DNA of 64,000 bases, taken from Cytophagales bacterium Alg240-R148 (GTDB taxonomy: Bacteria; Bacteroidota; Bacteroidia; Cytophagales; Cyclobacteriaceae). Shown here piece after piece: positions 1 to 64,000 of the stretch. Positions within the stretch are counted from its first letter, which is position 1. Each line of letters opens with the position of its first letter. The translations under genes were made by a program, and so were the position numbers. The stretch covers positions 310,001 through 374,000 of the forward strand of contig LS999826.1 in NCBI GenBank assembly GCA_900537185.1. Direction: 5' to 3'. The notes under the pieces were generated by a model. The model saw only the letters and a list, made by a program, of their open reading frames with translations. It was not told the DNA's origin and did no database searches.

Positions 1-606
1 GCCCAGCCTTCAGGAGACTATGAGTTGTGGTACAATTCAAATGCCAATACTTTCCTAACTGGGGCTATCGTTCGCAATGCTGCAATTGCAAGCCAGTTCA
101 TTAACAATGGCATTAGCAGAAGGTTGTTCCTTAAAATGAAGCCTCAAATACAGCGCATTGAGTCCAAAAGGCTAAAGAAGTATGTGTGCACGGACCAGTT
201 GAATGAATTATTAGATCAGGTTAAGAACCAATCATTGACAGTTAATAATCAATTATTAATTGATCAAATGGCTCCAGTGGTAGCCAAGATGGCTTTGTAC
301 CAATCGTTGCCTTTTATTCAAGTAGGTATTTCTGAAAATGGAATTACAGTGCAAAGTTCAAGCGATGGAGTGGTAAGCAATGCTAAAGCAGGCCCTACAG
401 AGGTGAAGGCATTACAGGACACTTTAAAAAAGGACCCAACAGGGTATGAAGCTGACATTGATGAATTGGTCCAATTTATAGATGACAATATTTCGAACTA
501 CCCTCTAATAGCAAATTCAGAGTGTTATCAAACAACGAGGACCAGCACTACTATGAAGGCTTACACAGTAGATAATGATATTTCTAATAAACACTTTTCA
601 GTATAA
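1..606 (+). CDS. phage structural protein, C-terminal part (cut by left edge)
   Basis: The reading frame is open from the first base of the window, so the gene starts to the left; the TTG at 25 is only the first possible start codon inside the window and is not a believable start. About 201 residues are visible. They are soluble, mixed alpha/beta, with no membrane segment. The stop at 604-606 overlaps the next ATG by one base, so it is the upstream member of the lysis-gene run. The helical stretch around the middle resembles small head-tail connector-type proteins of Bacteroidota phages (DUF6712-like), but this is an impression from memory. What is certain is that it is real coding sequence in a phage operon. 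Confidence 0.55.
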   Translation, partial: AQPSGDYELWYNSNANTFLTGAIVRNAAIASQFINNGISRRLFLKMKPQIQRIESKRLKKYVCTDQLNELLDQVKNQSLTVNNQLLIDQMAPVVAKMALYQSLPFIQVGISENGITVQSSSDGVVSNAKAGPTEVKALQDTLKKDPTGYEADIDELVQFIDDNISNYPLIANSECYQTTRTSTTMKAYTVDNDISNKHFSV

Positions 607-821
607 TGGCACATCACACATCAGAATTCGGAGGTAAAATATTAGGGGCAGTTATAGGCTTTTTTACTGCTTGGTTTAAGCATATTAATTCAGGGGAAAT
701 CTTTGAAACTATTGTTTTGGCTATTTTCGGTGCTGCTTTTGGCTGGTTTACCACTCAATTATTGAATTACATAAAACGGAAATTTTTCATCAAAAAACCA
801 AAGGACCATGAAAAAGCTTAA
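606..821 (+). CDS. small membrane protein, holin candidate
   Basis: This 71-residue protein has two hydrophobic segments, at about residues 11-26 and 35-56, and a very basic tail (KRKFFIKKPK). Size, two membrane spans and the position directly before an endolysin gene fit a small class II holin that would open the inner membrane for the amidase. It starts on the last base of the previous stop codon and overlaps the amidase start by 14 bases, so translation is probably coupled. No family is recognised by sequence; the holin call rests on context. A second holin candidate lies on the other side of the amidase, and one of the two could be a spanin or accessory protein. Confidence 0.5.
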   Translation: MAHHTSEFGGKILGAVIGFFTAWFKHINSGEIFETIVLAIFGAAFGWFTTQLLNYIKRKFFIKKPKDHEKA

Positions 822-1281
822 GTATTTAATATTGCATTGTACGGACACCCCTGAAGGTAGAAATGTTACTAAAAAAGATATTGAACAATGGCATTTGAAA
901 GGCCGTGGTTGGTCTCGATTGGGGTATTCTGATATGATCGATGCCCATGGTAACTTGATTAGTTTAACGGAATTCGACCAGGACCAATATGTGGACAATT
1001 CTGAAATGACTTGGGGTGCTAAAGGAATCAATAGTTTGAGCAGACATTTTGTTTATGCCGGTGGCAAAGGGAGAAATGGAAAACCTTTTGATACCAGGAG
1101 CCAAAGACAAAAAGAGGCCATGGCTATTTATGTGTACTTCACTATTTTAAGACATCCTAATATTTTAATTGGTGGACACAATCAGTTTTCTTCAAAGGCC
1201 TGTCCAAGCTTTGATGTACCTGTATGGTTGGAATCCATTGGAGTGAATTCAAAGAATATATATTATGGGAAAACAGCCTAA
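808..1281 (+). CDS. N-acetylmuramoyl-L-alanine amidase (phage endolysin, T7 lysozyme type)
   Basis: The protein (157 residues) is an amidase_2 / PGRP-fold zinc hydrolase that cuts the amide bond between N-acetylmuramic acid and L-alanine in peptidoglycan. The zinc ligands are visible: His10 in LILHC, His124 in GGHNQ and Cys132 in KACPSF, with the catalytic-type Lys130 and a Tyr at 40. These match T7 lysozyme (His17, His122, Lys128, Cys130, Tyr46) in spacing. There is no signal peptide, so release would need a holin; holin candidates lie on both sides. The start at 808 overlaps the preceding gene and the end overlaps the next gene by 17 bases, as in compact phage operons. Length is normal for the family. 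Confidence 0.92.
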   Translation: MKKLKYLILHCTDTPEGRNVTKKDIEQWHLKGRGWSRLGYSDMIDAHGNLISLTEFDQDQYVDNSEMTWGAKGINSLSRHFVYAGGKGRNGKPFDTRSQRQKEAMAIYVYFTILRHPNILIGGHNQFSSKACPSFDVPVWLESIGVNSKNIYYGKTA

Positions 1282-1774
1282 AGAAAAAAAGAAATTTAAA
1301 GACACTGGCTTTGGTAAATTTTTATCTAAAGCAGGTAAATTAGTCCCCCATATCGTTGAGGGAGCAGCTAAATTGGCCACTACCGGCAACCCTATTCAAG
1401 CCATATCTGTGGTACGGGATGCCCTTGAAAAGAAAAAGAATTCTGATACAAGGGCCAACGAGCTCTGGATGGAACTTGATCTTAAAAAGCTAGAGTACGA
1501 AAAAGAAATGTACCGCTATGAGGTAGAAGACCGAAAAAGCGCAAGAGACATGTACCAATCCAAAAGTGATATTCAAGACTACTTGGCCAATCGCATTATC
1601 AATTGGAACCTTGTATTTATTTTTGCCATCGCAGGGGTGAACATCTACTTTATAAAAATATTGGACTCAACAGCATTGGCCATAGTGAGCAATATTTGTG
1701 GTGGTTTGATCACGGCATTGATTCAGGAACGGAATACCGTGATTAACTTTTTCTTTGGTAGTAGTAAGGAGTAA
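1265..1774 (+). CDS. probable phage holin (3TM GTA-holin-like)
   Basis: The 169-residue protein has a lysine-rich N-terminus, a predicted helical charged region at about 55-105, and two closely spaced hydrophobic segments at about 112-133 and 136-153, ending in a short FFFGSS motif. That layout, a long charged helix then membrane hairpin then an aromatic FGSS ending, is typical of the GTA_holin_3TM family found next to phage and gene-transfer-agent endolysins. It overlaps the amidase stop by 17 bases. The role would be to form the lesion that lets the amidase reach the cell wall. It is the last gene of this run; the next 700 bases are non-coding. Confidence 0.62.
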   Translation: MGKQPKEKKKFKDTGFGKFLSKAGKLVPHIVEGAAKLATTGNPIQAISVVRDALEKKKNSDTRANELWMELDLKKLEYEKEMYRYEVEDRKSARDMYQSKSDIQDYLANRIINWNLVFIFAIAGVNIYFIKILDSTALAIVSNICGGLITALIQERNTVINFFFGSSKE

Positions 1775-1822
1775 TACTTTTATAGCCCTAAGTAGAATAG
1801 TAAAAAATATTTTTACACAAAT

Positions 1823-1866
1823 TTGCAACTAAACTGCAATTAAATGACAATTAAAATTGCAATTTA
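1823..1866 (+). repeat. four 11-bp tandem iterons
   Basis: Four successive 11-base units follow each other without gaps: TTGCAACTAAA, CTGCAATTAAA, TGACAATTAAA and ATTGCAATTTA. The shared core is GCAA(C/T)TAAA, degenerate in the last two. A period of 11 puts every copy on the same face of the helix, as in operator or initiator arrays. No protein that binds it can be named. Confidence 0.45.
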
Positions 1867-2073
1867 TAGGTCAGTTGTCTTAAAATGTATACATTTGTAA
1901 AAAGGGTCATGGCTCTTTTTACAAAGAAAACAAGATTAATAAAGATAAAATGAGACCCTCTTCAAAAAACTTAGGGTCCCATCTTTTGTTATTCAATTAG
2001 ATTGATTAACAAGTTCAGAAATTCTTCTATTGCATTGATTAATCTAAGAATTCTGGTCAATTTTAAAATTACT

Positions 2074-2109
2074 GAAAAGAACCATTCCCGTGGTTCTTTT
2101 CTCTTTTTT
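2074..2109 (+). terminator. rho-independent terminator
   Basis: A perfect 11-bp inverted repeat, GAAAAGAACCA with TGGTTCTTTTC, closes a six-base loop (TTCCCG) and is followed by TCTTTTTT. It would end rightward transcription coming from the lysis genes. The tail gene at 2479 therefore probably has its own promoter. Confidence 0.75.
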
Positions 2110-2478
2110 ACTCCCATTGTATTTGATTTATATTAAACAACTATTAAAATTTTTTTGGAGGGAACTCGTATGAAATTTTAAATCAAATTCAATTGAAACT
2201 AAATATTATTAGCAAGATACGAAGTAAATAAAGCAAATAACAGCATTTTTCTACATTGGATATTAAGTTTGGAAATAATAAAAAAAACACTAAGCGAGGG
2301 TGTTATTGTCTGATTTTCAGGTAGTTGTAAACATCTGTTAAAACGTCCACTTGATTTAAAAACGGCTAGAATCGGCCATTTTTTTTTTGAAAAAAAATTA
2401 ACTATTTTTTTCAAGAAGTATTATTTTTTCGATTAAACCGTCCTAAAACCCCACCAACAATTTCTCCAATTTTGAAAT

Positions 2479-3246
2479 GTGAAAACATTCGAGATTGATC
2501 AATTATTCCACACTACTTGGGAATCACTTAAACCCTTCCAGGCCATTGCTGTATTAAGGTTAAAAAACCTTATTGCAGCTGGCATCAATTCAGAAGAAAA
2601 AGGTCGATTCAAATTTATGTTGTTGGAAATGCTGGCAACAGCAAAAGGCATTCGGTTGCTTCGAAACTTATCGAAGGTTCAAGTGCTCGATATTGTTGAA
2701 GACTTATCATTTATAAATGATCTCTGGTACCATTTCCATTTAAAATCAATTGGTGAGTCAAAGTCACCTGAGGAAAAGATGCATGATTGTACTTTTAACC
2801 AGTTGGTTTTTGCAGATGCTGCATATTCCAAGTTTGCCATTGCTACCCATCAAAACAACCCAGATGTTAATGACTATCTTAATGAATTGATTGCTGCCCT
2901 TTATTGCAAAGGTATTTTCCAACCAGATAATATGGAGCAACATAAAAAGCTGATTGAATCCAAATTGACTTTGGATGAAAAGCTTTTGATTCTCCATACC
3001 TATGCCAATATCAGACAATTCATAATTGATCGTTGCCCACACCTGTTTCCTAAACCAAAAATTGATCTTACTGAGGTTGCTGAACCCGTTTATACTGGTG
3101 AAATGTGGATGGATTTGAGGTATGATTTGGCCAAATCTTCTGTGTTTTCAGGGTTGGAAGTGGTTAAAAGTGCCAACCTGTATGAGGCATTGGACTATTT
3201 AGAAAAAGAATCAAAAGAAAAAGCGCATGAGCCAACTGGAAAATAA
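2479..3246 (+). CDS. phage protein of unknown function, head of the tail operon
   Basis: A 255-residue, largely helical soluble protein. GTG at 2479 is the only start available, because an in-frame TGA lies at 2473-2475 just upstream. No motif is recognised. It is the first gene after the 700-bp control region and overlaps the next gene by 20 bases, so it belongs with the tail and morphogenesis genes that follow. An assembly chaperone or structural role is possible but unproven. The gene is surely real: long, codon use like its neighbours, and embedded in a compact run of rightward phage genes. Confidence 0.6.
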   Translation: MKTFEIDQLFHTTWESLKPFQAIAVLRLKNLIAAGINSEEKGRFKFMLLEMLATAKGIRLLRNLSKVQVLDIVEDLSFINDLWYHFHLKSIGESKSPEEKMHDCTFNQLVFADAAYSKFAIATHQNNPDVNDYLNELIAALYCKGIFQPDNMEQHKKLIESKLTLDEKLLILHTYANIRQFIIDRCPHLFPKPKIDLTEVAEPVYTGEMWMDLRYDLAKSSVFSGLEVVKSANLYEALDYLEKESKEKAHEPTGK

Positions 3247-3706
3247 AGCGAGCTATAAAGTTTATTTCAACCAAATAGCTAATTCTAATACGGATATTGA
3301 GAATTTCCTCTATGCAGATGATCATTCGGTTAAGGATAAAATCAAAGACAAAACAGGATTCACTTTATGGTTGGAACCATTAGAGCCTTCTAATGTATCA
3401 AGCAATATAGACAACCACCAAACCCGTAGAAATGCATCACTGAATATAGTGCTGCCTGTGAAAGAATCCAGCCCTACACATTTGCAATTAGAGGAACATG
3501 AGGAACAATGTGAAGAGGTGGTGCAAGAAGTTATTTCCAAAATGTTAGAAGACAGTAACCATCATATAATCCATTTGGATATTAATTCAATAAAATTTGG
3601 CCCAGGCAACTTTAGTTTTTTGTCTACTCAATATGTAGGGTGCAGGTTGGAGTTTTCATATACCCAAAGTTCTCATTTGACAATTAACCCTTCTAAATGG
3701 CAGTAA
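3227..3706 (+). CDS. phage tail/head completion-type protein
   Basis: A 159-residue acidic soluble protein without membrane segments. It has a beta-rich N-terminal third, a Glu-rich helix in the middle (around 82-105) and a beta-rich C-terminus. Size, order and position between a helical protein and the large tail proteins are what is seen for tail terminator or head-tail joining proteins, but no family motif can be pointed to. It overlaps the upstream gene by 20 bases and is separated from the next by one base, so it is translated from the same transcript. Confidence 0.5.
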   Translation: MSQLENKASYKVYFNQIANSNTDIENFLYADDHSVKDKIKDKTGFTLWLEPLEPSNVSSNIDNHQTRRNASLNIVLPVKESSPTHLQLEEHEEQCEEVVQEVISKMLEDSNHHIIHLDINSIKFGPGNFSFLSTQYVGCRLEFSYTQSSHLTINPSKWQ

Positions 3707-3707
3707 C

Positions 3708-5936
3708 ATGGCAATTCAAATAATAGGCAATAACATAAATGTATATGGAGATGAAGGCCGGTTTGAAACGGACCCTTCTACATGGGGTTTTACTTCGCTT
3801 TTGGATTTAACAAGGAGCAGTTCTCAGAAATTTGAAGGCACTTATTCGTTAAAAGGGGTGTCAAATTTGGTTGGAGATTTTACTGCGGATATTTCCAGTT
3901 TAGTAGTTGGGAAAGCGCATCTATATGTTGGGAAATTTTATTTGGCCAAAATAAGAGTAAAGACCCTTTCTGGTAAGCCAATAACTACAGATAGTTTGGA
4001 CGTGTTAAAGTTTAGGTTTGGTTCTATGTTTTCTCAGACCGCTCCCTTATTAGAGGATGAGAATTTAGGTGCAACACTCCAATCCACTATAGATAATTGG
4101 GTAGAAATTGTTTTCAAATTTAGGTTGAACCCAGATTCACCAGGACTCGGTTTGCCACCAAGAACGGATGAAGAGGTGTCATTTTCTTTGGGTATAACTC
4201 CTGCATCTGGTCCATTAGGAACTTGGGCAAGCAATGGCGAATTGTATGCAGACAAATTTGAAATTTATGAATATGAAGAGGTAGCGGATGTTTGCACTTT
4301 GGCCATTGATATACCAAATTCAATAATTACGGACGATTCTGGTGCCAATGATGGTGCTATTCAAGTTGAAGTTACTGGCCAAACAGATCCAGAATATTCG
4401 ATTGATGGAGGGGCATGGCAATCGTCTAACCAATTTGCAGGGTTGGGCCCTGGGATTTACATGGTGTCTGTTAGGGAAAAAGGGGATCTTACTTGCTTGG
4501 TAACACAGGCTTTTTCTATTAACAGTTCCAACCTAACTTTTTCTTTTACAACATTGGTGGTAGATGAAACTGTTTCTGGTTCTAATAATGGAAGCATTGA
4601 AATAATTGTTTCGGGTACCGGTGGTCCTTTTACTTATTCCATCGATGGTGGGCAAAATTACAATGGTGGCAATGTGTTTACTGATCTTGGACCAGGATCT
4701 TATACAGTGGTTGTGCAAGACACTGCCAACAATAGGTCTAGTGCCATTGTATTGGTGGGAATGGGGCAGGTTGTTTTTGAAAAAGCCTTTTTTAGTAAAA
4801 ATCACATACCTTTTTCAGTTCCGGCAGGGGCTAATTCAGAAGAGGAAAATTACAAAAGACAAATTGATGTTCGCTTGCAAGAAGGTGATGGAAATTTCAC
4901 CAATTCCATTTTCAAGGCAGCCAAAGAGCCAATCAATGGCATTTGTCAGTTTAATTTACGGCCAGCCTTTAGGGGGATTTTTGAAATGACCCCACCAAGG
5001 TTAGATTTAACGGCATTTGAACCTGTACAGGGTTCTACGGCTACTTATAAAGTGTTTTTTGGTGATACTTATGATTTATTAGAACAGCCTTTGTCATATG
5101 AAGAAAGCAATCCTTTTTTAGTTGTATTGGGAGGCATCGATAAACTAAGAGCCAATAAAATTGATTATTTAGGGCAGTACCTTCCAGATAATAAAAAGTT
5201 TTTGACATGGTCTCCTTTTGAAAAAACTGTGGATCTGAACCAAACAGAATTTTTAAATTTCTTTGTCTCCGATAGGGCCATTGCTCAACTGAATTTTAAT
5301 GTAACGGCTTATTTTGATGATGGTACCTCCCAAACTTCTGTACTTTCGAATCAAACAGTAGTCTATGGCGAAATCCATGTTTTACAAGTAGGGCCAACAT
5401 TTGCTGGGATAGTAAATGTAGATCCATCAAAAACACTAAAGTCTTATAAAGTTTGGTTAACCGATCAAATAAGCAATGTGATCAGCGAAGAAAAGAGTTT
5501 TGTTTTGACCAAATTCAAAAGAAGTAGAACCAGGTACTATCTGTTTGTTAATGCATTGGGTGTGTTTGAGGTTTTAAGAACCGTTGGGCACCCTAGCTCA
5601 GAATCACGAATCAAAAAAGGATTGTTTCAAAAGTATTTACCTTCAGATTACAATCCATTAGATGGTGAATTTGAATCTGGTTTGGCTACAAAAAGTGTAG
5701 TAACAAAAAATAGCACGGGGCACTTTTCAGGAGCCTATGCCAAAAAATGGCAATCATGGATGCATCAGTTGGCATTAAGTCCAAAGGTATTCGATATTAC
5801 AGACGGCCAGCACATACCGGTTACAATAAAAATGGATAAGGTGGTAAGCGATCCAGGTAAGTCAAAAATTTACTTTCAAAGGTTTGATGCCATCCATGCA
5901 TATACAGACGAAAACTTTACACCAGAAGTATTATGA
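3708..5936 (+). CDS. large phage tail protein with two SprB repeats
   Basis: 742 residues without a signal peptide. Residues about 1-190 form a beta-rich domain that looks like a carbohydrate-binding or jelly-roll module. Two SprB-type repeats follow, at about 196-272 and 275-350, each with the pattern NNGSI-EI, YSIDGG, LGPG-Y-V-V. Residues 355-742 are beta-rich and unrecognised. SprB repeats are otherwise known from the mobile gliding adhesin SprB of flavobacteria. In this position, between completion proteins and tape measure and with no export signal, the protein is most likely a virion component at the tail tip or side, possibly for host attachment. It overlaps the next gene by four bases (ATGA). 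Confidence 0.72.
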   Translation: MAIQIIGNNINVYGDEGRFETDPSTWGFTSLLDLTRSSSQKFEGTYSLKGVSNLVGDFTADISSLVVGKAHLYVGKFYLAKIRVKTLSGKPITTDSLDVLKFRFGSMFSQTAPLLEDENLGATLQSTIDNWVEIVFKFRLNPDSPGLGLPPRTDEEVSFSLGITPASGPLGTWASNGELYADKFEIYEYEEVADVCTLAIDIPNSIITDDSGANDGAIQVEVTGQTDPEYSIDGGAWQSSNQFAGLGPGIYMVSVREKGDLTCLVTQAFSINSSNLTFSFTTLVVDETVSGSNNGSIEIIVSGTGGPFTYSIDGGQNYNGGNVFTDLGPGSYTVVVQDTANNRSSAIVLVGMGQVVFEKAFFSKNHIPFSVPAGANSEEENYKRQIDVRLQEGDGNFTNSIFKAAKEPINGICQFNLRPAFRGIFEMTPPRLDLTAFEPVQGSTATYKVFFGDTYDLLEQPLSYEESNPFLVVLGGIDKLRANKIDYLGQYLPDNKKFLTWSPFEKTVDLNQTEFLNFFVSDRAIAQLNFNVTAYFDDGTSQTSVLSNQTVVYGEIHVLQVGPTFAGIVNVDPSKTLKSYKVWLTDQISNVISEEKSFVLTKFKRSRTRYYLFVNALGVFEVLRTVGHPSSESRIKKGLFQKYLPSDYNPLDGEFESGLATKSVVTKNSTGHFSGAYAKKWQSWMHQLALSPKVFDITDGQHIPVTIKMDKVVSDPGKSKIYFQRFDAIHAYTDENFTPEVL

Positions 5937-7822
5937 TAGGTATTGAAGTAAACGGTGAGTTTTTAGACTTGTACCCGGACACAAAAGTTACGTTAAAATG
6001 GAGAAATCCAATTTTTGCGGATGATGGAATAATCCCTGGAAGCTATTCTTTGCCATTTAATATTCCAGGAGGCGATGAAAGCCCATACAATGCCAGGATA
6101 CTCCATAATCCTGAAATTGTTGAAGCAGTCAATGATAAATTTGAAGTAGAAGCAAAACTATACTATGACCAAAATGTATATCGAGTGGGCATTTTATCAT
6201 ACAAGCAAGGTACACCTACCAAATACAATTCGAACTTTAAATTTGGAACCGCAACCATTTCAGAGAACTTCAAGTCAAAATTAATAAGTGAAGTTGCAAC
6301 CAAACAATACAACATTCCTACTCCGAACTTGGTTAAAAAAGTGTTTGTTAAACCGAGTGCAACAGGTTCTTCGCCCTATAGTCTAAGTATTAATGGTGAA
6401 CTAATGGAAGGAGCTACTTTACAAGAATTAGCCACAGCCATAAATGGTGCCGATTTTGACACACCCGTTACAGCCAATTATGCCAGTTTGGGCAATACTC
6501 CAGTAGGAATAGCTGCACCTTTTATCGAAATTATGCCCTCCAGTAATGCCAACGATTGGAACACCGACTTTCATGTCGATGCTGTTAACAATCCTACTGA
6601 TTGGTACTGTGAGCCAGTAGATGTGAGGCCCTATCAAGATGGTATAAAAGCATTTTTGGAACCCTATTTTGATGAAACAACCTCAGATCAAGATATTGTG
6701 TTTCCCTTTTTGATCAACCACAACCAATACGATGAATATGGCGGTGTTTTTTCTAAAGGGGTAAAGGACTATCCTGTTATCAATCCAAGTATTCTAATTT
6801 CTTCAGGTGTTTGGTGGTACAATGCCAATTCATTGCACTATGCTTCAATCACTGATTTTAAGACAGCCAGAGTGAAAAACATGTCCAGCTATCAACCATT
6901 TGTAAAGTTGCGGTTTGTGCTGGATAAGATAAGTGAGTATTTTGGTTTTACATACAAAGGGGACTTTTATGACCATCCAGATGTACAGAATATGGTGTTT
7001 TATAATACTACAACGCTGGATATTAAAAAGTCATTTATAACCAACAAAGAGTTTATACTCCCCAAAAACAACTTTAATACAGCCGATCATTTACCAGAAA
7101 TGAAGGTGGTGGATTTATTCAAAGAGTTACAAAAAACATTGAATTTGGCGGTATACTTTGACAATGGTGGCAAAACGTTGGTTCTGAAATTTAGAGACCC
7201 CATTATGCGCAACAAAACATCCATAGACTTTACAAAACTGGTGAGTCCATTACAATCTTTTGAGGATAAAAGGGTGTCAGGGGTGAAATTAAAAGCGGAA
7301 GTCGATGAGGAAGATAAATACTCAGATACCAATCAATATTTGACCGGTGAGAGCGATGATTATCCAATAATTTCCAAGGTGTCCGGATTGTCAAAAATGG
7401 GGTATGCTTATATTTCAGGGGTTGTTACCTTGGGAACTGGAGGCATTGGTCATTCGGGAGAAAGTTGTTATGGGCCAATTGTAAAACAAGAGGAAGGTGC
7501 TGAATTTACACCGAGGTTGTTTTTTTATTCTGGAATAAAATCCAACGGCAGTATTAATTATCCGTCTGCCGATATGGTTGGTCAAAGTTTTGATATGAGA
7601 TTTGAAAACTTAGCAGAAACATTATGGTCCCAATATTTGCGTTTTCTTTTGAGCAGAAAGGAGTATAGGTATAAGGGTAAAATGGAATTTAGGGATATTA
7701 ACATGCTTGATTTCGAATCTAAGATTGAAGTGGATGGAGTAAAGTACTTGGTCAATGATTTGACCGTAACTCTAACGATGCAAAAGATACAAGTATCAAA
7801 AATGGGCCTTATCACGTCCTAA
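5933..7822 (+). CDS. large phage tail/baseplate protein
   Basis: A 629-residue soluble protein that starts inside the stop codon of the SprB-repeat gene. The N-terminus (IGIEVNGEFLDLYPDTKV) and the first 150 residues look like a beta-rich baseplate hub-type domain, and the C-terminal part ends with a region (about 590-625) that reads like a LysM-free tail hub strand-turn-strand. No enzymatic motif is seen. By position, next to the putative receptor-binding protein and upstream of the tape measure, it is probably a tail tip or baseplate component. I do not recognise a named family, and the gene order (tip genes before tape measure) is unlike lambda. Confidence 0.55.
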   Translation: MIGIEVNGEFLDLYPDTKVTLKWRNPIFADDGIIPGSYSLPFNIPGGDESPYNARILHNPEIVEAVNDKFEVEAKLYYDQNVYRVGILSYKQGTPTKYNSNFKFGTATISENFKSKLISEVATKQYNIPTPNLVKKVFVKPSATGSSPYSLSINGELMEGATLQELATAINGADFDTPVTANYASLGNTPVGIAAPFIEIMPSSNANDWNTDFHVDAVNNPTDWYCEPVDVRPYQDGIKAFLEPYFDETTSDQDIVFPFLINHNQYDEYGGVFSKGVKDYPVINPSILISSGVWWYNANSLHYASITDFKTARVKNMSSYQPFVKLRFVLDKISEYFGFTYKGDFYDHPDVQNMVFYNTTTLDIKKSFITNKEFILPKNNFNTADHLPEMKVVDLFKELQKTLNLAVYFDNGGKTLVLKFRDPIMRNKTSIDFTKLVSPLQSFEDKRVSGVKLKAEVDEEDKYSDTNQYLTGESDDYPIISKVSGLSKMGYAYISGVVTLGTGGIGHSGESCYGPIVKQEEGAEFTPRLFFYSGIKSNGSINYPSADMVGQSFDMRFENLAETLWSQYLRFLLSRKEYRYKGKMEFRDINMLDFESKIEVDGVKYLVNDLTVTLTMQKIQVSKMGLITS

Positions 7823-7854
7823 AATATTCTTTCCTATTCTGTGACATTTGTGCT

Positions 7855-8376
7855 ATGTCAATTCCAGTTAATATTCAAGAAACGCTAAATGATCAGGCCA
7901 GAGAATTTGCACTGTACTTGTATAAAAAGCTTCATAAGGAGTTGAAAAAGAATAAAAATAGGAATTCTGATGATTTATTGAATTCACTAAAAGTTACATA
8001 TTCCAAAACAACTGCTTCCAACCTTCCAGTATTCAAAGTAGAATATGCCAAGCATGGAAAGTTTATTGATACAAAAAAGCTATACTGGAGGGATTTACCA
8101 CCGGTTGAAGAACTGATTAATTGGATAAAAACCAAAGGCCAATCAAGGTTCAAACATGTGCCTGGTTATATCAATGCATCCCCAACCAATAGGTTTAAAG
8201 CAGTAGAGCGAATTGCATGGGCCATTGTGAAAAAAAAGCATTTTGATTTTAAACACCGTCAAAAGAAATGGAAAAAAGACAATTTGAATATTGCCATTTC
8301 CTATTTGAACCACATTGTAGCAGAACAATTCGCACAATTCGCAGCTGAAGCAGTAGTAAAACCCCTTAATGATTAG
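7855..8376 (+). CDS. phage morphogenesis protein, HK97 gp10-like
   Basis: A 173-residue basic protein. It contains a short helical N-terminus, a central beta region that ends in a PPVEELINWIKTKG segment (about 82-95) and a lysine-rich stretch at about 122-137, then a helix at the C-terminus. The P-x-x-E-L-I-x-W-I-K pattern is common in HK97 gp10-like and virion-morphogenesis proteins that complete the head-tail joint. It lies 32 bases after the previous gene and two bases before the tape-measure gene. The family call is moderate; membership in the phage operon is certain. Confidence 0.5.
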   Translation: MSIPVNIQETLNDQAREFALYLYKKLHKELKKNKNRNSDDLLNSLKVTYSKTTASNLPVFKVEYAKHGKFIDTKKLYWRDLPPVEELINWIKTKGQSRFKHVPGYINASPTNRFKAVERIAWAIVKKKHFDFKHRQKKWKKDNLNIAISYLNHIVAEQFAQFAAEAVVKPLND

Positions 8377-8378
8377 AT

Positions 8379-10757
8379 ATGGCAGTAAGAGAAAAGGCGC
8401 AGGTAGAAATTGTATTGAGCAATGGAAAAAAGGCTGGGCAAACCATCAATGAATTGACCGCTTCTAGTGTAAAGCTTAATAGAGAGCTAAGAAAACTTAA
8501 GCCCGGTACCGAAGAATTCACTTCAAAAAGTAAGGACTTGAATAAAGTTAAAGGGCGATTGACCGAAGTAAGAGAAGAAATGAAAGGGGTGGGAGAAGAG
8601 CAAAATTCCATTACGGCAATGTTTGCTGATTACATCCCATTTTCTGGTCAGTTACAAAAAGTAATTGGCAACCTGAAAGGAATTACTGGTGGCTTCAAGA
8701 CAATGAGAATGGCACTTATTTCCACTGGATTAGGGGCCTTAGTGGTTTTGATAGGTTCCTTGATTGCCTATTTCATGGAGTTTCAGGAAGGGATTGATAT
8801 TGTAAATGAAGTTATGGCAGGGTTGGGTGCAGTAGTAAATGAATTGTTGGGAAGGCTTGCAAGGCTGGGCAAAGGGCTTTGGCAAATCTTAAACGGAAAT
8901 TTTTCAGAAGGTGTAAAAGAACTAACAGCCTCTTTTGATGATTTGGGAGAATCAATCAAACATGCGTTTAATGAAGGCAGGGACATTGCCAAAACAAGGA
9001 AGGAACTTGAAAGGCTACGCAGAAGCCAAGAAGTGTATATGGAAACGCTCAATGCCATTGCCGATCGCAACAGAGCCATTGCCGATGATGCTACCAGAAG
9101 TTTCAAAGAAAGGGAAGCTGCTGCCAGAAAAGTTAGGTCAACATCCGAGGAAGCTGCAAAAATCAATGCTAGTTTGGCTAAAAAGGAATTGGATTTGGTC
9201 AACAGAGAAGTGGCCTTGAAAAAGAAATCTGGAACCATAAAAGATGAATTATGGCAGAAACAAGCGGATGCCATGAAAGCCCAAATACAGGCTGAAAGCG
9301 AATACCATATGGTGTTTTTAGATAATGAAAAACAGCGTAGGGAATTGAAGCAAGATCGACTTGAAAAGGATTTAGACATTTTGATCGATGGGTTTGATAA
9401 CTATAAAACCATCAATGAAAAGATCATTGCCAGTGATAAATACACCATTGAACAACGGATGGCAAAACTGAATGAATTGAAAACATTGTCTACTGAGTCA
9501 TTTGAAAAACAAATTGAAACCATACAGAAGTTCACAGGGAAAGCCCTCAACGCCAATGATTTGTTGGCTACTTCTGATGCACGATTGTTAAATGAAAAAA
9601 TCAGAAACCTAGAATTATCAGAAATTATTGAAGGCAGATTATTGGAAGTAATTCGTGAAAGGAGGTTGGCCACTTCCGATCTGGCAGAGGCTGAAACGGA
9701 ATTGAATGATGAAAAAGAACGTTTGGCCCAAGAAGAATTGAAAAGGCAGCATGATTTGCAGTTGGAAGGTTTTGAAGCCAAAAAACTCATGGCCGAAGAA
9801 AAATTCATTGAAGAGGTAATTACTTCAGAAGAATATGCAGAGGAATTATATGAGCTCAAAAAGAAGCAGTTGAAATTGCAGCTTGATTTTGTTCGATTGA
9901 CTTATGGTGAAGAATCATTGGAGTACCAAAAAATGATCAATGAGAAAAAACGATTGGATCTGGAATGGTTGAGACATAAAAAGGAAAAGAACAAAGAGGA
10001 ATCAAAACTGTCTGAAGCCAGAGAAAAATTTGAATGGGACCTTTTAAAAGCCCGGCAATACAAAATAAGAGAATCAGTCCGCTTCGCTGGTGAAATGATT
10101 GCCAGGGGCATCAAAGATGAAAAGAAAGCAAGGGCAGTTAGGAAAGCATTTGCTATTGCTGATATTGGCATCAACTTGCAGCAAGAATTGGCACATAATG
10201 CTAAAAATGCAGCAGCAAGTCCACTAAATAGTACAGCAGTCGGGGCAGCAATTGTTGCTGCACGATTATCAGTTCAAAATACCATGTCTTTATTTCGTGC
10301 AGGAATTGCTACAGTCCGTGTAGCTGCATTTAAAAAAGGTGGAATACTAAAAGGTAAAAGACATCATTCCGGTGGTATTCCTGGAGTAGTAGCCAGCACT
10401 GGTGAGCCAATAGAAATGGAGGACAATGAAATTATACTGAACAGGAACGTTGGTTTGTCTCTAGAAGGCCGACAAATGGCTAGTGATTTGAATGTAGCCT
10501 ATGGAGGCAGAAAGTTTGAAAGCGGTGGCCCAATTAACCCATTGGCTTCCAGTACCAATCGTGGGCCATTAAGAAGGGGGGAAGAAAATCAACCAGCCAA
10601 TACCAATGAAGAATTGATGCAATTGCGGTCAGACTTTAATAGATACGCCAATAAAATTGATTCCTGGGCACGCAATTTATCTGTAAACAACAACCTTCAG
10701 GAAACAGAGGAAGGATTGGCTGTGCTTAATAATTTACGGGATGAGGTGGATGTTTAG
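8379..10757 (+). CDS. phage tail tape measure protein
   Basis: 792 residues with the usual tape-measure layout: a charged helical N-terminus, a hydrophobic segment at about 109-132 (ALISTGLGALVVLIGSLIAY), long charged coiled-coil regions from about 190 to 560, an alanine-rich helical part at about 590-655, and a Gly-rich C-terminal stretch with KKGG, HHSGGIPG and EIILN around 660-695. The protein would set tail length and may pass through the tail during DNA injection. At about 0.15 nm per residue it would suit a tail of roughly 100 nm; this is inference from the family rule. It is the last gene of the rightward morphogenesis run. Confidence 0.88.
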   Translation: MAVREKAQVEIVLSNGKKAGQTINELTASSVKLNRELRKLKPGTEEFTSKSKDLNKVKGRLTEVREEMKGVGEEQNSITAMFADYIPFSGQLQKVIGNLKGITGGFKTMRMALISTGLGALVVLIGSLIAYFMEFQEGIDIVNEVMAGLGAVVNELLGRLARLGKGLWQILNGNFSEGVKELTASFDDLGESIKHAFNEGRDIAKTRKELERLRRSQEVYMETLNAIADRNRAIADDATRSFKEREAAARKVRSTSEEAAKINASLAKKELDLVNREVALKKKSGTIKDELWQKQADAMKAQIQAESEYHMVFLDNEKQRRELKQDRLEKDLDILIDGFDNYKTINEKIIASDKYTIEQRMAKLNELKTLSTESFEKQIETIQKFTGKALNANDLLATSDARLLNEKIRNLELSEIIEGRLLEVIRERRLATSDLAEAETELNDEKERLAQEELKRQHDLQLEGFEAKKLMAEEKFIEEVITSEEYAEELYELKKKQLKLQLDFVRLTYGEESLEYQKMINEKKRLDLEWLRHKKEKNKEESKLSEAREKFEWDLLKARQYKIRESVRFAGEMIARGIKDEKKARAVRKAFAIADIGINLQQELAHNAKNAAASPLNSTAVGAAIVAARLSVQNTMSLFRAGIATVRVAAFKKGGILKGKRHHSGGIPGVVASTGEPIEMEDNEIILNRNVGLSLEGRQMASDLNVAYGGRKFESGGPINPLASSTNRGPLRRGEENQPANTNEELMQLRSDFNRYANKIDSWARNLSVNNNLQETEEGLAVLNNLRDEVDV

Positions 10758-10797
10758 GGGTTATTGATTAATTTTATTAAAAAACCTACTTTTAGTA

Positions 10798-11883
10798 ATG
10801 GATGTTATAGAGCACGAATTTTTACCTCCTTTTTCTTATTCGAATGATTTTTACCACAGCTTAAAGAATAAATTTGAAAAATTTAATTCCTATTTAATTG
10901 ATAGTACTGATTTAGAAAAAGATGATAATTCTGAATTGAACGAACTAAAGTCGTGCCAGGGCAAAATACTAAAGGTCATTTCATTATACTTTGAAGGGAA
11001 TTTATTGAAGGCATTTGAATGTTTTCAAGATTTAATGGATGTTCATTTTTTTAATATCGTTGGAGAGGACAAAACTATTGAGAAAGGAAGTGTTTTTTTT
11101 AGAATCCGAAAAATGGATAGTTCATTTCTGGATGATAAGATGGAACTTTTTCATATCCCCTTTCAAAAAAGGAGTAAGGTTTCAAATCAAAGGTTCAGTT
11201 TAGTTGGGTTTCCCTGTTTGTATCTAGGTGATAGTCTCTATGTTTGTTGGGAGGAATTGAATCGACCAAAATCGAATGAATTTTTAGCAAGTAAATTAGA
11301 ATACAATAAACCTAGAAAAAAACTAAGGTTAATTGATATAAGATTGGATCAAATGTATGATTTTGATTGTTTTATAAAAGAAAATAATGATATAAATATT
11401 ATCAATTGCCTGCATTGGTCCCTTGTTGCTGCATGCTCATATATTGTGAAAGATAAAAATGACCCATTTAAACCTGAATATATTATACCGCAAATATTGT
11501 TACAATGGGTTATAAATATGAATAATGAACGCGATGAAAATAGACCTATTATTGATGGAATAGTCTATACTTCGTCAAAAGTTAAGATCAATGGACATAG
11601 GAATGTAGGGGCCGTTAATAATTATGTAATACCAGTAAAAAGTATTAAAACAAGAGGGTACTGTCAAGAGCTTCAAAAAATGTTTGATATTTATAACCCT
11701 AGATCTCCTCTTTTAGAAGAACAAATTGTAAAAAAATTACCTTCTGTTAGCAAAGAGCTTCGTGATGTTAAGTTTAGGTTTAAAAGACTAAGATTTAACC
11801 CGTACGAAAATATAAGTTATATTAATACTAAATTAGGTCGATTAGAGTTGGCATTAATGCTTGGAAAGCATAGTAATAGCTAA
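10798..11883 (+). CDS. RES-domain protein (putative NAD-degrading toxin), prophage cargo
   Basis: 361 residues. From about residue 97 the sequence follows the RES-domain pattern: FFRIR (Arg102/104), HIPF, then QRFS-x-x-G-x-P-x-LYLG (Arg132, Tyr142) and WEEL (Glu152/153), and later PQILLQW with GIVYTSS (Ser259/260). RES toxins such as MbcT resemble ADP-ribosyltransferases and destroy NAD+. The first 95 residues are an extension without a recognised domain. The usual Xre/DUF2384-type antitoxin is not adjacent. Base composition is clearly more AT-rich than the tail genes, and the gene stands between the late operon and the integrase, the normal place for a lysogenic-conversion gene. Defence or superinfection exclusion is an inference. 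Confidence 0.72.
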   Translation: MDVIEHEFLPPFSYSNDFYHSLKNKFEKFNSYLIDSTDLEKDDNSELNELKSCQGKILKVISLYFEGNLLKAFECFQDLMDVHFFNIVGEDKTIEKGSVFFRIRKMDSSFLDDKMELFHIPFQKRSKVSNQRFSLVGFPCLYLGDSLYVCWEELNRPKSNEFLASKLEYNKPRKKLRLIDIRLDQMYDFDCFIKENNDINIINCLHWSLVAACSYIVKDKNDPFKPEYIIPQILLQWVINMNNERDENRPIIDGIVYTSSKVKINGHRNVGAVNNYVIPVKSIKTRGYCQELQKMFDIYNPRSPLLEEQIVKKLPSVSKELRDVKFRFKRLRFNPYENISYINTKLGRLELALMLGKHSNS

Positions 11884-11952
11884 AACTTTTTTCAATTCTT
11901 GAAATTATGAAAAGACTAATTTTTGACCAAACACTTACTTTTATTTAATTTT

Positions 11953-12129
11953 TTACTGGTTAAAAGGGTTATTTAAACGAAAAAAGTAAACGATGCCAAT
12001 AACCAATCCTAAAACATCTAAAATCACATTTTCTTTAAATTTACTGTTTGATTTGTTTTTCTTGAATAAAAAAATGCGGATACAAGTTGCGACAAAGGCG
12101 AAAATTATAAATAAAAGTATCGGTTCCAT
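11953..12129 (-). CDS. small membrane protein downstream of the integrase
   Basis: A 58-residue frame starts with ATG at 12129, two bases after the integrase stop codon, on the same strand. It encodes two hydrophobic segments (about 3-20 and 38-51) separated by a lysine/asparagine-rich loop (KKNKSNSKFKEN), a plausible two-span membrane protein. It is too short for many gene callers. A rightward frame at 11993-12208 occupies the same DNA but runs into the integrase 3' end and is less likely. No function can be named. Confidence 0.4.
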   Translation of the reverse strand: MEPILLFIIFAFVATCIRIFLFKKNKSNSKFKENVILDVLGLVIGIVYFFRLNNPFNQ

Positions 12130-12131
12130 TG

Positions 12132-13310
12132 TTAAAACATTTCATTCAATTTATCAATATCTTCTTGCATTCCTTCTTTGTCTACGCGTAAATATTTTTC
12201 AACTGTAGATATTTTGGAAAGGCCCATATATTCCATTAATCTTCGGATATTGCCACCTGAAGCGTTATAAAAGCTTGCAAAAGTAACACGGCCAACATGG
12301 TGGTGCAGGCGTTTGTCAATTTCTAAATGCGCAGCAATTTCTTTTAATATTCTATTGCTGAACTGTTCGGTGTAGTTATTAAAAAGCAGTTTTGAATCAT
12401 TGAATTTGATTTCATCTTCTAATAGTTCGTTGGCCAAATCTGATAAGGGTACTTCGCTGAGTTCCCTTTGGTATTTTCTTAATTTAAAAATACTCAAAGA
12501 CATTTTACCATCTTTGAATTTGTCAACATTCAAACGTTTCAAATCACTTATTCTAAGTCCTGTTAGGCATCCAAAAAGGAATCTTCTTAAGTTGACTTTG
12601 TGGGAGTGTGTAATTTCTTGGCTGCAATAATAGGCGTAAAGCTGCCTGAATTCGTCCCTTGTTAGAGCTTGGTAATTGCTCCGGCTCATTTTGGCCGTAA
12701 AGTAGTGGTAAGGGTCAATGAATTCTATGTTTTCAATGGTGGCTTTGTGCAAATAGGTTTTTACGTTTTTATGGTTTCCCCACCGGCTGTTCATGTTAAT
12801 GCCATACTTATCTACCATAAACATATCAAATTCTTCGCCCCAAGTATTGGTTAAATCGGTAAACAAAATGTCATCCTTGAAAGCCCTTAGTTTATTAAGG
12901 GTCATTTTATGAGCCTTCAAAGTGTTGTCTGCTATTTGATTGTTGCGGTACCGTTTGTGCATGGTCTTAGCGTAAAAGTCGATAAAGCTTTTTTTATTGA
13001 AATCGGAGTTGTATTCGGTTACAAACTTTTCAATTGTAAGCGGAATGTCTTTAAGTAAGTATTCTTTTATGATTTCATTGGCCCTGGTTCTGGCATTGCC
13101 AATGGCCACATTGTAAACCGAAAAGTCCTTATCAGTAAAGTTTTTTGGCAAACATTCACCAGTCTTTTTATTGAATTTATCAACTGGCCATGTAAGATTT
13201 AATTTGAATTCTTTCTTTTTGCGGTTGATTGTGACCAACATATATACCCTGGCTTCGCCATTGCTCTTGATATATTTGTTATCCATCTTAATTGCAACTG
13301 AATATCCCAT
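12132..13310 (-). CDS. int: tyrosine recombinase, prophage integrase
   Basis: The best start is the ATG at 13310 (392 residues): the longer frame begins with a TTG at 13352 that lies inside the promoter -7 box. An N-terminal arm-binding domain and SAM-like core-binding domain (roughly residues 1-205) precede the catalytic domain. Catalytic residues, numbered from 13310, are Arg253 (TGLRISDL), a Lys near 276-279, His338-x-x-Arg341 (HHVGR) and nucleophile Tyr373 (STVEKY). The box-III His/Trp position is Leu364 (YMGLSKIST), an unusual replacement. The gene points away from tRNA-Arg, whose 3' end faces the prophage, so it marks the right attachment end. It belongs to the phage_integrase group common in Bacteroidota elements. 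Confidence 0.9.
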   Translation of the reverse strand: MGYSVAIKMDNKYIKSNGEARVYMLVTINRKKKEFKLNLTWPVDKFNKKTGECLPKNFTDKDFSVYNVAIGNARTRANEIIKEYLLKDIPLTIEKFVTEYNSDFNKKSFIDFYAKTMHKRYRNNQIADNTLKAHKMTLNKLRAFKDDILFTDLTNTWGEEFDMFMVDKYGINMNSRWGNHKNVKTYLHKATIENIEFIDPYHYFTAKMSRSNYQALTRDEFRQLYAYYCSQEITHSHKVNLRRFLFGCLTGLRISDLKRLNVDKFKDGKMSLSIFKLRKYQRELSEVPLSDLANELLEDEIKFNDSKLLFNNYTEQFSNRILKEIAAHLEIDKRLHHHVGRVTFASFYNASGGNIRRLMEYMGLSKISTVEKYLRVDKEGMQEDIDKLNEMF

Positions 13311-13349
13311 AGGAAAAAAATTTGCCGAACACTTACCGAACAAGTTATG

Positions 13350-13379
13350 CAAATATGTGTAAAAAGTGCCCTAAACAAA
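13350..13379 (-). promoter_or_regulatory. integrase promoter, Bacteroidota type
   Basis: On the minus strand TTTG (13379-13376) is followed after 18 bases by CATATTTG (13357-13350), seven of eight matches to TAnnTTTG. The ATG at 13310 lies about 40 bases downstream, which supports the shorter integrase start. Confidence 0.5.
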
Positions 13380-13380
13380 C

Positions 13381-13410
13381 AAAAAAAGCGGCCTTTAGAC
13401 CGCTTTTTTT
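13381..13410 (-). terminator. terminator after tRNA-Arg
   Basis: The sequence AAAAAAAGCGG, eight bases, CCGCTTTTTTT is symmetrical, with poly-T on both strands. It lies directly after the tRNA-Arg 3' end and before the integrase promoter, so it would end tRNA transcription and insulate the prophage from host read-through. Confidence 0.75.
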
Positions 13411-13419
13411 AATGTTTTG

Positions 13420-13491
13420 TAGCTCCGGCAAGAATCGAACTTGCATCTAAAGTTTAGGAAACTTCTATTCTATCCATTGAACTACGGAGCT
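13420..13491 (-). tRNA. tRNA-Arg (anticodon CCU), prophage attachment locus
   Basis: The minus strand folds as a full cloverleaf: acceptor AGCTCCG with CGGAGCT, D stem GTTC/GAAT, anticodon stem GAAGT/ACTTT with loop TTCCTAA (anticodon CCT), and T stem GCAAG/CTTGC with loop TTCGATT. The discriminator is A and CCA is not encoded. Its 3' end faces the integrase, so the attachment core probably lies in the 3' half of the tRNA. The second copy of the core would be beyond the left edge and cannot be checked here. Confidence 0.93.
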
Positions 13492-13510
13492 AATTTTCAG
13501 CAAAGCTAAA

Positions 13511-14701
13511 TTAATATAAATCGTTTTTCAAATAATTTGGGAAAATTGTATAGTGTCTTTTTTTAACAAAATGCATCATTTTATTTTTCAAGTCGTCCAC
13601 ATTTTCTTTTTTAATTGCTGACAAGTAAACCGTTTTCTTGTTTTTGTTTTTGTACAAGCTTCTTTTTTTGTATTCAGGGCTTTCTCCACCTTCCAAATCT
13701 GAATTAGGGGTGTTTACAAATGCATCCACCTTGTTGTAAACCAAAATTGTTGGTTTGTTGTGCGCATTGATGTCTGACAAGGTCTCTTCTACTACTTGAA
13801 TGTGGTCTTCGTGTGCCGGGTGTGCAATATCAACTACGTGCAGCAAGATGTCTGCTTCGATTACTTCGTGCAGGGTTGATTTAAAAGACTCTATTAAGTT
13901 GTGTGGTAGTTTTCGGATAAAACCAACTGTATCGGACAACAGAAAAGGAATTTGATCTATTACAACTTTTCTTACGGTAGAGTCCACCGTGGCAAATAAT
14001 TTGTCTTCTGCCTTGACATTTGCTTTGGACAACAGCTTCATAATAGTGGACTTGCCAACATTGGTATACCCAACCAAGGCAACCCGCACCACACTGCCTC
14101 TAGATTTTCTTCTGGTGGCGCTTTGTTTTTCTATTTTTGCTAATTTTTTCTTTAGAACCGTGATTTGGTTTCGAATCATTCTTCTATCGGTCTCAATTTC
14201 TTTTTCACCAGCACCACCCCTTGTGCCAGTACCACCGCGTTGCCGCTCTAAGTGGGTCCACATTTTGGTTAAACGAGGAAGCAAATACTCGTAGCGGGCC
14301 AACTCTACTTGGGTCTTGGCTTGTGCGGTTTGTGCCCGAAACAAGAAAATGTCTAGAATGAGCAAACTTCTATCATAAATTTTGCACTGAAGTGCTTTCT
14401 CTAGGTTGCGCATTTGAGAAGGAGAAAGATCGTCGTCAAATATGATTGTTTGTATGTCGAGGGCCTTCATGGCCTGTTTGATTTCCTCTAACTTCCCTTT
14501 TCCTACAAATGTTCTGATATCCGGATTGATTAGTTTTTGAGTGAACCTCATTTCAGATTCATACCCCAGAGTTTTGGCCAAAAAGTCCAGTTCATCTAAG
14601 TACTCATCCACCATTTGTGCATTTTGGTTTTGCGTGACAATTGCCACTAAAATGGCCTTTTCAATGGTGTTGGTATTTCTTTTTATTGGTTTTTCTATCA
14701 T
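13511..14701 (-). CDS. hflX: GTPase HflX
   Basis: HflX is a ribosome-associated GTPase that splits stalled or hibernating 70S ribosomes. The ATG at 14701 is chosen over a TTG three codons upstream (396 residues). Residues 1-150 form the HflX N-terminal domain, followed by the Gly-rich linker RGGTGTRGGAGEKEIE (about 155-170) and a coiled coil. The G domain carries G1 GYTNVGKS (211-218), G3 DTVGF (257-261) with FIRKLPH, and G4 NKVD (323-326). A positively charged C-terminal tail ends the protein. Length is normal. It stands alone between the tRNA and the divergently transcribed rfbC, with its own promoter and leader hairpin. Confidence 0.94.
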   Translation of the reverse strand: MIEKPIKRNTNTIEKAILVAIVTQNQNAQMVDEYLDELDFLAKTLGYESEMRFTQKLINPDIRTFVGKGKLEEIKQAMKALDIQTIIFDDDLSPSQMRNLEKALQCKIYDRSLLILDIFLFRAQTAQAKTQVELARYEYLLPRLTKMWTHLERQRGGTGTRGGAGEKEIETDRRMIRNQITVLKKKLAKIEKQSATRRKSRGSVVRVALVGYTNVGKSTIMKLLSKANVKAEDKLFATVDSTVRKVVIDQIPFLLSDTVGFIRKLPHNLIESFKSTLHEVIEADILLHVVDIAHPAHEDHIQVVEETLSDINAHNKPTILVYNKVDAFVNTPNSDLEGGESPEYKKRSLYKNKNKKTVYLSAIKKENVDDLKNKMMHFVKKRHYTIFPNYLKNDLY

Positions 14702-14719
14702 AAAAAACAATACAAATTT

Positions 14720-14741
14720 GTCCCCAAATAAGAATGGGGAC
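14720..14741 (-). promoter_or_regulatory. leader hairpin in front of hflX
   Basis: GTCCCCA and TGGGGAC form a perfect 7-bp stem around eight bases, within the presumed 5' untranslated region of hflX, about 20 bases before the start codon. There is no T-tract close enough for a normal terminator. It could stabilise the message or influence translation; this is inference. Confidence 0.35.
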
Positions 14742-14757
14742 GGCTGTTATTTTGAAA

Positions 14758-14765
14758 CAAAGTTA
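14758..14765 (-). promoter_or_regulatory. hflX promoter -7 box
   Basis: The minus strand reads TAACTTTG, an exact TAnnTTTG match, about 57 bases before the hflX ATG. No TTTG is seen at the expected -33 distance, so the promoter is only half supported. Confidence 0.4.
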
Positions 14766-14933
14766 GAGAATAATAAATGGATTTTATTTTTATAAAGAAA
14801 AATTAATATCCATATGGAGTCAAGTTACAAGGGCACTTAAATAAAAAAAGCTTTGTAGGATATTTTTAACAACGAAAAGAAAGTTAAATTGGTTATAATA
14901 AGTATCTTCGTGACTTAAGAGCGTTTTTTAATA

Positions 14934-15473
14934 ATGGAGTTTGTTTACAACAAGATAAAAGGTTTGGTTGAAATTCAACCAAAAGTCATTCAGGACAATC
15001 GCGGATATTTTTTCGAAAGTTTTAGAGCAGATAAGTTTGAAGAAAACGGAGTGCCAGTCAACTTCGTACAAGCCAATCAGTCTTTTTCGGAAAAGGGAGT
15101 CCTTCGAGGTTTGCATTTACAAATGGGCGAATTTGCTCAGGCAAAATTAGTAAAAGTAGTAGTAGGTAAAGTGTTAGACGTAGCCGTTGATCTGCGCCCT
15201 GGTTCAGAAACATTTGGTGCCTGGCATTCTGTTTTGCTCGATGCCGAACGACACAATATGTTTTACATTCCAGAAGGGTTTGGCCATGGATTTTATACCA
15301 TCGAGGATGCTGTGTTTCAATACCAGTGTAGCAACTATTACAACAAAGCATCTGAGTCTGGCGTGTTGTGGAATGACAAGGACCTTGCTATTGATTGGCA
15401 GGCTGAGCAGCCAATTGTATCAGAAAAGGACCAAATTTTACCTGCATTTTTGGAATTTGCAAAATTAGTATAA
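14934..15473 (+). CDS. rfbC: dTDP-4-dehydrorhamnose 3,5-epimerase
   Basis: RmlC/RfbC converts dTDP-4-keto-6-deoxyglucose to dTDP-4-keto-rhamnose, the third step to dTDP-L-rhamnose. The 179-residue cupin has the family landmarks: RGYF at 23-26, RGLHLQ with catalytic His61, DLRPGS at 86-91, IPEGFGHGF at 112-120 and a conserved Tyr130 in FQYQCS. Length is normal. It leads the polysaccharide-export run wza-wzc-phosphatase, 27 bases before wza. rfbA and rfbB are not in the window, and the partner reductase rfbD is about 34 kb away. Confidence 0.95.
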   Translation: MEFVYNKIKGLVEIQPKVIQDNRGYFFESFRADKFEENGVPVNFVQANQSFSEKGVLRGLHLQMGEFAQAKLVKVVVGKVLDVAVDLRPGSETFGAWHSVLLDAERHNMFYIPEGFGHGFYTIEDAVFQYQCSNYYNKASESGVLWNDKDLAIDWQAEQPIVSEKDQILPAFLEFAKLV

Positions 15474-15500
15474 ATTTAAGTTTCTATTATTCTTGTATTC

Positions 15501-16265
15501 ATGAGCAAATTACATCAGATTCTAATATTTTTTTGCGTTGTTTTAGCGTTCTCTTCTTGTAAGTCTTACAAACAAAATATTATGTTTAAAGTAGGGGAGG
15601 AGTATGATGTAGAAAAGGTGAATAAAAAATCTTGGGAAGCAGAGCAAAACTATACTGTAAAAATAAATGATTTGCTGGGGCTGGAAGTATATACGCAAAA
15701 AGGGGAAAGAATTATTGATCCCGATTTTGAACTTACGCGAGACATCAACCCCAATGTGATGAACTCCAAGAAGGAAATTGTGCAATACCTTGTGCAACCC
15801 ACGGGTGTAGTGGATTTTCCTGTGATTGGGTTGGTGAAATGCGATGGCCTAACAATTTATGAATTAAAATCAATGCTCGAAAAAGAATATGCAAGTTATT
15901 ACGAAAAACCTTATGTGGTCGTACGCTTTTTGAATAAAAGGGTAGTGGTATTGGGCTCTGTAGGAGGGGTAGTTGTACCCATTGAAAATGAGAATATGAA
16001 GTTGACGGAAGTGATTGCTTTGGCGGGTGGTATTGATAATTATGGTAAAGCTGGCAACATTAGACTGATAAGAGGAGAAGATGTTTTTGTAATCGACTTG
16101 AGCACTATTGAAGGACTTAAATCGATTAATATGACCATTCAACCAGATGATGTAGTGTATATTGAACCTGTTAGACGGCCTTTTATGGAATCTATTAGAG
16201 ATTATTCTTCTGTAATAAGTTTGATCACCTCACTGGTGGCACTATTAGTAATTTTTCAAAAGTAA
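15501..16265 (+). CDS. wza: polysaccharide export outer-membrane lipoprotein (Wza family)
   Basis: Wza-type proteins form the outer-membrane channel for capsule or exopolysaccharide. The 254 residues begin with a lipoprotein signal ending in a lipobox (AFSSC, Cys20). The poly-export domain covers about 50-135 and contains INDLLGLEVY, VQPTGVVDFPVIG and L-x-x-LE motifs; an SLBB domain follows at about 145-215 (KRVVVLGSVGG, ITEVIALAGG-like). A hydrophobic segment at about 235-253 is the C-terminal membrane span typical of Bacteroidota members. It is followed after three bases by the co-polymerase gene. Confidence 0.9.
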   Translation: MSKLHQILIFFCVVLAFSSCKSYKQNIMFKVGEEYDVEKVNKKSWEAEQNYTVKINDLLGLEVYTQKGERIIDPDFELTRDINPNVMNSKKEIVQYLVQPTGVVDFPVIGLVKCDGLTIYELKSMLEKEYASYYEKPYVVVRFLNKRVVVLGSVGGVVVPIENENMKLTEVIALAGGIDNYGKAGNIRLIRGEDVFVIDLSTIEGLKSINMTIQPDDVVYIEPVRRPFMESIRDYSSVISLITSLVALLVIFQK

Positions 16266-16268
16266 GTA

Positions 16269-18617
16269 GTGAGCACAGACCAAGAAAATATCAACCAAGC
16301 TCCAGGTGCTCCAATAGAGTACAATTCTCTTGATGTAGGGAAAATTTATGCTATTTTAAAAAGGAGTCTGGTATGGATCCTTATTATAATGGTGGTCACC
16401 AATGTCTTGGCTTTTCTGGTACTTAGATGGACCAAACCGGTATACCAAGCTAGCTCCAACCTAAAAATTGATTTTAAGAATGAAGCCAATGCCTTGGGTA
16501 TTGACTCTAGGTTTACCGATCAAAATTTAAACAATATATCTGGTGAGATTGAACTCTTAAGGTCCAATTTGTTCTTTAGTAAAGTCATTGACAACATAGA
16601 CTTAGATGTTAGTTATTTTACACCAGGAAATGTGCTCAATGATGAGAAATACCGATCTTCTCCTATACGTGTGGAATGTAACTTGAAGACAGGGAAGTAT
16701 TTTGATGAGCCTATAAGGGTTCGGTTTGAAGAAAATAATTCTTTTTCTCTTTTATTGAATGAAGAAGAATCCCCTTCTTTGAAAGGCACTTTTGGAACCA
16801 AGATATCAAGCCAAGATTTTGACTTGGTGCTCCATAAAACAGGATATTTTGATAGTTACAACCAAGGGGAGTGTTTTTTTATAGTAAATTCTGAGGCGTC
16901 TTTAATATCTTATTTGTCAAAAAATTTAACAGTAGCACCCCTTAACTTAAAAGCCAATACTATAAGTATCAGTTTTAAGGATTACAACCAACGCAAGGCT
17001 TTGGATATTGTTGAAGTGGTAGATTCCACCTATTTGGAGTATTCTATTTCTGAAAAGGCGCAAGAAAATAATCAGAAGATTACTTGGTTGGATAACGAAT
17101 TATCTGGAATAGAGAAAAAGCTAGAAGGACTGGAAGATTATTTTGAAGACTTTACAGTAAAAAATAGGACCAACGATTTAGACAGCGACATAGCCAAGAT
17201 TTTAGGTGTTATCAACGAAATTGATACCCAATTAACGGCAACCAGGAAACAAATTGCTTATATTAATAAGTTTGAAAAGAATTTTGTTGGAGATTCCGTT
17301 CCTATTAATATTCTAACCAATTCTGAGACTTTCCCACCTTTGTTAAACGATAAAATAGAAGCATTTAATGTAAAACTAGAAAGGTTCAATAATACAAAAT
17401 TGAACTATAGTGCCAACACGCATGTATATAAAAAAGCAGAAGGAGAAATTGTAAGCGACCAGAAGATCATCTACAATGCATTAATGGAATACCGATCGCA
17501 GCTCAATCAGAATTTGCAAGACCTACTTCGGTTAAGAGCTCAAATGGAGGAAATATTTCAGGGCTTGCCTTCTAAAAGTACAGATTTTAATAAGACCAAA
17601 CGGTTTTATGGAATTTATGAGCAGCTGTATTTAAATCTAATGCAGACAAAAATTGAATTTGAAATTGCTCGCGCCGGTACTAAAAATAACATTATTATTT
17701 TGTCGAATGCCTATGTGCATCCAGACCCTGTTTCTCCAAAAAAAGTGTTATTTCATGGTATTGGAGTTGTTTCTGGATTGTTGTTTTCGTTAATGTTTAT
17801 TGGTATTCGTTACGTGCTCAACAACAGGATAACCAATGTTACAGAATTAGAAAGGCTTACGGGAGCAACAATTTTAGGTTCGATTCCAAAATACAATACA
17901 GACAAAGGAATTGTTAATTTTTTAGTGCATAAAATGCCTAAATCTTCTGTTAGTGAATCTCTAAGAACAATAAGAACCAATATTAGTTTTTTATTTGAAG
18001 GAGAAGGGACCAAACTCATCAGTGTTACATCCACGATATCTGGTGAAGGGAAAACATTTGTAGCTGCTAACTTAGGCGGAATAACGGCGCTTACCAACAA
18101 GAGGGTAGTTTTGGTTGATTTAGATATGAGAAAGCCAAGAGTGCACCTCACATTCGAAAATGAGTCGAATAGCAGAGGGGTAAGTACTTGTATAATTGGA
18201 GAAACTTCTGTACAAGAAGTTATTCAAAAATCCCCTTTAGAAAATTTAGATTATATCTCTTCTGGTCCCACGCCACCCAATCCTTCTGAGTTGTTAATGC
18301 GGCAAGAATTTAAAAACCTCGTTGAACAGCTCAAAGAGTTGTACGATGTGATTATTTTTGATACACCACCTATTGGGTTGGTGACGGACGCCATTATACC
18401 AATGAAAATGTCTCATGTGCCTATTTATGTCTTTAGATCAGACTTTTCTAAAAAAGAATTCGTTAAGAATTTAAATAGGTTAATGTCGATTAATAAATTT
18501 AATAACATTAGCCTTATCTTAAATGGCGTGTCTTCAATAGGTAAAAATAATTATGGTTATGGTTATTATGACGAGGATAAAAATCGAATGGGTAAATTGA
18601 AATTGAGGCGTGATTAA
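16269..18617 (+). CDS. wzc: polysaccharide co-polymerase / BY-kinase (Wzc family)
   Basis: This inner-membrane protein controls chain length and export of the polysaccharide through cycles of tyrosine phosphorylation. It starts with GTG at 16269 (782 residues). A first membrane span lies at about 33-52, followed by the Wzz domain, a long coiled coil (about 260-450) and a second span at about 493-515. The cytoplasmic kinase carries Walker A SGEGKT (about 592-597), Walker A' VVLVDLDMRKPR (about 613-624) and Walker B VIIFDTPP (about 693-700). The C-terminus holds a Tyr cluster (YGYGYYDE, about 764-771), the usual autophosphorylation site. The stop overlaps the start of the cognate phosphatase by eight bases. 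Confidence 0.93.
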   Translation: MSTDQENINQAPGAPIEYNSLDVGKIYAILKRSLVWILIIMVVTNVLAFLVLRWTKPVYQASSNLKIDFKNEANALGIDSRFTDQNLNNISGEIELLRSNLFFSKVIDNIDLDVSYFTPGNVLNDEKYRSSPIRVECNLKTGKYFDEPIRVRFEENNSFSLLLNEEESPSLKGTFGTKISSQDFDLVLHKTGYFDSYNQGECFFIVNSEASLISYLSKNLTVAPLNLKANTISISFKDYNQRKALDIVEVVDSTYLEYSISEKAQENNQKITWLDNELSGIEKKLEGLEDYFEDFTVKNRTNDLDSDIAKILGVINEIDTQLTATRKQIAYINKFEKNFVGDSVPINILTNSETFPPLLNDKIEAFNVKLERFNNTKLNYSANTHVYKKAEGEIVSDQKIIYNALMEYRSQLNQNLQDLLRLRAQMEEIFQGLPSKSTDFNKTKRFYGIYEQLYLNLMQTKIEFEIARAGTKNNIIILSNAYVHPDPVSPKKVLFHGIGVVSGLLFSLMFIGIRYVLNNRITNVTELERLTGATILGSIPKYNTDKGIVNFLVHKMPKSSVSESLRTIRTNISFLFEGEGTKLISVTSTISGEGKTFVAANLGGITALTNKRVVLVDLDMRKPRVHLTFENESNSRGVSTCIIGETSVQEVIQKSPLENLDYISSGPTPPNPSELLMRQEFKNLVEQLKELYDVIIFDTPPIGLVTDAIIPMKMSHVPIYVFRSDFSKKEFVKNLNRLMSINKFNNISLILNGVSSIGKNNYGYGYYDEDKNRMGKLKLRRD

Positions 18618-19338
18618 ATCTTTATTTAAAAAGAAAAAGGCATACCCACTACATTCTTTGGACTTACATTCTCATTTAATTCCTGGAATAGATGATGGTG
18701 TTTCTACTATTGACGAAACTATCGCGATCTTGAGAGAATTCGAAAGCTGGGGTATGAAAAAAGTTATTACCACCCCTCATATTTTCTCTGAGGTGTACCC
18801 AAACAAGGAAAGCAACATTTTGGCCCGACATAAAAAAGTAGTGGAACAGCTGAATGCAAATGGAGTTGGGGTTGAATTGGAAGTGGCAGCCGAATATTAT
18901 GTTGATGAAGAGCTTCTAACTAAATTAAATAACAACCATCCTTTATTGACATTTGGAGAAAAGTATTTACTTTTTGAAACTCCATTTTTGTTAGAGCCAA
19001 AGATACTGACAGAATGTATATTTATGTTGATTACCAAAGGATATGTGCCTGTGATGGCCCACCCAGAACGGTATATATATTTGCAAGAAGACAACAAGCG
19101 CATGGGAGAACTCCGTGAAAGAGGCGTGCTATTCCAGGTGAATTTGGGTTCTCTAGTTGGTTATTACTCCGAGAATGCTAAAAACGTGGTTAAAATATTA
19201 CTAAAGAAAAGCTGGATTGATTTCATAGGGAGTGATTGCCACAACCAAAAACACCAACATGTGTTAAGCAAAGTTTGGGGGGATAAACTGTATAAAAAAA
19301 TAATTGAGTCTGGAATAAGAAACGACGAATTGATATGA
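18610..19338 (+). CDS. PHP-type protein-tyrosine phosphatase (CpsB/CapC/YwqE family)
   Basis: It removes phosphate from the Tyr cluster of the kinase encoded just upstream. The 242-residue protein starts with GTG inside the wzc stop region. Metal-binding motifs of the PHP fold are clear: DLHSHLIPGIDDG with His20, His22 and Asp28/29, TTPH around 55-58, EVAAEYY around 93-99, MAHPERY around 152-158, and DCH around 208-210. The Mn/Fe-dependent PHP phosphatase, rather than a low-molecular-weight Wzb, is the usual choice in Bacteroidota. The last four bases overlap the next gene (ATGA). Confidence 0.9.
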   Translation: MIKSLFKKKKAYPLHSLDLHSHLIPGIDDGVSTIDETIAILREFESWGMKKVITTPHIFSEVYPNKESNILARHKKVVEQLNANGVGVELEVAAEYYVDEELLTKLNNNHPLLTFGEKYLLFETPFLLEPKILTECIFMLITKGYVPVMAHPERYIYLQEDNKRMGELRERGVLFQVNLGSLVGYYSENAKNVVKILLKKSWIDFIGSDCHNQKHQHVLSKVWGDKLYKKIIESGIRNDELI

Positions 19339-20300
19339 AGGTTTTGGTGACAGGCGCAAATGGTATTGTTGGAACTTTTCTTTGTAAAGAATTGTCGGAT
19401 AATGGGCATGAAGTGGTAGGGATGGTCCGAGAGCATTCTGACCTAGCCTTGATGCGGCAATATTGCCCAGATGTGGCATTGGTGAAAGGAGATGTGCTCG
19501 ACCTGCTTTCGTTGGTTGGTGCTTTTGAAGGCAAAGATTTAATTGTGCATTGTGCGGCGGTTGTGTCCTTTGATTCCAAAGACAAACACGATTTGTTCGT
19601 AGTGAATGTAGAAGGTACTCAGAACGTAATCAATACCTGTCTTAGCCTTGGTATTCCTAGGGTGGTCCACGTTAGTTCAGTGGCTGCATTGGGGAGAGAT
19701 AAAAACAAACTTGAACTAGACGAAAAGGCAAAATGGATTGAGGGGGAATTGAATTCAGCCTATGCAAAAAGCAAGTATCTGTCTGAATTAGAAGCTTGGA
19801 GAGGAGATAATGAAGGGCTGGAAGTGTTGGTTGTCAACCCATCGGTGGTTTTGGGTCCGGCCTCCCAGAAGCAGAGCAGCGGTCAATTATTTGATTTGGC
19901 AAAAAAGGGTAAAAGCCTCTTTGTTGATGGTAAATTTAATTACATTGATGTGCGGGATTTGGTCAAAATTGTTTATCTTTTGATTGAAAAGGAAGCGTAC
20001 GGAGAACGGTATATTTTGAATAATGGAAATATAAGTTACCAACATTTCTTTGGTAAAACGGCTAAGATCTTAGGCGTAAATGCACCTAAAGTGGAGGTGA
20101 AAAGATGGCAACTGTATATGTTATGGCCAGTTTTTTCGCTTTTTTCGCTATTGTTTAGAAAAAAATCTATTGTAAGCAAGGAAATGATACAATTGACCAA
20201 ATACCATTTTAAATACAAAAATAACAAAGTCAATGCTTTTCTGGATGGGTTTGAATATACAAGCATAGATGAAACGTTGAATTGGGCACTAAAAAATTAG
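19335..20300 (+). CDS. NAD-dependent epimerase/dehydratase (extended SDR)
   Basis: 321 residues with an N-terminal Rossmann fold (VTGANGIVGTFL, Gly7-x-x-Gly-x-x-Gly13) and the SDR active-site pair in YAKSKYLSE (Tyr-x-x-x-Lys near 150). The NPSVVLGP and YIDVRDLV motifs are typical of dihydroflavonol-reductase-like extended SDRs. The substrate cannot be read from sequence; given the position a nucleotide sugar or a lipid-linked sugar is possible, but this subgroup also handles aldehydes and sterol-like substrates. It is translationally coupled with the phosphatase gene upstream, and its C-terminal part (about 245-275) is hydrophobic and may touch the membrane. Confidence 0.8.
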   Translation: MKVLVTGANGIVGTFLCKELSDNGHEVVGMVREHSDLALMRQYCPDVALVKGDVLDLLSLVGAFEGKDLIVHCAAVVSFDSKDKHDLFVVNVEGTQNVINTCLSLGIPRVVHVSSVAALGRDKNKLELDEKAKWIEGELNSAYAKSKYLSELEAWRGDNEGLEVLVVNPSVVLGPASQKQSSGQLFDLAKKGKSLFVDGKFNYIDVRDLVKIVYLLIEKEAYGERYILNNGNISYQHFFGKTAKILGVNAPKVEVKRWQLYMLWPVFSLFSLLFRKKSIVSKEMIQLTKYHFKYKNNKVNAFLDGFEYTSIDETLNWALKN

Positions 20301-20308
20301 TGAAACAT

Positions 20309-21709
20309 ATGGATGAAGAATTGAATAGAGAAGCGGGGAAGATAGTAAAGAGGTTTGAATCTTATTTGAGTCAGGATTCAACTGATTTTTTTGATATCGA
20401 GGACTTTGAAAAAATTATCGATTTTTATCTAATTAATCTAAAGATCAAGGAGGCTGAGGTTGCGGCTGAAATGGCTTTGGCACAATATCCATTTTCTTCG
20501 GAAATTTTGGTGCTGACTTCTCAAGTGCATTTGCACCAAGGGAAATTAGAAGAAGCCGAAGCTGATTTGGAAAAGGCTACTGTCTTTAATGCACACGATG
20601 CAGATATTTATGTGCTGAAAGGAAATGTGGAATCTATGAAGGGCAATTGTGACGAAGCCATAGCCCATTTTGAAAAGGCCTTGGATTTGAGCGAAGAAAA
20701 AGACGAAATGTATTACAATATTGGTATAACCTACCAGTCTTTTAACCGAATAGAAGAAGCCATTGAAGCATATAAAAAAGCCGTGGACATCAATTTGTCG
20801 CACGAAAATGCTTTGTATGAATTGGCTTTTTGTTTGGAAACATCAGGGAAGTTAGAGTCCAGTATTGATTACTATAAAAAATTTATTGATGAAGACCCTT
20901 ATTGCCAAGAAGCGTGGTATAATTTGGGTACAATTTACAGTAGATTATTGCGCTATGAGGAAGCGTTGGATGCATTGGAATATGCCATAATTATAGAGGA
21001 CAATTTTGCCTCGGCCTATTTTAACTTGGGCAATACCTATTTGGGCATGGGCAACCATGCAAAAGCTTTAGAAGCCTATAAAAAGACCCTGGAAATTGAG
21101 GGAGCAGCACCAGAAACTTATTTGCAAATTGCAAAAGTGTACAATAGTATGCAAGAATTTGGCTTGGGCTTGAAATACTTCCAAAAGTCCGCAAAACTTA
21201 ACGACATGTCGCATGAGGCTTGGTTTGGGGCGGGGTATGCTTTATCTCAAATGGAGCGCTGGTACGAGGCCATCCATTTTTTTAATAAAGCCTTGAAGTT
21301 GGATAAAGAAAATGGAGGGTATTGGTATGAGGTTGGGAAGGCCGAATACAAAGTGGGCAACATGGCGTCAAGCGTAAATTCGTTTGAAGAAGCGAGCTTT
21401 TTAACACCAAGTGATAGCGCTATTTGGCTGGATTGGTCCCATATTTACTATGAGCAAGGGCAGTTCGATAAAGCTGCTAGTACCATAAGAGAAGGGTTGG
21501 AACACGTGCCGGAAGAAGCTGAATTGTACTACAGGCTAGTAGTTTATTTGGTGGAACAAGGGAATTACCAAGAAGCATTTGTTGTACTTGAAAATGCATT
21601 AATTCTGGCATTTGATAAACATTCCATTTTATTTGATTATTTTCGCGATTTAGAAACGCAAAAAGCGTTGTTTAAAATTATCGATCAATACCGAAAAGAT
21701 AATCAATAA
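20309..21709 (+). CDS. TPR-repeat protein
   Basis: The ATG at 20309 is preferred to an upstream TTG that overlaps the previous gene (466 residues). Nearly the whole protein is made of about eleven tetratricopeptide repeats with the usual W/LG-Y/A-P pattern, for example YNIGITYQSFNRIEEAIEAY and YFNLGNTYLGMGNHAKALEA. No signal peptide or membrane span is seen, so it is probably a cytoplasmic scaffold. It lies eight bases after the SDR gene and overlaps the comA start by one base (TAATG), so it is in the same transcript as the export genes. The binding partner is unknown. Confidence 0.85.
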   Translation: MDEELNREAGKIVKRFESYLSQDSTDFFDIEDFEKIIDFYLINLKIKEAEVAAEMALAQYPFSSEILVLTSQVHLHQGKLEEAEADLEKATVFNAHDADIYVLKGNVESMKGNCDEAIAHFEKALDLSEEKDEMYYNIGITYQSFNRIEEAIEAYKKAVDINLSHENALYELAFCLETSGKLESSIDYYKKFIDEDPYCQEAWYNLGTIYSRLLRYEEALDALEYAIIIEDNFASAYFNLGNTYLGMGNHAKALEAYKKTLEIEGAAPETYLQIAKVYNSMQEFGLGLKYFQKSAKLNDMSHEAWFGAGYALSQMERWYEAIHFFNKALKLDKENGGYWYEVGKAEYKVGNMASSVNSFEEASFLTPSDSAIWLDWSHIYYEQGQFDKAASTIREGLEHVPEEAELYYRLVVYLVEQGNYQEAFVVLENALILAFDKHSILFDYFRDLETQKALFKIIDQYRKDNQ

Positions 21710-22476
21710 TGAATTACGAATTAAATAATATTCCTGAGCGCACAGAAAAGCCCAGACAGTTTGGATCTACAATGGCCATGGATAAGGGCTTGAGCCTGAG
21801 AGAGGTAGAGGATTTTATAGAAGTAAGCGGGCCCTATGTAGATATTGTAAAGTTGGGTTGGGCCACCTCTTTTGTAACGCCTAATTTAAAAGAAAAATTA
21901 AAATTATACTCTGATGCCAATATCCCTGTTTACTTTGGAGGGACTCTTTTTGAAGCATTCATTATAAGAAATCAATTTGATGATTATAGAAGAGTATTGG
22001 ATAAATACAATTTACCATTTTGTGAAGTGTCCGATGGTTCCATCGAATTGGACCACGACAAAAAATGTGAATACATCACCAAGCTATCCGATCAAGTCAC
22101 TGTGTTGTCGGAGGTAGGGTCCAAAGATGCAGAAAAAATAATTCCGCCTTACAAGTGGATCAATTTGATGCAAAGTGAATTGGATGCTGGTGCCTGGAAG
22201 GTTATTGGAGAAGCAAGAGAATCTGGAAATGTAGGCCTTTTTAGGTCTAGTGGAGAAGTGCGTTCTGGTTTGGTTGAAGAAATCTTAACAAAAATTCCTT
22301 TTGAGAAAATTATTTGGGAAGCACCTCAAAAAGCGCAACAAGTGTGGTTCATTAAGCTTTTAGGCTCTAACGTGAATTTGGGCAACATTGCGCCGAATGA
22401 AGTTATTCCATTAGAGACCATTCGTTTGGGACTTCGAGGGGATACTTTTAATCATTTTTTAGAAACAGCAGAATAA
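21709..22476 (+). CDS. comA: phosphosulfolactate synthase (ComA)
   Basis: ComA adds sulfite to phosphoenolpyruvate, making (2R)-phosphosulfolactate. The 255-residue TIM-barrel carries family features: MAMDKGL at 22-28, VDIVKLGW with Lys48 at 44-51, PVYFGGTLFE at about 73-82, FCEVSDGSIEL at about 104-114, and GEARESGNVG at about 167-176. In methanogens the product leads to coenzyme M; in bacteria it can lead to sulfolactate or cysteate. In this phylum a link to sulfonolipids (capnine made from cysteate) is attractive but unproven; comB and comC partners are not in the window. The gene overlaps the TPR gene by one base. Confidence 0.88.
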   Translation: MNYELNNIPERTEKPRQFGSTMAMDKGLSLREVEDFIEVSGPYVDIVKLGWATSFVTPNLKEKLKLYSDANIPVYFGGTLFEAFIIRNQFDDYRRVLDKYNLPFCEVSDGSIELDHDKKCEYITKLSDQVTVLSEVGSKDAEKIIPPYKWINLMQSELDAGAWKVIGEARESGNVGLFRSSGEVRSGLVEEILTKIPFEKIIWEAPQKAQQVWFIKLLGSNVNLGNIAPNEVIPLETIRLGLRGDTFNHFLETAE

Positions 22477-22485
22477 ATACATTTT

Positions 22486-23418
22486 ATGAGGGGTTCTAAA
22501 GCATACTTATGGTTGTTCGTAAAAGGAATGGCCATGGGCGGAGCAGATGTTATTCCTGGCGTTTCTGGAGGTACCATTGCCTTTATTACAGGTATTTATA
22601 AAGAATTACTGGATTCTATTAAGGCTGTAGATAAAGCCGCATTGATGCTGTTGTTGAAAATGGACATCAAAGGGTTCTGGCAAAAGATAAATGGTGGGTT
22701 TTTATTAGCAATTTTATCTGGAGTGGCTGTGAGCGTTATTTCTCTTGCAAAACTTCTGAATTACCTGCTAACAACTTACCCCATTCCAGTATGGTCTTTC
22801 TTTTTCGGATTGATTATAATAAGCGCGTTAATAGTAGTGCGGGAAGTGAAGAAGTGGAATGCCGGGCCTATTCTAGGCGTTGTCATTGGGATTGGAGTTG
22901 CTTACTGGATTACAGTTGCCACACCATCTACCACACCGGAAACCTATTGGTTTGTGTTTTTGGCTGGCAGCATTGCCATATGTGCTATGATTTTGCCAGG
23001 TGTATCGGGCGCTTTTATTCTGTTAATACTGGGTAAATACGAGTTCATAACTACTGCCTTGCACGAGTTCAATATTCCTGTCATATTGGTTTTTATTCTA
23101 GGCTGTTTGACTGGTATTTTAAGTTTTGTTCGGGTAGTAAGTTTTGTATTTGATAAATACCACAACGTTACCGTAGCAGTTTTATCAGGGTTTATGCTGG
23201 GTTCATTGAATAAAGTATGGCCATGGAAGCAAGTAGTTTCCTATCGTTTGGATAGCAAAGGCATGCAGGTGCCTGCTTTTGATAAAAGTGTATCGCCTAT
23301 GGAGTATGCTGATTTGACTGGCAACAACCCTCAACTGTTGTGGGCGGTAGTTTTCTTTGCCCTCGGTATATTAATTGTGTTTGGATTGGAGAAAATAGCT
23401 TCTATTCAAAAAAAATGA
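22486..23418 (+). CDS. DUF368 membrane protein, polyprenyl-phosphate translocase (PopT-like)
   Basis: 310 residues with about eight to nine membrane spans. Two related motifs, DVIPGVSGGT (about 22-31) and ILPGVSGAF (about 167-175), mark the inverted-repeat DUF368 fold. DUF368 proteins (PopT) have been shown in other bacteria to recycle undecaprenyl phosphate across the inner membrane, supplying lipid carrier for cell wall and polysaccharide synthesis. That fits the position downstream of the polysaccharide-export genes. It follows comA by nine bases and overlaps aroE by four (ATGA). Confidence 0.85.
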   Translation: MRGSKAYLWLFVKGMAMGGADVIPGVSGGTIAFITGIYKELLDSIKAVDKAALMLLLKMDIKGFWQKINGGFLLAILSGVAVSVISLAKLLNYLLTTYPIPVWSFFFGLIIISALIVVREVKKWNAGPILGVVIGIGVAYWITVATPSTTPETYWFVFLAGSIAICAMILPGVSGAFILLILGKYEFITTALHEFNIPVILVFILGCLTGILSFVRVVSFVFDKYHNVTVAVLSGFMLGSLNKVWPWKQVVSYRLDSKGMQVPAFDKSVSPMEYADLTGNNPQLLWAVVFFALGILIVFGLEKIASIQKK

Positions 23419-24140
23419 GAAAATTTGCCCTATTAGGTTTCCCCTTGAGCCATTCTTTTTCGAAACAGTATTTTGAAAATAAGTTTGCTGTAGAAGGCAT
23501 ACAAGACGCGAGCTATGAGTTTTTTGAGTTGCCAAGCATAGAGTTGTTGGGCCCAATACTTCAACAAGAAACAGACTTGGTGGGTTTTAATGTGACCATA
23601 CCCTACAAACAAGAGGTGATGGCATATTTGGATGAAATTGAATCCAGCGCTCAAAAAATCGGAGCTGTTAATGTAGTAAAAAGAGAAGGAGATAAGTTAG
23701 TTGGATACAATTCTGACTATTATGGCTTTATGGAGTCTATTAAACCGTATGTGGCAGGTATAAAACGCGCTCTAATTTTTGGAACTGGTGGTGCATCTAA
23801 AGCGGTGCAAGTGGCTTTGGCTGATCTTGGAGTCGAAGTACAAATGGTTTCGAGAACAGCAATTAACGCGGCTTGTACCTATAAAGATTTGACCGAGGAG
23901 ATTGTTTCAGATCACTTGTTGCTTGTCAATACCACACCTTTGGGCATGTCGCCCAATGTTGGTACCTGTCCAGATATTCCCTATGAGGGGATCACAGATA
24001 AGCATGTATTGTTTGATTTGGTTTACAACCCAGAGGAGACTTTGTTTCTCAAGAAAGGAAAGCAGAGGGGAGCTGCTTCCTTAAATGGTCATGAAATGTT
24101 GGTGCTCCAGGCCGAAAAAAGCTGGCAAATTTGGAATTAA
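23415..24140 (+). CDS. aroE: shikimate dehydrogenase
   Basis: AroE reduces 3-dehydroshikimate to shikimate with NADPH in aromatic amino-acid synthesis. ATG at 23415 inside the previous stop codon is chosen (241 residues); the longer frame extends into the membrane-protein gene without reason. Landmarks are GFPLSHSFS (8-16, shikimate-binding serines), NVTIPYK with catalytic Lys65, NSDYYGF with Asp101, and the NADP-binding GTGGASKAV loop around 125-133. Length is slightly short but normal for Bacteroidota. It is the last gene of the rightward run and converges with the next gene, sharing four bases at the 3' end. Confidence 0.94.
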   Translation: MRKFALLGFPLSHSFSKQYFENKFAVEGIQDASYEFFELPSIELLGPILQQETDLVGFNVTIPYKQEVMAYLDEIESSAQKIGAVNVVKREGDKLVGYNSDYYGFMESIKPYVAGIKRALIFGTGGASKAVQVALADLGVEVQMVSRTAINAACTYKDLTEEIVSDHLLLVNTTPLGMSPNVGTCPDIPYEGITDKHVLFDLVYNPEETLFLKKGKQRGAASLNGHEMLVLQAEKSWQIWN

Positions 24141-25237
24141 ATCACCTTTTCTTTTTTACCCATGGCCTTAAGGATTCGATTGATTTGAACATTGTTCAGG
24201 TCGATAATGTGTCCCAAAATGGAGGTTGAATATCCACCGCTACCTTTTTGGCGTCCATCTTTCTTTTGGTGCGCGTAAGATTCTTTAGCCATTTTTAAGT
24301 GAGGCATTCTAAAACTTTTCATAGCGTTGCATAAGCTATAAAGCGCTTTTAAAGAATTTAGGCGTTCGTGGTTGAGCCCATTTTCTTCAATGAACATACA
24401 GGTTTTGGTGACAATAGACTCTTTTTTGTCGTAATTGAAGTAGATGTCCCTAATATTACTTTTATTAAAAGCTAAATAGGCAGATTTGAATTCTCTGTAT
24501 TCTGGATCTATGACATCAGAACTCCACAACAAATGGTCGTAAACGAACAAAGGCATTTCTACAGCCCCCGGCCCTATTAATTCCTTTCCAAATATTTTTA
24601 TTGGATCAAAATAGAAACGAAGTTCATTGGCAAATAATTCTGGTGGAATAGACCTTCTAGCGTGTACTACTCCCTTTACCATTCCATTGAAATAGATTTG
24701 TGTTTTTTCACATAAGTACTCAAAATAAGGATCGTCTACCGCACAAGTATTTAGTTCTATTAGGTAGTAAATGGCTCTTATAATAGAAGGCATAGACATG
24801 CGCACACTTTCTATTAGACCATCCTCGCCTTCGTGGTGTGTATATTTTCTTTTGCGCTCGTCACTGGGGTTCCAGATCGTGTAATGAGACAAAGTATCCC
24901 TTGCAGGAAGATCTGTCTTTATACTCAGTTCGTTTAGTACATATTCCAATTCCGGAATTTCTTCAACAGGTTCTTTGCCATGTCTTTTTATAGAGCCCAG
25001 CAAAATTCCCAAATCTCGCATGCAAGCAATGGCTTCTTCTTTCGAGAATTTGTCAATAGTTTCTGGAAAAGGAAGTACGCTGTAAGTTAGGTTTAAAAGG
25101 GACGTTATGTCCCTTTTTTCATTCATGGTTCTTACAGCTAATAAATGTTGGTCAAATTTGATGGGATCAAGCGATTTTACTTTTTCATCAAATTTGTGAT
25201 CTTCTTCGAAGATCGTGTCAAAAAAGATAGCTTTCAT
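24137..25237 (-). CDS. PrnB-like / IDO-TDO superfamily heme protein (putative)
   Basis: 366 residues, soluble and mostly helical. The C-terminal part has the layout of the indoleamine/tryptophan dioxygenase superfamily: RMPH with His313 as candidate heme ligand, followed by a GSGG loop at 332-335 that resembles the GTGG substrate loop of TDO. The middle stretch FDPI ... GPGAVEMPLFVYDHLLW fits DUF1864/PrnB-type proteins (monodechloroaminopyrrolnitrin synthase). No halogenase or other pyrrolnitrin gene is nearby, so the substrate is open; an indole compound is the family expectation. It follows a small leftward gene by 35 bases and converges on aroE. Confidence 0.6.
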   Translation of the reverse strand: MKAIFFDTIFEEDHKFDEKVKSLDPIKFDQHLLAVRTMNEKRDITSLLNLTYSVLPFPETIDKFSKEEAIACMRDLGILLGSIKRHGKEPVEEIPELEYVLNELSIKTDLPARDTLSHYTIWNPSDERKRKYTHHEGEDGLIESVRMSMPSIIRAIYYLIELNTCAVDDPYFEYLCEKTQIYFNGMVKGVVHARRSIPPELFANELRFYFDPIKIFGKELIGPGAVEMPLFVYDHLLWSSDVIDPEYREFKSAYLAFNKSNIRDIYFNYDKKESIVTKTCMFIEENGLNHERLNSLKALYSLCNAMKSFRMPHLKMAKESYAHQKKDGRQKGSGGYSTSILGHIIDLNNVQINRILKAMGKKEKVI

Positions 25238-25272
25238 ATTGTTCTTTATATTGGTGTGTGTTCTTTATTGTT

Positions 25273-25680
25273 TTAGCTGGTTAGCCAACTTATACAGTCT
25301 TGTTCAGACATGAATGTGCCTATTTCTAACCTGCCCATGGTAACTTTTTGCCCTTCAGAATTTACTTTGTCAACTGTTGCTTTTGCAAAGACATCTTCCG
25401 AAACCAAGGCTGCTATTTTTGTCATCCCTGCTTTTTCTACTTCAGGGAACCACGTGCCTGTTAAGTAATCTTGGACATCTTTAGATAATACCTTAAGGTC
25501 TCTATGGTCACTTAAGTGCACAGCTGTATGGTTCTTTTTGATGAAGTCGCTCATAACACTGCAGCCTTTTTTTACTTGTGAAGTGGTTAAAAAACCGCTC
25601 CATCTAGCGTATAAAACTCCATCTGATTGGTCTATAAATATCTCAGTATAAGGTTCTTTAAGTAATGTTTTTTTGGACAT
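25273..25680 (-). CDS. small soluble protein, STAS/SpoIIAA-like fold (tentative)
   Basis: 135 residues without signal or membrane segment. The alternating strand-helix order, with an early VLYARWSGF strand, a long helix around 33-50 and a hydrophobic strand KIAALVS at about 86-92, looks like the SpoIIAA/CRAL-TRIO-type STAS-like proteins often found as orphan regulators in Bacteroidota. It is 35 bases upstream of the PrnB/IDO-like gene on the same strand and probably shares its transcript. Function is unknown; the fold call is an impression. Confidence 0.5.
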   Translation of the reverse strand: MSKKTLLKEPYTEIFIDQSDGVLYARWSGFLTTSQVKKGCSVMSDFIKKNHTAVHLSDHRDLKVLSKDVQDYLTGTWFPEVEKAGMTKIAALVSEDVFAKATVDKVNSEGQKVTMGRLEIGTFMSEQDCISWLTS

Positions 25681-26073
25681 GATTGTAAGTGTTTTTTTTT
25701 GAATCAGTTTTAGTTGTATATAATTATATAATTAGAATTATAAGTTTAATTATATTGGTTTCTATAAATATATGTAAATTTTAATTATATACCATGAACA
25801 AAATATTAAAAAAAAATAGCATTTAAATTGATTCACGATTAATTAATATTAATTATAGACAGTATTAATGTAATAAAACAAAGAAAATTTGCATGATTTG
25901 AAATGTAAGATTTGTGTTTAAACGTTAATGTTTCTTAAATAGAGTGCTGTATGCAGCGTAAATTTGAATTATTTGAAGGTGTGTCGTCATGTGGATAAAA
26001 GTTATATTCGGCTTTCTTTTTTGTTCTTAAGAATGTAGGTTTAAATTGTATTTTAGAAATAAAATTTTTTTGG
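25681..26073. other. AT-rich intergenic region between divergent genes
   Basis: Nearly 400 bases without a plausible gene. The left half is extremely AT-rich (TAATTATATAATTAGAATTA around 25719-25738). It must hold the promoters of the leftward small gene and rightward uvrB; a TATATTCG at about 26006-26013 is a near match to the -7 consensus for uvrB. I see no clear LexA-type palindrome. Confidence 0.5.
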
Positions 26074-28101
26074 ATGAAATTTGAAATAAATTCCGAATAT
26101 GAGCCTACAGGGGACCAACCAGAGGCAATAAAGGCTTTGGCCAAAGGCATACAAGCCAACGAAGCCTATCAAACATTGCTTGGTGTTACTGGTTCTGGTA
26201 AAACTTTTACCATTGCTAATGTGATAGAAGAAGTACAAAAACCAACATTGGTATTATGCCACAATAAAACACTGGCAGCTCAACTGTATGGAGAATTCAA
26301 ACACTTTTTTCCAAACAACGCGGTAGAGTATTTTATTTCTTACTACGACTACTACCAACCTGAAGCCTTTTTGCCAACTACTAGTTTGTACATTGAGAAA
26401 GATTTATCCATCAACGAGGAAATAGAAAAGTTGCGTTTGAGTGCTTCTTCTGCTTTGTTAACCGGTCGTCGCGATGTAATAGTCGTGGCTTCTGTGTCTT
26501 GTATTTATGGAATAGGAAATCCTGAAGAATTTGGGAACCAAGTGATTGGACTAAGGAAGGGGGAGCTTATTTCCAGAAATAAATTGCTCTTTGCATTGGT
26601 GGATATATTGTACAATAGGACGGAAGCAGATTTTAAAAGGGGGACGTTCAGAGTGAAAGGAGATACGGTTGATATTTTTATTGCCTATGCGGATTTTGCA
26701 TATAGGCTCATATTTTGGGGAGATGAAATAGAAAGTATACAACGAATTGACCCGGAAACTGGAAAGAAAATAGGAGAGGAAGAAGCGGTGACTATATTTC
26801 CCGCCAATTTGTTCGTCACCGGAAAAGATGCCATACACCAAGCCATTCATGAGATACAGGATGATTTAGTGGATCAAATAAAAATGTTTGAAAAGGATGG
26901 CAGATTTTTGGAATCCACTCGAATTAAGGAAAGAACAGAATTTGACTTGGAAATGATGCGAGAATTGGGTTATTGTTCTGGAATTGAAAATTACTCCAGG
27001 TATTTTGATCGTAGGAACCCAGGCTCCAGGCCCTTCTGCTTACTGGATTATTTCCCAGAAGACTATCTTATGGTTATTGATGAAAGCCATGTTACCCTAC
27101 CTCAGGTTAGGGCCATGTGGGGCGGTGATCGATCTAGAAAGGTCAACCTCGTTGACTACGGTTTTAGATTGCCCTCTGCCATGGACAACCGCCCCCTGAC
27201 TTTCAATGAATTTGAGAATATTCAAAATCAAGTGGTTTACGTGAGTGCAACACCAGCGGAATATGAATTGTCAAAAAGTGAGGGCGTAGTAGTTGAGCAA
27301 ATAATAAGACCTACTGGCTTACTTGATCCAGAAATAGAAGTTCGGCCTAGCGAAAACCAAATTGATGACCTATTAGAAGAAATTGACGAGCGAATAAAGA
27401 AAGACGAGCGGGTTTTGATTACCACGCTCACCAAGCGCATGGCAGAAGAATTGACTAAATACCTTACAAGAGCCAATGTGAAATGCCGTTACATACATTC
27501 AGAAGTGGATACTTTGGATAGAGTAGAAATTCTTAGAGAGCTTCGTTTGGGTGTGTTTGATGTTTTAATTGGTGTCAATTTGCTCAGGGAAGGACTCGAC
27601 TTACCAGAGGTTTCCTTGGTGGCTATTTTGGATGCTGATAAAGAAGGTTTTTTAAGGAATGTACGTTCCTTAGTACAAACAATAGGCAGGGCGGCAAGAA
27701 ATGAAAATGGAAAGGTGATTATGTATGCAGATAAAATTACCGATTCTATGCAGACATCAATAGACGAAACAGAACGGCGTAGAAAAATTCAGCTTGCTTA
27801 TAACACAACCCATAACATTACTCCTAAAACCATAAGGAAGTCAAAAGAAGCTATTATGGAGCAAACCAATGTGGCCGATAAGAAGTCAGGAGGTAAGAAG
27901 TATTATGCAGAAAGTGAATCCAGCAGTATTGCAGCAGACCCTGTAGTAGCCCATGTTGGTAAAGAAGCCTTGCTCAAAATGATTCAGAGAACAAAAAGCA
28001 ATATGGAAATAGCAGCCAAGGACTTAGATTTTATTGAGGCTGCGAAGTTAAGAGACGAATTATTCGACCTCCAAAAATTGTTGGAAAAGAAAGACAAATG
28101 A
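26074..28101 (+). CDS. uvrB: excinuclease ABC subunit B
   Basis: UvrB is the damage-verifying helicase-like subunit of nucleotide excision repair. The 675-residue protein has Walker A GVTGSGKT (38-45), the beta-hairpin motif [12 protein letters not shown] (about 90-101), DESH Walker B around 335, helicase motifs [17 protein letters not shown] and QTIGRAARN in the second RecA domain, and a C-terminal UVR motif ([12 protein letters not shown], about 650-661) that contacts UvrC. Length is normal. It is monocistronic, with convergent leuB behind it. Confidence 0.97.
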
Positions 28102-28127
28102 CCCCTACATATGCGCTTGTAGGGGTC
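28100..28127 (+). terminator. hairpin between uvrB and leuB
   Basis: GACCCCTACA and TGTAGGGGTC form a perfect 10-bp stem with loop TATGCGCT, directly after the uvrB stop. A T-tract is missing on both sides, so it may act as a weak bidirectional terminator or as a 3'-end stabiliser for the convergent genes. Confidence 0.55.
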
Positions 28128-28147
28128 CAGCACATAATAAACCCAAA

Positions 28148-29260
28148 TTATATTATTGTGCTAAGTCCAATAGTGAGATAATCTTTTTTGATCTTACTTG
28201 TTGCCTGTTTTTCTTCAATAAAATCAGCAATGTAATCCCCAACTTGCTGGGTGCTAAAATTATTCTTGGCATCCAAATCTTCGGTTACGATGCCTTCTTT
28301 CATAGCGGCGTTAACTGCTTCTCTGATATCAATTGCTTCATTGGCTAACCCCAAGTGGTCCATCATCATAGCGGCAGAAAGAATGGTGGCCATCGGGTTG
28401 GCAATATTTTTCCCAGCAGCTTGAGGAAAAGACCCGTGAATCGGTTCGAACATAGAAGTTTTTGCTCCAATAGATGCCGAAGGCAACATGCCCAATGAAC
28501 CTGAAATAACACTGGACTCGTCGGATATTATATCACCGAACATATTCTCCGTTAATATCACATCAAATTGTTTTGGATTTAGTATCATTTGCATTGCTGC
28601 ATTGTCAACAAACATCATGTCCAACACAACATCGGGATATTCCACGGCAATTTCAGATACAACTTCTCTCCATAACCTTGAAGTTTCTAGAACATTGGCT
28701 TTGTCTATAAGTGTTACTTTTTTACTTCTCAATTGTGCAGCTTCAAAAGCTTTGTGTGCAATGCGTTCTATTTCATAGCGCTCGTACGTACAATGATCGA
28801 AAGCTCCTGTCTCTGTTCTGCCCTTTTCTCCAAAATATATGCCACTGGTCAACTCTCTGTAAACCACGATATCCACTCCTTTAATTAGTTCTTCTTTTAA
28901 GGGAGATTTGGAAATAAGCAAGTCATAGGCTTTTACCGGTCTAATATTGGCAAACAAACCCAAACTTTTTCGAAGTTTTAACAAACCTTGTTCTGGCCGT
29001 ACTTTAGCAGAAGGGTCGTTGTCGTATTTCGGATGCCCAATAGCACCAAACAACAACGCATCGCTCTCTAGGCATGTTTCTAGGGTAGCTTCTGGTAAAG
29101 GGTCGCCATAATTGTCAATGGCGATTGCACCTACATCGGCAAAGTTGTATTTAAACTCATGGCCATATTTAATGCCCACGGCATTTAATACTTTGATGGC
29201 TTGATCGGTAACTTCAGGTCCGATTCCATCTCCAGGTAGTACTGCTATTTTGAAGTTCAT
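28148..29260 (-). CDS. leuB: 3-isopropylmalate dehydrogenase
   Basis: LeuB oxidises and decarboxylates 3-isopropylmalate to 2-ketoisocaproate with NAD+, the third leucine-specific step. 370 residues with PGDGIGPEV (9-17), the substrate-binding RPEQGLLKLRK region (about 88-98), RELTSGIYFGEKGR (about 135-148), DKANVLETSRLW (about 187-198) and ENMFGDIISDE (about 239-249). Length fits. It is the last gene of the leftward leuACDB operon, 11 bases after leuD. Confidence 0.96.
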   Translation of the reverse strand: MNFKIAVLPGDGIGPEVTDQAIKVLNAVGIKYGHEFKYNFADVGAIAIDNYGDPLPEATLETCLESDALLFGAIGHPKYDNDPSAKVRPEQGLLKLRKSLGLFANIRPVKAYDLLISKSPLKEELIKGVDIVVYRELTSGIYFGEKGRTETGAFDHCTYERYEIERIAHKAFEAAQLRSKKVTLIDKANVLETSRLWREVVSEIAVEYPDVVLDMMFVDNAAMQMILNPKQFDVILTENMFGDIISDESSVISGSLGMLPSASIGAKTSMFEPIHGSFPQAAGKNIANPMATILSAAMMMDHLGLANEAIDIREAVNAAMKEGIVTEDLDAKNNFSTQQVGDYIADFIEEKQATSKIKKDYLTIGLSTII

Positions 29261-29271
29261 ATGGTTATAGT

Positions 29272-29868
29272 TTACCAGAATTTTACGGCTTTCGACTCGT
29301 AATTTTCTATTTCAGTTTTTTGATTTATTAAATAATCAATGTCATCGTACCCATTGATCATACATTCTTTTTTGTATTCGTTGATTTCGAACTGTTCTTT
29401 TTCACCTGTTGCTACCAGGGTTATGGTTTGGTTTTCTAGGTCCACCTCCAATGCAGTTTGTGGGTCTTTTTGTATGGCCGAAAATACCTTTGTTAAGAAT
29501 GCTTCAGACACTTGCACCGGTAAAAGTCCGTTATTTAGTGCATTGCCTTTGAATATGTCTGCGAAAAAGCTGGATACTACCACTTTGAATCCATAATCTG
29601 TTATAGCCCAAGCAGCGTGTTCTCTACTAGAACCACATCCAAAATTCTTTTCTGCAACTAATATTTTGCCTGAATACTTAGAGTCATTTAGAGGGAAATC
29701 CTGTACTAATTCTCCATTTTTATCGTACCTCCAGTCTCTGAAAACATTTTCTCCAAACCCTTCTCTGCTAGTGGCTTTTAAGAATCTGGCAGGAATTATT
29801 TGGTCCGTATCAATATCTGCGATGGCCACGGGAACAGCCGGCGAATTTAGTTTTTTAAATTTTTCCAT
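29272..29868 (-). CDS. leuD: 3-isopropylmalate dehydratase small subunit
   Basis: LeuD supplies the swivelling substrate-recognition domain of isopropylmalate isomerase and pairs with LeuC. 198 residues with [14 protein letters not shown] (18-31), [12 protein letters not shown] (about 74-85) and the NGLLPVQV strand (about 113-120). Length and motifs are normal. It follows leuC after one base and precedes leuB by 11. Confidence 0.96.
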
Positions 29869-29869
29869 T

Positions 29870-31258
29870 TTAGTTCAAATAATTCCTCACATCTACAATT
29901 TTCCCTTCAATTGCCACCGCTGCTGCCATTAATGGACTAGCCAAAATGGTTCTAGCTCCAGGGCCTTGTCTGCCTTCAAAATTTCTATTGGAGGTGCTAA
30001 TGCAGTATTCCCCAGCGGGTACTTTGTCTTCATTCATGGCCAAACAAGCGGAACATCCTGGTTCCCGCAATTGAAAACCAGCAGCTTCCAAAATTTTGTC
30101 CAAGCCTTCTTCTTTAGCCTGTTTTTCTACTTGTTTGCTACCTGGAACAATTAAAGCATTGACGTTGGCAGCTTTTTTCTTGCCTTTAATAAAGGAAGCC
30201 ACTTTTCTTAAATCTTCTATTCTGGAGTTGGTACAACTGCCTATGAACACATAGTTGACAGGAGTACCAATTATCTCTTGTCCCTTCTTGAACCCCATGT
30301 AATTCAATGATTTGTCAAAAGAAGCTGCATTTCCATTGGAATTTGGAATGCTTTCTTTTACTCCAATTCCCATACCTGGATTGGTCCCATAAGTTACCAT
30401 CGGCGTTATGTTGTTAGCATCAAAAGTATGTTCGGTATCAAATTGAGCGGATGCATCCGTTTTTAGCGATTTCCAATAGGTAATTGCTTCCTTCAATTGC
30501 TCCCCTTTTGGTGCAAATTCGCGGTCTTTTACGTAGTCGAAAGTTACTTCATCTGGTGCGATCATACCGCCTCTAGCGCCCATTTCGATACTCATGTTAC
30601 AAATGGTCATGCGTTCTTCCATAGAAAGTGAAGTAATGGCAGAGCCAGCGTATTCTATGAAATGTCCTGTGCCTCCTGCCGCAGTTAACTGGGCAATAAC
30701 ATACAATATGATGTCTTTGGCTTCTACTCCCTTAGAAAGTTCCCCATCTATTGTAATGCGCATTTTCTTTGGTTTTTGTAATAGAACGCATTGAGAGGCC
30801 ATCACTTGGGCTACTTGGCTGGTTCCAATTCCAAATGCTATGGAACCAAAAGCACCATGAGTAGAGGTATGGCTGTCGCCACAAACCATGGTCATCCCAG
30901 GGAGTGTTAGACCCAATTCTGGACCTATCACATGAACGATTCCCTGGAATGGATGACCTAACCCAAACAAATTGACATTGTGCTTTTCGCAATTTTCAGT
31001 TAGAGTGTCTACCTGAAATTTTGAAAGCGCATCTTTTATAGGCAAGTGTTGATCCAATGTTGGTACATTGTGGTCAGGAGTTGCCACCATATTTTGCGTT
31101 CTAAATATTTCTAATCCTCGGTTTTCAATTTCTTTGAAAGCCTGAGGGCTAGTAACTTCGTGTATCAAATGTTTATCGATATAGAGGATGTCCAATCCTC
31201 CAGGGGCATGTTTTACTACATGTGCATCCCATACCTTATCAAATAACGTCTTTCCCAT
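29870..31258 (-). CDS. leuC: 3-isopropylmalate dehydratase large subunit
   Basis: LeuC binds the [4Fe-4S] cluster and isomerises 2-isopropylmalate to 3-isopropylmalate together with LeuD. 462 residues with [13 protein letters not shown] (about 131-143), the cluster cysteines in GSCTNSR (about 343-349) and GCSACLAM (about 403-410), and NRNFEGRQG (about 425-433). Length and motif order are those of the bacterial LeuC. It lies 14 bases after leuA. Confidence 0.97.
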
Positions 31259-31272
31259 CTATAATGAAATTC

Positions 31273-32436
31273 TTAAGCTTCAACCAAATTGCATTCTTCC
31301 ACAATCTTGTGCAAATCTTCGTCTTGCACTTCTTTTTTGGTATCAGCGTACTTTAAAAAGTTTTTATATGCCGTATTCAATCCCTCTCGGGTTAAGTTGT
31401 ATCCAACTTCACTTAATCTAAAAGCCAAAGCAGCCCTACCGCTTCGAGCAGTAAGTATGATGGAAGATTTATCTACTCCAACTTCCTCTGGGTCAATGAT
31501 TTCATAAGTAGCTCGGTTCTTTATTACCCCATCCTGGTGGATACCACTAGAATGTGCAAAAGCATTGGCTCCAACAATGGCCTTGTTTGGCTGAATAGGC
31601 ATGAACATCAATTCCGAAACCATTCTGGATGTTTCAAAAATCTTTTTTGTATTGATGTTGGTATCTAAATTAAGATAGGGGTGTTGCTTCATAATCATGA
31701 CGACCTCTTCTAGCGAGGTGTTTCCAGCTCTTTCTCCAATGCCATTCAAAGTGCATTCAATCTGAGAGGCGCCATTTTGAGCTCCAGCAATCGTATTGGC
31801 GGTGGCTAGGCCTAAATCGTTGTGACAATGTGTAGAAAGGACGGCTTTTTCAATGCCCCTTACATTTTCATACAAATACTTTATTTTTGCCCCGTATTCT
31901 TCTGGTAAGCAATAGCCTGTTGTATCTGGAATATTCAAAACAGTTGCACCATTTTTTATAGCCTCTTCACAAACTCTAGCCAAATATTCATTTTCCGTTC
32001 TTCCTGCATCTTCAGCATAAAATTCAACGTCCTCAACAAATTTCTTAGCATATGCCACAGCTTGTCCTGCCCTCAAAAGAATTTCGGATTGTGTAGATTT
32101 TAACTTGTGTTTAATATGGGACTCTGAAGTGCCAATTCCTGTATGTATGCGTGGTTTTTTAGCATATTTCAATGCTTCTGCTGCTACTTCTATGTCTTTT
32201 TCTACGGCCCTAGATAGGGCACATATAGTAGCGTTTCGAACTTCTTTGCATACTGCCTGTACAGAACTAAAGTCACCCGGGCTTGAAATCGGGAATCCTG
32301 CCTCGATAATATCAACCCCCAGGGCTTCCAGCTGAAGCGCAATTTTCACCTTCTGTTCACTATTCAACTTGCTTCCAGGTACCTGTTCCCCGTCTCTTAG
32401 GGTGGTATCAAAGATTTGGATTTGTCTTTTGTTCAT
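31273..32436 (-). CDS. leuA: 2-isopropylmalate synthase, short form without regulatory domain
   Basis: LeuA condenses acetyl-CoA with 2-ketoisovalerate, the first committed leucine step. The TIM barrel shows [13 protein letters not shown] (9-21), metal-binding [12 protein letters not shown] (about 201-212), NGIGERAGN (about 233-241) and HSSGIHQDG (about 293-301). At 387 residues it stops after the linker region and lacks the roughly 120-residue C-terminal domain that binds leucine in longer enzymes, so classical feedback inhibition is unlikely. It is the first gene of the leftward leuACDB operon. Confidence 0.94.
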
Positions 32437-32485
32437 CTTTTATTTGGATTAAACCTTTGTTAGAAATTTATACCAATCTCGAATA

Positions 32486-32493
32486 CAAATTTA
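32486..32493 (-). promoter_or_regulatory. leuA promoter -7 box
   Basis: The minus strand reads TAAATTTG, an exact TAnnTTTG match, about 50 bases before the leuA ATG. The -33 TTTG is not evident. I looked in the leader for a T-box or a leucine-rich attenuator peptide and saw neither. Confidence 0.4.
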
Positions 32494-32585
32494 TCGTTAC
32501 CTTACAGTGTTAAAAGTTCGGTAATAGAATATTTACAATTTCTAAATACGTATTAATGTTGTAATGCACTGGTAGTAAGTGTTTT

Positions 32586-34175
32586 ATGCGAAAAAACTAT
32601 ACTATGGCTACAAGCAAAGAAGAACCTTTGTTTTTTTTAATAAAGTCAATGAGCAAGTCTGAAAAAAGACACTTTAAGCTTTATGTAAATCGGACGAGCA
32701 ACAAGGAGAATATAAAATTCATCATGTTATTTGATGCATTAGAAGGGATGAAGTCGTTTGTTGAATCTGCTATTTTTAAAAAAGTACCAGAATTGAAAAA
32801 GACCCAGCTTTCCAATATGAAAGCACATTTGTACAAGCAGATATTAACCAGTTTGCGTTTGAACCATATCAACAGTAATGTGGACATTCAGTTGCGTGAA
32901 AACTTGGATTATGCCCGCATATTGTACAACAAGGGTCTGTACAAGCAGGCTTTAAAAATGCTTGATAAAAACAAACAATTGTCTATTACGGCAAAAAACA
33001 ATATGATTACGTTGGAGATTCTTGAATTTGAAAAGCTTATAGAGTCCCAATACATTACAAGAAGCATAGGAGGAAGGGCAGATGAGTTAACCAATGAGAC
33101 CAAGTACTACAACAAGGTGATTTCACAGACCAATGAATTCAGTAACTTGGCGTTACAGCTTTACGGATTGTATTTAAAAGTGGGGTATGCAAGGAACGAA
33201 AAAGATTTCTTATATGCGCAATCCTTTCTAAAATCAAATTTGCCCAAATACAATTACAAATACTTAACTTTCTATGAACGTTTGTATCTTTTTCAATCGT
33301 TGGTATGGTACAATTTTATTATTCAGGATTTTGTGATGTGTTATAGGAATGCTCAAAAATGGGTAAATCTATTCCATCAAAATCCAGAAATGGTTCAAAA
33401 GGAACCGATGTTGTACGCCAAGGGCTTGCATAATTTACTAGCCGCATTGTTTAACTTGCAACACCACGATAAATTTTGTGAAGTTTTAGAAGAAATGGTC
33501 AGTTTTTCAAAAGACGAACGGTATGTTAACAATGAAAATCTGCAAGTAGTACTGTTTTTATATGTTTACAGCAACAAGATTAACCAGCATTACATGGAAG
33601 GCGAGTTTACGTCAGGTCTTAAGCTGATACCAAGTTTGTTACAAAACATTGAACATTATGCCGACAAATTAGATGACCATAGGATTTTGGTGTTTTACTA
33701 CAAAATTGCATGCCTGTATTTTGGAAGTGGAGACAATATCAATGCCATCAAATACTTACAAATGGTGATAGATTTTAAAGACACCAGTTTGCGAGGAGAT
33801 ATCCATTGTTTTGCCAGAATACTAAATTTGATAGCGCATTATGAAGAAGGTATAGACGACCGATTGGAATACCACATAAAGTCGGTTTATCATTTTTTAG
33901 GGAAAATGGATGACTTGCAAGCCGTGCAAAAGGAAATCATTTCTTTTCTTAGAAAACTCAATAGGATTACTTTAGACAACCTGAAACAAGAATTTACGAA
34001 ACTAAGGAATAAATTGGCCAAACACGCCAAAGAAAAATACGAACGCAGGCCCTTTTTATATTTGGATATTATTTCGTGGTTGGAAAGTAAAATATACAAC
34101 AAACCAGTACAATTGGTCATCAAAGAAAAAAGAAAGCTTGGGGTTGCAACTTTAAATGATAGGTACCAACTTTAA
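32586..34175 (+). CDS. large helical (TPR-like) cytoplasmic protein of unknown function
   Basis: 529 residues (523 if the ATG at 32604 is used). No signal peptide or membrane span. The sequence is made almost entirely of amphipathic helix pairs, including ARILYNKGLYKQALKMLDK around 110-128 and a series of similar pairs up to about 460, so it is a TPR or TPR-like solenoid. A charged coiled coil (about 460-500) precedes the C-terminus. Such 500-residue solenoids are common and uncharacterised in Bacteroidota. It is divergent from leuA and overlaps the raw frame of the next gene, but the real start of that gene lies seven bases downstream of its stop. Confidence 0.7.
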   Translation: MRKNYTMATSKEEPLFFLIKSMSKSEKRHFKLYVNRTSNKENIKFIMLFDALEGMKSFVESAIFKKVPELKKTQLSNMKAHLYKQILTSLRLNHINSNVDIQLRENLDYARILYNKGLYKQALKMLDKNKQLSITAKNNMITLEILEFEKLIESQYITRSIGGRADELTNETKYYNKVISQTNEFSNLALQLYGLYLKVGYARNEKDFLYAQSFLKSNLPKYNYKYLTFYERLYLFQSLVWYNFIIQDFVMCYRNAQKWVNLFHQNPEMVQKEPMLYAKGLHNLLAALFNLQHHDKFCEVLEEMVSFSKDERYVNNENLQVVLFLYVYSNKINQHYMEGEFTSGLKLIPSLLQNIEHYADKLDDHRILVFYYKIACLYFGSGDNINAIKYLQMVIDFKDTSLRGDIHCFARILNLIAHYEEGIDDRLEYHIKSVYHFLGKMDDLQAVQKEIISFLRKLNRITLDNLKQEFTKLRNKLAKHAKEKYERRPFLYLDIISWLESKIYNKPVQLVIKEKRKLGVATLNDRYQL

Positions 34176-34182
34176 AGAAAAA

Positions 34183-34686
34183 ATGCGTTTATTATTGTTA
34201 CTCATTTTTATGGCCCCAACTTTGGTGTCGTGGGCACAGACTTCAGGTGGAGGTCTAAAAGCAGGCTTGAATTTCTCTAAGTTCAATCGCTCGGCATCGG
34301 AATCAAGAATTGGATTGCACGTTGGGGGGTATTACCAACAGATGGTGCACGAGCAATTTGGCCTTGTGCCGGAGGCATTGCTTTCATTGGAAGGAGACGA
34401 TAATACCAGTTTCACCAATTTAAATATTGCTATAGGACTGCGGTATTTTTTTATAAAAGAACTTAGTGCAGAGCTGGTGCCTCAATTGGGGTTTGTCTTG
34501 GGAGATGAAAATACCAATGCAAAATCCCTTAATTTTTCGATTGGTCTTGGCGCGATGTACCAACTCAATGCTAAGGTTGGTTTGGGAGCGCGGTATTATA
34601 GTGGGTTGACCAATCTTTACGAACCCGTCAATGCACCTAATATTAAAAATAACACCTTTCAATTGTCCAGTTATATTAAGTTGTAA
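34183..34686 (+). CDS. small outer-membrane beta-barrel protein (OmpW/PorT-like)
   Basis: The ATG at 34183 gives a proper signal peptide (MRLLLLLIFMAPTLVSWAQ) and 167 residues. The mature part has alternating hydrophobic strands, beginning with GGGLKAGLNFSKF and ending in a terminal hydrophobic strand (FQLSSYIKL), the signature of an eight-stranded outer-membrane barrel of the PF13568 type. It lies just downstream of the solenoid gene and meets the leftward kinase-like gene end to end with no spacer. Function is unknown. Confidence 0.72.
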   Translation: MRLLLLLIFMAPTLVSWAQTSGGGLKAGLNFSKFNRSASESRIGLHVGGYYQQMVHEQFGLVPEALLSLEGDDNTSFTNLNIAIGLRYFFIKELSAELVPQLGFVLGDENTNAKSLNFSIGLGAMYQLNAKVGLGARYYSGLTNLYEPVNAPNIKNNTFQLSSYIKL

Positions 34687-35706
34687 TCATCTAAAAACCA
34701 TTAATAAGCTCGTTTTTAATATTTGCCCCATGTTTTTACACCTTAGAAACTGTTTGTCGTTATAATGTTCGGCCAAATCATTTTTTAAGGTCATAATGTT
34801 TGCATCCGTAGACAACTTATCTTTTTGCATGGCCCGCAGGAGGTTGCCTATTTGCAAATGACTGGATTTTAAACGGTGTCCAATCATAGATCGTTCTTCT
34901 TTTTGGTACTGCCGCATGGTGTCATGCGTCATGTTTTTAAGTCCTATTTCTATAAAAGGGTTGTTTTGTTTGAAGTACTGTGGCATGTAAATGGTTTTTC
35001 GTCCTTCATAACATTGTTGATCAAAATCAATTGCTCGAATTCGATAACTGACTTCTTCAAAGTCTGGGGTGATGTCAATGATAAAATTATTGGAATGCAT
35101 GTCTCCTAATAAGCGCACAAAACAGCGTTCGTTGAATTTAACAAATTCTTTTGCCAAGCGAATTTCGTTTAAATCATCGCTTTTCATATGTGTTTTTATA
35201 AATTGATCTCCAGGAAGCCCTACTATATGTTCTTCTATTAACGTGTCTTTTTGGACAATGTAATTGATTCTGTTAGGAGAAAGTAAATGTTCTAGTTCCA
35301 ACCCATAAATTCTGGATGCATCGGCTTTTTTTATATAAAAATAATCGAAGTTGTCATTGATTCGATTTACTACCCTAATTCTAAAAGGCTGCGTGTTGCC
35401 ATAAATACAAAGGTCAATTCGGTCAATGAAAAGATGGTTCATAACGGACAGATCTCCATCCGCTTTTAAAATGGCATAGATTTTTTTCAACCCATCATGG
35501 ATGTGGGACATTTCCGTATGTGGAAAAAAAACTGTTTCCCAAAGTGTGTCTTGGTCGTTCTTATCCATTAAGGCAATGCTGTTGTCATACCGCAGCAAAT
35601 CGTCGTATTTTAAAGGCAAAGCTTGTTCTCTGTCGTACTCTTTTAGGTATTGCCTAAGGTGTTTGCTAATCTTTATAACAGGCTTTTTTTTACTGATTTC
35701 TGCCAT
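34687..35706 (-). CDS. cryptic kinase-like protein
   Basis: 339 soluble residues, annotated by eye. The C-terminal half carries a catalytic-loop-like LLGDMHSNNFII (Asp202, His204, Asn207) followed after about 18 residues by AIDFDQ (Asp227, Asp229), the order of the Asp...Asn and metal-binding Asp motifs in choline-kinase, aminoglycoside-phosphotransferase and ABC1-type kinases. Upstream, YFYIKKA (Lys126/127), LELEH (Glu138) and the hinge-like IEEHIVGLPGDQF (156-168) fit an N-lobe with ATP-binding Lys and Glu. A glycine-rich loop is not obvious. The first 90 residues are an unknown helical region. No partner gene is obvious. Substrate, protein or small molecule, is unknown. Confidence 0.55.
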   Translation of the reverse strand: MAEISKKKPVIKISKHLRQYLKEYDREQALPLKYDDLLRYDNSIALMDKNDQDTLWETVFFPHTEMSHIHDGLKKIYAILKADGDLSVMNHLFIDRIDLCIYGNTQPFRIRVVNRINDNFDYFYIKKADASRIYGLELEHLLSPNRINYIVQKDTLIEEHIVGLPGDQFIKTHMKSDDLNEIRLAKEFVKFNERCFVRLLGDMHSNNFIIDITPDFEEVSYRIRAIDFDQQCYEGRKTIYMPQYFKQNNPFIEIGLKNMTHDTMRQYQKEERSMIGHRLKSSHLQIGNLLRAMQKDKLSTDANIMTLKNDLAEHYNDKQFLRCKNMGQILKTSLLMVFR

Positions 35707-35805
35707 TTGTCTTTATTTGTAAACTAATTTGGTAATTTTTTTTAAATTTTAGGTAACCATTTTAAAAAACACTGGTAATGTATGTGAAGTTTCAGAAACC
35801 TGAAT

Positions 35806-36351
35806 ATGACCGATGAAGCCATAATGCAACTGATTCAAAAAGGTCAGTTGGATAAAATATCAGAATTGTACGAACGCTACCACCTGATGGTTTACAATTA
35901 CTTTGTAAAACTGTCAGGAGATAGGGATACATCAAAAGATTTGGTGCAGAATACATTTCTGAGAATTATAAAATACCACGGTTCCTTTAAAGAGAGCAGT
36001 ACATTTAAAAACTGGCTGTTTCAGATAGCGAGGAACATTTATTACGACCATTATAAAGAAGTGAAATTGGTTAACAATCAAAATGTAGGAGTTGAAAATT
36101 TATTCAACCTAGCAGACGAAGTCGAGGAAGGTGGCGATCAAAAAGAGAGTATATTATATGCTGCTTTGTCAAAAATGTCTCGTGAAGATAGGGAGATTTT
36201 GATTTTGAGCAAGTTTCAAAAATACAAGTACCAGGATATCGGGAAAATATTAACCTGTTCAGAAAATACTGTGAAAGCACGGGTTTTTAGAGCAATTAAA
36301 AAATTGAAGCAGCATTATTTTGAAATGGAAAAATTGAGTTATGGAAATTAA
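35806..36351 (+). CDS. ECF-type RNA polymerase sigma factor
   Basis: 181 residues with sigma region 2 at about 20-90 (DLVQNTFLRIIKYHG and the FKNWLFQIARN segment) and region 4 at about 120-175 (LSKMSREDREILILSKF, then the HTH QDIGKILTCSENTVKARVFRA). There is no region 1 or 3, so it is an ECF sigma factor. Its stop overlaps the start of the membrane-bound anti-sigma candidate by 11 bases, and two DUF4097 genes follow, the probable regulon core. The signal is unknown. Confidence 0.9.
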   Translation: MTDEAIMQLIQKGQLDKISELYERYHLMVYNYFVKLSGDRDTSKDLVQNTFLRIIKYHGSFKESSTFKNWLFQIARNIYYDHYKEVKLVNNQNVGVENLFNLADEVEEGGDQKESILYAALSKMSREDREILILSKFQKYKYQDIGKILTCSENTVKARVFRAIKKLKQHYFEMEKLSYGN

Positions 36352-37120
36352 CAACGACAAAATGCAGGACCTTTTAATCGAATACATAGAGGGTACCTTG
36401 AAAGAAGGTGAGTTAAAAGATTTCGTAAAGCAAAAAATCGAGGCTGGTGGATGGGTGGCAGAAGAATATGCCGCTTTAAAATTAGTGTTGGATACGATGG
36501 ATACAGCCAAAACGGTAGCGCCACCAGTTGGCATGAAAAAAGAGTTCGAAGCGTTGTTGCAGACGGAAATTACAGAGTCCAAAGTGCTCCCGTTAAAAAA
36601 GGATAACAAAATTTGGCTCAAAATTGCAGCGGGTTTGGTGCTGCTATTAGTTGCAGGGCTTACCGCTATTAATGTTTATCAGTACCAACAATACCAAACG
36701 GACCTTCAGGCAGTTAACCATTCATTAAAAGAAGCGAAGGATATGATGTTGGCAGCGCAGCTGGACAACAGCTCCAGTACTAGAATGAAAGCCGTGCGCA
36801 CTTCCTTTAAAGTAGGCAATCTAGATGCCGAATTAATTGATCTTTTGATTAAAGTGATGCAAGAAGATGAAAATGCCAATGTGAAAATTGCGGCAATAGA
36901 TGGGCTGAGTGAATTTAAAAATAACAACAAAGTAATAGATTCCATGTTACAAGCCCTAGAGGAAGAAACGGATCCATTTGTGAAAATTTCTCTAATCCAT
37001 ACCTTGGTTGGTATGAATTGTAAAAAAGCAATAAAATCCCTGGATGCCATCATCGAAAATGATTCGGTCGACCAATCTATTAAAGATGAAGCACATATAG
37101 GAAAATTTAAACTTTCATAA
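36341..37120 (+). CDS. anti-sigma factor candidate with C-terminal HEAT repeats
   Basis: 259 residues: a cytoplasmic N-terminal region of about 85 residues that would hold the sigma factor, one membrane span at about 87-107 (WLKIAAGLVLLLVAGLTAI), a short coiled coil, and a periplasmic part with HEAT-like helical repeats (about 165-250; ELIDLLIKVMQEDENANVKI, then IDSMLQALEEETDPFVKISL). The zinc-binding HxxxCxxC of classic anti-sigmas is absent. Overlap with the sigma gene supports the role. The repeats may sense a protein partner in the periplasm. Confidence 0.72.
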   Translation: MEINNDKMQDLLIEYIEGTLKEGELKDFVKQKIEAGGWVAEEYAALKLVLDTMDTAKTVAPPVGMKKEFEALLQTEITESKVLPLKKDNKIWLKIAAGLVLLLVAGLTAINVYQYQQYQTDLQAVNHSLKEAKDMMLAAQLDNSSSTRMKAVRTSFKVGNLDAELIDLLIKVMQEDENANVKIAAIDGLSEFKNNNKVIDSMLQALEEETDPFVKISLIHTLVGMNCKKAIKSLDAIIENDSVDQSIKDEAHIGKFKLS

Positions 37121-37138
37121 CAACAACAACAACAACAG
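37119..37138 (+). repeat. CAA microsatellite in the intergenic spacer
   Basis: Five perfect CAA triplets and a CAG follow the anti-sigma stop codon. The tract lies in the 57-base spacer before the first DUF4097 gene, so slippage could change spacing but not the reading frame of a protein. Confidence 0.5.
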
Positions 37139-37177
37139 CCCCTCGGGCAAAATTCAAAATTTTAAAAAACACAAATC

Positions 37178-37954
37178 ATGAAAAATATTAAGCTAAAATC
37201 TATAACCCTGGTACTCTTTTTAGTCTCTTTTGGTCTGGTAAATGCACAAACAGTTCAATTGGACAAGCCATCAGGGAAACTTATTTTACTCGGCATCAAT
37301 GAAGTGGTGGTAGAAGGATATAGCGGAAGTAAAATAGAAGTTTCTTTAAAAGGTGGTCATTTAGAAAAGGACGAAAGGGCATCAGGCCTGAAACAAATTA
37401 ATGGATTGGGTAATACAGACAACACTGGTGTTGGGCTCTCACAAAGTAAAGATGGTACCAATTTGGTACTTGCTGCAGTAAGCAAATCCCAACATGCACA
37501 ATACATTGTTAAAGTACCTGAATCGATCAATGTGGAAGTTAAACACAGCACCCACCACGGTGATGATATTACTTTTAAGAATTTGAAAGGCGAAGTGGAA
37601 GCTTCTGTTGTTTTTAATGACATAGCATTAGAAAATGTCACCGGACCAATTATGGTCAATTGTGTTCATGGCGACATCGACGCATCGTTTTCATCCTTCA
37701 ACCAAAGCAACCCAACTTCTATTGTATCGGTTCATGGAGATGTGGATGTGTCTTTGCCAGCAAGTACTAAATCCAACTTGGTGCTTTCTTCTGGATGGGG
37801 TAATATCTACACCGATTTCAATATTGCGGTGGAAACAAAAGATGGAATGAAGAAAATCAGCCAGAGCAAAGTCAATGGGACCATCAATGGCGGTGGCAAT
37901 GAGCTGCAAGTTAAGTCTTCTCATGGAAATGTCTATTTGAGAAAAACAAAGTAA
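37178..37954 (+). CDS. secreted DUF4097-type beta-helix protein
   Basis: 258 residues with a signal peptide (about 1-23, ending VNAQ). The rest is beta-strand rich with regularly spaced short strands and glycines, such as HGDIDASF, HGDVDVSLP and HGNVYLRK, the pattern of DUF4097/DUF2807 beta-helices that form envelope scaffolds. It is encoded downstream of the sigma/anti-sigma pair and 25 bases before a sister gene, so both are probably targets of that sigma factor. No enzymatic residues are seen. Confidence 0.78.
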   Translation: MKNIKLKSITLVLFLVSFGLVNAQTVQLDKPSGKLILLGINEVVVEGYSGSKIEVSLKGGHLEKDERASGLKQINGLGNTDNTGVGLSQSKDGTNLVLAAVSKSQHAQYIVKVPESINVEVKHSTHHGDDITFKNLKGEVEASVVFNDIALENVTGPIMVNCVHGDIDASFSSFNQSNPTSIVSVHGDVDVSLPASTKSNLVLSSGWGNIYTDFNIAVETKDGMKKISQSKVNGTINGGGNELQVKSSHGNVYLRKTK

Positions 37955-37979
37955 CCTTCGGTCTTTAAAACCCATATTT

Positions 37980-38720
37980 ATGAAAAAGTTAATAATTTTA
38001 TCCCTTTTATGGGGATGCGGGATTACTCTGTCTATTGCCCAGACCGACGTTAATAAAAGTTTTCAATTGTCCACTGCGCAGAAGGTAGAACTGAAGTTTC
38101 AGTTTGCTGATGTGAAGGTCCGTTATTGGGACAAGAATGAAGTGAAAGTACAAGGGAGGATAAGCATCAATATGGGTGAAAATGATGCAGCCTATGCACT
38201 TACCTCTTCAATGGAAAATAACACCCTAGTTGTTAAAGGAGATATTCCGGACATTAATAAACTGCCCCAGTACATACAAGTGAAGGAAGGAGAGGATTTA
38301 ACAGTGATTAAAATGGAAAAGGGAAAGTCTTGGGACCGGCAGGTCAAAAATGTCAATGGAGAGTCCATAAACGTGGGGGTAATAAAAGAAATTAGTTTGG
38401 AGGTATTTGTACCAAAGAACAAACGCACCGATGTTTATACAAAATTTGGAATGATTGAAACGACCGACCCGGAAGGTAATATTGTATTGAATGCAAAATT
38501 TGGAGGGGTGGATGTTAGCTGTTCTGCCTCTTCCAAGTACAATTTTGAAATTGATTATGAATGGGGAGAAGTATATACAGACTTGAACCTTAACATCGAA
38601 AAAAGTCAAAAATTCAACAAAAAGAAGGACCAATTAATCAAAGCCAAGATGAATGGTGGTGGTAAAACAATTTTTATAGATTCTAAATTTGGTAATGTTT
38701 ACCTAAGGAAGAAAAAATAA
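37980..38720 (+). CDS. second secreted DUF4097-type protein
   Basis: 246 residues with a signal peptide (about 1-20, ending SIAQ). Like its neighbour it is beta-rich, ends in the same FGNVYLRKKK-type strand and contains the KFGMIET and KFGGVDVSC repeats of a right-handed beta structure. The pair shares a C-terminal ending (G-N-V-Y-L-R-K), which argues for duplication and divergence. It closes the sigma-factor operon; a bidirectional terminator follows. Confidence 0.78.
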   Translation: MKKLIILSLLWGCGITLSIAQTDVNKSFQLSTAQKVELKFQFADVKVRYWDKNEVKVQGRISINMGENDAAYALTSSMENNTLVVKGDIPDINKLPQYIQVKEGEDLTVIKMEKGKSWDRQVKNVNGESINVGVIKEISLEVFVPKNKRTDVYTKFGMIETTDPEGNIVLNAKFGGVDVSCSASSKYNFEIDYEWGEVYTDLNLNIEKSQKFNKKKDQLIKAKMNGGGKTIFIDSKFGNVYLRKKK

Positions 38721-38721
38721 T

Positions 38722-38753
38722 AAAAAATTGGCGGGTATACCCGCCAATTTTTT
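38722..38753 (+). terminator. bidirectional terminator
   Basis: AAAAAATTGGCGGGT and ACCCGCCAATTTTTT form a near-perfect palindrome with a minimal TA centre. It serves both the DUF4097 operon and the convergent comM gene, whose stop codon overlaps its right end. Confidence 0.85.
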
Positions 38754-40290
38754 ATCCTGCCCAGTTTTCTCTGTCCAAGCTCCTGTACTGAATGGCTTCT
38801 GCCAAATGTTCTATTTTTATTTCTTCAGAACCAGCCAGATCTGAAATGGTTCTTGCTACTTTTAATATTCTATCGTATGCTCTTGCGGAAAGCCCTAATT
38901 TGTCCATAGCTGTTTTGAGCAGCACATTGCCGGCTTGGTTGATGGAACAAACCTGTTTAACAAGCTGAGAGGACATCATGGCATTGCAATGCACGTTTTC
39001 TTTGGATTGGAAACGTTCGGTTTGGATTGCCCTGGCTTGTACCACCCGATTTCTAATTTCCTCACTGGATTCTGTTTTCCTGTTGGCAGTCATTTCGTCA
39101 AACGAAATAGGCGTTACTTCTACATGTAAATCAATTCTGTCCAGCAGTGGTCCGCTTACTTTATTTAGGTATTTATGGACCATCCCTGGAGGGCAAACAC
39201 ATTCTTTGTCTGGGTGGTTGTAGTAACCACAAGGGCATGGATTCATACTCGCAATCAACATGAAGTTGGCAGGGAAGTCAAGAGATACTTTGGCTCTCGA
39301 AATGGTGACTTTCCTTTCTTCCATGGGTTGCCGCATTACTTCTAGAACAGTTCTTTTGTACTCTGGTAATTCGTCGAGGAATAAAATACCATTGTGGGAC
39401 AAAGAAATTTCACCAGGCTGTGGATTGCCTCCACCTCCAACCAACGCAACATCGCTTATGGTATGGTGGGGAGCTCTATAGGGTCGGGTAGATATCAATG
39501 CCGCATCTTTGCCTAATTTTCCTGCTACTGAATGAATTTTGGTTGTTTCAAGCGCTTCGTGTAACGATAAAGGAGGGAGTATGGTTGGCAGCCGTTTGGC
39601 CAGCATGGTTTTGCCAGCGCCTGGGGGGCCAATCATAACTACATTATGGCCACCTGCAGCAGATATCTCCAGTGCCCTTTTGATGTTTTCCTGCCCTTGA
39701 ACATCTCTAAAATCGGTGTCGTAGTTGTTGAGTTCATCCATGAAAATGTCTCTGGTGTCCATTTCTAATGGTACAATACTCGATTTTCCTTCGAAAAAAT
39801 TAATGGCCTCGTCTAAGGTTTCTACAGGGATGATGTCCAATTCACTAACAATAGCAGCTTCTCTAGCATTTTCTTTCGGAAGAACAAACCCCTTGAATTG
39901 TTGTTTGCGCGCTTCAATGGCAATGGGCAGCACCCCTTTTATAGGGCGCAATTTACCGTCCAGAGAGAGCTCCCCCATGATTACATATTGTTGCAAATTT
40001 TCTGCTTTGATTTGCCCATGGGCTTTTAAAATGGATAACCCAATAGGCAGGTCGTAGGCAGATCCCTCTTTCTTAATATCGGCCGGAGCCAGGTTCACAA
40101 CAACTTTTTGCCTGGGCATTTTATACCCTGAGTATTTAATGGCTGCTTCTACGCGGTGGGCGCTTTCTTTAACTGCAGAGTCGGGCAGGCCACTTAAATG
40201 AAAGTGCAATCCTTGACCAACAGTAACTTCTACATGAATGATTTTAGCATTTACCCCGAAAACAGCAGCACCAAAAGTTTTAGCCAACAT
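38752..40290 (-). CDS. comM: Mg-chelatase-like ATPase ComM/YifB
   Basis: ComM is an AAA+ helicase-type protein that in naturally competent bacteria drives branch migration during transformation; elsewhere its role is less clear. 512 residues: an N-terminal ChlI/S5-fold domain, then Walker A GPPGAGKT (221-228), Walker B ILFLDELPE (about 306-314), a Cys cluster CPCGYYNH...CVCPP (about 352-368) and a C-terminal Mg-chelatase helical lid (about 415-505). Length and order match YifB. It is a single gene, 88 bases downstream of gmhA on the same strand. Confidence 0.93.
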   Translation of the reverse strand: MLAKTFGAAVFGVNAKIIHVEVTVGQGLHFHLSGLPDSAVKESAHRVEAAIKYSGYKMPRQKVVVNLAPADIKKEGSAYDLPIGLSILKAHGQIKAENLQQYVIMGELSLDGKLRPIKGVLPIAIEARKQQFKGFVLPKENAREAAIVSELDIIPVETLDEAINFFEGKSSIVPLEMDTRDIFMDELNNYDTDFRDVQGQENIKRALEISAAGGHNVVMIGPPGAGKTMLAKRLPTILPPLSLHEALETTKIHSVAGKLGKDAALISTRPYRAPHHTISDVALVGGGGNPQPGEISLSHNGILFLDELPEYKRTVLEVMRQPMEERKVTISRAKVSLDFPANFMLIASMNPCPCGYYNHPDKECVCPPGMVHKYLNKVSGPLLDRIDLHVEVTPISFDEMTANRKTESSEEIRNRVVQARAIQTERFQSKENVHCNAMMSSQLVKQVCSINQAGNVLLKTAMDKLGLSARAYDRILKVARTISDLAGSEEIKIEHLAEAIQYRSLDRENWAG

Positions 40291-40378
40291 AATGACTTGG
40301 TTTTAGTTTAAAAAATGTTTCGGAGATCCAATATACAATAAGGGGTGTAAAAACAAAATGGGCTTGTAATAAGAAATT

Positions 40379-40957
40379 TCACAAGACCATTTTTTCAATG
40401 AGCATCATAAGAATGTGTATAACTTTTATATGAACCTCCTGAATTCTATCGGCATAACCAAAATGCGGTACCCTAATCTCTAGGTCTGCCAGTCCGGCTA
40501 ATTTACCGCCGTCTTTGCCAGTCAAGACAATGGTTTTCATGCCTTTTTCTTTTGCTGCTTCTACTGCGTTGATAATGTTTTGGGAATTTCCTGAAGTACT
40601 CAAACCTAATAAAACATCTCCTTGATTGCCCAGTCCTTCAATGAATCTTGAAAAGACATAATCATATCCAAAATCGTTGGCTGTACAAGAAATATGGCTC
40701 ACATCTGATATGGCGATGGCAGGCAGGCTTTTTCTGTTTTCTCTGTAACGCCCTGTTAATTCTTCTGCAAAATGCATGGCATCGCAATGAGACCCACCGT
40801 TGCCGCATGAAATTACTTTGCCATTTTGTTCAATTGATTCGGCAATGATCCTTGCCGCTTTTTCTATGTTGTGAAGGTTGTTTGGGTCTGCAATGAACTT
40901 TTCTAATACGCTTCCGGCTTCCTGAAGCTCATTGCTAATTGCTGATGTATATTTCAT
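40379..40957 (-). CDS. gmhA: phosphoheptose isomerase / SIS-domain protein
   Basis: GmhA converts sedoheptulose 7-phosphate to D-glycero-D-manno-heptose 7-phosphate for LPS or S-layer/capsule heptose. 192 residues with the SIS motif [20 protein letters not shown], almost identical to the enterobacterial enzyme, including His61 and Glu65 (metal/catalytic), and [10 protein letters not shown] at about 118-127. His176 in QEVH is near the other end of the active site. The following heptose genes (hldE, gmhB) are not in the window. The ATG shares one base with the upstream gene's stop. Confidence 0.93.
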
Positions 40958-41283
40958 TATTCAGATTCACTGCTGTTTTGAGGTGTCTGTCCCTTATCGC
41001 TTTCCTGAAGATCGAATAGCTTTGCTTTGAGTGCATTGACTTCTCCTTTGCTCTGGGCCAATTCATTTTTGTAATTCACAATTTCTCTTTGGTCCATGAA
41101 AAAATCTACTACCACTAAAATCAAACCGATCAAAGTTCCCCACGACATTAAATCAATGTACTTGATCAAATCCGATAAGAACTGAAAATCCATTTTATGA
41201 TTGCTCACATAAAATGTAAATGAAGATATTATTACGTGGTACAAAAAGAACGAGATATAAAATATAAGTCTGTACTTTTTCAT
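40957..41283 (-). CDS. small membrane protein with coiled-coil tail
   Basis: 108 residues. Two membrane spans are expected at about 4-25 ([18 protein letters not shown]) and 41-63 ([15 protein letters not shown]), and a charged C-terminal coiled coil (about 70-98) faces the cytoplasm. No family is recognised. It overlaps gmhA by one base (TAATG), so the two are translated together and perhaps linked to LPS or lipid synthesis by context. Confidence 0.65.
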
Positions 41284-41358
41284 AAGAATGATTTAATCGG
41301 TGATAGGATGATTTTATTTAAAGCTACAAAAATCTTTTAAAAAATGAATTAAAATCGA

Positions 41359-43170
41359 TTAATTCTGAAGGTCTTTTAATTTGGTGTACAACCCGCCTTG
41401 TGCCATCAACGCTTCGTGTGTACCTTCTTCTACTACCATCCCTTTATCTATTACAATTATTTTATCGGCATTCTTGATCGTGCTGAGTCTGTGGGCAATA
41501 ACAATAGAGGTTCTATTTTGCATTAAATTTTCCAATGCCTCTTGCACCAGTTTCTCGGATTCTGAATCCAAAGCAGAAGTGGCCTCATCCAATATTAAAA
41601 TTGCTGGATTTTTATAGACTGCTCTTGCTATACTGATTCTTTGCCTCTGGCCTCCCGATAACTTCTGTCCTCGATCGCCAATGTTGGATTCGTACCCCAA
41701 CTCCATTTCTTCAATAAAAGATTTGGCATTGGCAATTCTAGCTGCTTCTTTTACTTTTTCTAAATCGGGGTTTTCATCCCCAAAAGCAATGTTGTTGGTG
41801 ATGGTGTCGTTGAACAGAATGGACTCTTGTGAAACGATGCCAATGTGCTCTCTTAGCGAGTCCAACGTTAGGTCTTTGATATCGTGCCCATCTAGGGTTA
41901 TGCTGCCTTTTTCTGTATCATAATACCGAGGTAGCAAGTCGACCAGGGTAGATTTACCTCCACCAGAAGGTCCAACCAACGCTACCATTTGTCCCGATTT
42001 AACATGGAAGTTGATGCCGTTGATTACTGGAACCTCGTTGTATTTGAAATGCACGTTGTTGTATGTTATTTCTTCTTTAAAAGCTTCAAGTGACTCCGCG
42101 CCTTCTTTTTCTTTAATAGCAACATCCGCATCAATGATTTCTAATATTCTATCCGCAGAAATTAGCCCTCTTTGCAAACGGCTTATGGCATTGCCAATGG
42201 CCTTACCCGGTGCCAGAATTTGAGAGAATATCACAATGAACATGATGAATTCAGCTGGCCTCATAAAATTATCTTCTAGTACCAAACGGCCTCCAAAACC
42301 CAAAATTGTTATCACAACAACAGTACCTAGTACTTCTGAAAACGGAGAAGCAAGCTCTCTTCTAAAGGCAAACTTCTTGTATTTGCTTTCGTAACCAGAC
42401 GCCAATTCTTCAAAGGCATTGTGTTTGAATTTTATAGCTTTGAAAGCTTTGATGATGCGAATGCCCCAAAGTGATTCATCGATGTGTGTGGTAATGTGTG
42501 CAATGGATTCTTGGGTGATATTAGCAGATTTTTTGAGTTTTTTAACTAAAAAACTAATGCCAAAACCTGCAATAGGTATGATAAATAACGTAAACAATGT
42601 CATTTTTGTACTCATGAAAAACAACACCCCAAAGTATATTATGATCATGATGGGGTCTTTCAAGAAGGTTGAAAGAGAATTGGTAACGGAAAATTCTACT
42701 TCATAAATATCGTTGGTGGACCTAGAAATTAGATCTCCTTTTTTCTTTTCAGTAAAGTAGCCTACATCCAATAACAAAGATTTATTGTAGAGTCCAATGC
42801 GTAAGTTTTTTATTACCTTGGCTTTCAGCTTTTCTAATAATACAAGTGACAAATACTTAAAAGTACTGGATAAAAACATCGTACACAGCACAAAAATACA
42901 AATGCCATAAAGCACAGTTAATTGTCCTTCCTCTGCAATTAGACCGTCAAAAAAAGTGTAGTAATCTTCCTTGAGTTGGTCTGCAAACCCTGTGTTTTCC
43001 TTGGGAGGAGGGGCCGCTTGTTGGATGCCAAATAAACTGTCTAGCAAAGGAACCACGGCCATAAAATTCATCATGCCGAATAATTGGCCTGTTACAGCTA
43101 CAAAGAAATAAGGGACCATAAACGATCCCAAAGGTTGGGCATAAACCAGTAATCTCCTGTATGTTTTCAT
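41359..43170 (-). CDS. ABC exporter, MsbA-type lipid flippase candidate
   Basis: 603 residues: an exporter membrane domain with six spans in the first about 320 residues and an ATPase domain. Walker A GPSGGGKST (about 400-408), LSGGQRQR signature (about 504-511), Walker B AILILDEATSALD and the H-loop AHRLS are all intact, so it is an active homodimeric ABC exporter. An MsbA-like lipid A flippase is the usual role for such a single full-length half-transporter in Gram-negatives, but drug or peptide exporters look alike. It stands 75 bases upstream of the small membrane protein. Confidence 0.85.
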   Translation of the reverse strand: MKTYRRLLVYAQPLGSFMVPYFFVAVTGQLFGMMNFMAVVPLLDSLFGIQQAAPPPKENTGFADQLKEDYYTFFDGLIAEEGQLTVLYGICIFVLCTMFLSSTFKYLSLVLLEKLKAKVIKNLRIGLYNKSLLLDVGYFTEKKKGDLISRSTNDIYEVEFSVTNSLSTFLKDPIMIIIYFGVLFFMSTKMTLFTLFIIPIAGFGISFLVKKLKKSANITQESIAHITTHIDESLWGIRIIKAFKAIKFKHNAFEELASGYESKYKKFAFRRELASPFSEVLGTVVVITILGFGGRLVLEDNFMRPAEFIMFIVIFSQILAPGKAIGNAISRLQRGLISADRILEIIDADVAIKEKEGAESLEAFKEEITYNNVHFKYNEVPVINGINFHVKSGQMVALVGPSGGGKSTLVDLLPRYYDTEKGSITLDGHDIKDLTLDSLREHIGIVSQESILFNDTITNNIAFGDENPDLEKVKEAARIANAKSFIEEMELGYESNIGDRGQKLSGGQRQRISIARAVYKNPAILILDEATSALDSESEKLVQEALENLMQNRTSIVIAHRLSTIKNADKIIVIDKGMVVEEGTHEALMAQGGLYTKLKDLQN

Positions 43171-43257
43171 GTAATAAGTTTAATAGACCTCCAATATTGA
43201 CATTCGCTTTCCCGGTAGTCTTTGTTTGAAAAACAAACGCAAATCTAAGTGTATTTA

Positions 43258-44946
43258 TTAAAATTCATGCAATCTTTTAGGAATATTAAGTCGGATACCT
43301 CCTTGGAAAAACTGCGTGTCGTGGTCGCTATTGGCCGCTTCAGAATTTATCTTTCTAATTGTCGCTGACAAATCCAAAAAGAAATTGTGCTTTAGCATAA
43401 AAGAGGCTTCAAAAACACCATGCAGCTGCTGCGTACTGATGCCTTGCCCAATTTTATTGCCATATTCCATTTCCCGAGTATTGTTGTCTTTTAAAACATT
43501 GCCACCCCAGTTTTCATCGGCACCATCCAATCCATAGTCCAGGACAAAAGCTTTTGCAGTGAGCTGCAAACGTCTAATAGGTTGGTAGCGTATGATTCCT
43601 ACCATCTCTTTGAAGTTGGCCCCCATTGGGTGGGCCATGGATTGCTGGAAATGCGCGTAATTGGTGTATTGGGTGTTGTGTGAATACGTGTAGGGCCGGG
43701 CTATGTTAATTTCTCCTTGCAGGTCGAGGTTGTCAATGCCAAAAGCATTGTAGTATTTGGCTCCAGCCTGAATCCCAAATTTGTTGGCCCACCATCCTTC
43801 ACCAGACTTGATTTCATCTAATTTGAATTCATCGAGCACCAATTGGCCATAAAGCTGTACCTTTTTAATCACATTCCATTTCATATCCATACCGATGATC
43901 ACATTGTCAGCACTGCCATTTTGGTGTTCCAAGGCGCGGTAGAAAATTATGGGGTTTAAATATTCTAATTTAAAGCCGTTGACACTAGTAGAATCTTTAG
44001 GGCCAAATATGACACTTTCAAACAAGGCGAGGTTGAATTTTTTACCAATGTTAATGGCCAAATGGTGGGTGGCACTATATTTATTGGGATAGGTACTGCC
44101 CTGTGGCAATCCTCCTGCTCCTCCCGGAACATCTGCTGTCATTTGAGTAAAAAGGTTGGTGTATTTAATCTTCCAAACTTTTGTGTTGAATTTTAAAAAC
44201 AAACTGGAAGGCATTTGATCGGATAAAATCAAGGATCTGTAGCCATTTCCAATAAAATGTCTGTCATGACCAAATTGAATGTTAATGTATTCAATGGCTT
44301 CAAAGCTAATGTACCCTCTTGCCGTGAAAAAATCTTTGCCATTGGTTTTGAAAGGCTTCCAGAAACCTTCTTGAGGAATTACTTTTTTCTCATTGGTATA
44401 CTGGTTGACATAATCCGGAAATGTGATTTGATTTTCGGTTAAATACGAGTAAAAACCGAGCTTCCTACCGATCATGCCCCTGAGCTCGACACCTCTGGAG
44501 TTAATGGTGGTGGTGTAGTCTTGGTTGTTGTCTTTGCCCATATAAAAGTGCAGTACAGGGTTGATGTGCAAATCAAAATCTTTCTCTTCTACTTTCAGAA
44601 AGTCGGATTGTGCTTTATAGAACGTTTTAAAAATCGGGTTTTTACTTTCTTTTGCAATGGTAGAATCCCATTCCCAAGAATCTAACAAGTAATAGTCTTT
44701 GTTAAATTGGTCTGCGCGAGAAGCACCTTCCATGTTTTGCGTGTTGAAAAAATCAACAACATCCGATCGTTTGTAGGGTTTTAGGTTGGTAAAAAATTGG
44801 GCGGCATTTTTGCCTTGAAGCACTTCGTACCGGTCTATGTTGTGGTAAACGTCTTTATTTAAAGGTATGTTGGTGCTTTGCCCCCAAGTGTAGTTGGATG
44901 TTATAACAACAATAGCCAACGTAAAAATTAAAGATTGTTTTCGCAT
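43258..44946 (-). CDS. outer-membrane capsule assembly protein (Wzi-like beta-barrel)
   Basis: The ATG at 44946 gives a standard signal peptide (MRKQSLIFTLAIVVITSNYTWGQ) and 563 residues; the longer frame has a Phe/His-rich leader that looks untranslated. The mature protein begins with a short helical region (DVYHNIDRYEVLQGK) and then continues as amphipathic strands to a C-terminal strand IRLNIPKRLHEF, the pattern of the capsule_assembly_Wzi family in Bacteroidota. Wzi anchors capsule polysaccharide at the surface, which links this gene to the wza/wzc genes 25 kb away. Confidence 0.75.
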   Translation of the reverse strand: MRKQSLIFTLAIVVITSNYTWGQSTNIPLNKDVYHNIDRYEVLQGKNAAQFFTNLKPYKRSDVVDFFNTQNMEGASRADQFNKDYYLLDSWEWDSTIAKESKNPIFKTFYKAQSDFLKVEEKDFDLHINPVLHFYMGKDNNQDYTTTINSRGVELRGMIGRKLGFYSYLTENQITFPDYVNQYTNEKKVIPQEGFWKPFKTNGKDFFTARGYISFEAIEYINIQFGHDRHFIGNGYRSLILSDQMPSSLFLKFNTKVWKIKYTNLFTQMTADVPGGAGGLPQGSTYPNKYSATHHLAINIGKKFNLALFESVIFGPKDSTSVNGFKLEYLNPIIFYRALEHQNGSADNVIIGMDMKWNVIKKVQLYGQLVLDEFKLDEIKSGEGWWANKFGIQAGAKYYNAFGIDNLDLQGEINIARPYTYSHNTQYTNYAHFQQSMAHPMGANFKEMVGIIRYQPIRRLQLTAKAFVLDYGLDGADENWGGNVLKDNNTREMEYGNKIGQGISTQQLHGVFEASFMLKHNFFLDLSATIRKINSEAANSDHDTQFFQGGIRLNIPKRLHEF

Positions 44947-45026
44947 TTTTGTATCTTTGAAATCGGGATGAAAGGTAAAGTGAATTGAATGAAAAATAAA
45001 ATATATACAATATTTTAAACTTCCCC

Positions 45027-45057
45027 TTTGCATACTAATTTATTAGTGTTAAATTTG
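45027..45057 (+). promoter_or_regulatory. rpmE2 promoter, textbook Bacteroidota type
   Basis: TTTG (45027-45030), 19 bases, TAAATTTG (45050-45057): exact matches to the -33 and -7 boxes with standard spacing. The ATG lies 43 bases downstream. Confidence 0.85.
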
Positions 45058-45099
45058 CGGACTAATTTCGATGAAATAGAAGATTAAAATTGATATAAA

Positions 45100-45342
45100 A
45101 TGAAACAAGGCATTCACCCTGAGTACAGAGAAGTAGTTTTTCATGATACCTCTAGTGACCATAAGTTTTTAACTAAGTCTACAGTGGTAACTCAAGAAAC
45201 AACAAAGTGGGAAGATGGCAAGGAATATCCTTTAGTGAAGGTAGAAGTTAGTTCTGCTTCGCATCCTTTCTACACTGGTAAGAAATTATTTGTTGATACA
45301 GCTGGTAGAGTTGAGAAATTCAACAGAAAATACAAGAAATAA
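45100..45342 (+). CDS. rpmE2: ribosomal protein L31, type B (zinc-independent)
   Basis: L31 type B bridges the large and small ribosomal subunits. The 80-residue sequence has [16 protein letters not shown] (1-16), [14 protein letters not shown] (54-67) and the C-terminal [10 protein letters not shown] (69-78), with no cysteine, so it is the zinc-free paralogue. It has its own strong promoter and a strong terminator, and is monocistronic. No zinc-containing L31 is in the window. Confidence 0.97.
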
Positions 45343-45367
45343 CCAACCAACTGGTATATTTTATTTA

Positions 45368-45406
45368 AAAAAAGTCTCTGTGGATTAATTTCACAGAGAC
45401 TTTTTT
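45368..45406 (+). terminator. terminator after rpmE2
   Basis: AAAAAAGTCTCTGTG and CACAGAGACTTTTTT form a perfect 15-bp stem around nine bases, ending in a T-run. It separates rpmE2 from the next gene. Confidence 0.9.
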
Positions 45407-45417
45407 ATTTTTGTGTC

Positions 45418-46599
45418 ATGAGGAGATTTATACTTTTTGATGACCAGAAAATAAAGGAGGCTTTGTTGCCTCTTACCTTTATCCGGCCGGTTTGTGATGT
45501 GCGGATAGGGATTTTCACAATTAGGGAGAAGTGGGTGCGGCATTTGAACCAGCAAGTGACCAACTACACCGAAGCCTACCTTGCCCAAAAATTTCCATTT
45601 GAAAAGGGAGAAGACAATGTTTTTATCAATGGGGCGCTCTGCCCTTCAGAAGACGTAGTCAAGGCCATTCTAGAATTGGGACCCAACGAAGGGTTGAGAA
45701 ATGACCAAGGCCTGCTGGCTTTTAGAAGTCAAAATATACTTCCTGATCAGTTGGATCAGTTAAGTTTAATGGCGTACAGTGGGGAAACAACCCTGATAAC
45801 GAAACCTTGGTTTATCTTTCAGCACAATGCTTTGCAAATACAAGAGGATTTTAAATTGTTGCAAAATAAGTCTGAAAAGCTAAAAGACAAGCACACCATC
45901 GTCTATGGCGAAGACAACCTTTACGTAGAGCCAGGTGTAGTTACTAGAGCAGCAGTTATCAATGCCGAAAAAGGACCAGTTTATTTGGGGAAAGACGTGT
46001 TGGTGCAGGAAGGGGCTGTTATAGCAGGTTCTTCTGCTGTTTTGCAAGCAACTTCCATCAGCATGGGTGCTAAAATCAGAGGAGATTCTACTTTTGGGCC
46101 TTACTGTAAAATTGGAGGTGAAATCGGCAATTCGGTTGTTTTTGGATATACCAACAAAGCGCATGAGGGATACCTGGGCAACTCAGTTATTGGTGAATGG
46201 TGCAACCTTGGTGCTGACACCAACACTTCTAATCTTAAGAATAACTATGCCAATGTCAAGGTTTGGAATTACGAAGCCAATGGCATTGTTGATTCCGGTC
46301 TGACCTTCTTTGGTTTGATTATGGGGGACCACTCCAAGTGTGGAATCAATACAATGTTCAATACGGGGACAGTAGTAGGCGTTAGTGCCAATGTGTTTGG
46401 AGGAGGATACCCCAATATGTTCATACCATCGTTTTCTTGGGGAGGTGAAAAAGGATTTTCTACCTATAGAATTGAAAAGGCTTTTGAAGTGGCAGCATTG
46501 GTTATGGGTAGAAGAAATATTCTCTTCGATGGCGTTGAAAAAGCAATTTTATCCCATATCTTCGAGACTTCATCAGAATACAGGATTTGGGATAATTAA
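45418..46599 (+). CDS. GlmU-family sugar nucleotidyltransferase-like protein
   Basis: 393 residues with an N-terminal nucleotidyltransferase-like part (LTFIRPVCDVRIGIFTIREKW, split at about 19-40) and a C-terminal left-handed beta-helix (about 185-345; hexapeptide turns such as VTRAAVINA, GAVIAGSSAV, SISMGAKIRGD, GEIGNSVVFG). The canonical pyrophosphorylase loop (LAAGxGTRM) of GlmU is missing, so activity as a uridyltransferase is doubtful; this Bacteroidota family is usually annotated as GlmU-like. Substrate is unknown. It lies nine bases before holB. Confidence 0.78.
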   Translation: MRRFILFDDQKIKEALLPLTFIRPVCDVRIGIFTIREKWVRHLNQQVTNYTEAYLAQKFPFEKGEDNVFINGALCPSEDVVKAILELGPNEGLRNDQGLLAFRSQNILPDQLDQLSLMAYSGETTLITKPWFIFQHNALQIQEDFKLLQNKSEKLKDKHTIVYGEDNLYVEPGVVTRAAVINAEKGPVYLGKDVLVQEGAVIAGSSAVLQATSISMGAKIRGDSTFGPYCKIGGEIGNSVVFGYTNKAHEGYLGNSVIGEWCNLGADTNTSNLKNNYANVKVWNYEANGIVDSGLTFFGLIMGDHSKCGINTMFNTGTVVGVSANVFGGGYPNMFIPSFSWGGEKGFSTYRIEKAFEVAALVMGRRNILFDGVEKAILSHIFETSSEYRIWDN

Positions 46600-46608
46600 T
46601 TATCGATT

Positions 46609-47730
46609 ATGTTGTTCAAAAATATACCCGGATTAGAAGAAAGTAAAGCACAGTTGATTCAAGCTGTAAAGAACAATCATGTAGCCCATGCTCAGATGTT
46701 TTTAGGGCAGCCTGGAGGAGGTAACTTGGCCATGGCACTGGCTTTTGCGACTTATTTGAATTGTGACAATCCGGGTGATGAAGACGCTTGTGGGGTGTGT
46801 CCTACTTGTCAAAAAAATCAGAAATTTATCCACCCGGATGTCCATTTTGTATTTCCTGTTGGCGCTACCAAAAAAGTGACCGGATCGGATGTAGTGAGCA
46901 CTAGTTTCTTAAAAGAGTGGCGGGGGTTTTTGTTGCAATCTGCCTTTGGAAATTTAGAGAAATGGGCGGAGTTTTTTGGTGGAGAAAACAAACAGCTCAA
47001 CATTTCGAAAGAAGAAAGTAGGCAAATAATCAAGCAGCTTGCATTAAAATCTTACGAAGGAAAATACAAAATTATGGTCATTTGGCATCCGGAGAATATG
47101 AACATATCCTCTGCCAATGGCATATTGAAAATTCTCGAAGAGCCACCTGCAAAAACTGTGTTTTTATTAGTTGGGTATGACCTTGAAAAGATAATCAGTA
47201 CCATTATTTCCCGTACCCAAATTTTTAATATACCGCCTTTTGAAGACGAAGCCGTGCAAGGGTATGTTTTAGAGCATTTTGAGGTGGACGATGGTAAAGC
47301 AAAACAAATTGCCCATTTGGCTAAAGGAGATATAAATGTTATTGAAGAACTAATCTCTGGAGTTGAAAATAACAGCCATGAATGGTTTAGAGATTGGATG
47401 CGAGGTTGCTTTACAAAGGATTTAACCAAATTGGTAAAACTATCGGATCAGTTCCACGGAATGAACAAAGTAGCACAGAAATCCGTATTGCACTACGCAC
47501 TCCAAATGTTTAGAGAAAGTCTGTTGAAAGTAGCTGGCAATGAAGACATGTTGCGACTTACCGGAGCGGAATCAACTTTTATTGAGAACTTCAGTAAGGT
47601 GATGGATTTTGACAAAATTGCTGTTTTTGTACAAGAAATAGAACAAGACTTTTACTATCTGGAACGCAATGCTAGTGCCAAAATGATATTTTTGGACCTT
47701 TCGTTGAAGATTGCCAGACAATTGCGATAA
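46609..47730 (+). CDS. holB: DNA polymerase III subunit delta'
   Basis: Delta' is the stator of the clamp loader. 373 residues: a AAA+ domain with a degenerate P-loop (LGQPGGGNLAMAL), the zinc-binding Cys cluster CDNPGDEDACGVCPTC (four cysteines, about 64-79), and C-terminal helical domains. The modified Walker A, without GKT, is expected for delta', which does not hydrolyse ATP. It precedes hemC by two bases, which suggests one transcript. Confidence 0.9.
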   Translation: MLFKNIPGLEESKAQLIQAVKNNHVAHAQMFLGQPGGGNLAMALAFATYLNCDNPGDEDACGVCPTCQKNQKFIHPDVHFVFPVGATKKVTGSDVVSTSFLKEWRGFLLQSAFGNLEKWAEFFGGENKQLNISKEESRQIIKQLALKSYEGKYKIMVIWHPENMNISSANGILKILEEPPAKTVFLLVGYDLEKIISTIISRTQIFNIPPFEDEAVQGYVLEHFEVDDGKAKQIAHLAKGDINVIEELISGVENNSHEWFRDWMRGCFTKDLTKLVKLSDQFHGMNKVAQKSVLHYALQMFRESLLKVAGNEDMLRLTGAESTFIENFSKVMDFDKIAVFVQEIEQDFYYLERNASAKMIFLDLSLKIARQLR

Positions 47731-47732
47731 AA

Positions 47733-48656
47733 ATGGATAAAATTATAATTGGAACTAGAGGAAGTAAACTGGCGCTGTGGCAGGCCTATTGGATCAAAGA
47801 CCAGCTGAAAGCGCAAGGTGTTGGTTCGGAAATTAAAACCATAGAAACAAAAGGCGATAAAATTTTAGATACCACCATTGCCAAAATTGGGAGTAAAGGG
47901 GTGTTTACAGAAGAAATTGAAGACCAACTGAAGGAAGGGACCATTGATATTGCAGTGCATTCAGCCAAAGACTTACAGTCTTCCTTGCCAGAGGGTTTCG
48001 AAATTATTGCCTTTACAAGTAGGGAGTTGACACCAGATGTTCTAATCAGCCATAAAAAAATTGATGTCAACCAACCTTTGTTGGTGGGCACTAGCTCCAC
48101 AAGACGCATTGCTTTTTTAAACCAAATGTACCCACATTTTTCCCACACTTCTGTTCGAGGTAACTTGCAAACCAGAATTAGAAAAATGGAAGAAGGTGCT
48201 TGTGACGCCTTACTTTTGGCATATGCCGGTGTGCACCGGATGGGGTACAACGACAAGATTGTACATACCTTCGATGATGCCGACTGGATATCTCCAGTAG
48301 GGCAGGGAAGTGTCGCCATTGAGGTATATGCTTCTTTGTCAAAGGAAAAAAGAGAGATGGTACGCAACGCGTGCAACGATACCAACACAGAGCTGTGTTT
48401 GTTGGCTGAAAGGGCCTATTTGAAAGAGCTGGAGGGTGGGTGCAGTATTCCTGTATTTGCTCGTGCAGCCATGGACCAAAACATTATTACCTTAGAAGGA
48501 GGTGTTGTATCTTTGGATGGAGAAGAAAGAGTGGATTATGCCATTCAAGGTGCCCCGTCGTTGGCTGCTGAGTTAGGAAAAAAGATGGCCGAGGTGGTGA
48601 TGTCCTCTGGAGGCAAAGAAATATTAGAAGAAATTAAAAGAAGTATTAATAATTAG
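47733..48656 (+). CDS. hemC: hydroxymethylbilane synthase (porphobilinogen deaminase)
   Basis: HemC joins four porphobilinogens to hydroxymethylbilane in heme synthesis. 307 residues with GTRGSKLALWQA (7-18), catalytic Asp80 in HSAKDL, the SSTRR and RGNLQTR substrate-binding motifs (121-125, 142-148) and Cys237 in GGCSIP that carries the dipyrromethane cofactor. Length is normal. Other hem genes are not in the window. Confidence 0.97.
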   Translation: MDKIIIGTRGSKLALWQAYWIKDQLKAQGVGSEIKTIETKGDKILDTTIAKIGSKGVFTEEIEDQLKEGTIDIAVHSAKDLQSSLPEGFEIIAFTSRELTPDVLISHKKIDVNQPLLVGTSSTRRIAFLNQMYPHFSHTSVRGNLQTRIRKMEEGACDALLLAYAGVHRMGYNDKIVHTFDDADWISPVGQGSVAIEVYASLSKEKREMVRNACNDTNTELCLLAERAYLKELEGGCSIPVFARAAMDQNIITLEGGVVSLDGEERVDYAIQGAPSLAAELGKKMAEVVMSSGGKEILEEIKRSINN

Positions 48657-48659
48657 AAG

Positions 48660-49535
48660 ATGAAAAAAATAGTATGGAACCTTGTGTTGTTAGGTCTGTT
48701 GTTCTCTTGTGGAGACCCTAATGAGGATTATTTGATTTCAATTGAAACGGAGTATGGCACTATGTATGCCGTTTTGTATGACGAGACACCCAAACACAAA
48801 GAGAATTTTATAAAATTGGCCGCCGAAGGGTATTACGATAGCATACTTTTTCATAGAGTGATGCAAGACTTTATGATCCAAACAGGGGATCCTGATTCTA
48901 AAAATGCCCAACCAGGTGCGTCAGTAGGTACTGGAAGTCCTGGTTATCAAATAGATTCAGAAATGTTACCACAGTATTTTCATAAAAAGGGGGCATTGGC
49001 AGCGGCACGCCAACCAGATAACATCAACCCGCAAAAAAAGTCAAGTGGGAGCCAGTTTTACATTGTTCAAGGCAAAAAGGTAAGCAAAGAAGAAGTGGTT
49101 ACGGATATGGATAAACTGAACACCGCAGTAGGGCAACTGATGCAGTTCCCTAAATACGACTCAGTGAAACAAGTGATTATGAAGCAATACCAAGCAGGGG
49201 ACTACGATGGGTATACCCAAACTATTTTGGCATTAAAACCAGAAATCAAAAAGACATTGGATCTGGATGTTAACAAAAAGAATTTTCCAATGGAAAGGGT
49301 GCCTGTTTATGAATCCATTGGAGGTGCACCGTTTTTGGACGATGAATACACTGTTTTTGGACAAGTGATTAAAGGACTTGAAATTGTAGATAAAATTGCA
49401 GCAGTTCAAGTAGACGGAAGACACAGACCTTTGGAAGATGTTCGCATACATGTGAAGGTGGAAAAAATGAAAAAGAAAAAAATCACCAAAATGACCGGAT
49501 ACGAATATCCAGTTGTTGCAAGTGAAAAGAAATAA
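48660..49535 (+). CDS. cyclophilin-type peptidyl-prolyl isomerase lipoprotein
   Basis: 291 residues. A short lipoprotein signal ends at LLFSC (Cys17), placing the enzyme in the envelope. The cyclophilin fold shows FHRVMQDFMIQTGDP (about 63-77) with its catalytic Arg and Gln, and a KKSSGSQFYIVQGK segment (about 121-134). A helical insertion of about 80 residues (about 135-215) separates the strands from the terminal FGQVIKGLEIVDKIA motif, as in other Bacteroidota members. It assists folding of exported proteins. It follows hemC by three bases. Confidence 0.9.
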   Translation: MKKIVWNLVLLGLLFSCGDPNEDYLISIETEYGTMYAVLYDETPKHKENFIKLAAEGYYDSILFHRVMQDFMIQTGDPDSKNAQPGASVGTGSPGYQIDSEMLPQYFHKKGALAAARQPDNINPQKKSSGSQFYIVQGKKVSKEEVVTDMDKLNTAVGQLMQFPKYDSVKQVIMKQYQAGDYDGYTQTILALKPEIKKTLDLDVNKKNFPMERVPVYESIGGAPFLDDEYTVFGQVIKGLEIVDKIAAVQVDGRHRPLEDVRIHVKVEKMKKKKITKMTGYEYPVVASEKK

Positions 49536-49555
49536 AAGCAATCAAAATTGACCCC

Positions 49556-50470
49556 ATGAAAATTCTAATTACAGGTGCCAATGGTTTGTTGGGCCAAAAA
49601 TTAATTGACTACTACCGAGAGGCCACTAACAATGAGGTGGTTGCAACGGGTAGAGGAAGTTATAGAGGCTTTGCCCTACCGGAGAATGTTCGGTATGTGT
49701 CCATGGACATTGAATCTAAAGACTCAGTGGAGAAGGTGATTGGTATGGAGCAACCAGATGCCATCATTCATGGTGCCGCAATGACCAATGTGGATGCTTG
49801 TGAAGAAAATAAAGAAGCTTGCTGGAAGGCCAACGTCACAGCCGTAGAATACTTAGTTGGCGCCGCTGAAGAGGCAGCTGCTTTTTTTGTTCATGTATCG
49901 ACAGATTTTATATTTAAGGGAGACGAAGGGCCGCTTACTGAAGATGCCACACCGGACCCAGTGAACTATTATGGTGATTCCAAACTGGAAGCAGAAAAAA
50001 TCGTTATGAATTCCAAATTGAAGTGGTCTATTGCAAGAACGGTACTTGTATATGGGGTGACAAGAGGCATGAGCCGTTCCAATATAATTTTATGGATAAA
50101 GGGAAGTTTGGAGAACAAAAAAGAAATTCAGGTAGTTGACGATCAGTTTAGAACCCCTACATTGGCCGAAGATTTGGCTAAAGGTTGTGCTTTGATAGCT
50201 GAAAAATCAGCTGAAGGAGTTTTTAATATTTCAGGAAAAGACTTTTTAAGCCCTTATGAAATGGCTGTTAAGACGGCAGAATATTTTAATTTGGATACTT
50301 CGTGTATGTCAAAAACGGACTCTTCCATTTTCAAACAACCAGCAGTGCGGCCTTTGGTTACTGGTTTTGTTATTGACAAAGCTAGAAAAGTATTGGGGTA
50401 TGAGCCTGTGTCGTTTGAAGAAGGAATAGAGGTAGTAGCACAACAATTTGAAGCAGCTTCAAAAGACTAG
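49556..50470 (+). CDS. rfbD: dTDP-4-dehydrorhamnose reductase-like SDR
   Basis: RfbD reduces dTDP-4-keto-rhamnose to dTDP-L-rhamnose. 304 residues with GANGLLGQ (7-14), the VSTDFIFKG motif (about 118-126), the YYGDSKLEAE catalytic Tyr-x-x-x-Lys (about 141-150) and DDQFRTPT (about 196-203). The last motif is typical of RmlD-fold reductases, though other reductases of this family (for example for methionine adenosyltransferase beta-like proteins) look alike. It is separated from rfbC by 34 kb, so the rhamnose pathway is not clustered. Confidence 0.8.
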   Translation: MKILITGANGLLGQKLIDYYREATNNEVVATGRGSYRGFALPENVRYVSMDIESKDSVEKVIGMEQPDAIIHGAAMTNVDACEENKEACWKANVTAVEYLVGAAEEAAAFFVHVSTDFIFKGDEGPLTEDATPDPVNYYGDSKLEAEKIVMNSKLKWSIARTVLVYGVTRGMSRSNIILWIKGSLENKKEIQVVDDQFRTPTLAEDLAKGCALIAEKSAEGVFNISGKDFLSPYEMAVKTAEYFNLDTSCMSKTDSSIFKQPAVRPLVTGFVIDKARKVLGYEPVSFEEGIEVVAQQFEAASKD

Positions 50471-50489
50471 AATATTAAAACTTAATAAT

Positions 50490-50521
50490 AAAAGGGACTA
50501 CAGCAATGTGGTCCCTTTTTT
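50490..50521 (+). terminator. terminator after rfbD
   Basis: AAAAGGGAC and GTCCCTTTT form a nine-bp stem around twelve bases with following T-run (TTTTTTATTTT). It ends the rpmE2-downstream operon and, read on the other strand, may also stop the leftward transporter transcript. Confidence 0.8.
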
Positions 50522-50551
50522 ATTTTCTGCATGAGGTTATGGTAGAAGGAA

Positions 50552-50659
50552 TTAATTATTGTTCCGTTCTTTATTGATTGCAATTCTAAGAAAGAAAACA
50601 AAACCTCCCATAACAATTCCCAAACATAAAACCATTCCGATGATTGCATCTATTGACAT
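50552..50659 (-). CDS. MetS-like small subunit of NSS transporter (35 aa)
   Basis: A 35-codon frame starts two bases after the stop of the transporter gene. The product, one hydrophobic span at about 5-25 (AIIGMVLCLGIVMGGFVFFL) followed by basic and Asn residues, has the layout of MetS-type subunits that accompany MetP-type NSS transporters. In Corynebacterium, MetS is needed for methionine import by MetP. It is far below normal gene-calling length; its conserved position directly behind the transporter is the main support. Confidence 0.75.
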   Translation of the reverse strand: MSIDAIIGMVLCLGIVMGGFVFFLRIAINKERNNN

Positions 50660-50661
50660 AA

Positions 50662-52146
50662 CTAAGCAAATTTTTTGTACAAGAATTTATTGATAACAAA
50701 CCCAATAACCAGTACGCCCACCCATTGGGTGACAATACTTGCGTTGCTGTAAACATCGAATACATTCCAGTTGCCATTGGCATCGAACCATGGGTATTGG
50801 CTGTATCCTTGCGCCATCCACCAATAAATTAGGAAAATTGCTAACGGCACATTGAAAATCATACAATATGTAAAATATTTATTGGAGGCCTTAAAATCTG
50901 AATCTGCATCAATCATATTGGTTTTCATATCTTTAAGTCCGTGTTTTATGGATCCTATGATAATGAAGAGACCTGAAAGCAGCAAACCAACGCCCCAAAC
51001 CCAATCTTGGTTGGTGAAAAAGTCCAAAGACCAAACGCTTGGAAAACCGATCAAAACGAACAATATCAACGCCAAACCTGTTGCAGTACCTTTGTTCATC
51101 CCAGCGTCTTTGAGGTTGCTCATCAACAAAGCCACCATGGACAACAGCGATGAAAAAGCTGCTAAGAACAGTGCCAAAAAGAAAATTGTGGCGATAATGG
51201 CGCCACCAGGGACCGTAGAAAATAATTTTGGTATGATGGTGAAAGTTAAGGCTTGGCTTCCTGATTTAAGGAAGGTCAATGCCTCGGCTTCAGAAGCAGA
51301 TAGAGCAAATACTGCTGGTAATATGGCCATACCGGCTATTAAAGAAGCTGTATTGTTTCCAAAAGCGCCTATGAAGGTGTTGAGGGTTACATCTTCTTTG
51401 TTACGAGAATACGAAGATAGGGTCATTAATAGACCCCAACCTGCCCCAGTGGACCATGCCGATTGGGTCAATGCTTCTATCCAAATAACCGGATCCTTGA
51501 AGTCCTCTGCTTGAATCGAGAACATGTATTCCAGACCTAAAATGCCATTTTCTAAGCTCAGCGAAATGAAAACAATCAACAATAAAATGACAAACAAACT
51601 TGGTATAAGTATTTTATTGGCCTTCTCAAGCCCTTTTTGTATGCCTCTGGATAAAATAACAACTCCAATAATACTTACCACAATGTATAAAACCACCATA
51701 ATTGGATCTTGATTCGATATTTTATCCCAAAATTGGTTCAGAAGCTCAGGGTTTTCCGCCAGGCGTTCTTTTAGTGGTTGTTCGTGCAGTAGGTTGGAAA
51801 CTGAAAAACCCAGGTAGCGGAGGGCCCAACCGGTAACTACAGTATAATAGAATGCGATACCAAGCGTACAAAGTGTGATAAAAAAACCTAGAAAAGTAAA
51901 GGGCTTTCCGGCAAGATTGGCATAAGAACCAATAACACCTTTTTTATATTTTTTACCAATTGAAAATTCTGCTAATAAAATTGGAATGGACCAAATAAAT
52001 AAGAAAAGAATCCAAAGTAGGATGAAAGACCCACCGTACTGGCCAGCAAGGCGTGGAAATCTCCATAAATTGCCGGCCCCAATGGCCATTCCTAAAGAGG
52101 CCAAAATGATGCCCCATCGATTGCTAAATTGCTCTTGTTTAGACAT
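50662..52146 (-). CDS. sodium-dependent amino-acid transporter, NSS family (MetP-like)
   Basis: 494 residues with about twelve membrane spans. The N-terminal span pair NRWGIILASLGMAIGAGNLW and FPRLAGQYGGSF is the sodium and substrate site of the neurotransmitter:sodium symporter family. The presence of a MetS-like small gene two bases downstream suggests a methionine or alanine transporter of the MetP group; substrate is inferred, not seen. The gene is leftward, with a terminator between it and the next gene's end. Confidence 0.9.
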   Translation of the reverse strand: MSKQEQFSNRWGIILASLGMAIGAGNLWRFPRLAGQYGGSFILLWILFLFIWSIPILLAEFSIGKKYKKGVIGSYANLAGKPFTFLGFFITLCTLGIAFYYTVVTGWALRYLGFSVSNLLHEQPLKERLAENPELLNQFWDKISNQDPIMVVLYIVVSIIGVVILSRGIQKGLEKANKILIPSLFVILLLIVFISLSLENGILGLEYMFSIQAEDFKDPVIWIEALTQSAWSTGAGWGLLMTLSSYSRNKEDVTLNTFIGAFGNNTASLIAGMAILPAVFALSASEAEALTFLKSGSQALTFTIIPKLFSTVPGGAIIATIFFLALFLAAFSSLLSMVALLMSNLKDAGMNKGTATGLALILFVLIGFPSVWSLDFFTNQDWVWGVGLLLSGLFIIIGSIKHGLKDMKTNMIDADSDFKASNKYFTYCMIFNVPLAIFLIYWWMAQGYSQYPWFDANGNWNVFDVYSNASIVTQWVGVLVIGFVINKFLYKKFA

Positions 52147-52241
52147 GAAAAATAATAGTCAAGGTTTTCAGTCCTTAATAATAGTCAAAAAATGCGAGAG
52201 TTGAATAGCCCGAAGGGATGGAGTTGGGTAATTAGAGAAAA

Positions 52242-52271
52242 AAAAGACCGGTCTAACACCGGTCTTTTTTT
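52242..52271. terminator. terminator of the PafA-like gene's neighbourhood
   Basis: AAAAGACCGGT and ACCGGTCTTTT pair perfectly around CTAAC, with T-runs on both strands. It lies between the transporter start and the phosphatase stop, and its leftward use would end the phosphatase message before the transporter. Confidence 0.85.
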
Positions 52272-53919
52272 AATGTTTTAAAGCTTCTTTTATTGGTTGT
52301 CCTGTACAACCACTGGGAAATGGAATTTTTAATAGAGTTGTAATGGTAGGAGCAATATCAGTAATGTTGTACCGTTCGTGTGATTCGCCCGCTCGGATGC
52401 CTGCGCCATACAGTAGGATGGGTACGTGGGTGTCATAGTTATACCCAGATCCATGGGTGGTTCCAATAGGTCCTTTACCGGACATCCAACCTGCTTGAAA
52501 ATAATATAAAATATCGCCACTTCTTTTGTGGTGGTAGCCTCTTACCAAGTTGCCAATTGGACCTCCTGCATTAAAATCAGTTTGCATTACCATCCAAGAT
52601 GGGTATGCTTCTGCAATCCCAGGTTCTCCCATGAGCAACTGTGCTACTTTGTTTTGAACCGCATACAAGTCTATTTTTTTGCTGTTAATAAATTCCTTGT
52701 CAAGAAATACTTGGTTGTTGCTAATCGATTCTACATATACGCCTTTTCCAAAATACCGAACCAAGTGTGCATTAATTTTATCGGATAAACCAGTCTTGGA
52801 AAAATATCCACCAGCCATTTTGTGGTCTATTAAACGTTGGGGAACATCCAAAACGGCATGATCAGCAGTAAGAAATACGGTGTATTGCCCTTCGCCTACG
52901 GTGGTGTCCAAGTGTTTCAAAAGGCCTGCAATCTCTAAATCCAAACGCAAATAAAAATCCTGTACTTCTTTGGCATAAGGCCCAAAGGCGTGCCCAGCGG
53001 CATCTGTAGCAGAATAACTAATAGTTAATATGTCGGTAATGCCGTCTTGCCCTAATTTTTCTCCTTCTATGGCTGCTTTTGCCATTTCTGTTACAATGGT
53101 ATTGGCATAAGGAGTTACTGTAAGCAAGGAGTAGCCCATGTTGGTTTTGCTTTTCATAGCAGCTAAATCATAAGGGAAGGTACTCGTTCTTTTTGTTGGC
53201 ATTTTTGTTTCATACCTGCTGTCGTCCGGATCACTTTCTATATAAGTGTCGATAGGTTTTAGTGTTTCCCAAGTAGAGGTAAGGTATTGGTTTGCTAATT
53301 TTCTATTGTTAAATGCTCGCACCCAAGCAGGCAATTGGTCTTTGAAATAATAGGTGGAAGAATTGAATCCTCCGGTCGACTTGTTGTACCAATATGCCGC
53401 ATCTGCCGTTCTTCCGACCGGGAGTACTGCCCCACGGTCTTTGATCGAAATTCCTATCGATTTGGATTTGGATTGGGTGAAAAATTTAAGTTCATCAGCT
53501 AAGGTAGAAACCAATAACCGATGGGGTGAAACTTTTCCATTGCCCCCTGTTTCGCCTATTAGTGCCATGGCTGTATCCAAAACACAATTTACACCTTCTT
53601 CTAAGTTTTTGTCGTACCATTCATTAGAAATAATACCATGTGTGGAAGGGGTGCTGCCTGTAAAAACGGAAGCATGGCCTGGTCCAGTATAGGTAGGGGT
53701 ATAGTTGAAATGTCCATTATTAGCAGTAAAACCTTCATTGATTATCTTTTTAAAACCTTCATCACCGTAGTGGTTGTAAAAGCGGGTTAGGTATTCGTAC
53801 CGCATTTGATCTACTACAATGCCGATTACCAGTTTGGGTTTTTGTTGTTCAAAAGAATTCTGAGCTTTGGCGAACCCAATACCCATTAGTAGGAGTAGAA
53901 GTGGTAATTTAAACTTCAT
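52270..53919 (-). CDS. PafA-like alkaline phosphatase (calcium-activated type)
   Basis: The ATG at 53919 gives a clean signal peptide (about 1-20, ending AKAQ) and 549 residues. Active-site features of the PafA group are present: Asp37 in IVVDQMR (first metal ligand), nucleophile Thr78 in YTGPGHASVFTG, a YSATDAAGH motif (Asp and His ligands), TADHAVLD and the late YDTHVPIL His. The Thr nucleophile and Asp-Asp-His sets identify the phosphate monoesterase clade that works without phosphate starvation in Bacteroidota. It is secreted or periplasmic. The gene is single, leftward, with no obvious pho box in front. Confidence 0.88.
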   Translation of the reverse strand: MKFKLPLLLLLMGIGFAKAQNSFEQQKPKLVIGIVVDQMRYEYLTRFYNHYGDEGFKKIINEGFTANNGHFNYTPTYTGPGHASVFTGSTPSTHGIISNEWYDKNLEEGVNCVLDTAMALIGETGGNGKVSPHRLLVSTLADELKFFTQSKSKSIGISIKDRGAVLPVGRTADAAYWYNKSTGGFNSSTYYFKDQLPAWVRAFNNRKLANQYLTSTWETLKPIDTYIESDPDDSRYETKMPTKRTSTFPYDLAAMKSKTNMGYSLLTVTPYANTIVTEMAKAAIEGEKLGQDGITDILTISYSATDAAGHAFGPYAKEVQDFYLRLDLEIAGLLKHLDTTVGEGQYTVFLTADHAVLDVPQRLIDHKMAGGYFSKTGLSDKINAHLVRYFGKGVYVESISNNQVFLDKEFINSKKIDLYAVQNKVAQLLMGEPGIAEAYPSWMVMQTDFNAGGPIGNLVRGYHHKRSGDILYYFQAGWMSGKGPIGTTHGSGYNYDTHVPILLYGAGIRAGESHERYNITDIAPTITTLLKIPFPSGCTGQPIKEALKH

Positions 53920-54043
53920 TAGAGCTGTTGTTTTTATAGTTGTACACTGAATCAAAACTAGCTTATTATGGCATAGTTTCCAAAAATGATCCCGGAATGT
54001 ATGGTCTTCTTATGTTAACACTTTATTAAGCTTGCGGTATTAG

Positions 54044-56638
54044 TTATTGGTCGCAATAAATTTCATCTATGATGTCTCCTTCGACAACTGATTTATGTAT
54101 TAACTTGCCTGAACCATCGTAATAAAGAAGTATGTGGTACTCCGCTTCTTCTATGTATTTTTCTGTAAAATAAATGGGGTTTTCGTAGCTTCCAACATTT
54201 TCGATGTGGTCGTAACTGTCCTCCAGAACCCATTCACCAGCTTTGTTTACCAAGCCATAAAAGTTGTCTCTAAGTACCAAAACATGCTCTTGGCTTCCCG
54301 ACCTTCCTATGTTTTGATAGTCTTTGATGAGATCAATTTTTTCTTCTGAATTGGCAATGTCAATGAGTTGGAAGTGGAAGGACTGCTTTACCAGGGCCAT
54401 TTCATTGTTCCAAGGCAAAATGGCATCGTATGAAAATGCTGTGACAGGAACGCCTTTTTTGTCTATTAATCCATATTGCGTATCTTTTACTGCAATAAAA
54501 TAATTGTCGCCATAGGCCTTTAGCCCTTGTTTGAATGCGGGTTGTATCAATAGCTTACTCTGCACATTAAATAAACCAAACTTTTTTTTCTTCAACAAGG
54601 TAACATTGCCATCGGCATAATTTCCTATGCCGTCATAAATTGGTTTGAGCACTAAGTCCCCATTGAAGTCTACTATTCCATATTTCCCTTTTCTCTTTAC
54701 GACAAGTAAATCGGGGCCTATTGGAGATATTTTGTCCCATTTGTGGGTGATGATTGGTGATAAATTGGCATTGTAAATGTGCGGGTGGTCTTTTTCAACA
54801 ATTTTAATAAATTCTGAATAAAGGGTGTTGTTTTGTTTAATTAAAGCAACCTCGATGGGGAACTCAAATTTTTTTGTGTGGGCGTTGGGGCCAAAAATGG
54901 TGGTGGATTGTTGGTGCAGTACAATAAGAAACTGGTTGCCCAATGTATACACACTGTCTGCTGGGATGGTTTTGGACTGCTTTAATTTTAAGTTATAAAG
55001 AAAGGCGCTGGAATCGGATTGTAGGCCTGCCACCCATGTTCTATTCTTAACTAATTTTTCAGATAGTATATTTCCAATGTTTTGCAGTTCTGCATCGACC
55101 AATAACAGTTGCTTGGGCTTGTGTAACAAATACAAGGATTTTTGTTCCAACAAAGTTATATCCAGAATGTCTTTATCCAGGTATTGTTGTTCGAAGAAAA
55201 GCCTTTTATTGGGTTGGCCACTTGTTCTTAAAAATTGCCCTTGTACATTCTCTATAGAATCGAAAGTGTTTTTGAACGCATACTGGTTGGTGTTTATCGT
55301 TTGTTCAATTTCTTTTCCACTTAACAATAGCCATCCTTTTTTTCTCTTTAAAACGAAGGTGTTTTGGTAGAGGGCAGCTTGTTCTATATGGAGTTGTTTG
55401 ATTTGAAACCCATTTATGCCAGTTAAACTTGGGGAGGTGTGGGAGGTGGCGTAAATTAGGCTGTTCTGGAAGAGGTCGGCTGAATTGGCTGGTATTTGTA
55501 GGTTTAAGTCAAACAAAGGAGTGAGGAAGCTTTTGTTTTTATGTTGGACGAATATCCATCCTGCCCCTAGATATTCATATTTTTCGGGCGTCCCTGTGTA
55601 TATAATTTGATCGGAGCCAAGACAATAAAGGTTGTCGTCGGCGGTGTACAATGGGGTGGAGACAGCATCACAAAACAATTGAATATCTAGTTTTTTATAT
55701 CCTTTTGATGAGAGGAGTCGACCTGTGTTATCAATCCAATTGAATCGATTGTTTTTAATAGTTGGATACAACTTCAGCCCCAATTGGTTTTGTACAAAGT
55801 TTAATGAATCGTATAAAGGGTGGTCTACAAATTCTTTCCTGAAATAATCGGGATGTACATAACTTAAAGTACTGATGGCTAGGTTGGATAATTTATCTTT
55901 CGTGTCCTTGTGGATGAATGGGCGGAATTTGTCGGCAACTCCAAGTGCCGTGGCCATTAAATACCATTGGCGTTTGGCTTTGGCCACATGTCTTGATTCT
56001 GGAAAGGACTTAACGAATTTTTTATAGGCCTGGGTTGTTTGAGGAGCCGTTTGTTCTTTATAGTTCAGGTCGTCGTATATGGTATTGGCTTTCGGGATTT
56101 GTATAGCCTGAGGATATTTTTTTATGAAATCCAGCATTGAACTCGCTTTTTTTCCTGCCTTGGCATGTTCAAATGCCAGCTGGTTGCGTTGTGCGATGGC
56201 CTCGGGAATTCGGTAGGACTGCTTGTATTGGTGTATGTAGGTATCCAGCAACTCTATGGATTTTGTGCCATCGATTGTGGTAAACTCCAAACTATCTATG
56301 GTTTGGTGGGTCCTTACTAAGAAAAGTGAATCTAGCGCTTTTTTTGCAAGTTTTTCTTTTGACTTTTCTGGTAACACCAAGTAGTTGCTTTGGGCTTGGA
56401 GAATATAAAAGTGCGCAGAATCAAAATCATGCAAAGGGAAATCGATATTGCTGTGCAACAAAGCCATACCAGTATGGCCTGCCACATCAATCGAATCTTT
56501 ATCTATCGATTTGATTAATATTTTGATGGCCTGGTCGTATTTTTCTTTTTCTATGAGTCCAATAGATTTTCGGAGCTGGGCTTTAGAAAAACTGAAAAAT
56601 GCCAAAAAGAAGATTGTAAAAATTAACTTGTACCGCAT
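54044..56638 (-). CDS. WG-repeat envelope protein
   Basis: 864 residues with a signal peptide (about 1-20). An early helical part (about 20-250) is TPR-like, with several alpha pairs around 145-230. The remainder contains scattered WG-type repeats, for example RFNWIDNTGRLLSS (about 300), GKYGIVDFNGDLVLKPIYD (about 657-675), FGLFNVQSKLLIQPAF (about 690) and YGLIDKKGVPV (about 725). The repeats form small beta units. The protein probably sits in the periplasm or outer membrane. Function is unknown. The gene is leftward and unlinked to obvious partners, but lies directly before the tRNA-Pro array. Confidence 0.75.
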   Translation of the reverse strand: MRYKLIFTIFFLAFFSFSKAQLRKSIGLIEKEKYDQAIKILIKSIDKDSIDVAGHTGMALLHSNIDFPLHDFDSAHFYILQAQSNYLVLPEKSKEKLAKKALDSLFLVRTHQTIDSLEFTTIDGTKSIELLDTYIHQYKQSYRIPEAIAQRNQLAFEHAKAGKKASSMLDFIKKYPQAIQIPKANTIYDDLNYKEQTAPQTTQAYKKFVKSFPESRHVAKAKRQWYLMATALGVADKFRPFIHKDTKDKLSNLAISTLSYVHPDYFRKEFVDHPLYDSLNFVQNQLGLKLYPTIKNNRFNWIDNTGRLLSSKGYKKLDIQLFCDAVSTPLYTADDNLYCLGSDQIIYTGTPEKYEYLGAGWIFVQHKNKSFLTPLFDLNLQIPANSADLFQNSLIYATSHTSPSLTGINGFQIKQLHIEQAALYQNTFVLKRKKGWLLLSGKEIEQTINTNQYAFKNTFDSIENVQGQFLRTSGQPNKRLFFEQQYLDKDILDITLLEQKSLYLLHKPKQLLLVDAELQNIGNILSEKLVKNRTWVAGLQSDSSAFLYNLKLKQSKTIPADSVYTLGNQFLIVLHQQSTTIFGPNAHTKKFEFPIEVALIKQNNTLYSEFIKIVEKDHPHIYNANLSPIITHKWDKISPIGPDLLVVKRKGKYGIVDFNGDLVLKPIYDGIGNYADGNVTLLKKKKFGLFNVQSKLLIQPAFKQGLKAYGDNYFIAVKDTQYGLIDKKGVPVTAFSYDAILPWNNEMALVKQSFHFQLIDIANSEEKIDLIKDYQNIGRSGSQEHVLVLRDNFYGLVNKAGEWVLEDSYDHIENVGSYENPIYFTEKYIEEAEYHILLYYDGSGKLIHKSVVEGDIIDEIYCDQ

Positions 56639-56733
56639 ATAATATTAGATCAATGTATAAAACTATAAAGGTTTATTTAATTTTTATTCGTTATGTCCAA
56701 CAAAATTATTAATATTGCGCTCCGATTCAGGAT

Positions 56734-56807
56734 CGGGGTGTAGCGTAGCCCGGTATCGCGCCTCGTTTGGGACGAGGAGGTCGTAGGTTCGAATCCTGCC
56801 ACCCCGA
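56734..56807 (+). tRNA. tRNA-Pro (anticodon UGG)
   Basis: A standard cloverleaf: acceptor CGGGGTG with CACCCCG, anticodon stem CCTCG/CGAGG with loop TTTGGGA (anticodon TGG), and T stem GTAGG/CCTGC with loop TTCGAAT. CCA is not encoded. Its 3' end is copied at 57012-57027, and an inverted copy of its T-arm recurs at 56873-56887 and 57091-57105. Confidence 0.95.
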
Positions 56808-56811
56808 CTGT

Positions 56812-56845
56812 AAAACGTCAATCAGAAATGGTTGACGTTTTTTTT
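56812..56845 (+). terminator. terminator T1 of tRNA-Pro
   Basis: AAAACGTCAATC and GGTTGACGTTTT pair around the loop AGAAAT, with a run of T after it. Position directly behind the tRNA makes it the normal terminator. A second terminator with a different stem but the same loop is at 57028-57060. Confidence 0.85.
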
Positions 56846-56872
56846 ATGTCTAAACTTTCTAAGAACATCTAT

Positions 56873-56887
56873 GGCAGGGTTCGAACC
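56873..56887 (-). repeat. inverted copy of the tRNA-Pro T-arm (block A)
   Basis: GGCAGGGTTCGAACC is the reverse complement of tRNA-Pro 56786-56800 (GGTTCGAATCCTGCC) in 14 of 15 bases, and the odd base pairs as G-U in RNA. Read-through RNA could therefore base-pair this copy with the tRNA T-arm across terminator T1. Confidence 0.6.
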
Positions 56888-57011
56888 GTGGTTTGAGTTG
56901 GAGCTTGCGGAAACCATGAAGGGTTTTTTGTGCGGCATGCCATTTTGCGGGTATGAGCTAAACCGAAGGTTCACGAGGGGTTTTTGTGCGGCATGCCTTG
57001 TGCGTATGAGT

Positions 57012-57027
57012 AATCCTGCCACCCCGA
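57012..57027 (+). pseudogene. duplicated tRNA-Pro 3' end fragment
   Basis: AATCCTGCCACCCCGA repeats the last 16 bases of tRNA-Pro exactly. The rest of the tRNA is missing here, so this is a remnant or a copied end, not a gene. Confidence 0.7.
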
Positions 57028-57060
57028 CAAACACCATTTAGAAATAAGTGGTGTTTTTTT
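57028..57060 (+). terminator. terminator T2 behind the tRNA-Pro fragment
   Basis: AAACACCATTT and AAGTGGTGTTT pair around AGAAAT, followed by a T-run. Loop and flanks match T1, but the stem differs at matching positions on both sides, so the fold is conserved while the sequence changed. Confidence 0.75.
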
Positions 57061-57353
57061 ATGTCTATACTTTTCTAAGAATATACAAATGGCAGGGTTC
57101 GAACCGTGGTTTGAGTTGGAGCTTGCGGAAACCATGAAGGGTTTTTTGTGCGGCATGCCATTTTGCGGGTATGAGCTAAACCGAAGGTTCACGAGGGGTT
57201 TTTGGTGCGGCATGCCTTGCGGGTATGAGCTAAACCGAAGGTTCACGAGGGGTTTTTTGTGCGGCATGCCTTTTTGCGGGTATGAGATAAACCAAAGGTT
57301 CACGAGGGGTTTTTTGTGCGGCATGCCTTTTTGCGGGTATGAGTAATCCTGCC

Positions 57354-57483
57354 ATCCAAAATAATCAGCGAATTGATTCGGATTTATCATTCCAAATGAT
57401 CGACAGAAGGGTGGACTATCGGTACCATTAAAACGGAAAAATAACTTCAAGTTGCAAGTGATACCAACAAAAAGGACCTTGCA
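57354..57483. other. intergenic spacer after the repeat array
   Basis: 130 bases between the last repeat and the 3' end of the DUF2490-like gene. It has no gene, hairpin or further copy of the repeat that I can see. Confidence 0.5.
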
Positions 57484-58356
57484 CTATTTTGGTTTGGTTC
57501 TAATAAAGTGTTTCAATGTGAAAGACAAAACATTGCTGGTGTTATCGGGTGCATCCGCTTCTATGGAGTTATACGATTCCTGGTAAATATAAACGGCGTC
57601 AAATCTCCAAGTGTAGTTGAACCGGTAGCCCAAGCCAAGGTGTTGTTTGAAGGTGCTTTGGAACCGTTCTTGGATGTCCGTTTTAAAGTTTTCAAAAACC
57701 TCTGACCGAAGGATGGCATATAAGTCTTTGTCTTCATTGTAACTCTTTTTGGTAATTGGGAGAATAAAATCCAGGCGGGTGCGCAGCCGAGTAGAATTGT
57801 TGTTATTATTTCCTGATTTTGAATTAAAAAAACGGTGTTCCAACTTTACATTTAGTTTTACATAAATGCGCTTTTCTGGTTTAATGATGTTCCACCTAAT
57901 GCCTATAAGTGGCCGTAGTTCTTTTGTATCGTTTATATCATCTTGAACGGTTTCAGAAAAATATACCCCCGCGTAAAAATCGAAACTGTTGTTGGGGTAA
58001 AATTCAATGCTTGGTTGAATGGCATACTCTCGCCATTCTGGTCCTCCAGAAACCAGCCGGTTGTAATCCACTTCCAATTCGAATAAAAATGGGGCAAAAT
58101 TCAAGTCCACTACTGCCGAATTCCAATTCTGTACATCGTTTTTTTGCCCGTACAAATTAAAAGGACCTAAAACCAGGTACAGGGCCAATAAAATCGCAGT
58201 TTTAAATTCGAATTTTGAATTGAATCTATTTTTATGGAAGATGTTTATCAACTGAGCGTATGGGTTAGTTGGGGTTGAGGTAGCTGTAGTAGTCGTAAAG
58301 AAACCTACTTTACACATAAAGTGCAATAAATGTACATATGTAAATTTTATTGGCAA
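57484..58356 (-). CDS. DUF2490-type outer-membrane beta-barrel protein
   Basis: The frame gives 290 residues; a hydrophobic signal-like stretch lies at about 53-70 (TAILLALYLVLGPFNLYGQ), so translation may start downstream of the first ATG, though no in-frame ATG is closer than 58317. The rest is amphipathic strands (NWNSAVVDLNFAPFLFELEVDYNRL at 77-101, then RLRTRLDFILPI around 190-201) ending at KHFIRTKPK, the DUF2490 pattern of small outer-membrane barrels. Function unknown. It lies leftward, alone, between the repeat array and the response-regulator gene. Confidence 0.65.
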   Translation of the reverse strand: MPIKFTYVHLLHFMCKVGFFTTTTATSTPTNPYAQLINIFHKNRFNSKFEFKTAILLALYLVLGPFNLYGQKNDVQNWNSAVVDLNFAPFLFELEVDYNRLVSGGPEWREYAIQPSIEFYPNNSFDFYAGVYFSETVQDDINDTKELRPLIGIRWNIIKPEKRIYVKLNVKLEHRFFNSKSGNNNNNSTRLRTRLDFILPITKKSYNEDKDLYAILRSEVFENFKTDIQERFQSTFKQHLGLGYRFNYTWRFDAVYIYQESYNSIEADAPDNTSNVLSFTLKHFIRTKPK

Positions 58357-58464
58357 GGTAATTCTCTTTGCATACGCTTGATTGGGAATCTACCTTGGCA
58401 CAGGTGTTTTCCAACCAAAAATGCCGAAAAACGGACAAGTTTACAACTCCCTTAACAAGGTTCC

Positions 58465-59106
58465 TCAGGCCAATTCAATAATTCCCTTTTCAATGGCCAA
58501 CCGTATTAATGCTGCGGAAGTTTTTACATTGAGTTTGTGCATGATGTTGCGGCGGTGTGTTTTTACTGTATGTTCGCTGATAAAAAGGTTGGATGCTATG
58601 GCTTTGCTGTTTTGGCCTCCTGCCAAACACCGGATGATTTCTTTTTCACGCTCGGAAAGACCTTGAATTCCGGAGTTGTTTTTGTTCTTGCCTCTGAAAT
58701 AATCAAAAACCTGGTCGTTGATTTTAGGATGAAAATAGTTCTCTTTTTTACTAGTTTTGACAATTGCCTCCACCAATTCTTTTTTAGAGGCATCCTTTAA
58801 AATGTAACCTTGAGCCCCTTTTTCTAAAGCCCCCTTCACTTGTCTCATGGATTGGTGCATGGTCAACATCAAAGTAGGAATGTGGATGCCCTGTTTTTGA
58901 ATTAATTCCATAGTAGCGATACCGTCTATTTCTGGCATGTCAATATCCATTAGTAGTACATCTGCTTTAACTTGTTCCAGTAGAGCAGGAAGTGCATGGC
59001 CATTGGAAATATGGTGGGTGATTTCAATACCGTCTTTTGTTTTGAACATGGATTTCATGCCTTCTGCAAACAAGTCGTGGTCGTCTATAATAATTACGTG
59101 GATCAT
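58465..59106 (-). CDS. LuxR-type response regulator
   Basis: 213 residues with a receiver domain (phospho-acceptor Asp54 in LLMDIDMP, acidic pair DDH at 8-10, Lys near 104 in LKDASKK) and a C-terminal LuxR helix-turn-helix (about 147-210; LSEREKEIIRCLAGG, then NLFISEHTVKTHRRNIMHKL). It is the partner of the histidine kinase encoded 26 bases upstream on the same strand. Target genes are unknown; the small genes around it are candidates. Confidence 0.93.
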   Translation of the reverse strand: MIHVIIIDDHDLFAEGMKSMFKTKDGIEITHHISNGHALPALLEQVKADVLLMDIDMPEIDGIATMELIQKQGIHIPTLMLTMHQSMRQVKGALEKGAQGYILKDASKKELVEAIVKTSKKENYFHPKINDQVFDYFRGKNKNNSGIQGLSEREKEIIRCLAGGQNSKAIASNLFISEHTVKTHRRNIMHKLNVKTSAALIRLAIEKGIIELA

Positions 59107-59132
59107 TTGGATGGTTGTTGTCGTTGTAAGTT

Positions 59133-61025
59133 TTAATTAGTCGAAATTTCAGGAGCCTCTGCGAGGTCGGAAACAGTAACCAAAGGCAAATCAATGCTGA
59201 TGCTGGTGCCACTTTTTGGGTTGCTGTCTATATTAATTTCTCCATTTTGTTCTGCCACCATATGAGCCAAACTCTTCAGCCCCATTCCATTCCTGTTGTT
59301 TTGCACATAATTTGGGTCAAATCCCTTTCCATTGTCGTGTACTAGAATGTTGATGAGTTGTTCTTCTTCAAAGCAAGTAAGCAATACCGAAAGTTGGGAA
59401 GCATTGGCATGTTTTAATACGTTGCTGACAAGTTCTTGTACAATGCGGTAAATAACTATCTCACATTTGGAGTCCAATTGGTTGTCACAAATGGACGCTT
59501 TGAATTCTACAGCCAATTCACCTGGATGGTGCAGCTGCTGGGTCAGCTCTTTGAGCGCAGGTACAAGACCAAAATCCTCAGAGACCCCCATGTTCAATTG
59601 ATGGGACATGCTGCGAATGTCGGTACAGGCTTGGTCTACCAAGGAAGAAACTGTTTGGTGGTAGGGAGAATTTAAGTCGTCAATTCCATTGAGGTTCACT
59701 TTTATAGTAGCCAGCAAACTTCCAAAATGGTTGTGCAGTTCCTGTGCCAACCGTTTGCGTTCGTCTTCCTTGCCTTGAACCATGGATTCCAAAGCCCTTG
59801 TCTGGTGTTCTTGCATTAAAGACTGTACTTTTTCATTGTGCTCATTTCTTTCTTTTTGGGCGATGAGCTTTGTGTTCAAAAAACGCTGTCTAAAATACAG
59901 CAAAAGGGCAATGGCCAACAAAAGTAGCACGATACCTATTAACAAATAGGTTCGGTTGAGCGCATCTTGTTCCTCTAATAGGTCAATTTCTTTTTCTCTG
60001 AGGTTGACCTCGTATTCAGTTCGAAGGTTGGCCATTTTTTGAACAGAGCTGAGGTTGTTGACGCTGTCTCGGTAGACAATGTGTTGTTTGTAGTGCAGTA
60101 GAGATTTATTAGGGTCGCCCAATCTATCATAAAACTCAAAAAGCTTTTGATGGGCCTCACTAATTTGTTGTTTGAGATGGTGCTTTTTGGCCAATGTTAA
60201 ACTATTAATGGCAAGACTTATAGCTATATTTAAGTCGTCTTTTTTAGCATAAATGTCTGAACTGCTAATTAAAAATTCACAAATTGGTTGGTAGTTTTTT
60301 GTCTTTTTTAGAATTGATATAGCTTGGTTAAGGCTTAAAGAAGCCAATTCGTGCTCACCGAGTTGGGCATAAGCCATGCCGCTGTTACCAAGGTTGTAGG
60401 CCATGCCTATGTAGTGATCAAATTTTTTAAATATGAAGTTTGATTCAGAGAAGTACAAAAGAGAAGAGTCATAATTCCCAGACACCCTTTGTGCATTTCC
60501 AGCATTTAATAAAACAGAAGCCAATGCGATTGAATCGTTAGTTTTTCGTATAATATCAATCGATTTGTTGTAATATAATTTACCATTGGAATGGTCATTT
60601 GCAACAATATAAGTATCTGCAATAGCGCCAAGAACATTGCCAATTCCTACTTTGTAATCAGCTCTTTGAACTGCCTCTAAAGCCATAAACTGTGCTTTTA
60701 GAGCTTCGTCTAAATTCCCCAAAAGCAGTTCATTATACCCTTTTTGGAGGAACCCTCGATGTAAGTATAGTGGGTCATCCAATTCTTTTGAAAGTGAAAT
60801 TAATTCTTCGGCATATTGTAGTGACAGTTCTGCACTATTAACTTCATTGAAAGATAAATTCCTCAACAATTCCAATTTTATTGTATCATGTGGTTTTTCA
60901 TTTTTGTATACCAGCGCCAAACTATCAGCAATGTTTTGGTCTTGCCCTAAACAAACGTGAGTAATCAGAATAAAAACACCCACCAACATCTGGTGGGCTT
61001 TGTGTTTTGAGATCATAATAAGCAT
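59133..61025 (-). CDS. TPR-sensor histidine kinase
   Basis: The ATG at 61025 overlaps the previous gene's stop by one base (TAATG), giving 630 residues with a signal peptide (MISKHKAHQMLVGVFILITH segment). A TPR region covers about 40-330 (repeats such as YNLGNSGMAYAQLGEHELAS), then one membrane span at about 355-375 (TYLLIGIVLLLLAIALLLYF), a HisKA_3-like box (KRLAQELHNHFGS, His431) and an HATPase_c domain with DNGKGFD and GMGLKSL. TPR-fused kinases with a LuxR-type partner are common in Bacteroidota. The start could also be the ATG at 61016. Confidence 0.92.
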   Translation of the reverse strand: MLIMISKHKAHQMLVGVFILITHVCLGQDQNIADSLALVYKNEKPHDTIKLELLRNLSFNEVNSAELSLQYAEELISLSKELDDPLYLHRGFLQKGYNELLLGNLDEALKAQFMALEAVQRADYKVGIGNVLGAIADTYIVANDHSNGKLYYNKSIDIIRKTNDSIALASVLLNAGNAQRVSGNYDSSLLYFSESNFIFKKFDHYIGMAYNLGNSGMAYAQLGEHELASLSLNQAISILKKTKNYQPICEFLISSSDIYAKKDDLNIAISLAINSLTLAKKHHLKQQISEAHQKLFEFYDRLGDPNKSLLHYKQHIVYRDSVNNLSSVQKMANLRTEYEVNLREKEIDLLEEQDALNRTYLLIGIVLLLLAIALLLYFRQRFLNTKLIAQKERNEHNEKVQSLMQEHQTRALESMVQGKEDERKRLAQELHNHFGSLLATIKVNLNGIDDLNSPYHQTVSSLVDQACTDIRSMSHQLNMGVSEDFGLVPALKELTQQLHHPGELAVEFKASICDNQLDSKCEIVIYRIVQELVSNVLKHANASQLSVLLTCFEEEQLINILVHDNGKGFDPNYVQNNRNGMGLKSLAHMVAEQNGEINIDSNPKSGTSISIDLPLVTVSDLAEAPEISTN

Positions 61026-61411
61026 TAACTGTTGACTTTGATGGTAGGGTCCAAGGAATACCAATCTCCACCATATCTAATAACGATAAAATAAGGATAA
61101 TTGCCACTTCCTCTATGCACATCTCCAACCCCGTATTGGTTATTATCTGTGCCTTTAATGTATTGAACAGGCTGGTCTAGGTTCAAAGGATCAGTAGCTA
61201 TGTCGTCAAATACTAAAACACAGAAGTAAGAATATGAAGATAGCTTGTCAATTGTTACCCTTAATTTCAATTCTTGGTTGTTGTTCAGGGTAATCGTGGA
61301 GTTATTTACGATTAAAGTTTTTTCCTTACTATTTAAAGTAATGTCTAATACCACTGGATTAGACGTGTTACTTTCAGTAGTTAAGCCTGCTGCTGGTGTT
61401 AAATTTTCCAT
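61025..61411 (-). CDS. small beta-rich protein of unknown function, kinase-linked
   Basis: 128 residues without signal peptide or membrane span. The N-terminus (MENLTPAAGLTTESNTSN) is low in structure, then strands follow: VVLDITLNS, LKLRVTIDKL, YFCVLVFDDI, YPYFIVIRYGG, LDPTIKVN. The last part, DPTIKV, ends many soluble beta-sandwich proteins. It is the first gene of the three-gene leftward unit with the histidine kinase and response regulator and is coupled to the kinase by a one-base overlap. It may be what the system controls or senses. No family is recognised. Confidence 0.55.
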   Translation of the reverse strand: MENLTPAAGLTTESNTSNPVVLDITLNSKEKTLIVNNSTITLNNNQELKLRVTIDKLSSYSYFCVLVFDDIATDPLNLDQPVQYIKGTDNNQYGVGDVHRGSGNYPYFIVIRYGGDWYSLDPTIKVNS

Positions 61412-61789
61412 AATAATTAAGTTTTGTTGATGAATGTTGTAAAGGTCGGTTGCATGGCGTGATTGTTAATACCCCAAAAGTGGTATTGTTGAATATACTC
61501 ATTTTGATTTGTATATAATAATAACTGGTTATTTTATTGATTTATTTATTTTCATCACCTGAAAATTAATCTTTATAGTTTATTGGTTTAGTGTTTTTAA
61601 TATTTGATGTGCTAGATTATTGCAATGATGCAGACATACCACTAAAGAGGTACAGTGCCAAATACCCTATGGAGGCGATGGAATCTGCTTTTGTTTTTTT
61701 CAATTTTGGAGAACCAACTTTTTTTTGGCCATTAAGAAGGTGAAAGGCCTTTGTTGGTTAGAATAGGAAAACAAAAGAAAACAGATATT
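61412..61789. other. intergenic region between divergent genes
   Basis: About 380 AT-rich bases hold the promoters of the leftward kinase unit and of the rightward small gene. I see no gene and no strong hairpin. Confidence 0.5.
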
Positions 61790-62179
61790 ATGGAATCAGT
61801 TGTTAAAGAATCTAGCGTACTCCATGGGAGTTATTTGGCACAGGGCATAGTTGGAAATGATTGCCTACCCGGGATGCCCATCCTGCAGTATAAATTAATG
61901 GTATCCCCCGACATTCAAACAGTCAATGGGGCCGTTGAAATTAACTTAGCAGAGCTGCCCTATGCGCATTTGGTAGTTAAAAATGTAACAGGAAATATTC
62001 AATCGTTAGAAATTGGGGGTACCGTAACAAAAATTGTGGTATTAGAAGGTGTGTATACCCTGAATTACATTACCGAAAGTTTTTCGGCCTACTTGGCCAT
62101 TGACGACACCTGGAATGGTAGGGGTGGTTTTATCTACGGAGAGCAACGAGTTGAAAATGTAAGGGTCAGTTCATTGTGA
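61790..62179 (+). CDS. small soluble protein, DUF1842-like (tentative)
   Basis: ATG at 61790 is preferred to a TTG at 61751 (129 residues). No signal or membrane span. Strand pattern with LPGMPILQYKLMVS (about 26-39), TVNGAVEINLA (about 44-54), NIQSLEIGGTV (about 69-79) and a terminal DDTWNGRGGFIYGEQRVENV (about 105-124) resembles the DUF1842 family as I remember it, which is poorly characterised. It lies divergent from the kinase operon and may be under its control. Confidence 0.5.
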   Translation: MESVVKESSVLHGSYLAQGIVGNDCLPGMPILQYKLMVSPDIQTVNGAVEINLAELPYAHLVVKNVTGNIQSLEIGGTVTKIVVLEGVYTLNYITESFSAYLAIDDTWNGRGGFIYGEQRVENVRVSSL

Positions 62180-62467
62180 GCGGAAAAAGATTGGTCGTAA
62201 GGCATTGGTAAGCTTTCCAATACGATTGGGCTGATGGTGCTCCCTTATTTTGAGCTCCAGCTTACTGCCTTGGTTTGGGTAAGCAATTCCAACCAATACC
62301 CCAAAAGAGGTAAAGGTGGTAATCCCTATTTTAATCGATGTACTTGATGTCCCAAGTGATTAACTTTACATAAAACCATTCGATGTAGATTGGGTGGCTC
62401 CAATTTTTTTGTTGTAACGGCGGACCCGAAAAGCCCATTTTAAATAGAGTAGGGAAAATGGAATGTT
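62180..62467. other. intergenic region without gene
   Basis: 290 bases between two rightward genes. A leftward frame without a start codon and with a frame break near 62220 looks like chance or an old remnant. No hairpin of note. Confidence 0.4.
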
Positions 62468-63025
62468 ATGGATGCGAATAAAATTTATACAAGCGCGGTA
62501 AACTTGAACCTAAATGGCTCTTATTTTCTTGGAAAAGGAGGTTTGGGCAATCAAAAACTTTTACTGGATACTACAGAATTAATTTGTCCTTCTCCAAAGG
62601 GTATTTCGGCGGTTGCATTTAAGAAAGTGGTCGACAATCGTTTGGGAATTGCCATAGGGTGGTACGAAAATGGGGTGTTGAATTGGGAATGCAACAAAGA
62701 ACACAACGATAAGTACGAAGACATTTCAAGAGAAGTGACCTACATGAGTAGCGCCAATGTTTTGGTTCCGGAAGGGAAAATTTGTAAGGGAATTAAATTT
62801 AGCAAAAATGCCCAGTTAATTAAATTCAAAATTTATGTAGTAAAACCAGGAGATAGTTTTGGGCAATGGATAGAAAATCCGGAGCAAGAGGATCATTTGT
62901 TGGCTCCTGTTACCAATTTATTTGCAGATTCTAGTGCAGTAATTCTTCCTCCAAGCTTGCAACCCAAATCGTTTTATGTGTACCAAAAAAAGGACCGTTT
63001 TGCACCTTCTTTTGGGTTAGGGTAA
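62468..63025 (+). CDS. small soluble protein of unknown function
   Basis: 185 residues, no signal peptide or span. It starts DANKIYTSAVNLNLNGSYFLG, is rich in Gly, Asn and strands, and ends in a proline-rich tail (ILPPSLQPKSFYVYQKKDRF). Three such small signal-less proteins surround the histidine kinase. No family is recognised. The gene follows the DUF1842-like one by 288 bases. Confidence 0.55.
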   Translation: MDANKIYTSAVNLNLNGSYFLGKGGLGNQKLLLDTTELICPSPKGISAVAFKKVVDNRLGIAIGWYENGVLNWECNKEHNDKYEDISREVTYMSSANVLVPEGKICKGIKFSKNAQLIKFKIYVVKPGDSFGQWIENPEQEDHLLAPVTNLFADSSAVILPPSLQPKSFYVYQKKDRFAPSFGLG

Positions 63026-63051
63026 CAATTGCCCTTAAAAATTGATTCAGT

Positions 63052-64000
63052 TTAGTCGTTAGAAATCTTTCCAATGGCGTCCACTAAAGTATTAATTTCA
63101 TCTGGAGAATTGTAAATAGCACAAGATATTCGAATGGCATCTATTTGCCCTTCGTACACCCCTCTTACGCGCATTTTATGTTCTTTACCCAATGTTTCTT
63201 GTACTTTTAAATAGGGTATGTCCTTGATTTTAAAGGTAACAATAGAGGCACTATAATGGGGGTTGGCAGGGGTCAATAGTTCAACTTTTGAATTTTTGTT
63301 TAACCCTGTTTTAAGTTGCTCTGCCAATCCGCGGCCTCTTGATTCAATTTTTTCAATACCAATGGCAGTTAAAAAATCAATGGCGCTGCCCAAAGCAGCT
63401 ATTTGTGCAGCGTTTCTAGTGCCATATTCCATCATTTCCGCTCTTTTATTGTATTCGAGTAATTGGGCTGGCAAATCGTAAGAATCAATCGAGTATGCGC
63501 CTGTAAAGGGTGGCGCAATCTTATCTAGTGTCGATTTATGAATGAAAAGGCCGCCTGTTTCGATAGGACCCAACAACCATTTGTGCCCACTAAACGCATA
63601 GAAATCCGGTTGCAGGGCGGACAAATCCACCGGTACCATGCCAACTGCTTGGGCTCCATCTATACAGGAAATTATGCTGTGTTGGCGGCAATAATCTATG
63701 ATGGCTTTAATGGGCAGAACCAAACCAGTGCTACAGGTAATGTGGGACAAACAGACTACTTTTGTTTTATTGGTGATGTGCTGTTGGAACAACTCTAAAT
63801 TATTGTTGCCAGTTAAGTCCAAGTCAAACAACTTTACTGTTATTCCTTTTTTCTCTTTTAAAGCAAGCCATGGTGCTGCACCTCCAATATGCTCATGGGT
63901 ACTTAAAAGGACTTCATCTCCTGGCTCTAACGGAATGCTTTGTGCTGCTAAATTGATGCTTTCAGTAGTGTTTCTTGTAAAGGCAATACTGCTTGCCTCT
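63052..64000 (-). CDS. class V aminotransferase, N-terminus cut by the right edge
   Basis: The leftward frame stays open to the last base of the window, so the start lies outside; 315 residues are visible. Features of PLP fold type I class V enzymes are present: RNTTESINLAA at the visible start, EPGDEVLLSTHEHIG, SCIDGAQAVGMVPVD with the Asp-x-Ala-Gln ring contact, and SGHKWLLGP with the lysine that binds PLP. Together these fit the isopenicillin-N-epimerase or cysteine-desulfurase-like group. The substrate cannot be decided. The ATG-like start at 63831 given by a simple frame search is a TTG inside the protein. Confidence 0.85.
   Translation of the reverse strand, partial: EASSIAFTRNTTESINLAAQSIPLEPGDEVLLSTHEHIGGAAPWLALKEKKGITVKLFDLDLTGNNNLELFQQHITNKTKVVCLSHITCSTGLVLPIKAIIDYCRQHSIISCIDGAQAVGMVPVDLSALQPDFYAFSGHKWLLGPIETGGLFIHKSTLDKIAPPFTGAYSIDSYDLPAQLLEYNKRAEMMEYGTRNAAQIAALGSAIDFLTAIGIEKIESRGRGLAEQLKTGLNKNSKVELLTPANPHYSASIVTFKIKDIPYLKVQETLGKEHKMRVRGVYEGQIDAIRISCAIYNSPDEINTLVDAIGKISND

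Follow-up and report, generated by a model that had tools for sequence, protein, structure and literature searches.

What kind of element is the ordered series of repeats that lies behind a tRNA-Pro gene in a stretch of 64,000 nucleotides (the window) from the genome of Cytophagales bacterium Alg240-R148? The initial annotation of this DNA described a succession of tRNA, terminator, inverted T-arm, repeats, tRNA end, second terminator and second unit, and it knew of no described element with such a structure. The succession is borne out by our analysis; the novelty is not, as the tRNA-linked repeats (TLRs) of E. coli and the Rfam family RtT share this structure. The units are real, conserved and structured, they are of the TLR kind, and the Bacteroidota cassette is a host-diverse variant of a known but unexplained kind of element.

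Architecture of the tRNA-Pro cassette

The host RNA gene, tRNA-Pro(UGG), occupies 56734 to 56808 (ARAGORN; Rfam RF00005, 65.2 bits), and it lies on the + strand like all the other features of the cassette. The stretch from its T-loop to its 3' end, AATCCTGCCACCCCGAC (56792 to 56808), belongs to repeat family D4. It is followed by terminator 1, a 13-base hairpin and 8 T (56812 to 56845, inverted repeat I2, -14.4 kcal/mol), and by unit 1 (56872 to 57028), which is found directly 3' of the tRNA gene, with its start at 56872 and the tRNA end at 56808. Unit 1 consists of an inverted T-arm (56872 to 56887, with corresponding helices in 26 relatives), helix B, two cores and a regained tRNA-Pro 3' end (57012 to 57028, family D4). 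Core 1 (56911 to 56957) is a member of repeat family D2, and core 2 (56960 to 57010), placed by the repeats and by a covariance model, ends in GTATGAG(T) at the T-loop junction. This model, R1, describes the Bacteroidota units, and neither E. coli nor window sequences went into it; it gives unit 1 a score of 46.7 bits at 56945 to 57020. Terminator 2 (57029 to 57060, -13.3 kcal/mol) has a stem unlike that of terminator 1, while the bases flanking the two stems are similar. Unit 2 (57090 to 57354) contains an inverted T-arm, helix B, four tandem cores at a spacing of 54-57 bases (57129 to 57343, families D2 and D3) and a third copy of the tRNA end that is shorter than the others, AATCCTGCCA (57345 to 57354, family D4, 10 exact bases), with R1 scores of 33.0 bits (57274 to 57353) and 30.0 bits (57161 to 57241).

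The copied pieces can be defined more closely than before. The inverted T-arm TGGCAGGGTTCGAACC, at 56872-56887 and again at 57090-57105, is the reverse complement of the T-arm (TGGCAGGATTCGAACC) in 15/16 bases, where 14/15 had been given, and the regained end is exact as claimed, only longer, with 17/17 bases rather than 16, and it runs to the last base of the gene; CCA is not encoded. Judged from the letters, the inverted T-arm region of unit 1 could form the pairs TGGCAGG/CCTGCCA (57015-57021) and GAACC/GGTTT (56890-56894). The 116 bases from 56871 are 100% identical to their copy at 57089 (family D1), which relates unit 1 to unit 2. The 43-base repeat of family D2 is present in five copies, spaced by 218, 57, 54 and 57 bases, and a sixth copy at 56977 falls in family D3. 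The 54-57 base repeats represent a single core in tandem, present twice in unit 1 and four times in unit 2. As a variant, the window has GGGTTCGAACC where other units have GGATGAGAACC. In general, the inverted host T-arm is followed in a unit by the T-arm's 5' strand, by a core or several cores that contain a small hairpin, and by the host sequence from T-loop to 3' end.

How did two such units come to stand in a row? Since they are of the same kind but have two and four cores and different terminator stems, the cassette looks like a stepwise duplication of a composite unit with expansion of the core. The earlier statement that this is not a simple tandem duplication needs a small correction in this respect. 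Simple duplication of tRNA genes was rejected as an explanation; it occurs in two other genomes (G010, G018), but comes there without inverted T-arm and core. The first has a ten-tRNA array in which blocks of Ser(GCT) and Pro(TGG) recur (L025 1779-2793, G010:C1), and the second has at least four truncated tRNA-Pro copies with terminators behind a tRNA-Pro (L024 1100-2000, - strand, G018:C111; one stretch is N), the truncated copies having a short hairpin in place of the anticodon arm.

Another tRNA-Pro(TGG) locus of the window's genome forms part of a Ser-Arg-Pro cluster (G000:C1:916139) and shows the same order of terminator and unit; it has three cores with GGCAAGG for GGCATGCC, and the tRNA end is not regained.

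The absence of a transposase, noted at the outset, is confirmed by Pfam searches of the eight open reading frames between 50662 and 61064, where no mobile-element or integrase gene is found; the matches are to a symporter, a phosphodiesterase, a WG-repeat protein, DUF2490, a response regulator and a histidine kinase. Two frames that run through the repeats, of 85 residues (57089-57346, + strand) and 159 residues (56971-57450, - strand), have no Pfam match. We reject a coding role for them as likely spurious on this ground; they stay open because a 57- or 54-base repeat sustains its own frame. The E. coli tpr is likewise annotated within a TLR, and TLRs may explain small reading frames and apparent tRNA fragments behind tRNA genes.

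Occurrence and host RNAs

We turn now to other genomes. A pattern for the right end of the unit, GGCATGCN{0,14}GTAYGAGTAATCC, matches 23 of 295 genomes and 14 of 84 genera in the family of the window, with no match for the same pattern reversed. The possibility that the motif occurs once only falls away, as other tRNA genes carry it in many genomes. A search of 59 genomes matched mostly tRNA-Pro itself, and found the core behind other tRNAs in other genera. A looser pattern gives 58 matches against 5 for its control, with 1-8 per genome in 24 of 26 genomes, nearly all of which had been picked for earlier matches. In a collection of named contigs, 20 contigs are matched, three of them by chance (L171, L174 and L175, with no tRNA and no core); seven of the 20 were inspected. 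The remaining matched contigs are labelled as Mongoliitalea, Belliella, Cecembia, Roseivirga, Chryseolinea, Chryseosolibacter, Marinigracilibium, Marivirga, and Cyclobacteriaceae and Flammeovirgaceae bins. The sequence of a bin labelled 'Rickettsiales' (L186) is that of locus L055 of a genome of the family (G221).

Which RNAs serve as hosts? The tRNAs are Pro-TGG, Pro-AGG, Ser-GGA, Ser-GCT, Ser-TGA, Arg-ACG, Thr-TGT, Val-GAC, Cys-GCA, Val-TAC and Arg-TCG. The tmRNA is a host in two genomes (ARAGORN; Rfam 139 and 130.2 bits), with its end regained at one locus (L064) and a degenerate unit at the other (L165). The unit behind these genes measures about 120-330 bases, and its core splits the two halves of the T-loop, as GGTTCG - core - AATCC. 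The 3' end of the upstream tRNA or tmRNA is regained (at least 10 exact bases, same strand) at 22 of 29 distinct places; the copy reaches the mature RNA end in 21 of these 22, and in 10 the identity stops exactly there. The seven misses include a tRNA-Ser(TGA) copy with 7 matching bases only (L058), two Ser-GGA ends with such a tRNA absent nearby (L044, L059), two units behind tRNA-like remains (L049, L052), one with no recognised RNA (L055) and one behind an unrecognised tRNA-like gene (L061).

This last gene, of about 112 bases, is a TLR host in two genomes of genus g79. In L061/L159 it immediately precedes the unit, on the - strand, and in L160 it spans about 1390-1500; it has a T-arm and an 8-bp acceptor, and is reported by neither ARAGORN nor Rfam. 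Several other places were noticed along the way. A cluster of 17 tRNAs (L141 2350-5775, G181:C42) holds two TLR-like units, one within an apparently broken tRNA gene. In a CRISPR-like array with the repeat CCTCTAATCGCACCATACTGGAATTGAAA (L026 1000-2970, G019:C47; L145), the pattern marks seven TLR-like cores; as read, five sit in spacer positions, and one more lies within a repeat. A different repeat of 60-75 bases, noticed through its position behind a tRNA-Thr unit, occurs at G085:C9:230801-233296 and at many sites in G141 and G171, with a 182-base spacing in one array.

By the criterion of our own script, and as counts with no shuffled control beside them, a terminator precedes the unit at 21 of 26 loci and follows it at 17 of 26; the loci without terminator calls include units inside tRNA operons. 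This dual-terminator layout and the published E. coli RrA, RrB and RrF RNAs are consistent with one of the earlier suggestions, a read-through RNA. The other part of that suggestion, pairing of the RNA with the T-arm in trans, is not needed, because the inverted T-arm can pair within the unit with the copied tRNA end.

Fold and covariation

Do the units share a fold? Alignment A1 contains 26 of the 29 units, picked by a motif script whose motif includes GGATGAGA and GAGTAAT. The helices tested are A (between the inverted T-arm and the copied 3' strand), B (GAACC/GGTTC) and C (within the core). In A1, 90.9% of the helix cells can pair, compared with 82.8% in shuffles and 20.7-60.2% in slid controls; there are 31 double-change cells as against 10.1 in shuffles, and the covariation score is 0.208 as against 0.090. 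The number of pairs that carry a double change, 6 versus 5.2, has no excess over shuffles. At one pair of helix C, U-A, C-G and G-C alternate. The picking motif itself partly dictates the invariant pairs of helix A and, since it fixes GGAT and AAT, the free evidence is limited to the outer pairs of A and to C. RNAalifold alone recovers A, B and a two-pair helix on A1, and misses C. An inverted T-arm of the motif type is absent from 7 of the 29 core matches. A further helix, CACG with the GNG before GTAYGAG, had no covariation by eye on A1 and was excluded from the model.

The 5' arm fits its own host at 3.27 of 5 positions and other hosts at 2.19 of 5, a difference reached in 1 of 20000 shuffles over 15 distinct ends; the arm of several units matches GGAT only. 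Folded as RNA, the whole stretch 56809-57360 has a z of -2.77, and single units have a mean z of -1.21 in sense and -0.78 in antisense, while pieces of the window folded as DNA do no better than shuffles. We also looked for a strand-specific RNA signal and found none, the mismatches being 12 G-U and 13 A-C cells. The earlier suggestion of a recombination scar between tRNA loci would, taken alone, leave the covarying structure unexplained.

The same covariation of the helices could be read as the mark of a selected regulatory RNA, which would titrate a tRNA-processing or RNA-binding protein in step with transcription of the tRNA. Such a role would fit the copied 3' ends, which in 21 of 22 places are without a flaw as far as the mature end, and the E. 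coli RNAs RrA, RrB and RrF bind Hfq and CsrA according to the accessible text of PMC8144298. Against this, the deletion effects given there for the E. coli RNAs are modest, the units are patchy in presence even among congeners, their hosts differ between genomes, and the outer units decay. We regard this role as unlikely.

Gain, loss and mobility

The next point is whether the units come and go. In genus g77, with ten genomes, a unit lies between tRNA-Ser(GCT) and tRNA-Pro in four, three have an empty site, and three gave no assignment (4 of 9 loci were alignable by script). Two of the carriers (G229, G212) are recognised by identity and two (G267, G242) by an 85% match of the locus together with R1 scores of 72.0 and 63.6 bits; the exact direct repeat is 28 bases long. 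In genus g85 the unit is behind tRNA-Thr in two of three genomes and the third has the empty site; there the tRNA-Thr is followed at once by the downstream terminator, so the first terminator is part of the insert. In genus g62, one of eight genomes has a unit at tRNA-Ser(GGA), one has a unit away from the tRNA, and six have none at that tRNA. Such empty sites may reflect gain by insertion or precise loss. Partial or decayed units stand at the ends of several arrays. At one place (L142 near 1696, G164:C69) a Ser-GGA unit lies behind a truncated tRNA end, and an intact tRNA-Ser with no unit is on another contig.

Core identity is 0.85 between genera when the host is the same (63 pairs), 0.68 when host and genus both differ (315 pairs) and 0.60 between different hosts within one genome (4 pairs), which suggests that cores travel with their host locus and rarely jump between hosts; the closest such jump, tmRNA versus Val-TAC, is at 0.95 across genera. 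Recent spread inside genomes was considered and is unsupported, the within-genome cores being unlike (0.60, 4 pairs).

If the units move, what moves them? One possibility is a non-autonomous selfish element at the DNA level that depends for its movement on a resident island's enzyme, such as a tyrosine recombinase, with the T-loop-to-3'-end stretch as attachment site, the hairpins as single-stranded DNA or recombinase sites, and any RNA as a by-product. It would account for the empty sites in congeners (three in one genus, one in another), for a Thr insert that comes with a terminator of its own and restores the tRNA end, for cores common to many hosts (tmRNA and Val-TAC above), and for direct repeats of 17-30 bases from the T-loop, 10 of 22 ending exactly at the mature RNA end like tRNA attachment sites. 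It has to face a window locus whose eight reading frames hold no recombinase, cores that differ within genomes, and the lack of a proven carrier island that ends in a unit. Viral carriage was rejected: among viral contigs the strict pattern has 0 matches, and the looser pattern has 1, at the edge of a contig, where the sequence is that of the E. coli tyrT repeat. We hold the selfish DNA element to be conceivable but rather doubtful. An interval of about 17.5 kb between two units behind tRNA-Ser(GGA) (L140 957-18343, G117:C1) has reading frames whose translations, on reading, resemble type I restriction-modification and other defence-like genes.

Small hairpin elements with no gene of their own also bring to mind REP sequences moved by a Y1 (RAYT-type) transposase. 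A likeness to rtT has been reported in BIME/REP attenuators of E. coli (PMC2965389, in the part accessible), rttR is listed among REP-containing sRNAs (PMC12306157, likewise), and a Y1 protein is present in our E. coli control. The Bacteroidota data go the other way. The window's genome, which is 99.92% complete, has 0 matches to PF01797 at E <=1e-5, as have two other carriers; Y1 is equally common in carriers (20 of 23) and in genomes without the pattern (33 of 37); and a carrier genome has 1-8 pattern matches, not hundreds. We consider a REP-like origin very improbable. Of the earlier idea of a non-autonomous element that targets the tRNA end, the anatomy is upheld, with many hosts, a junction at the T-loop and empty sites, while no mobiliser was found; a distant or plasmid-borne one may exist.

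Proposed explanation

On balance, we favour by a little the reading of the cassette as two tandem TLR units in which read-through and tRNA-type 3' processing sit atop a host-sparing insertion. We infer the transcription, processing and movement of the units as follows. Read-through of terminator 1 would lead to low-level transcription of the unit. The copied tRNA end would then be a 3' processing signal for the nucleases that mature tRNAs, and a small structured RNA would be released. The 3' strand of the copied host stretch from T-loop to 3' end can pair with the inverted copy and so complete a T-stem/acceptor minihelix. Insertion at the T-loop of a tRNA-like domain would bring the units in, tandem duplication on the spot would multiply them, and recombination between direct repeats of 17-30 bases would remove them. 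We think that the released RNA would mostly do nothing for the cell and that the unit would be a tolerated element.

A broader and more tentative idea, which we put below the cassette model in probability, is that TLRs are minimal elements found across phyla that recognise the T-loop/acceptor domain of tRNA and tmRNA genes. The core would be inserted between TTCG and AATCC, and the T-stem minihelix and an intact host 3' end would be regenerated by an undescribed route. This route may pass through processed RNA, because at 10 of 22 places the copy stops precisely where the mature RNA does.

Comparison with known systems

The direct repeat and the intact tRNA of the window units recall a well-known arrangement. 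In the tRNA attachment sites of integrative elements, a direct repeat from the T-loop to the 3' end keeps the tRNA intact. The window locus differs in having no integrase, an insert of only about 120-330 bases, and a conserved structure.

The nearer parallels are in E. coli. According to the accessible text of PMC8144298, E. coli has 22 TLRs in ten loci, immediately after tRNA or rRNA genes, with the 3'-terminal 18-19 bp identical to the end of the upstream RNA gene; they were first described in 1978, an early claim of a role in amino-acid starvation for tyrT has since been withdrawn, and their function was unknown until three rRNA-linked ones were studied in 2021. Set beside that definition, the window has 17 copied bases, 10 in its last copy, and its two units fall within the published range of one to five. 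The three RNAs, RrA, RrB and RrF, lie between two terminators as products of read-through, with cleavage by RNase E suggested, and one of them has a 3' end 3 nt beyond the copied stretch (same source). They resemble the window in the dual terminators and in the copied 3' end ahead of terminator 2; they differ in their host, the 5S rRNA (T1-T2), and R1 has no match in the rrnB TLR stretch.

The closest likeness is to the E. coli tyrT-tyrV TLRs (rttR/tpr; RF00391, RtT). Their locus reads as tyrT, a unit, tyrV and three units, each ending in the end of tRNA-Tyr. The order of tRNA, unit and tRNA 3' end, the tandem units, a GGATGAGAA-type inverted T-arm, GGTTCGA and a GAGTAATCC-type junction are all shared with the window. 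The core is different, the E. coli copy includes CCA, and on reading there is no terminator between tRNA and unit, unlike in the window. R1 recognises 4 of 4 tyrT units with 22.3-27.1 bits (E 0.0004-0.0075 in 185 kb), and has no match in the glyVXY and argX-proM stretches, two further candidate loci. It also scores units behind tRNA-Ser genes in a second family, f34 (14.7-27.7 bits, E 0.0003-0.65), and across the phylum it matches 5 of 395 genomes under strict filters.

RtT, for which covariation is reported, including in a helix that frames a tandem GA (accessible parts of PMC8250186 and PMC7657543), matches 3 of 15 loci at E <=5 (L045, L047 and L051), all at tRNA-Ser(GGA). Three units of L047 have 32.0, 32.0 and 23.8 bits, below the cut-off of 45. 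Across the phylum RtT matches 5 of 118 genomes at E <=0.1, all of f34, with a best score of 44.7 bits and none at or above the cut-off; with the window it has no match at E <=10. Matches to the Rfam families sX4, SpF41 and plastid UTRs fall on the tRNA itself, and these look-alikes were set aside. For rtT, a 175-bp difference in copy number is listed between two Salmonella strains (PMC2658671, in the part accessible).

In the literature searched, mostly outside subscription papers and in part only, the term 'tRNA-linked repeat' is used for E. coli and enterobacteria only, and within that literature the host range of the Bacteroidota lineage is wider than any found in print. As a second TLR lineage in another phylum, the Bacteroidota units appear to share the fold; with about a dozen kinds of host, tmRNA among them, and with sites that are empty in nature, they provide comparative material for deciding between RNA and mobile DNA.
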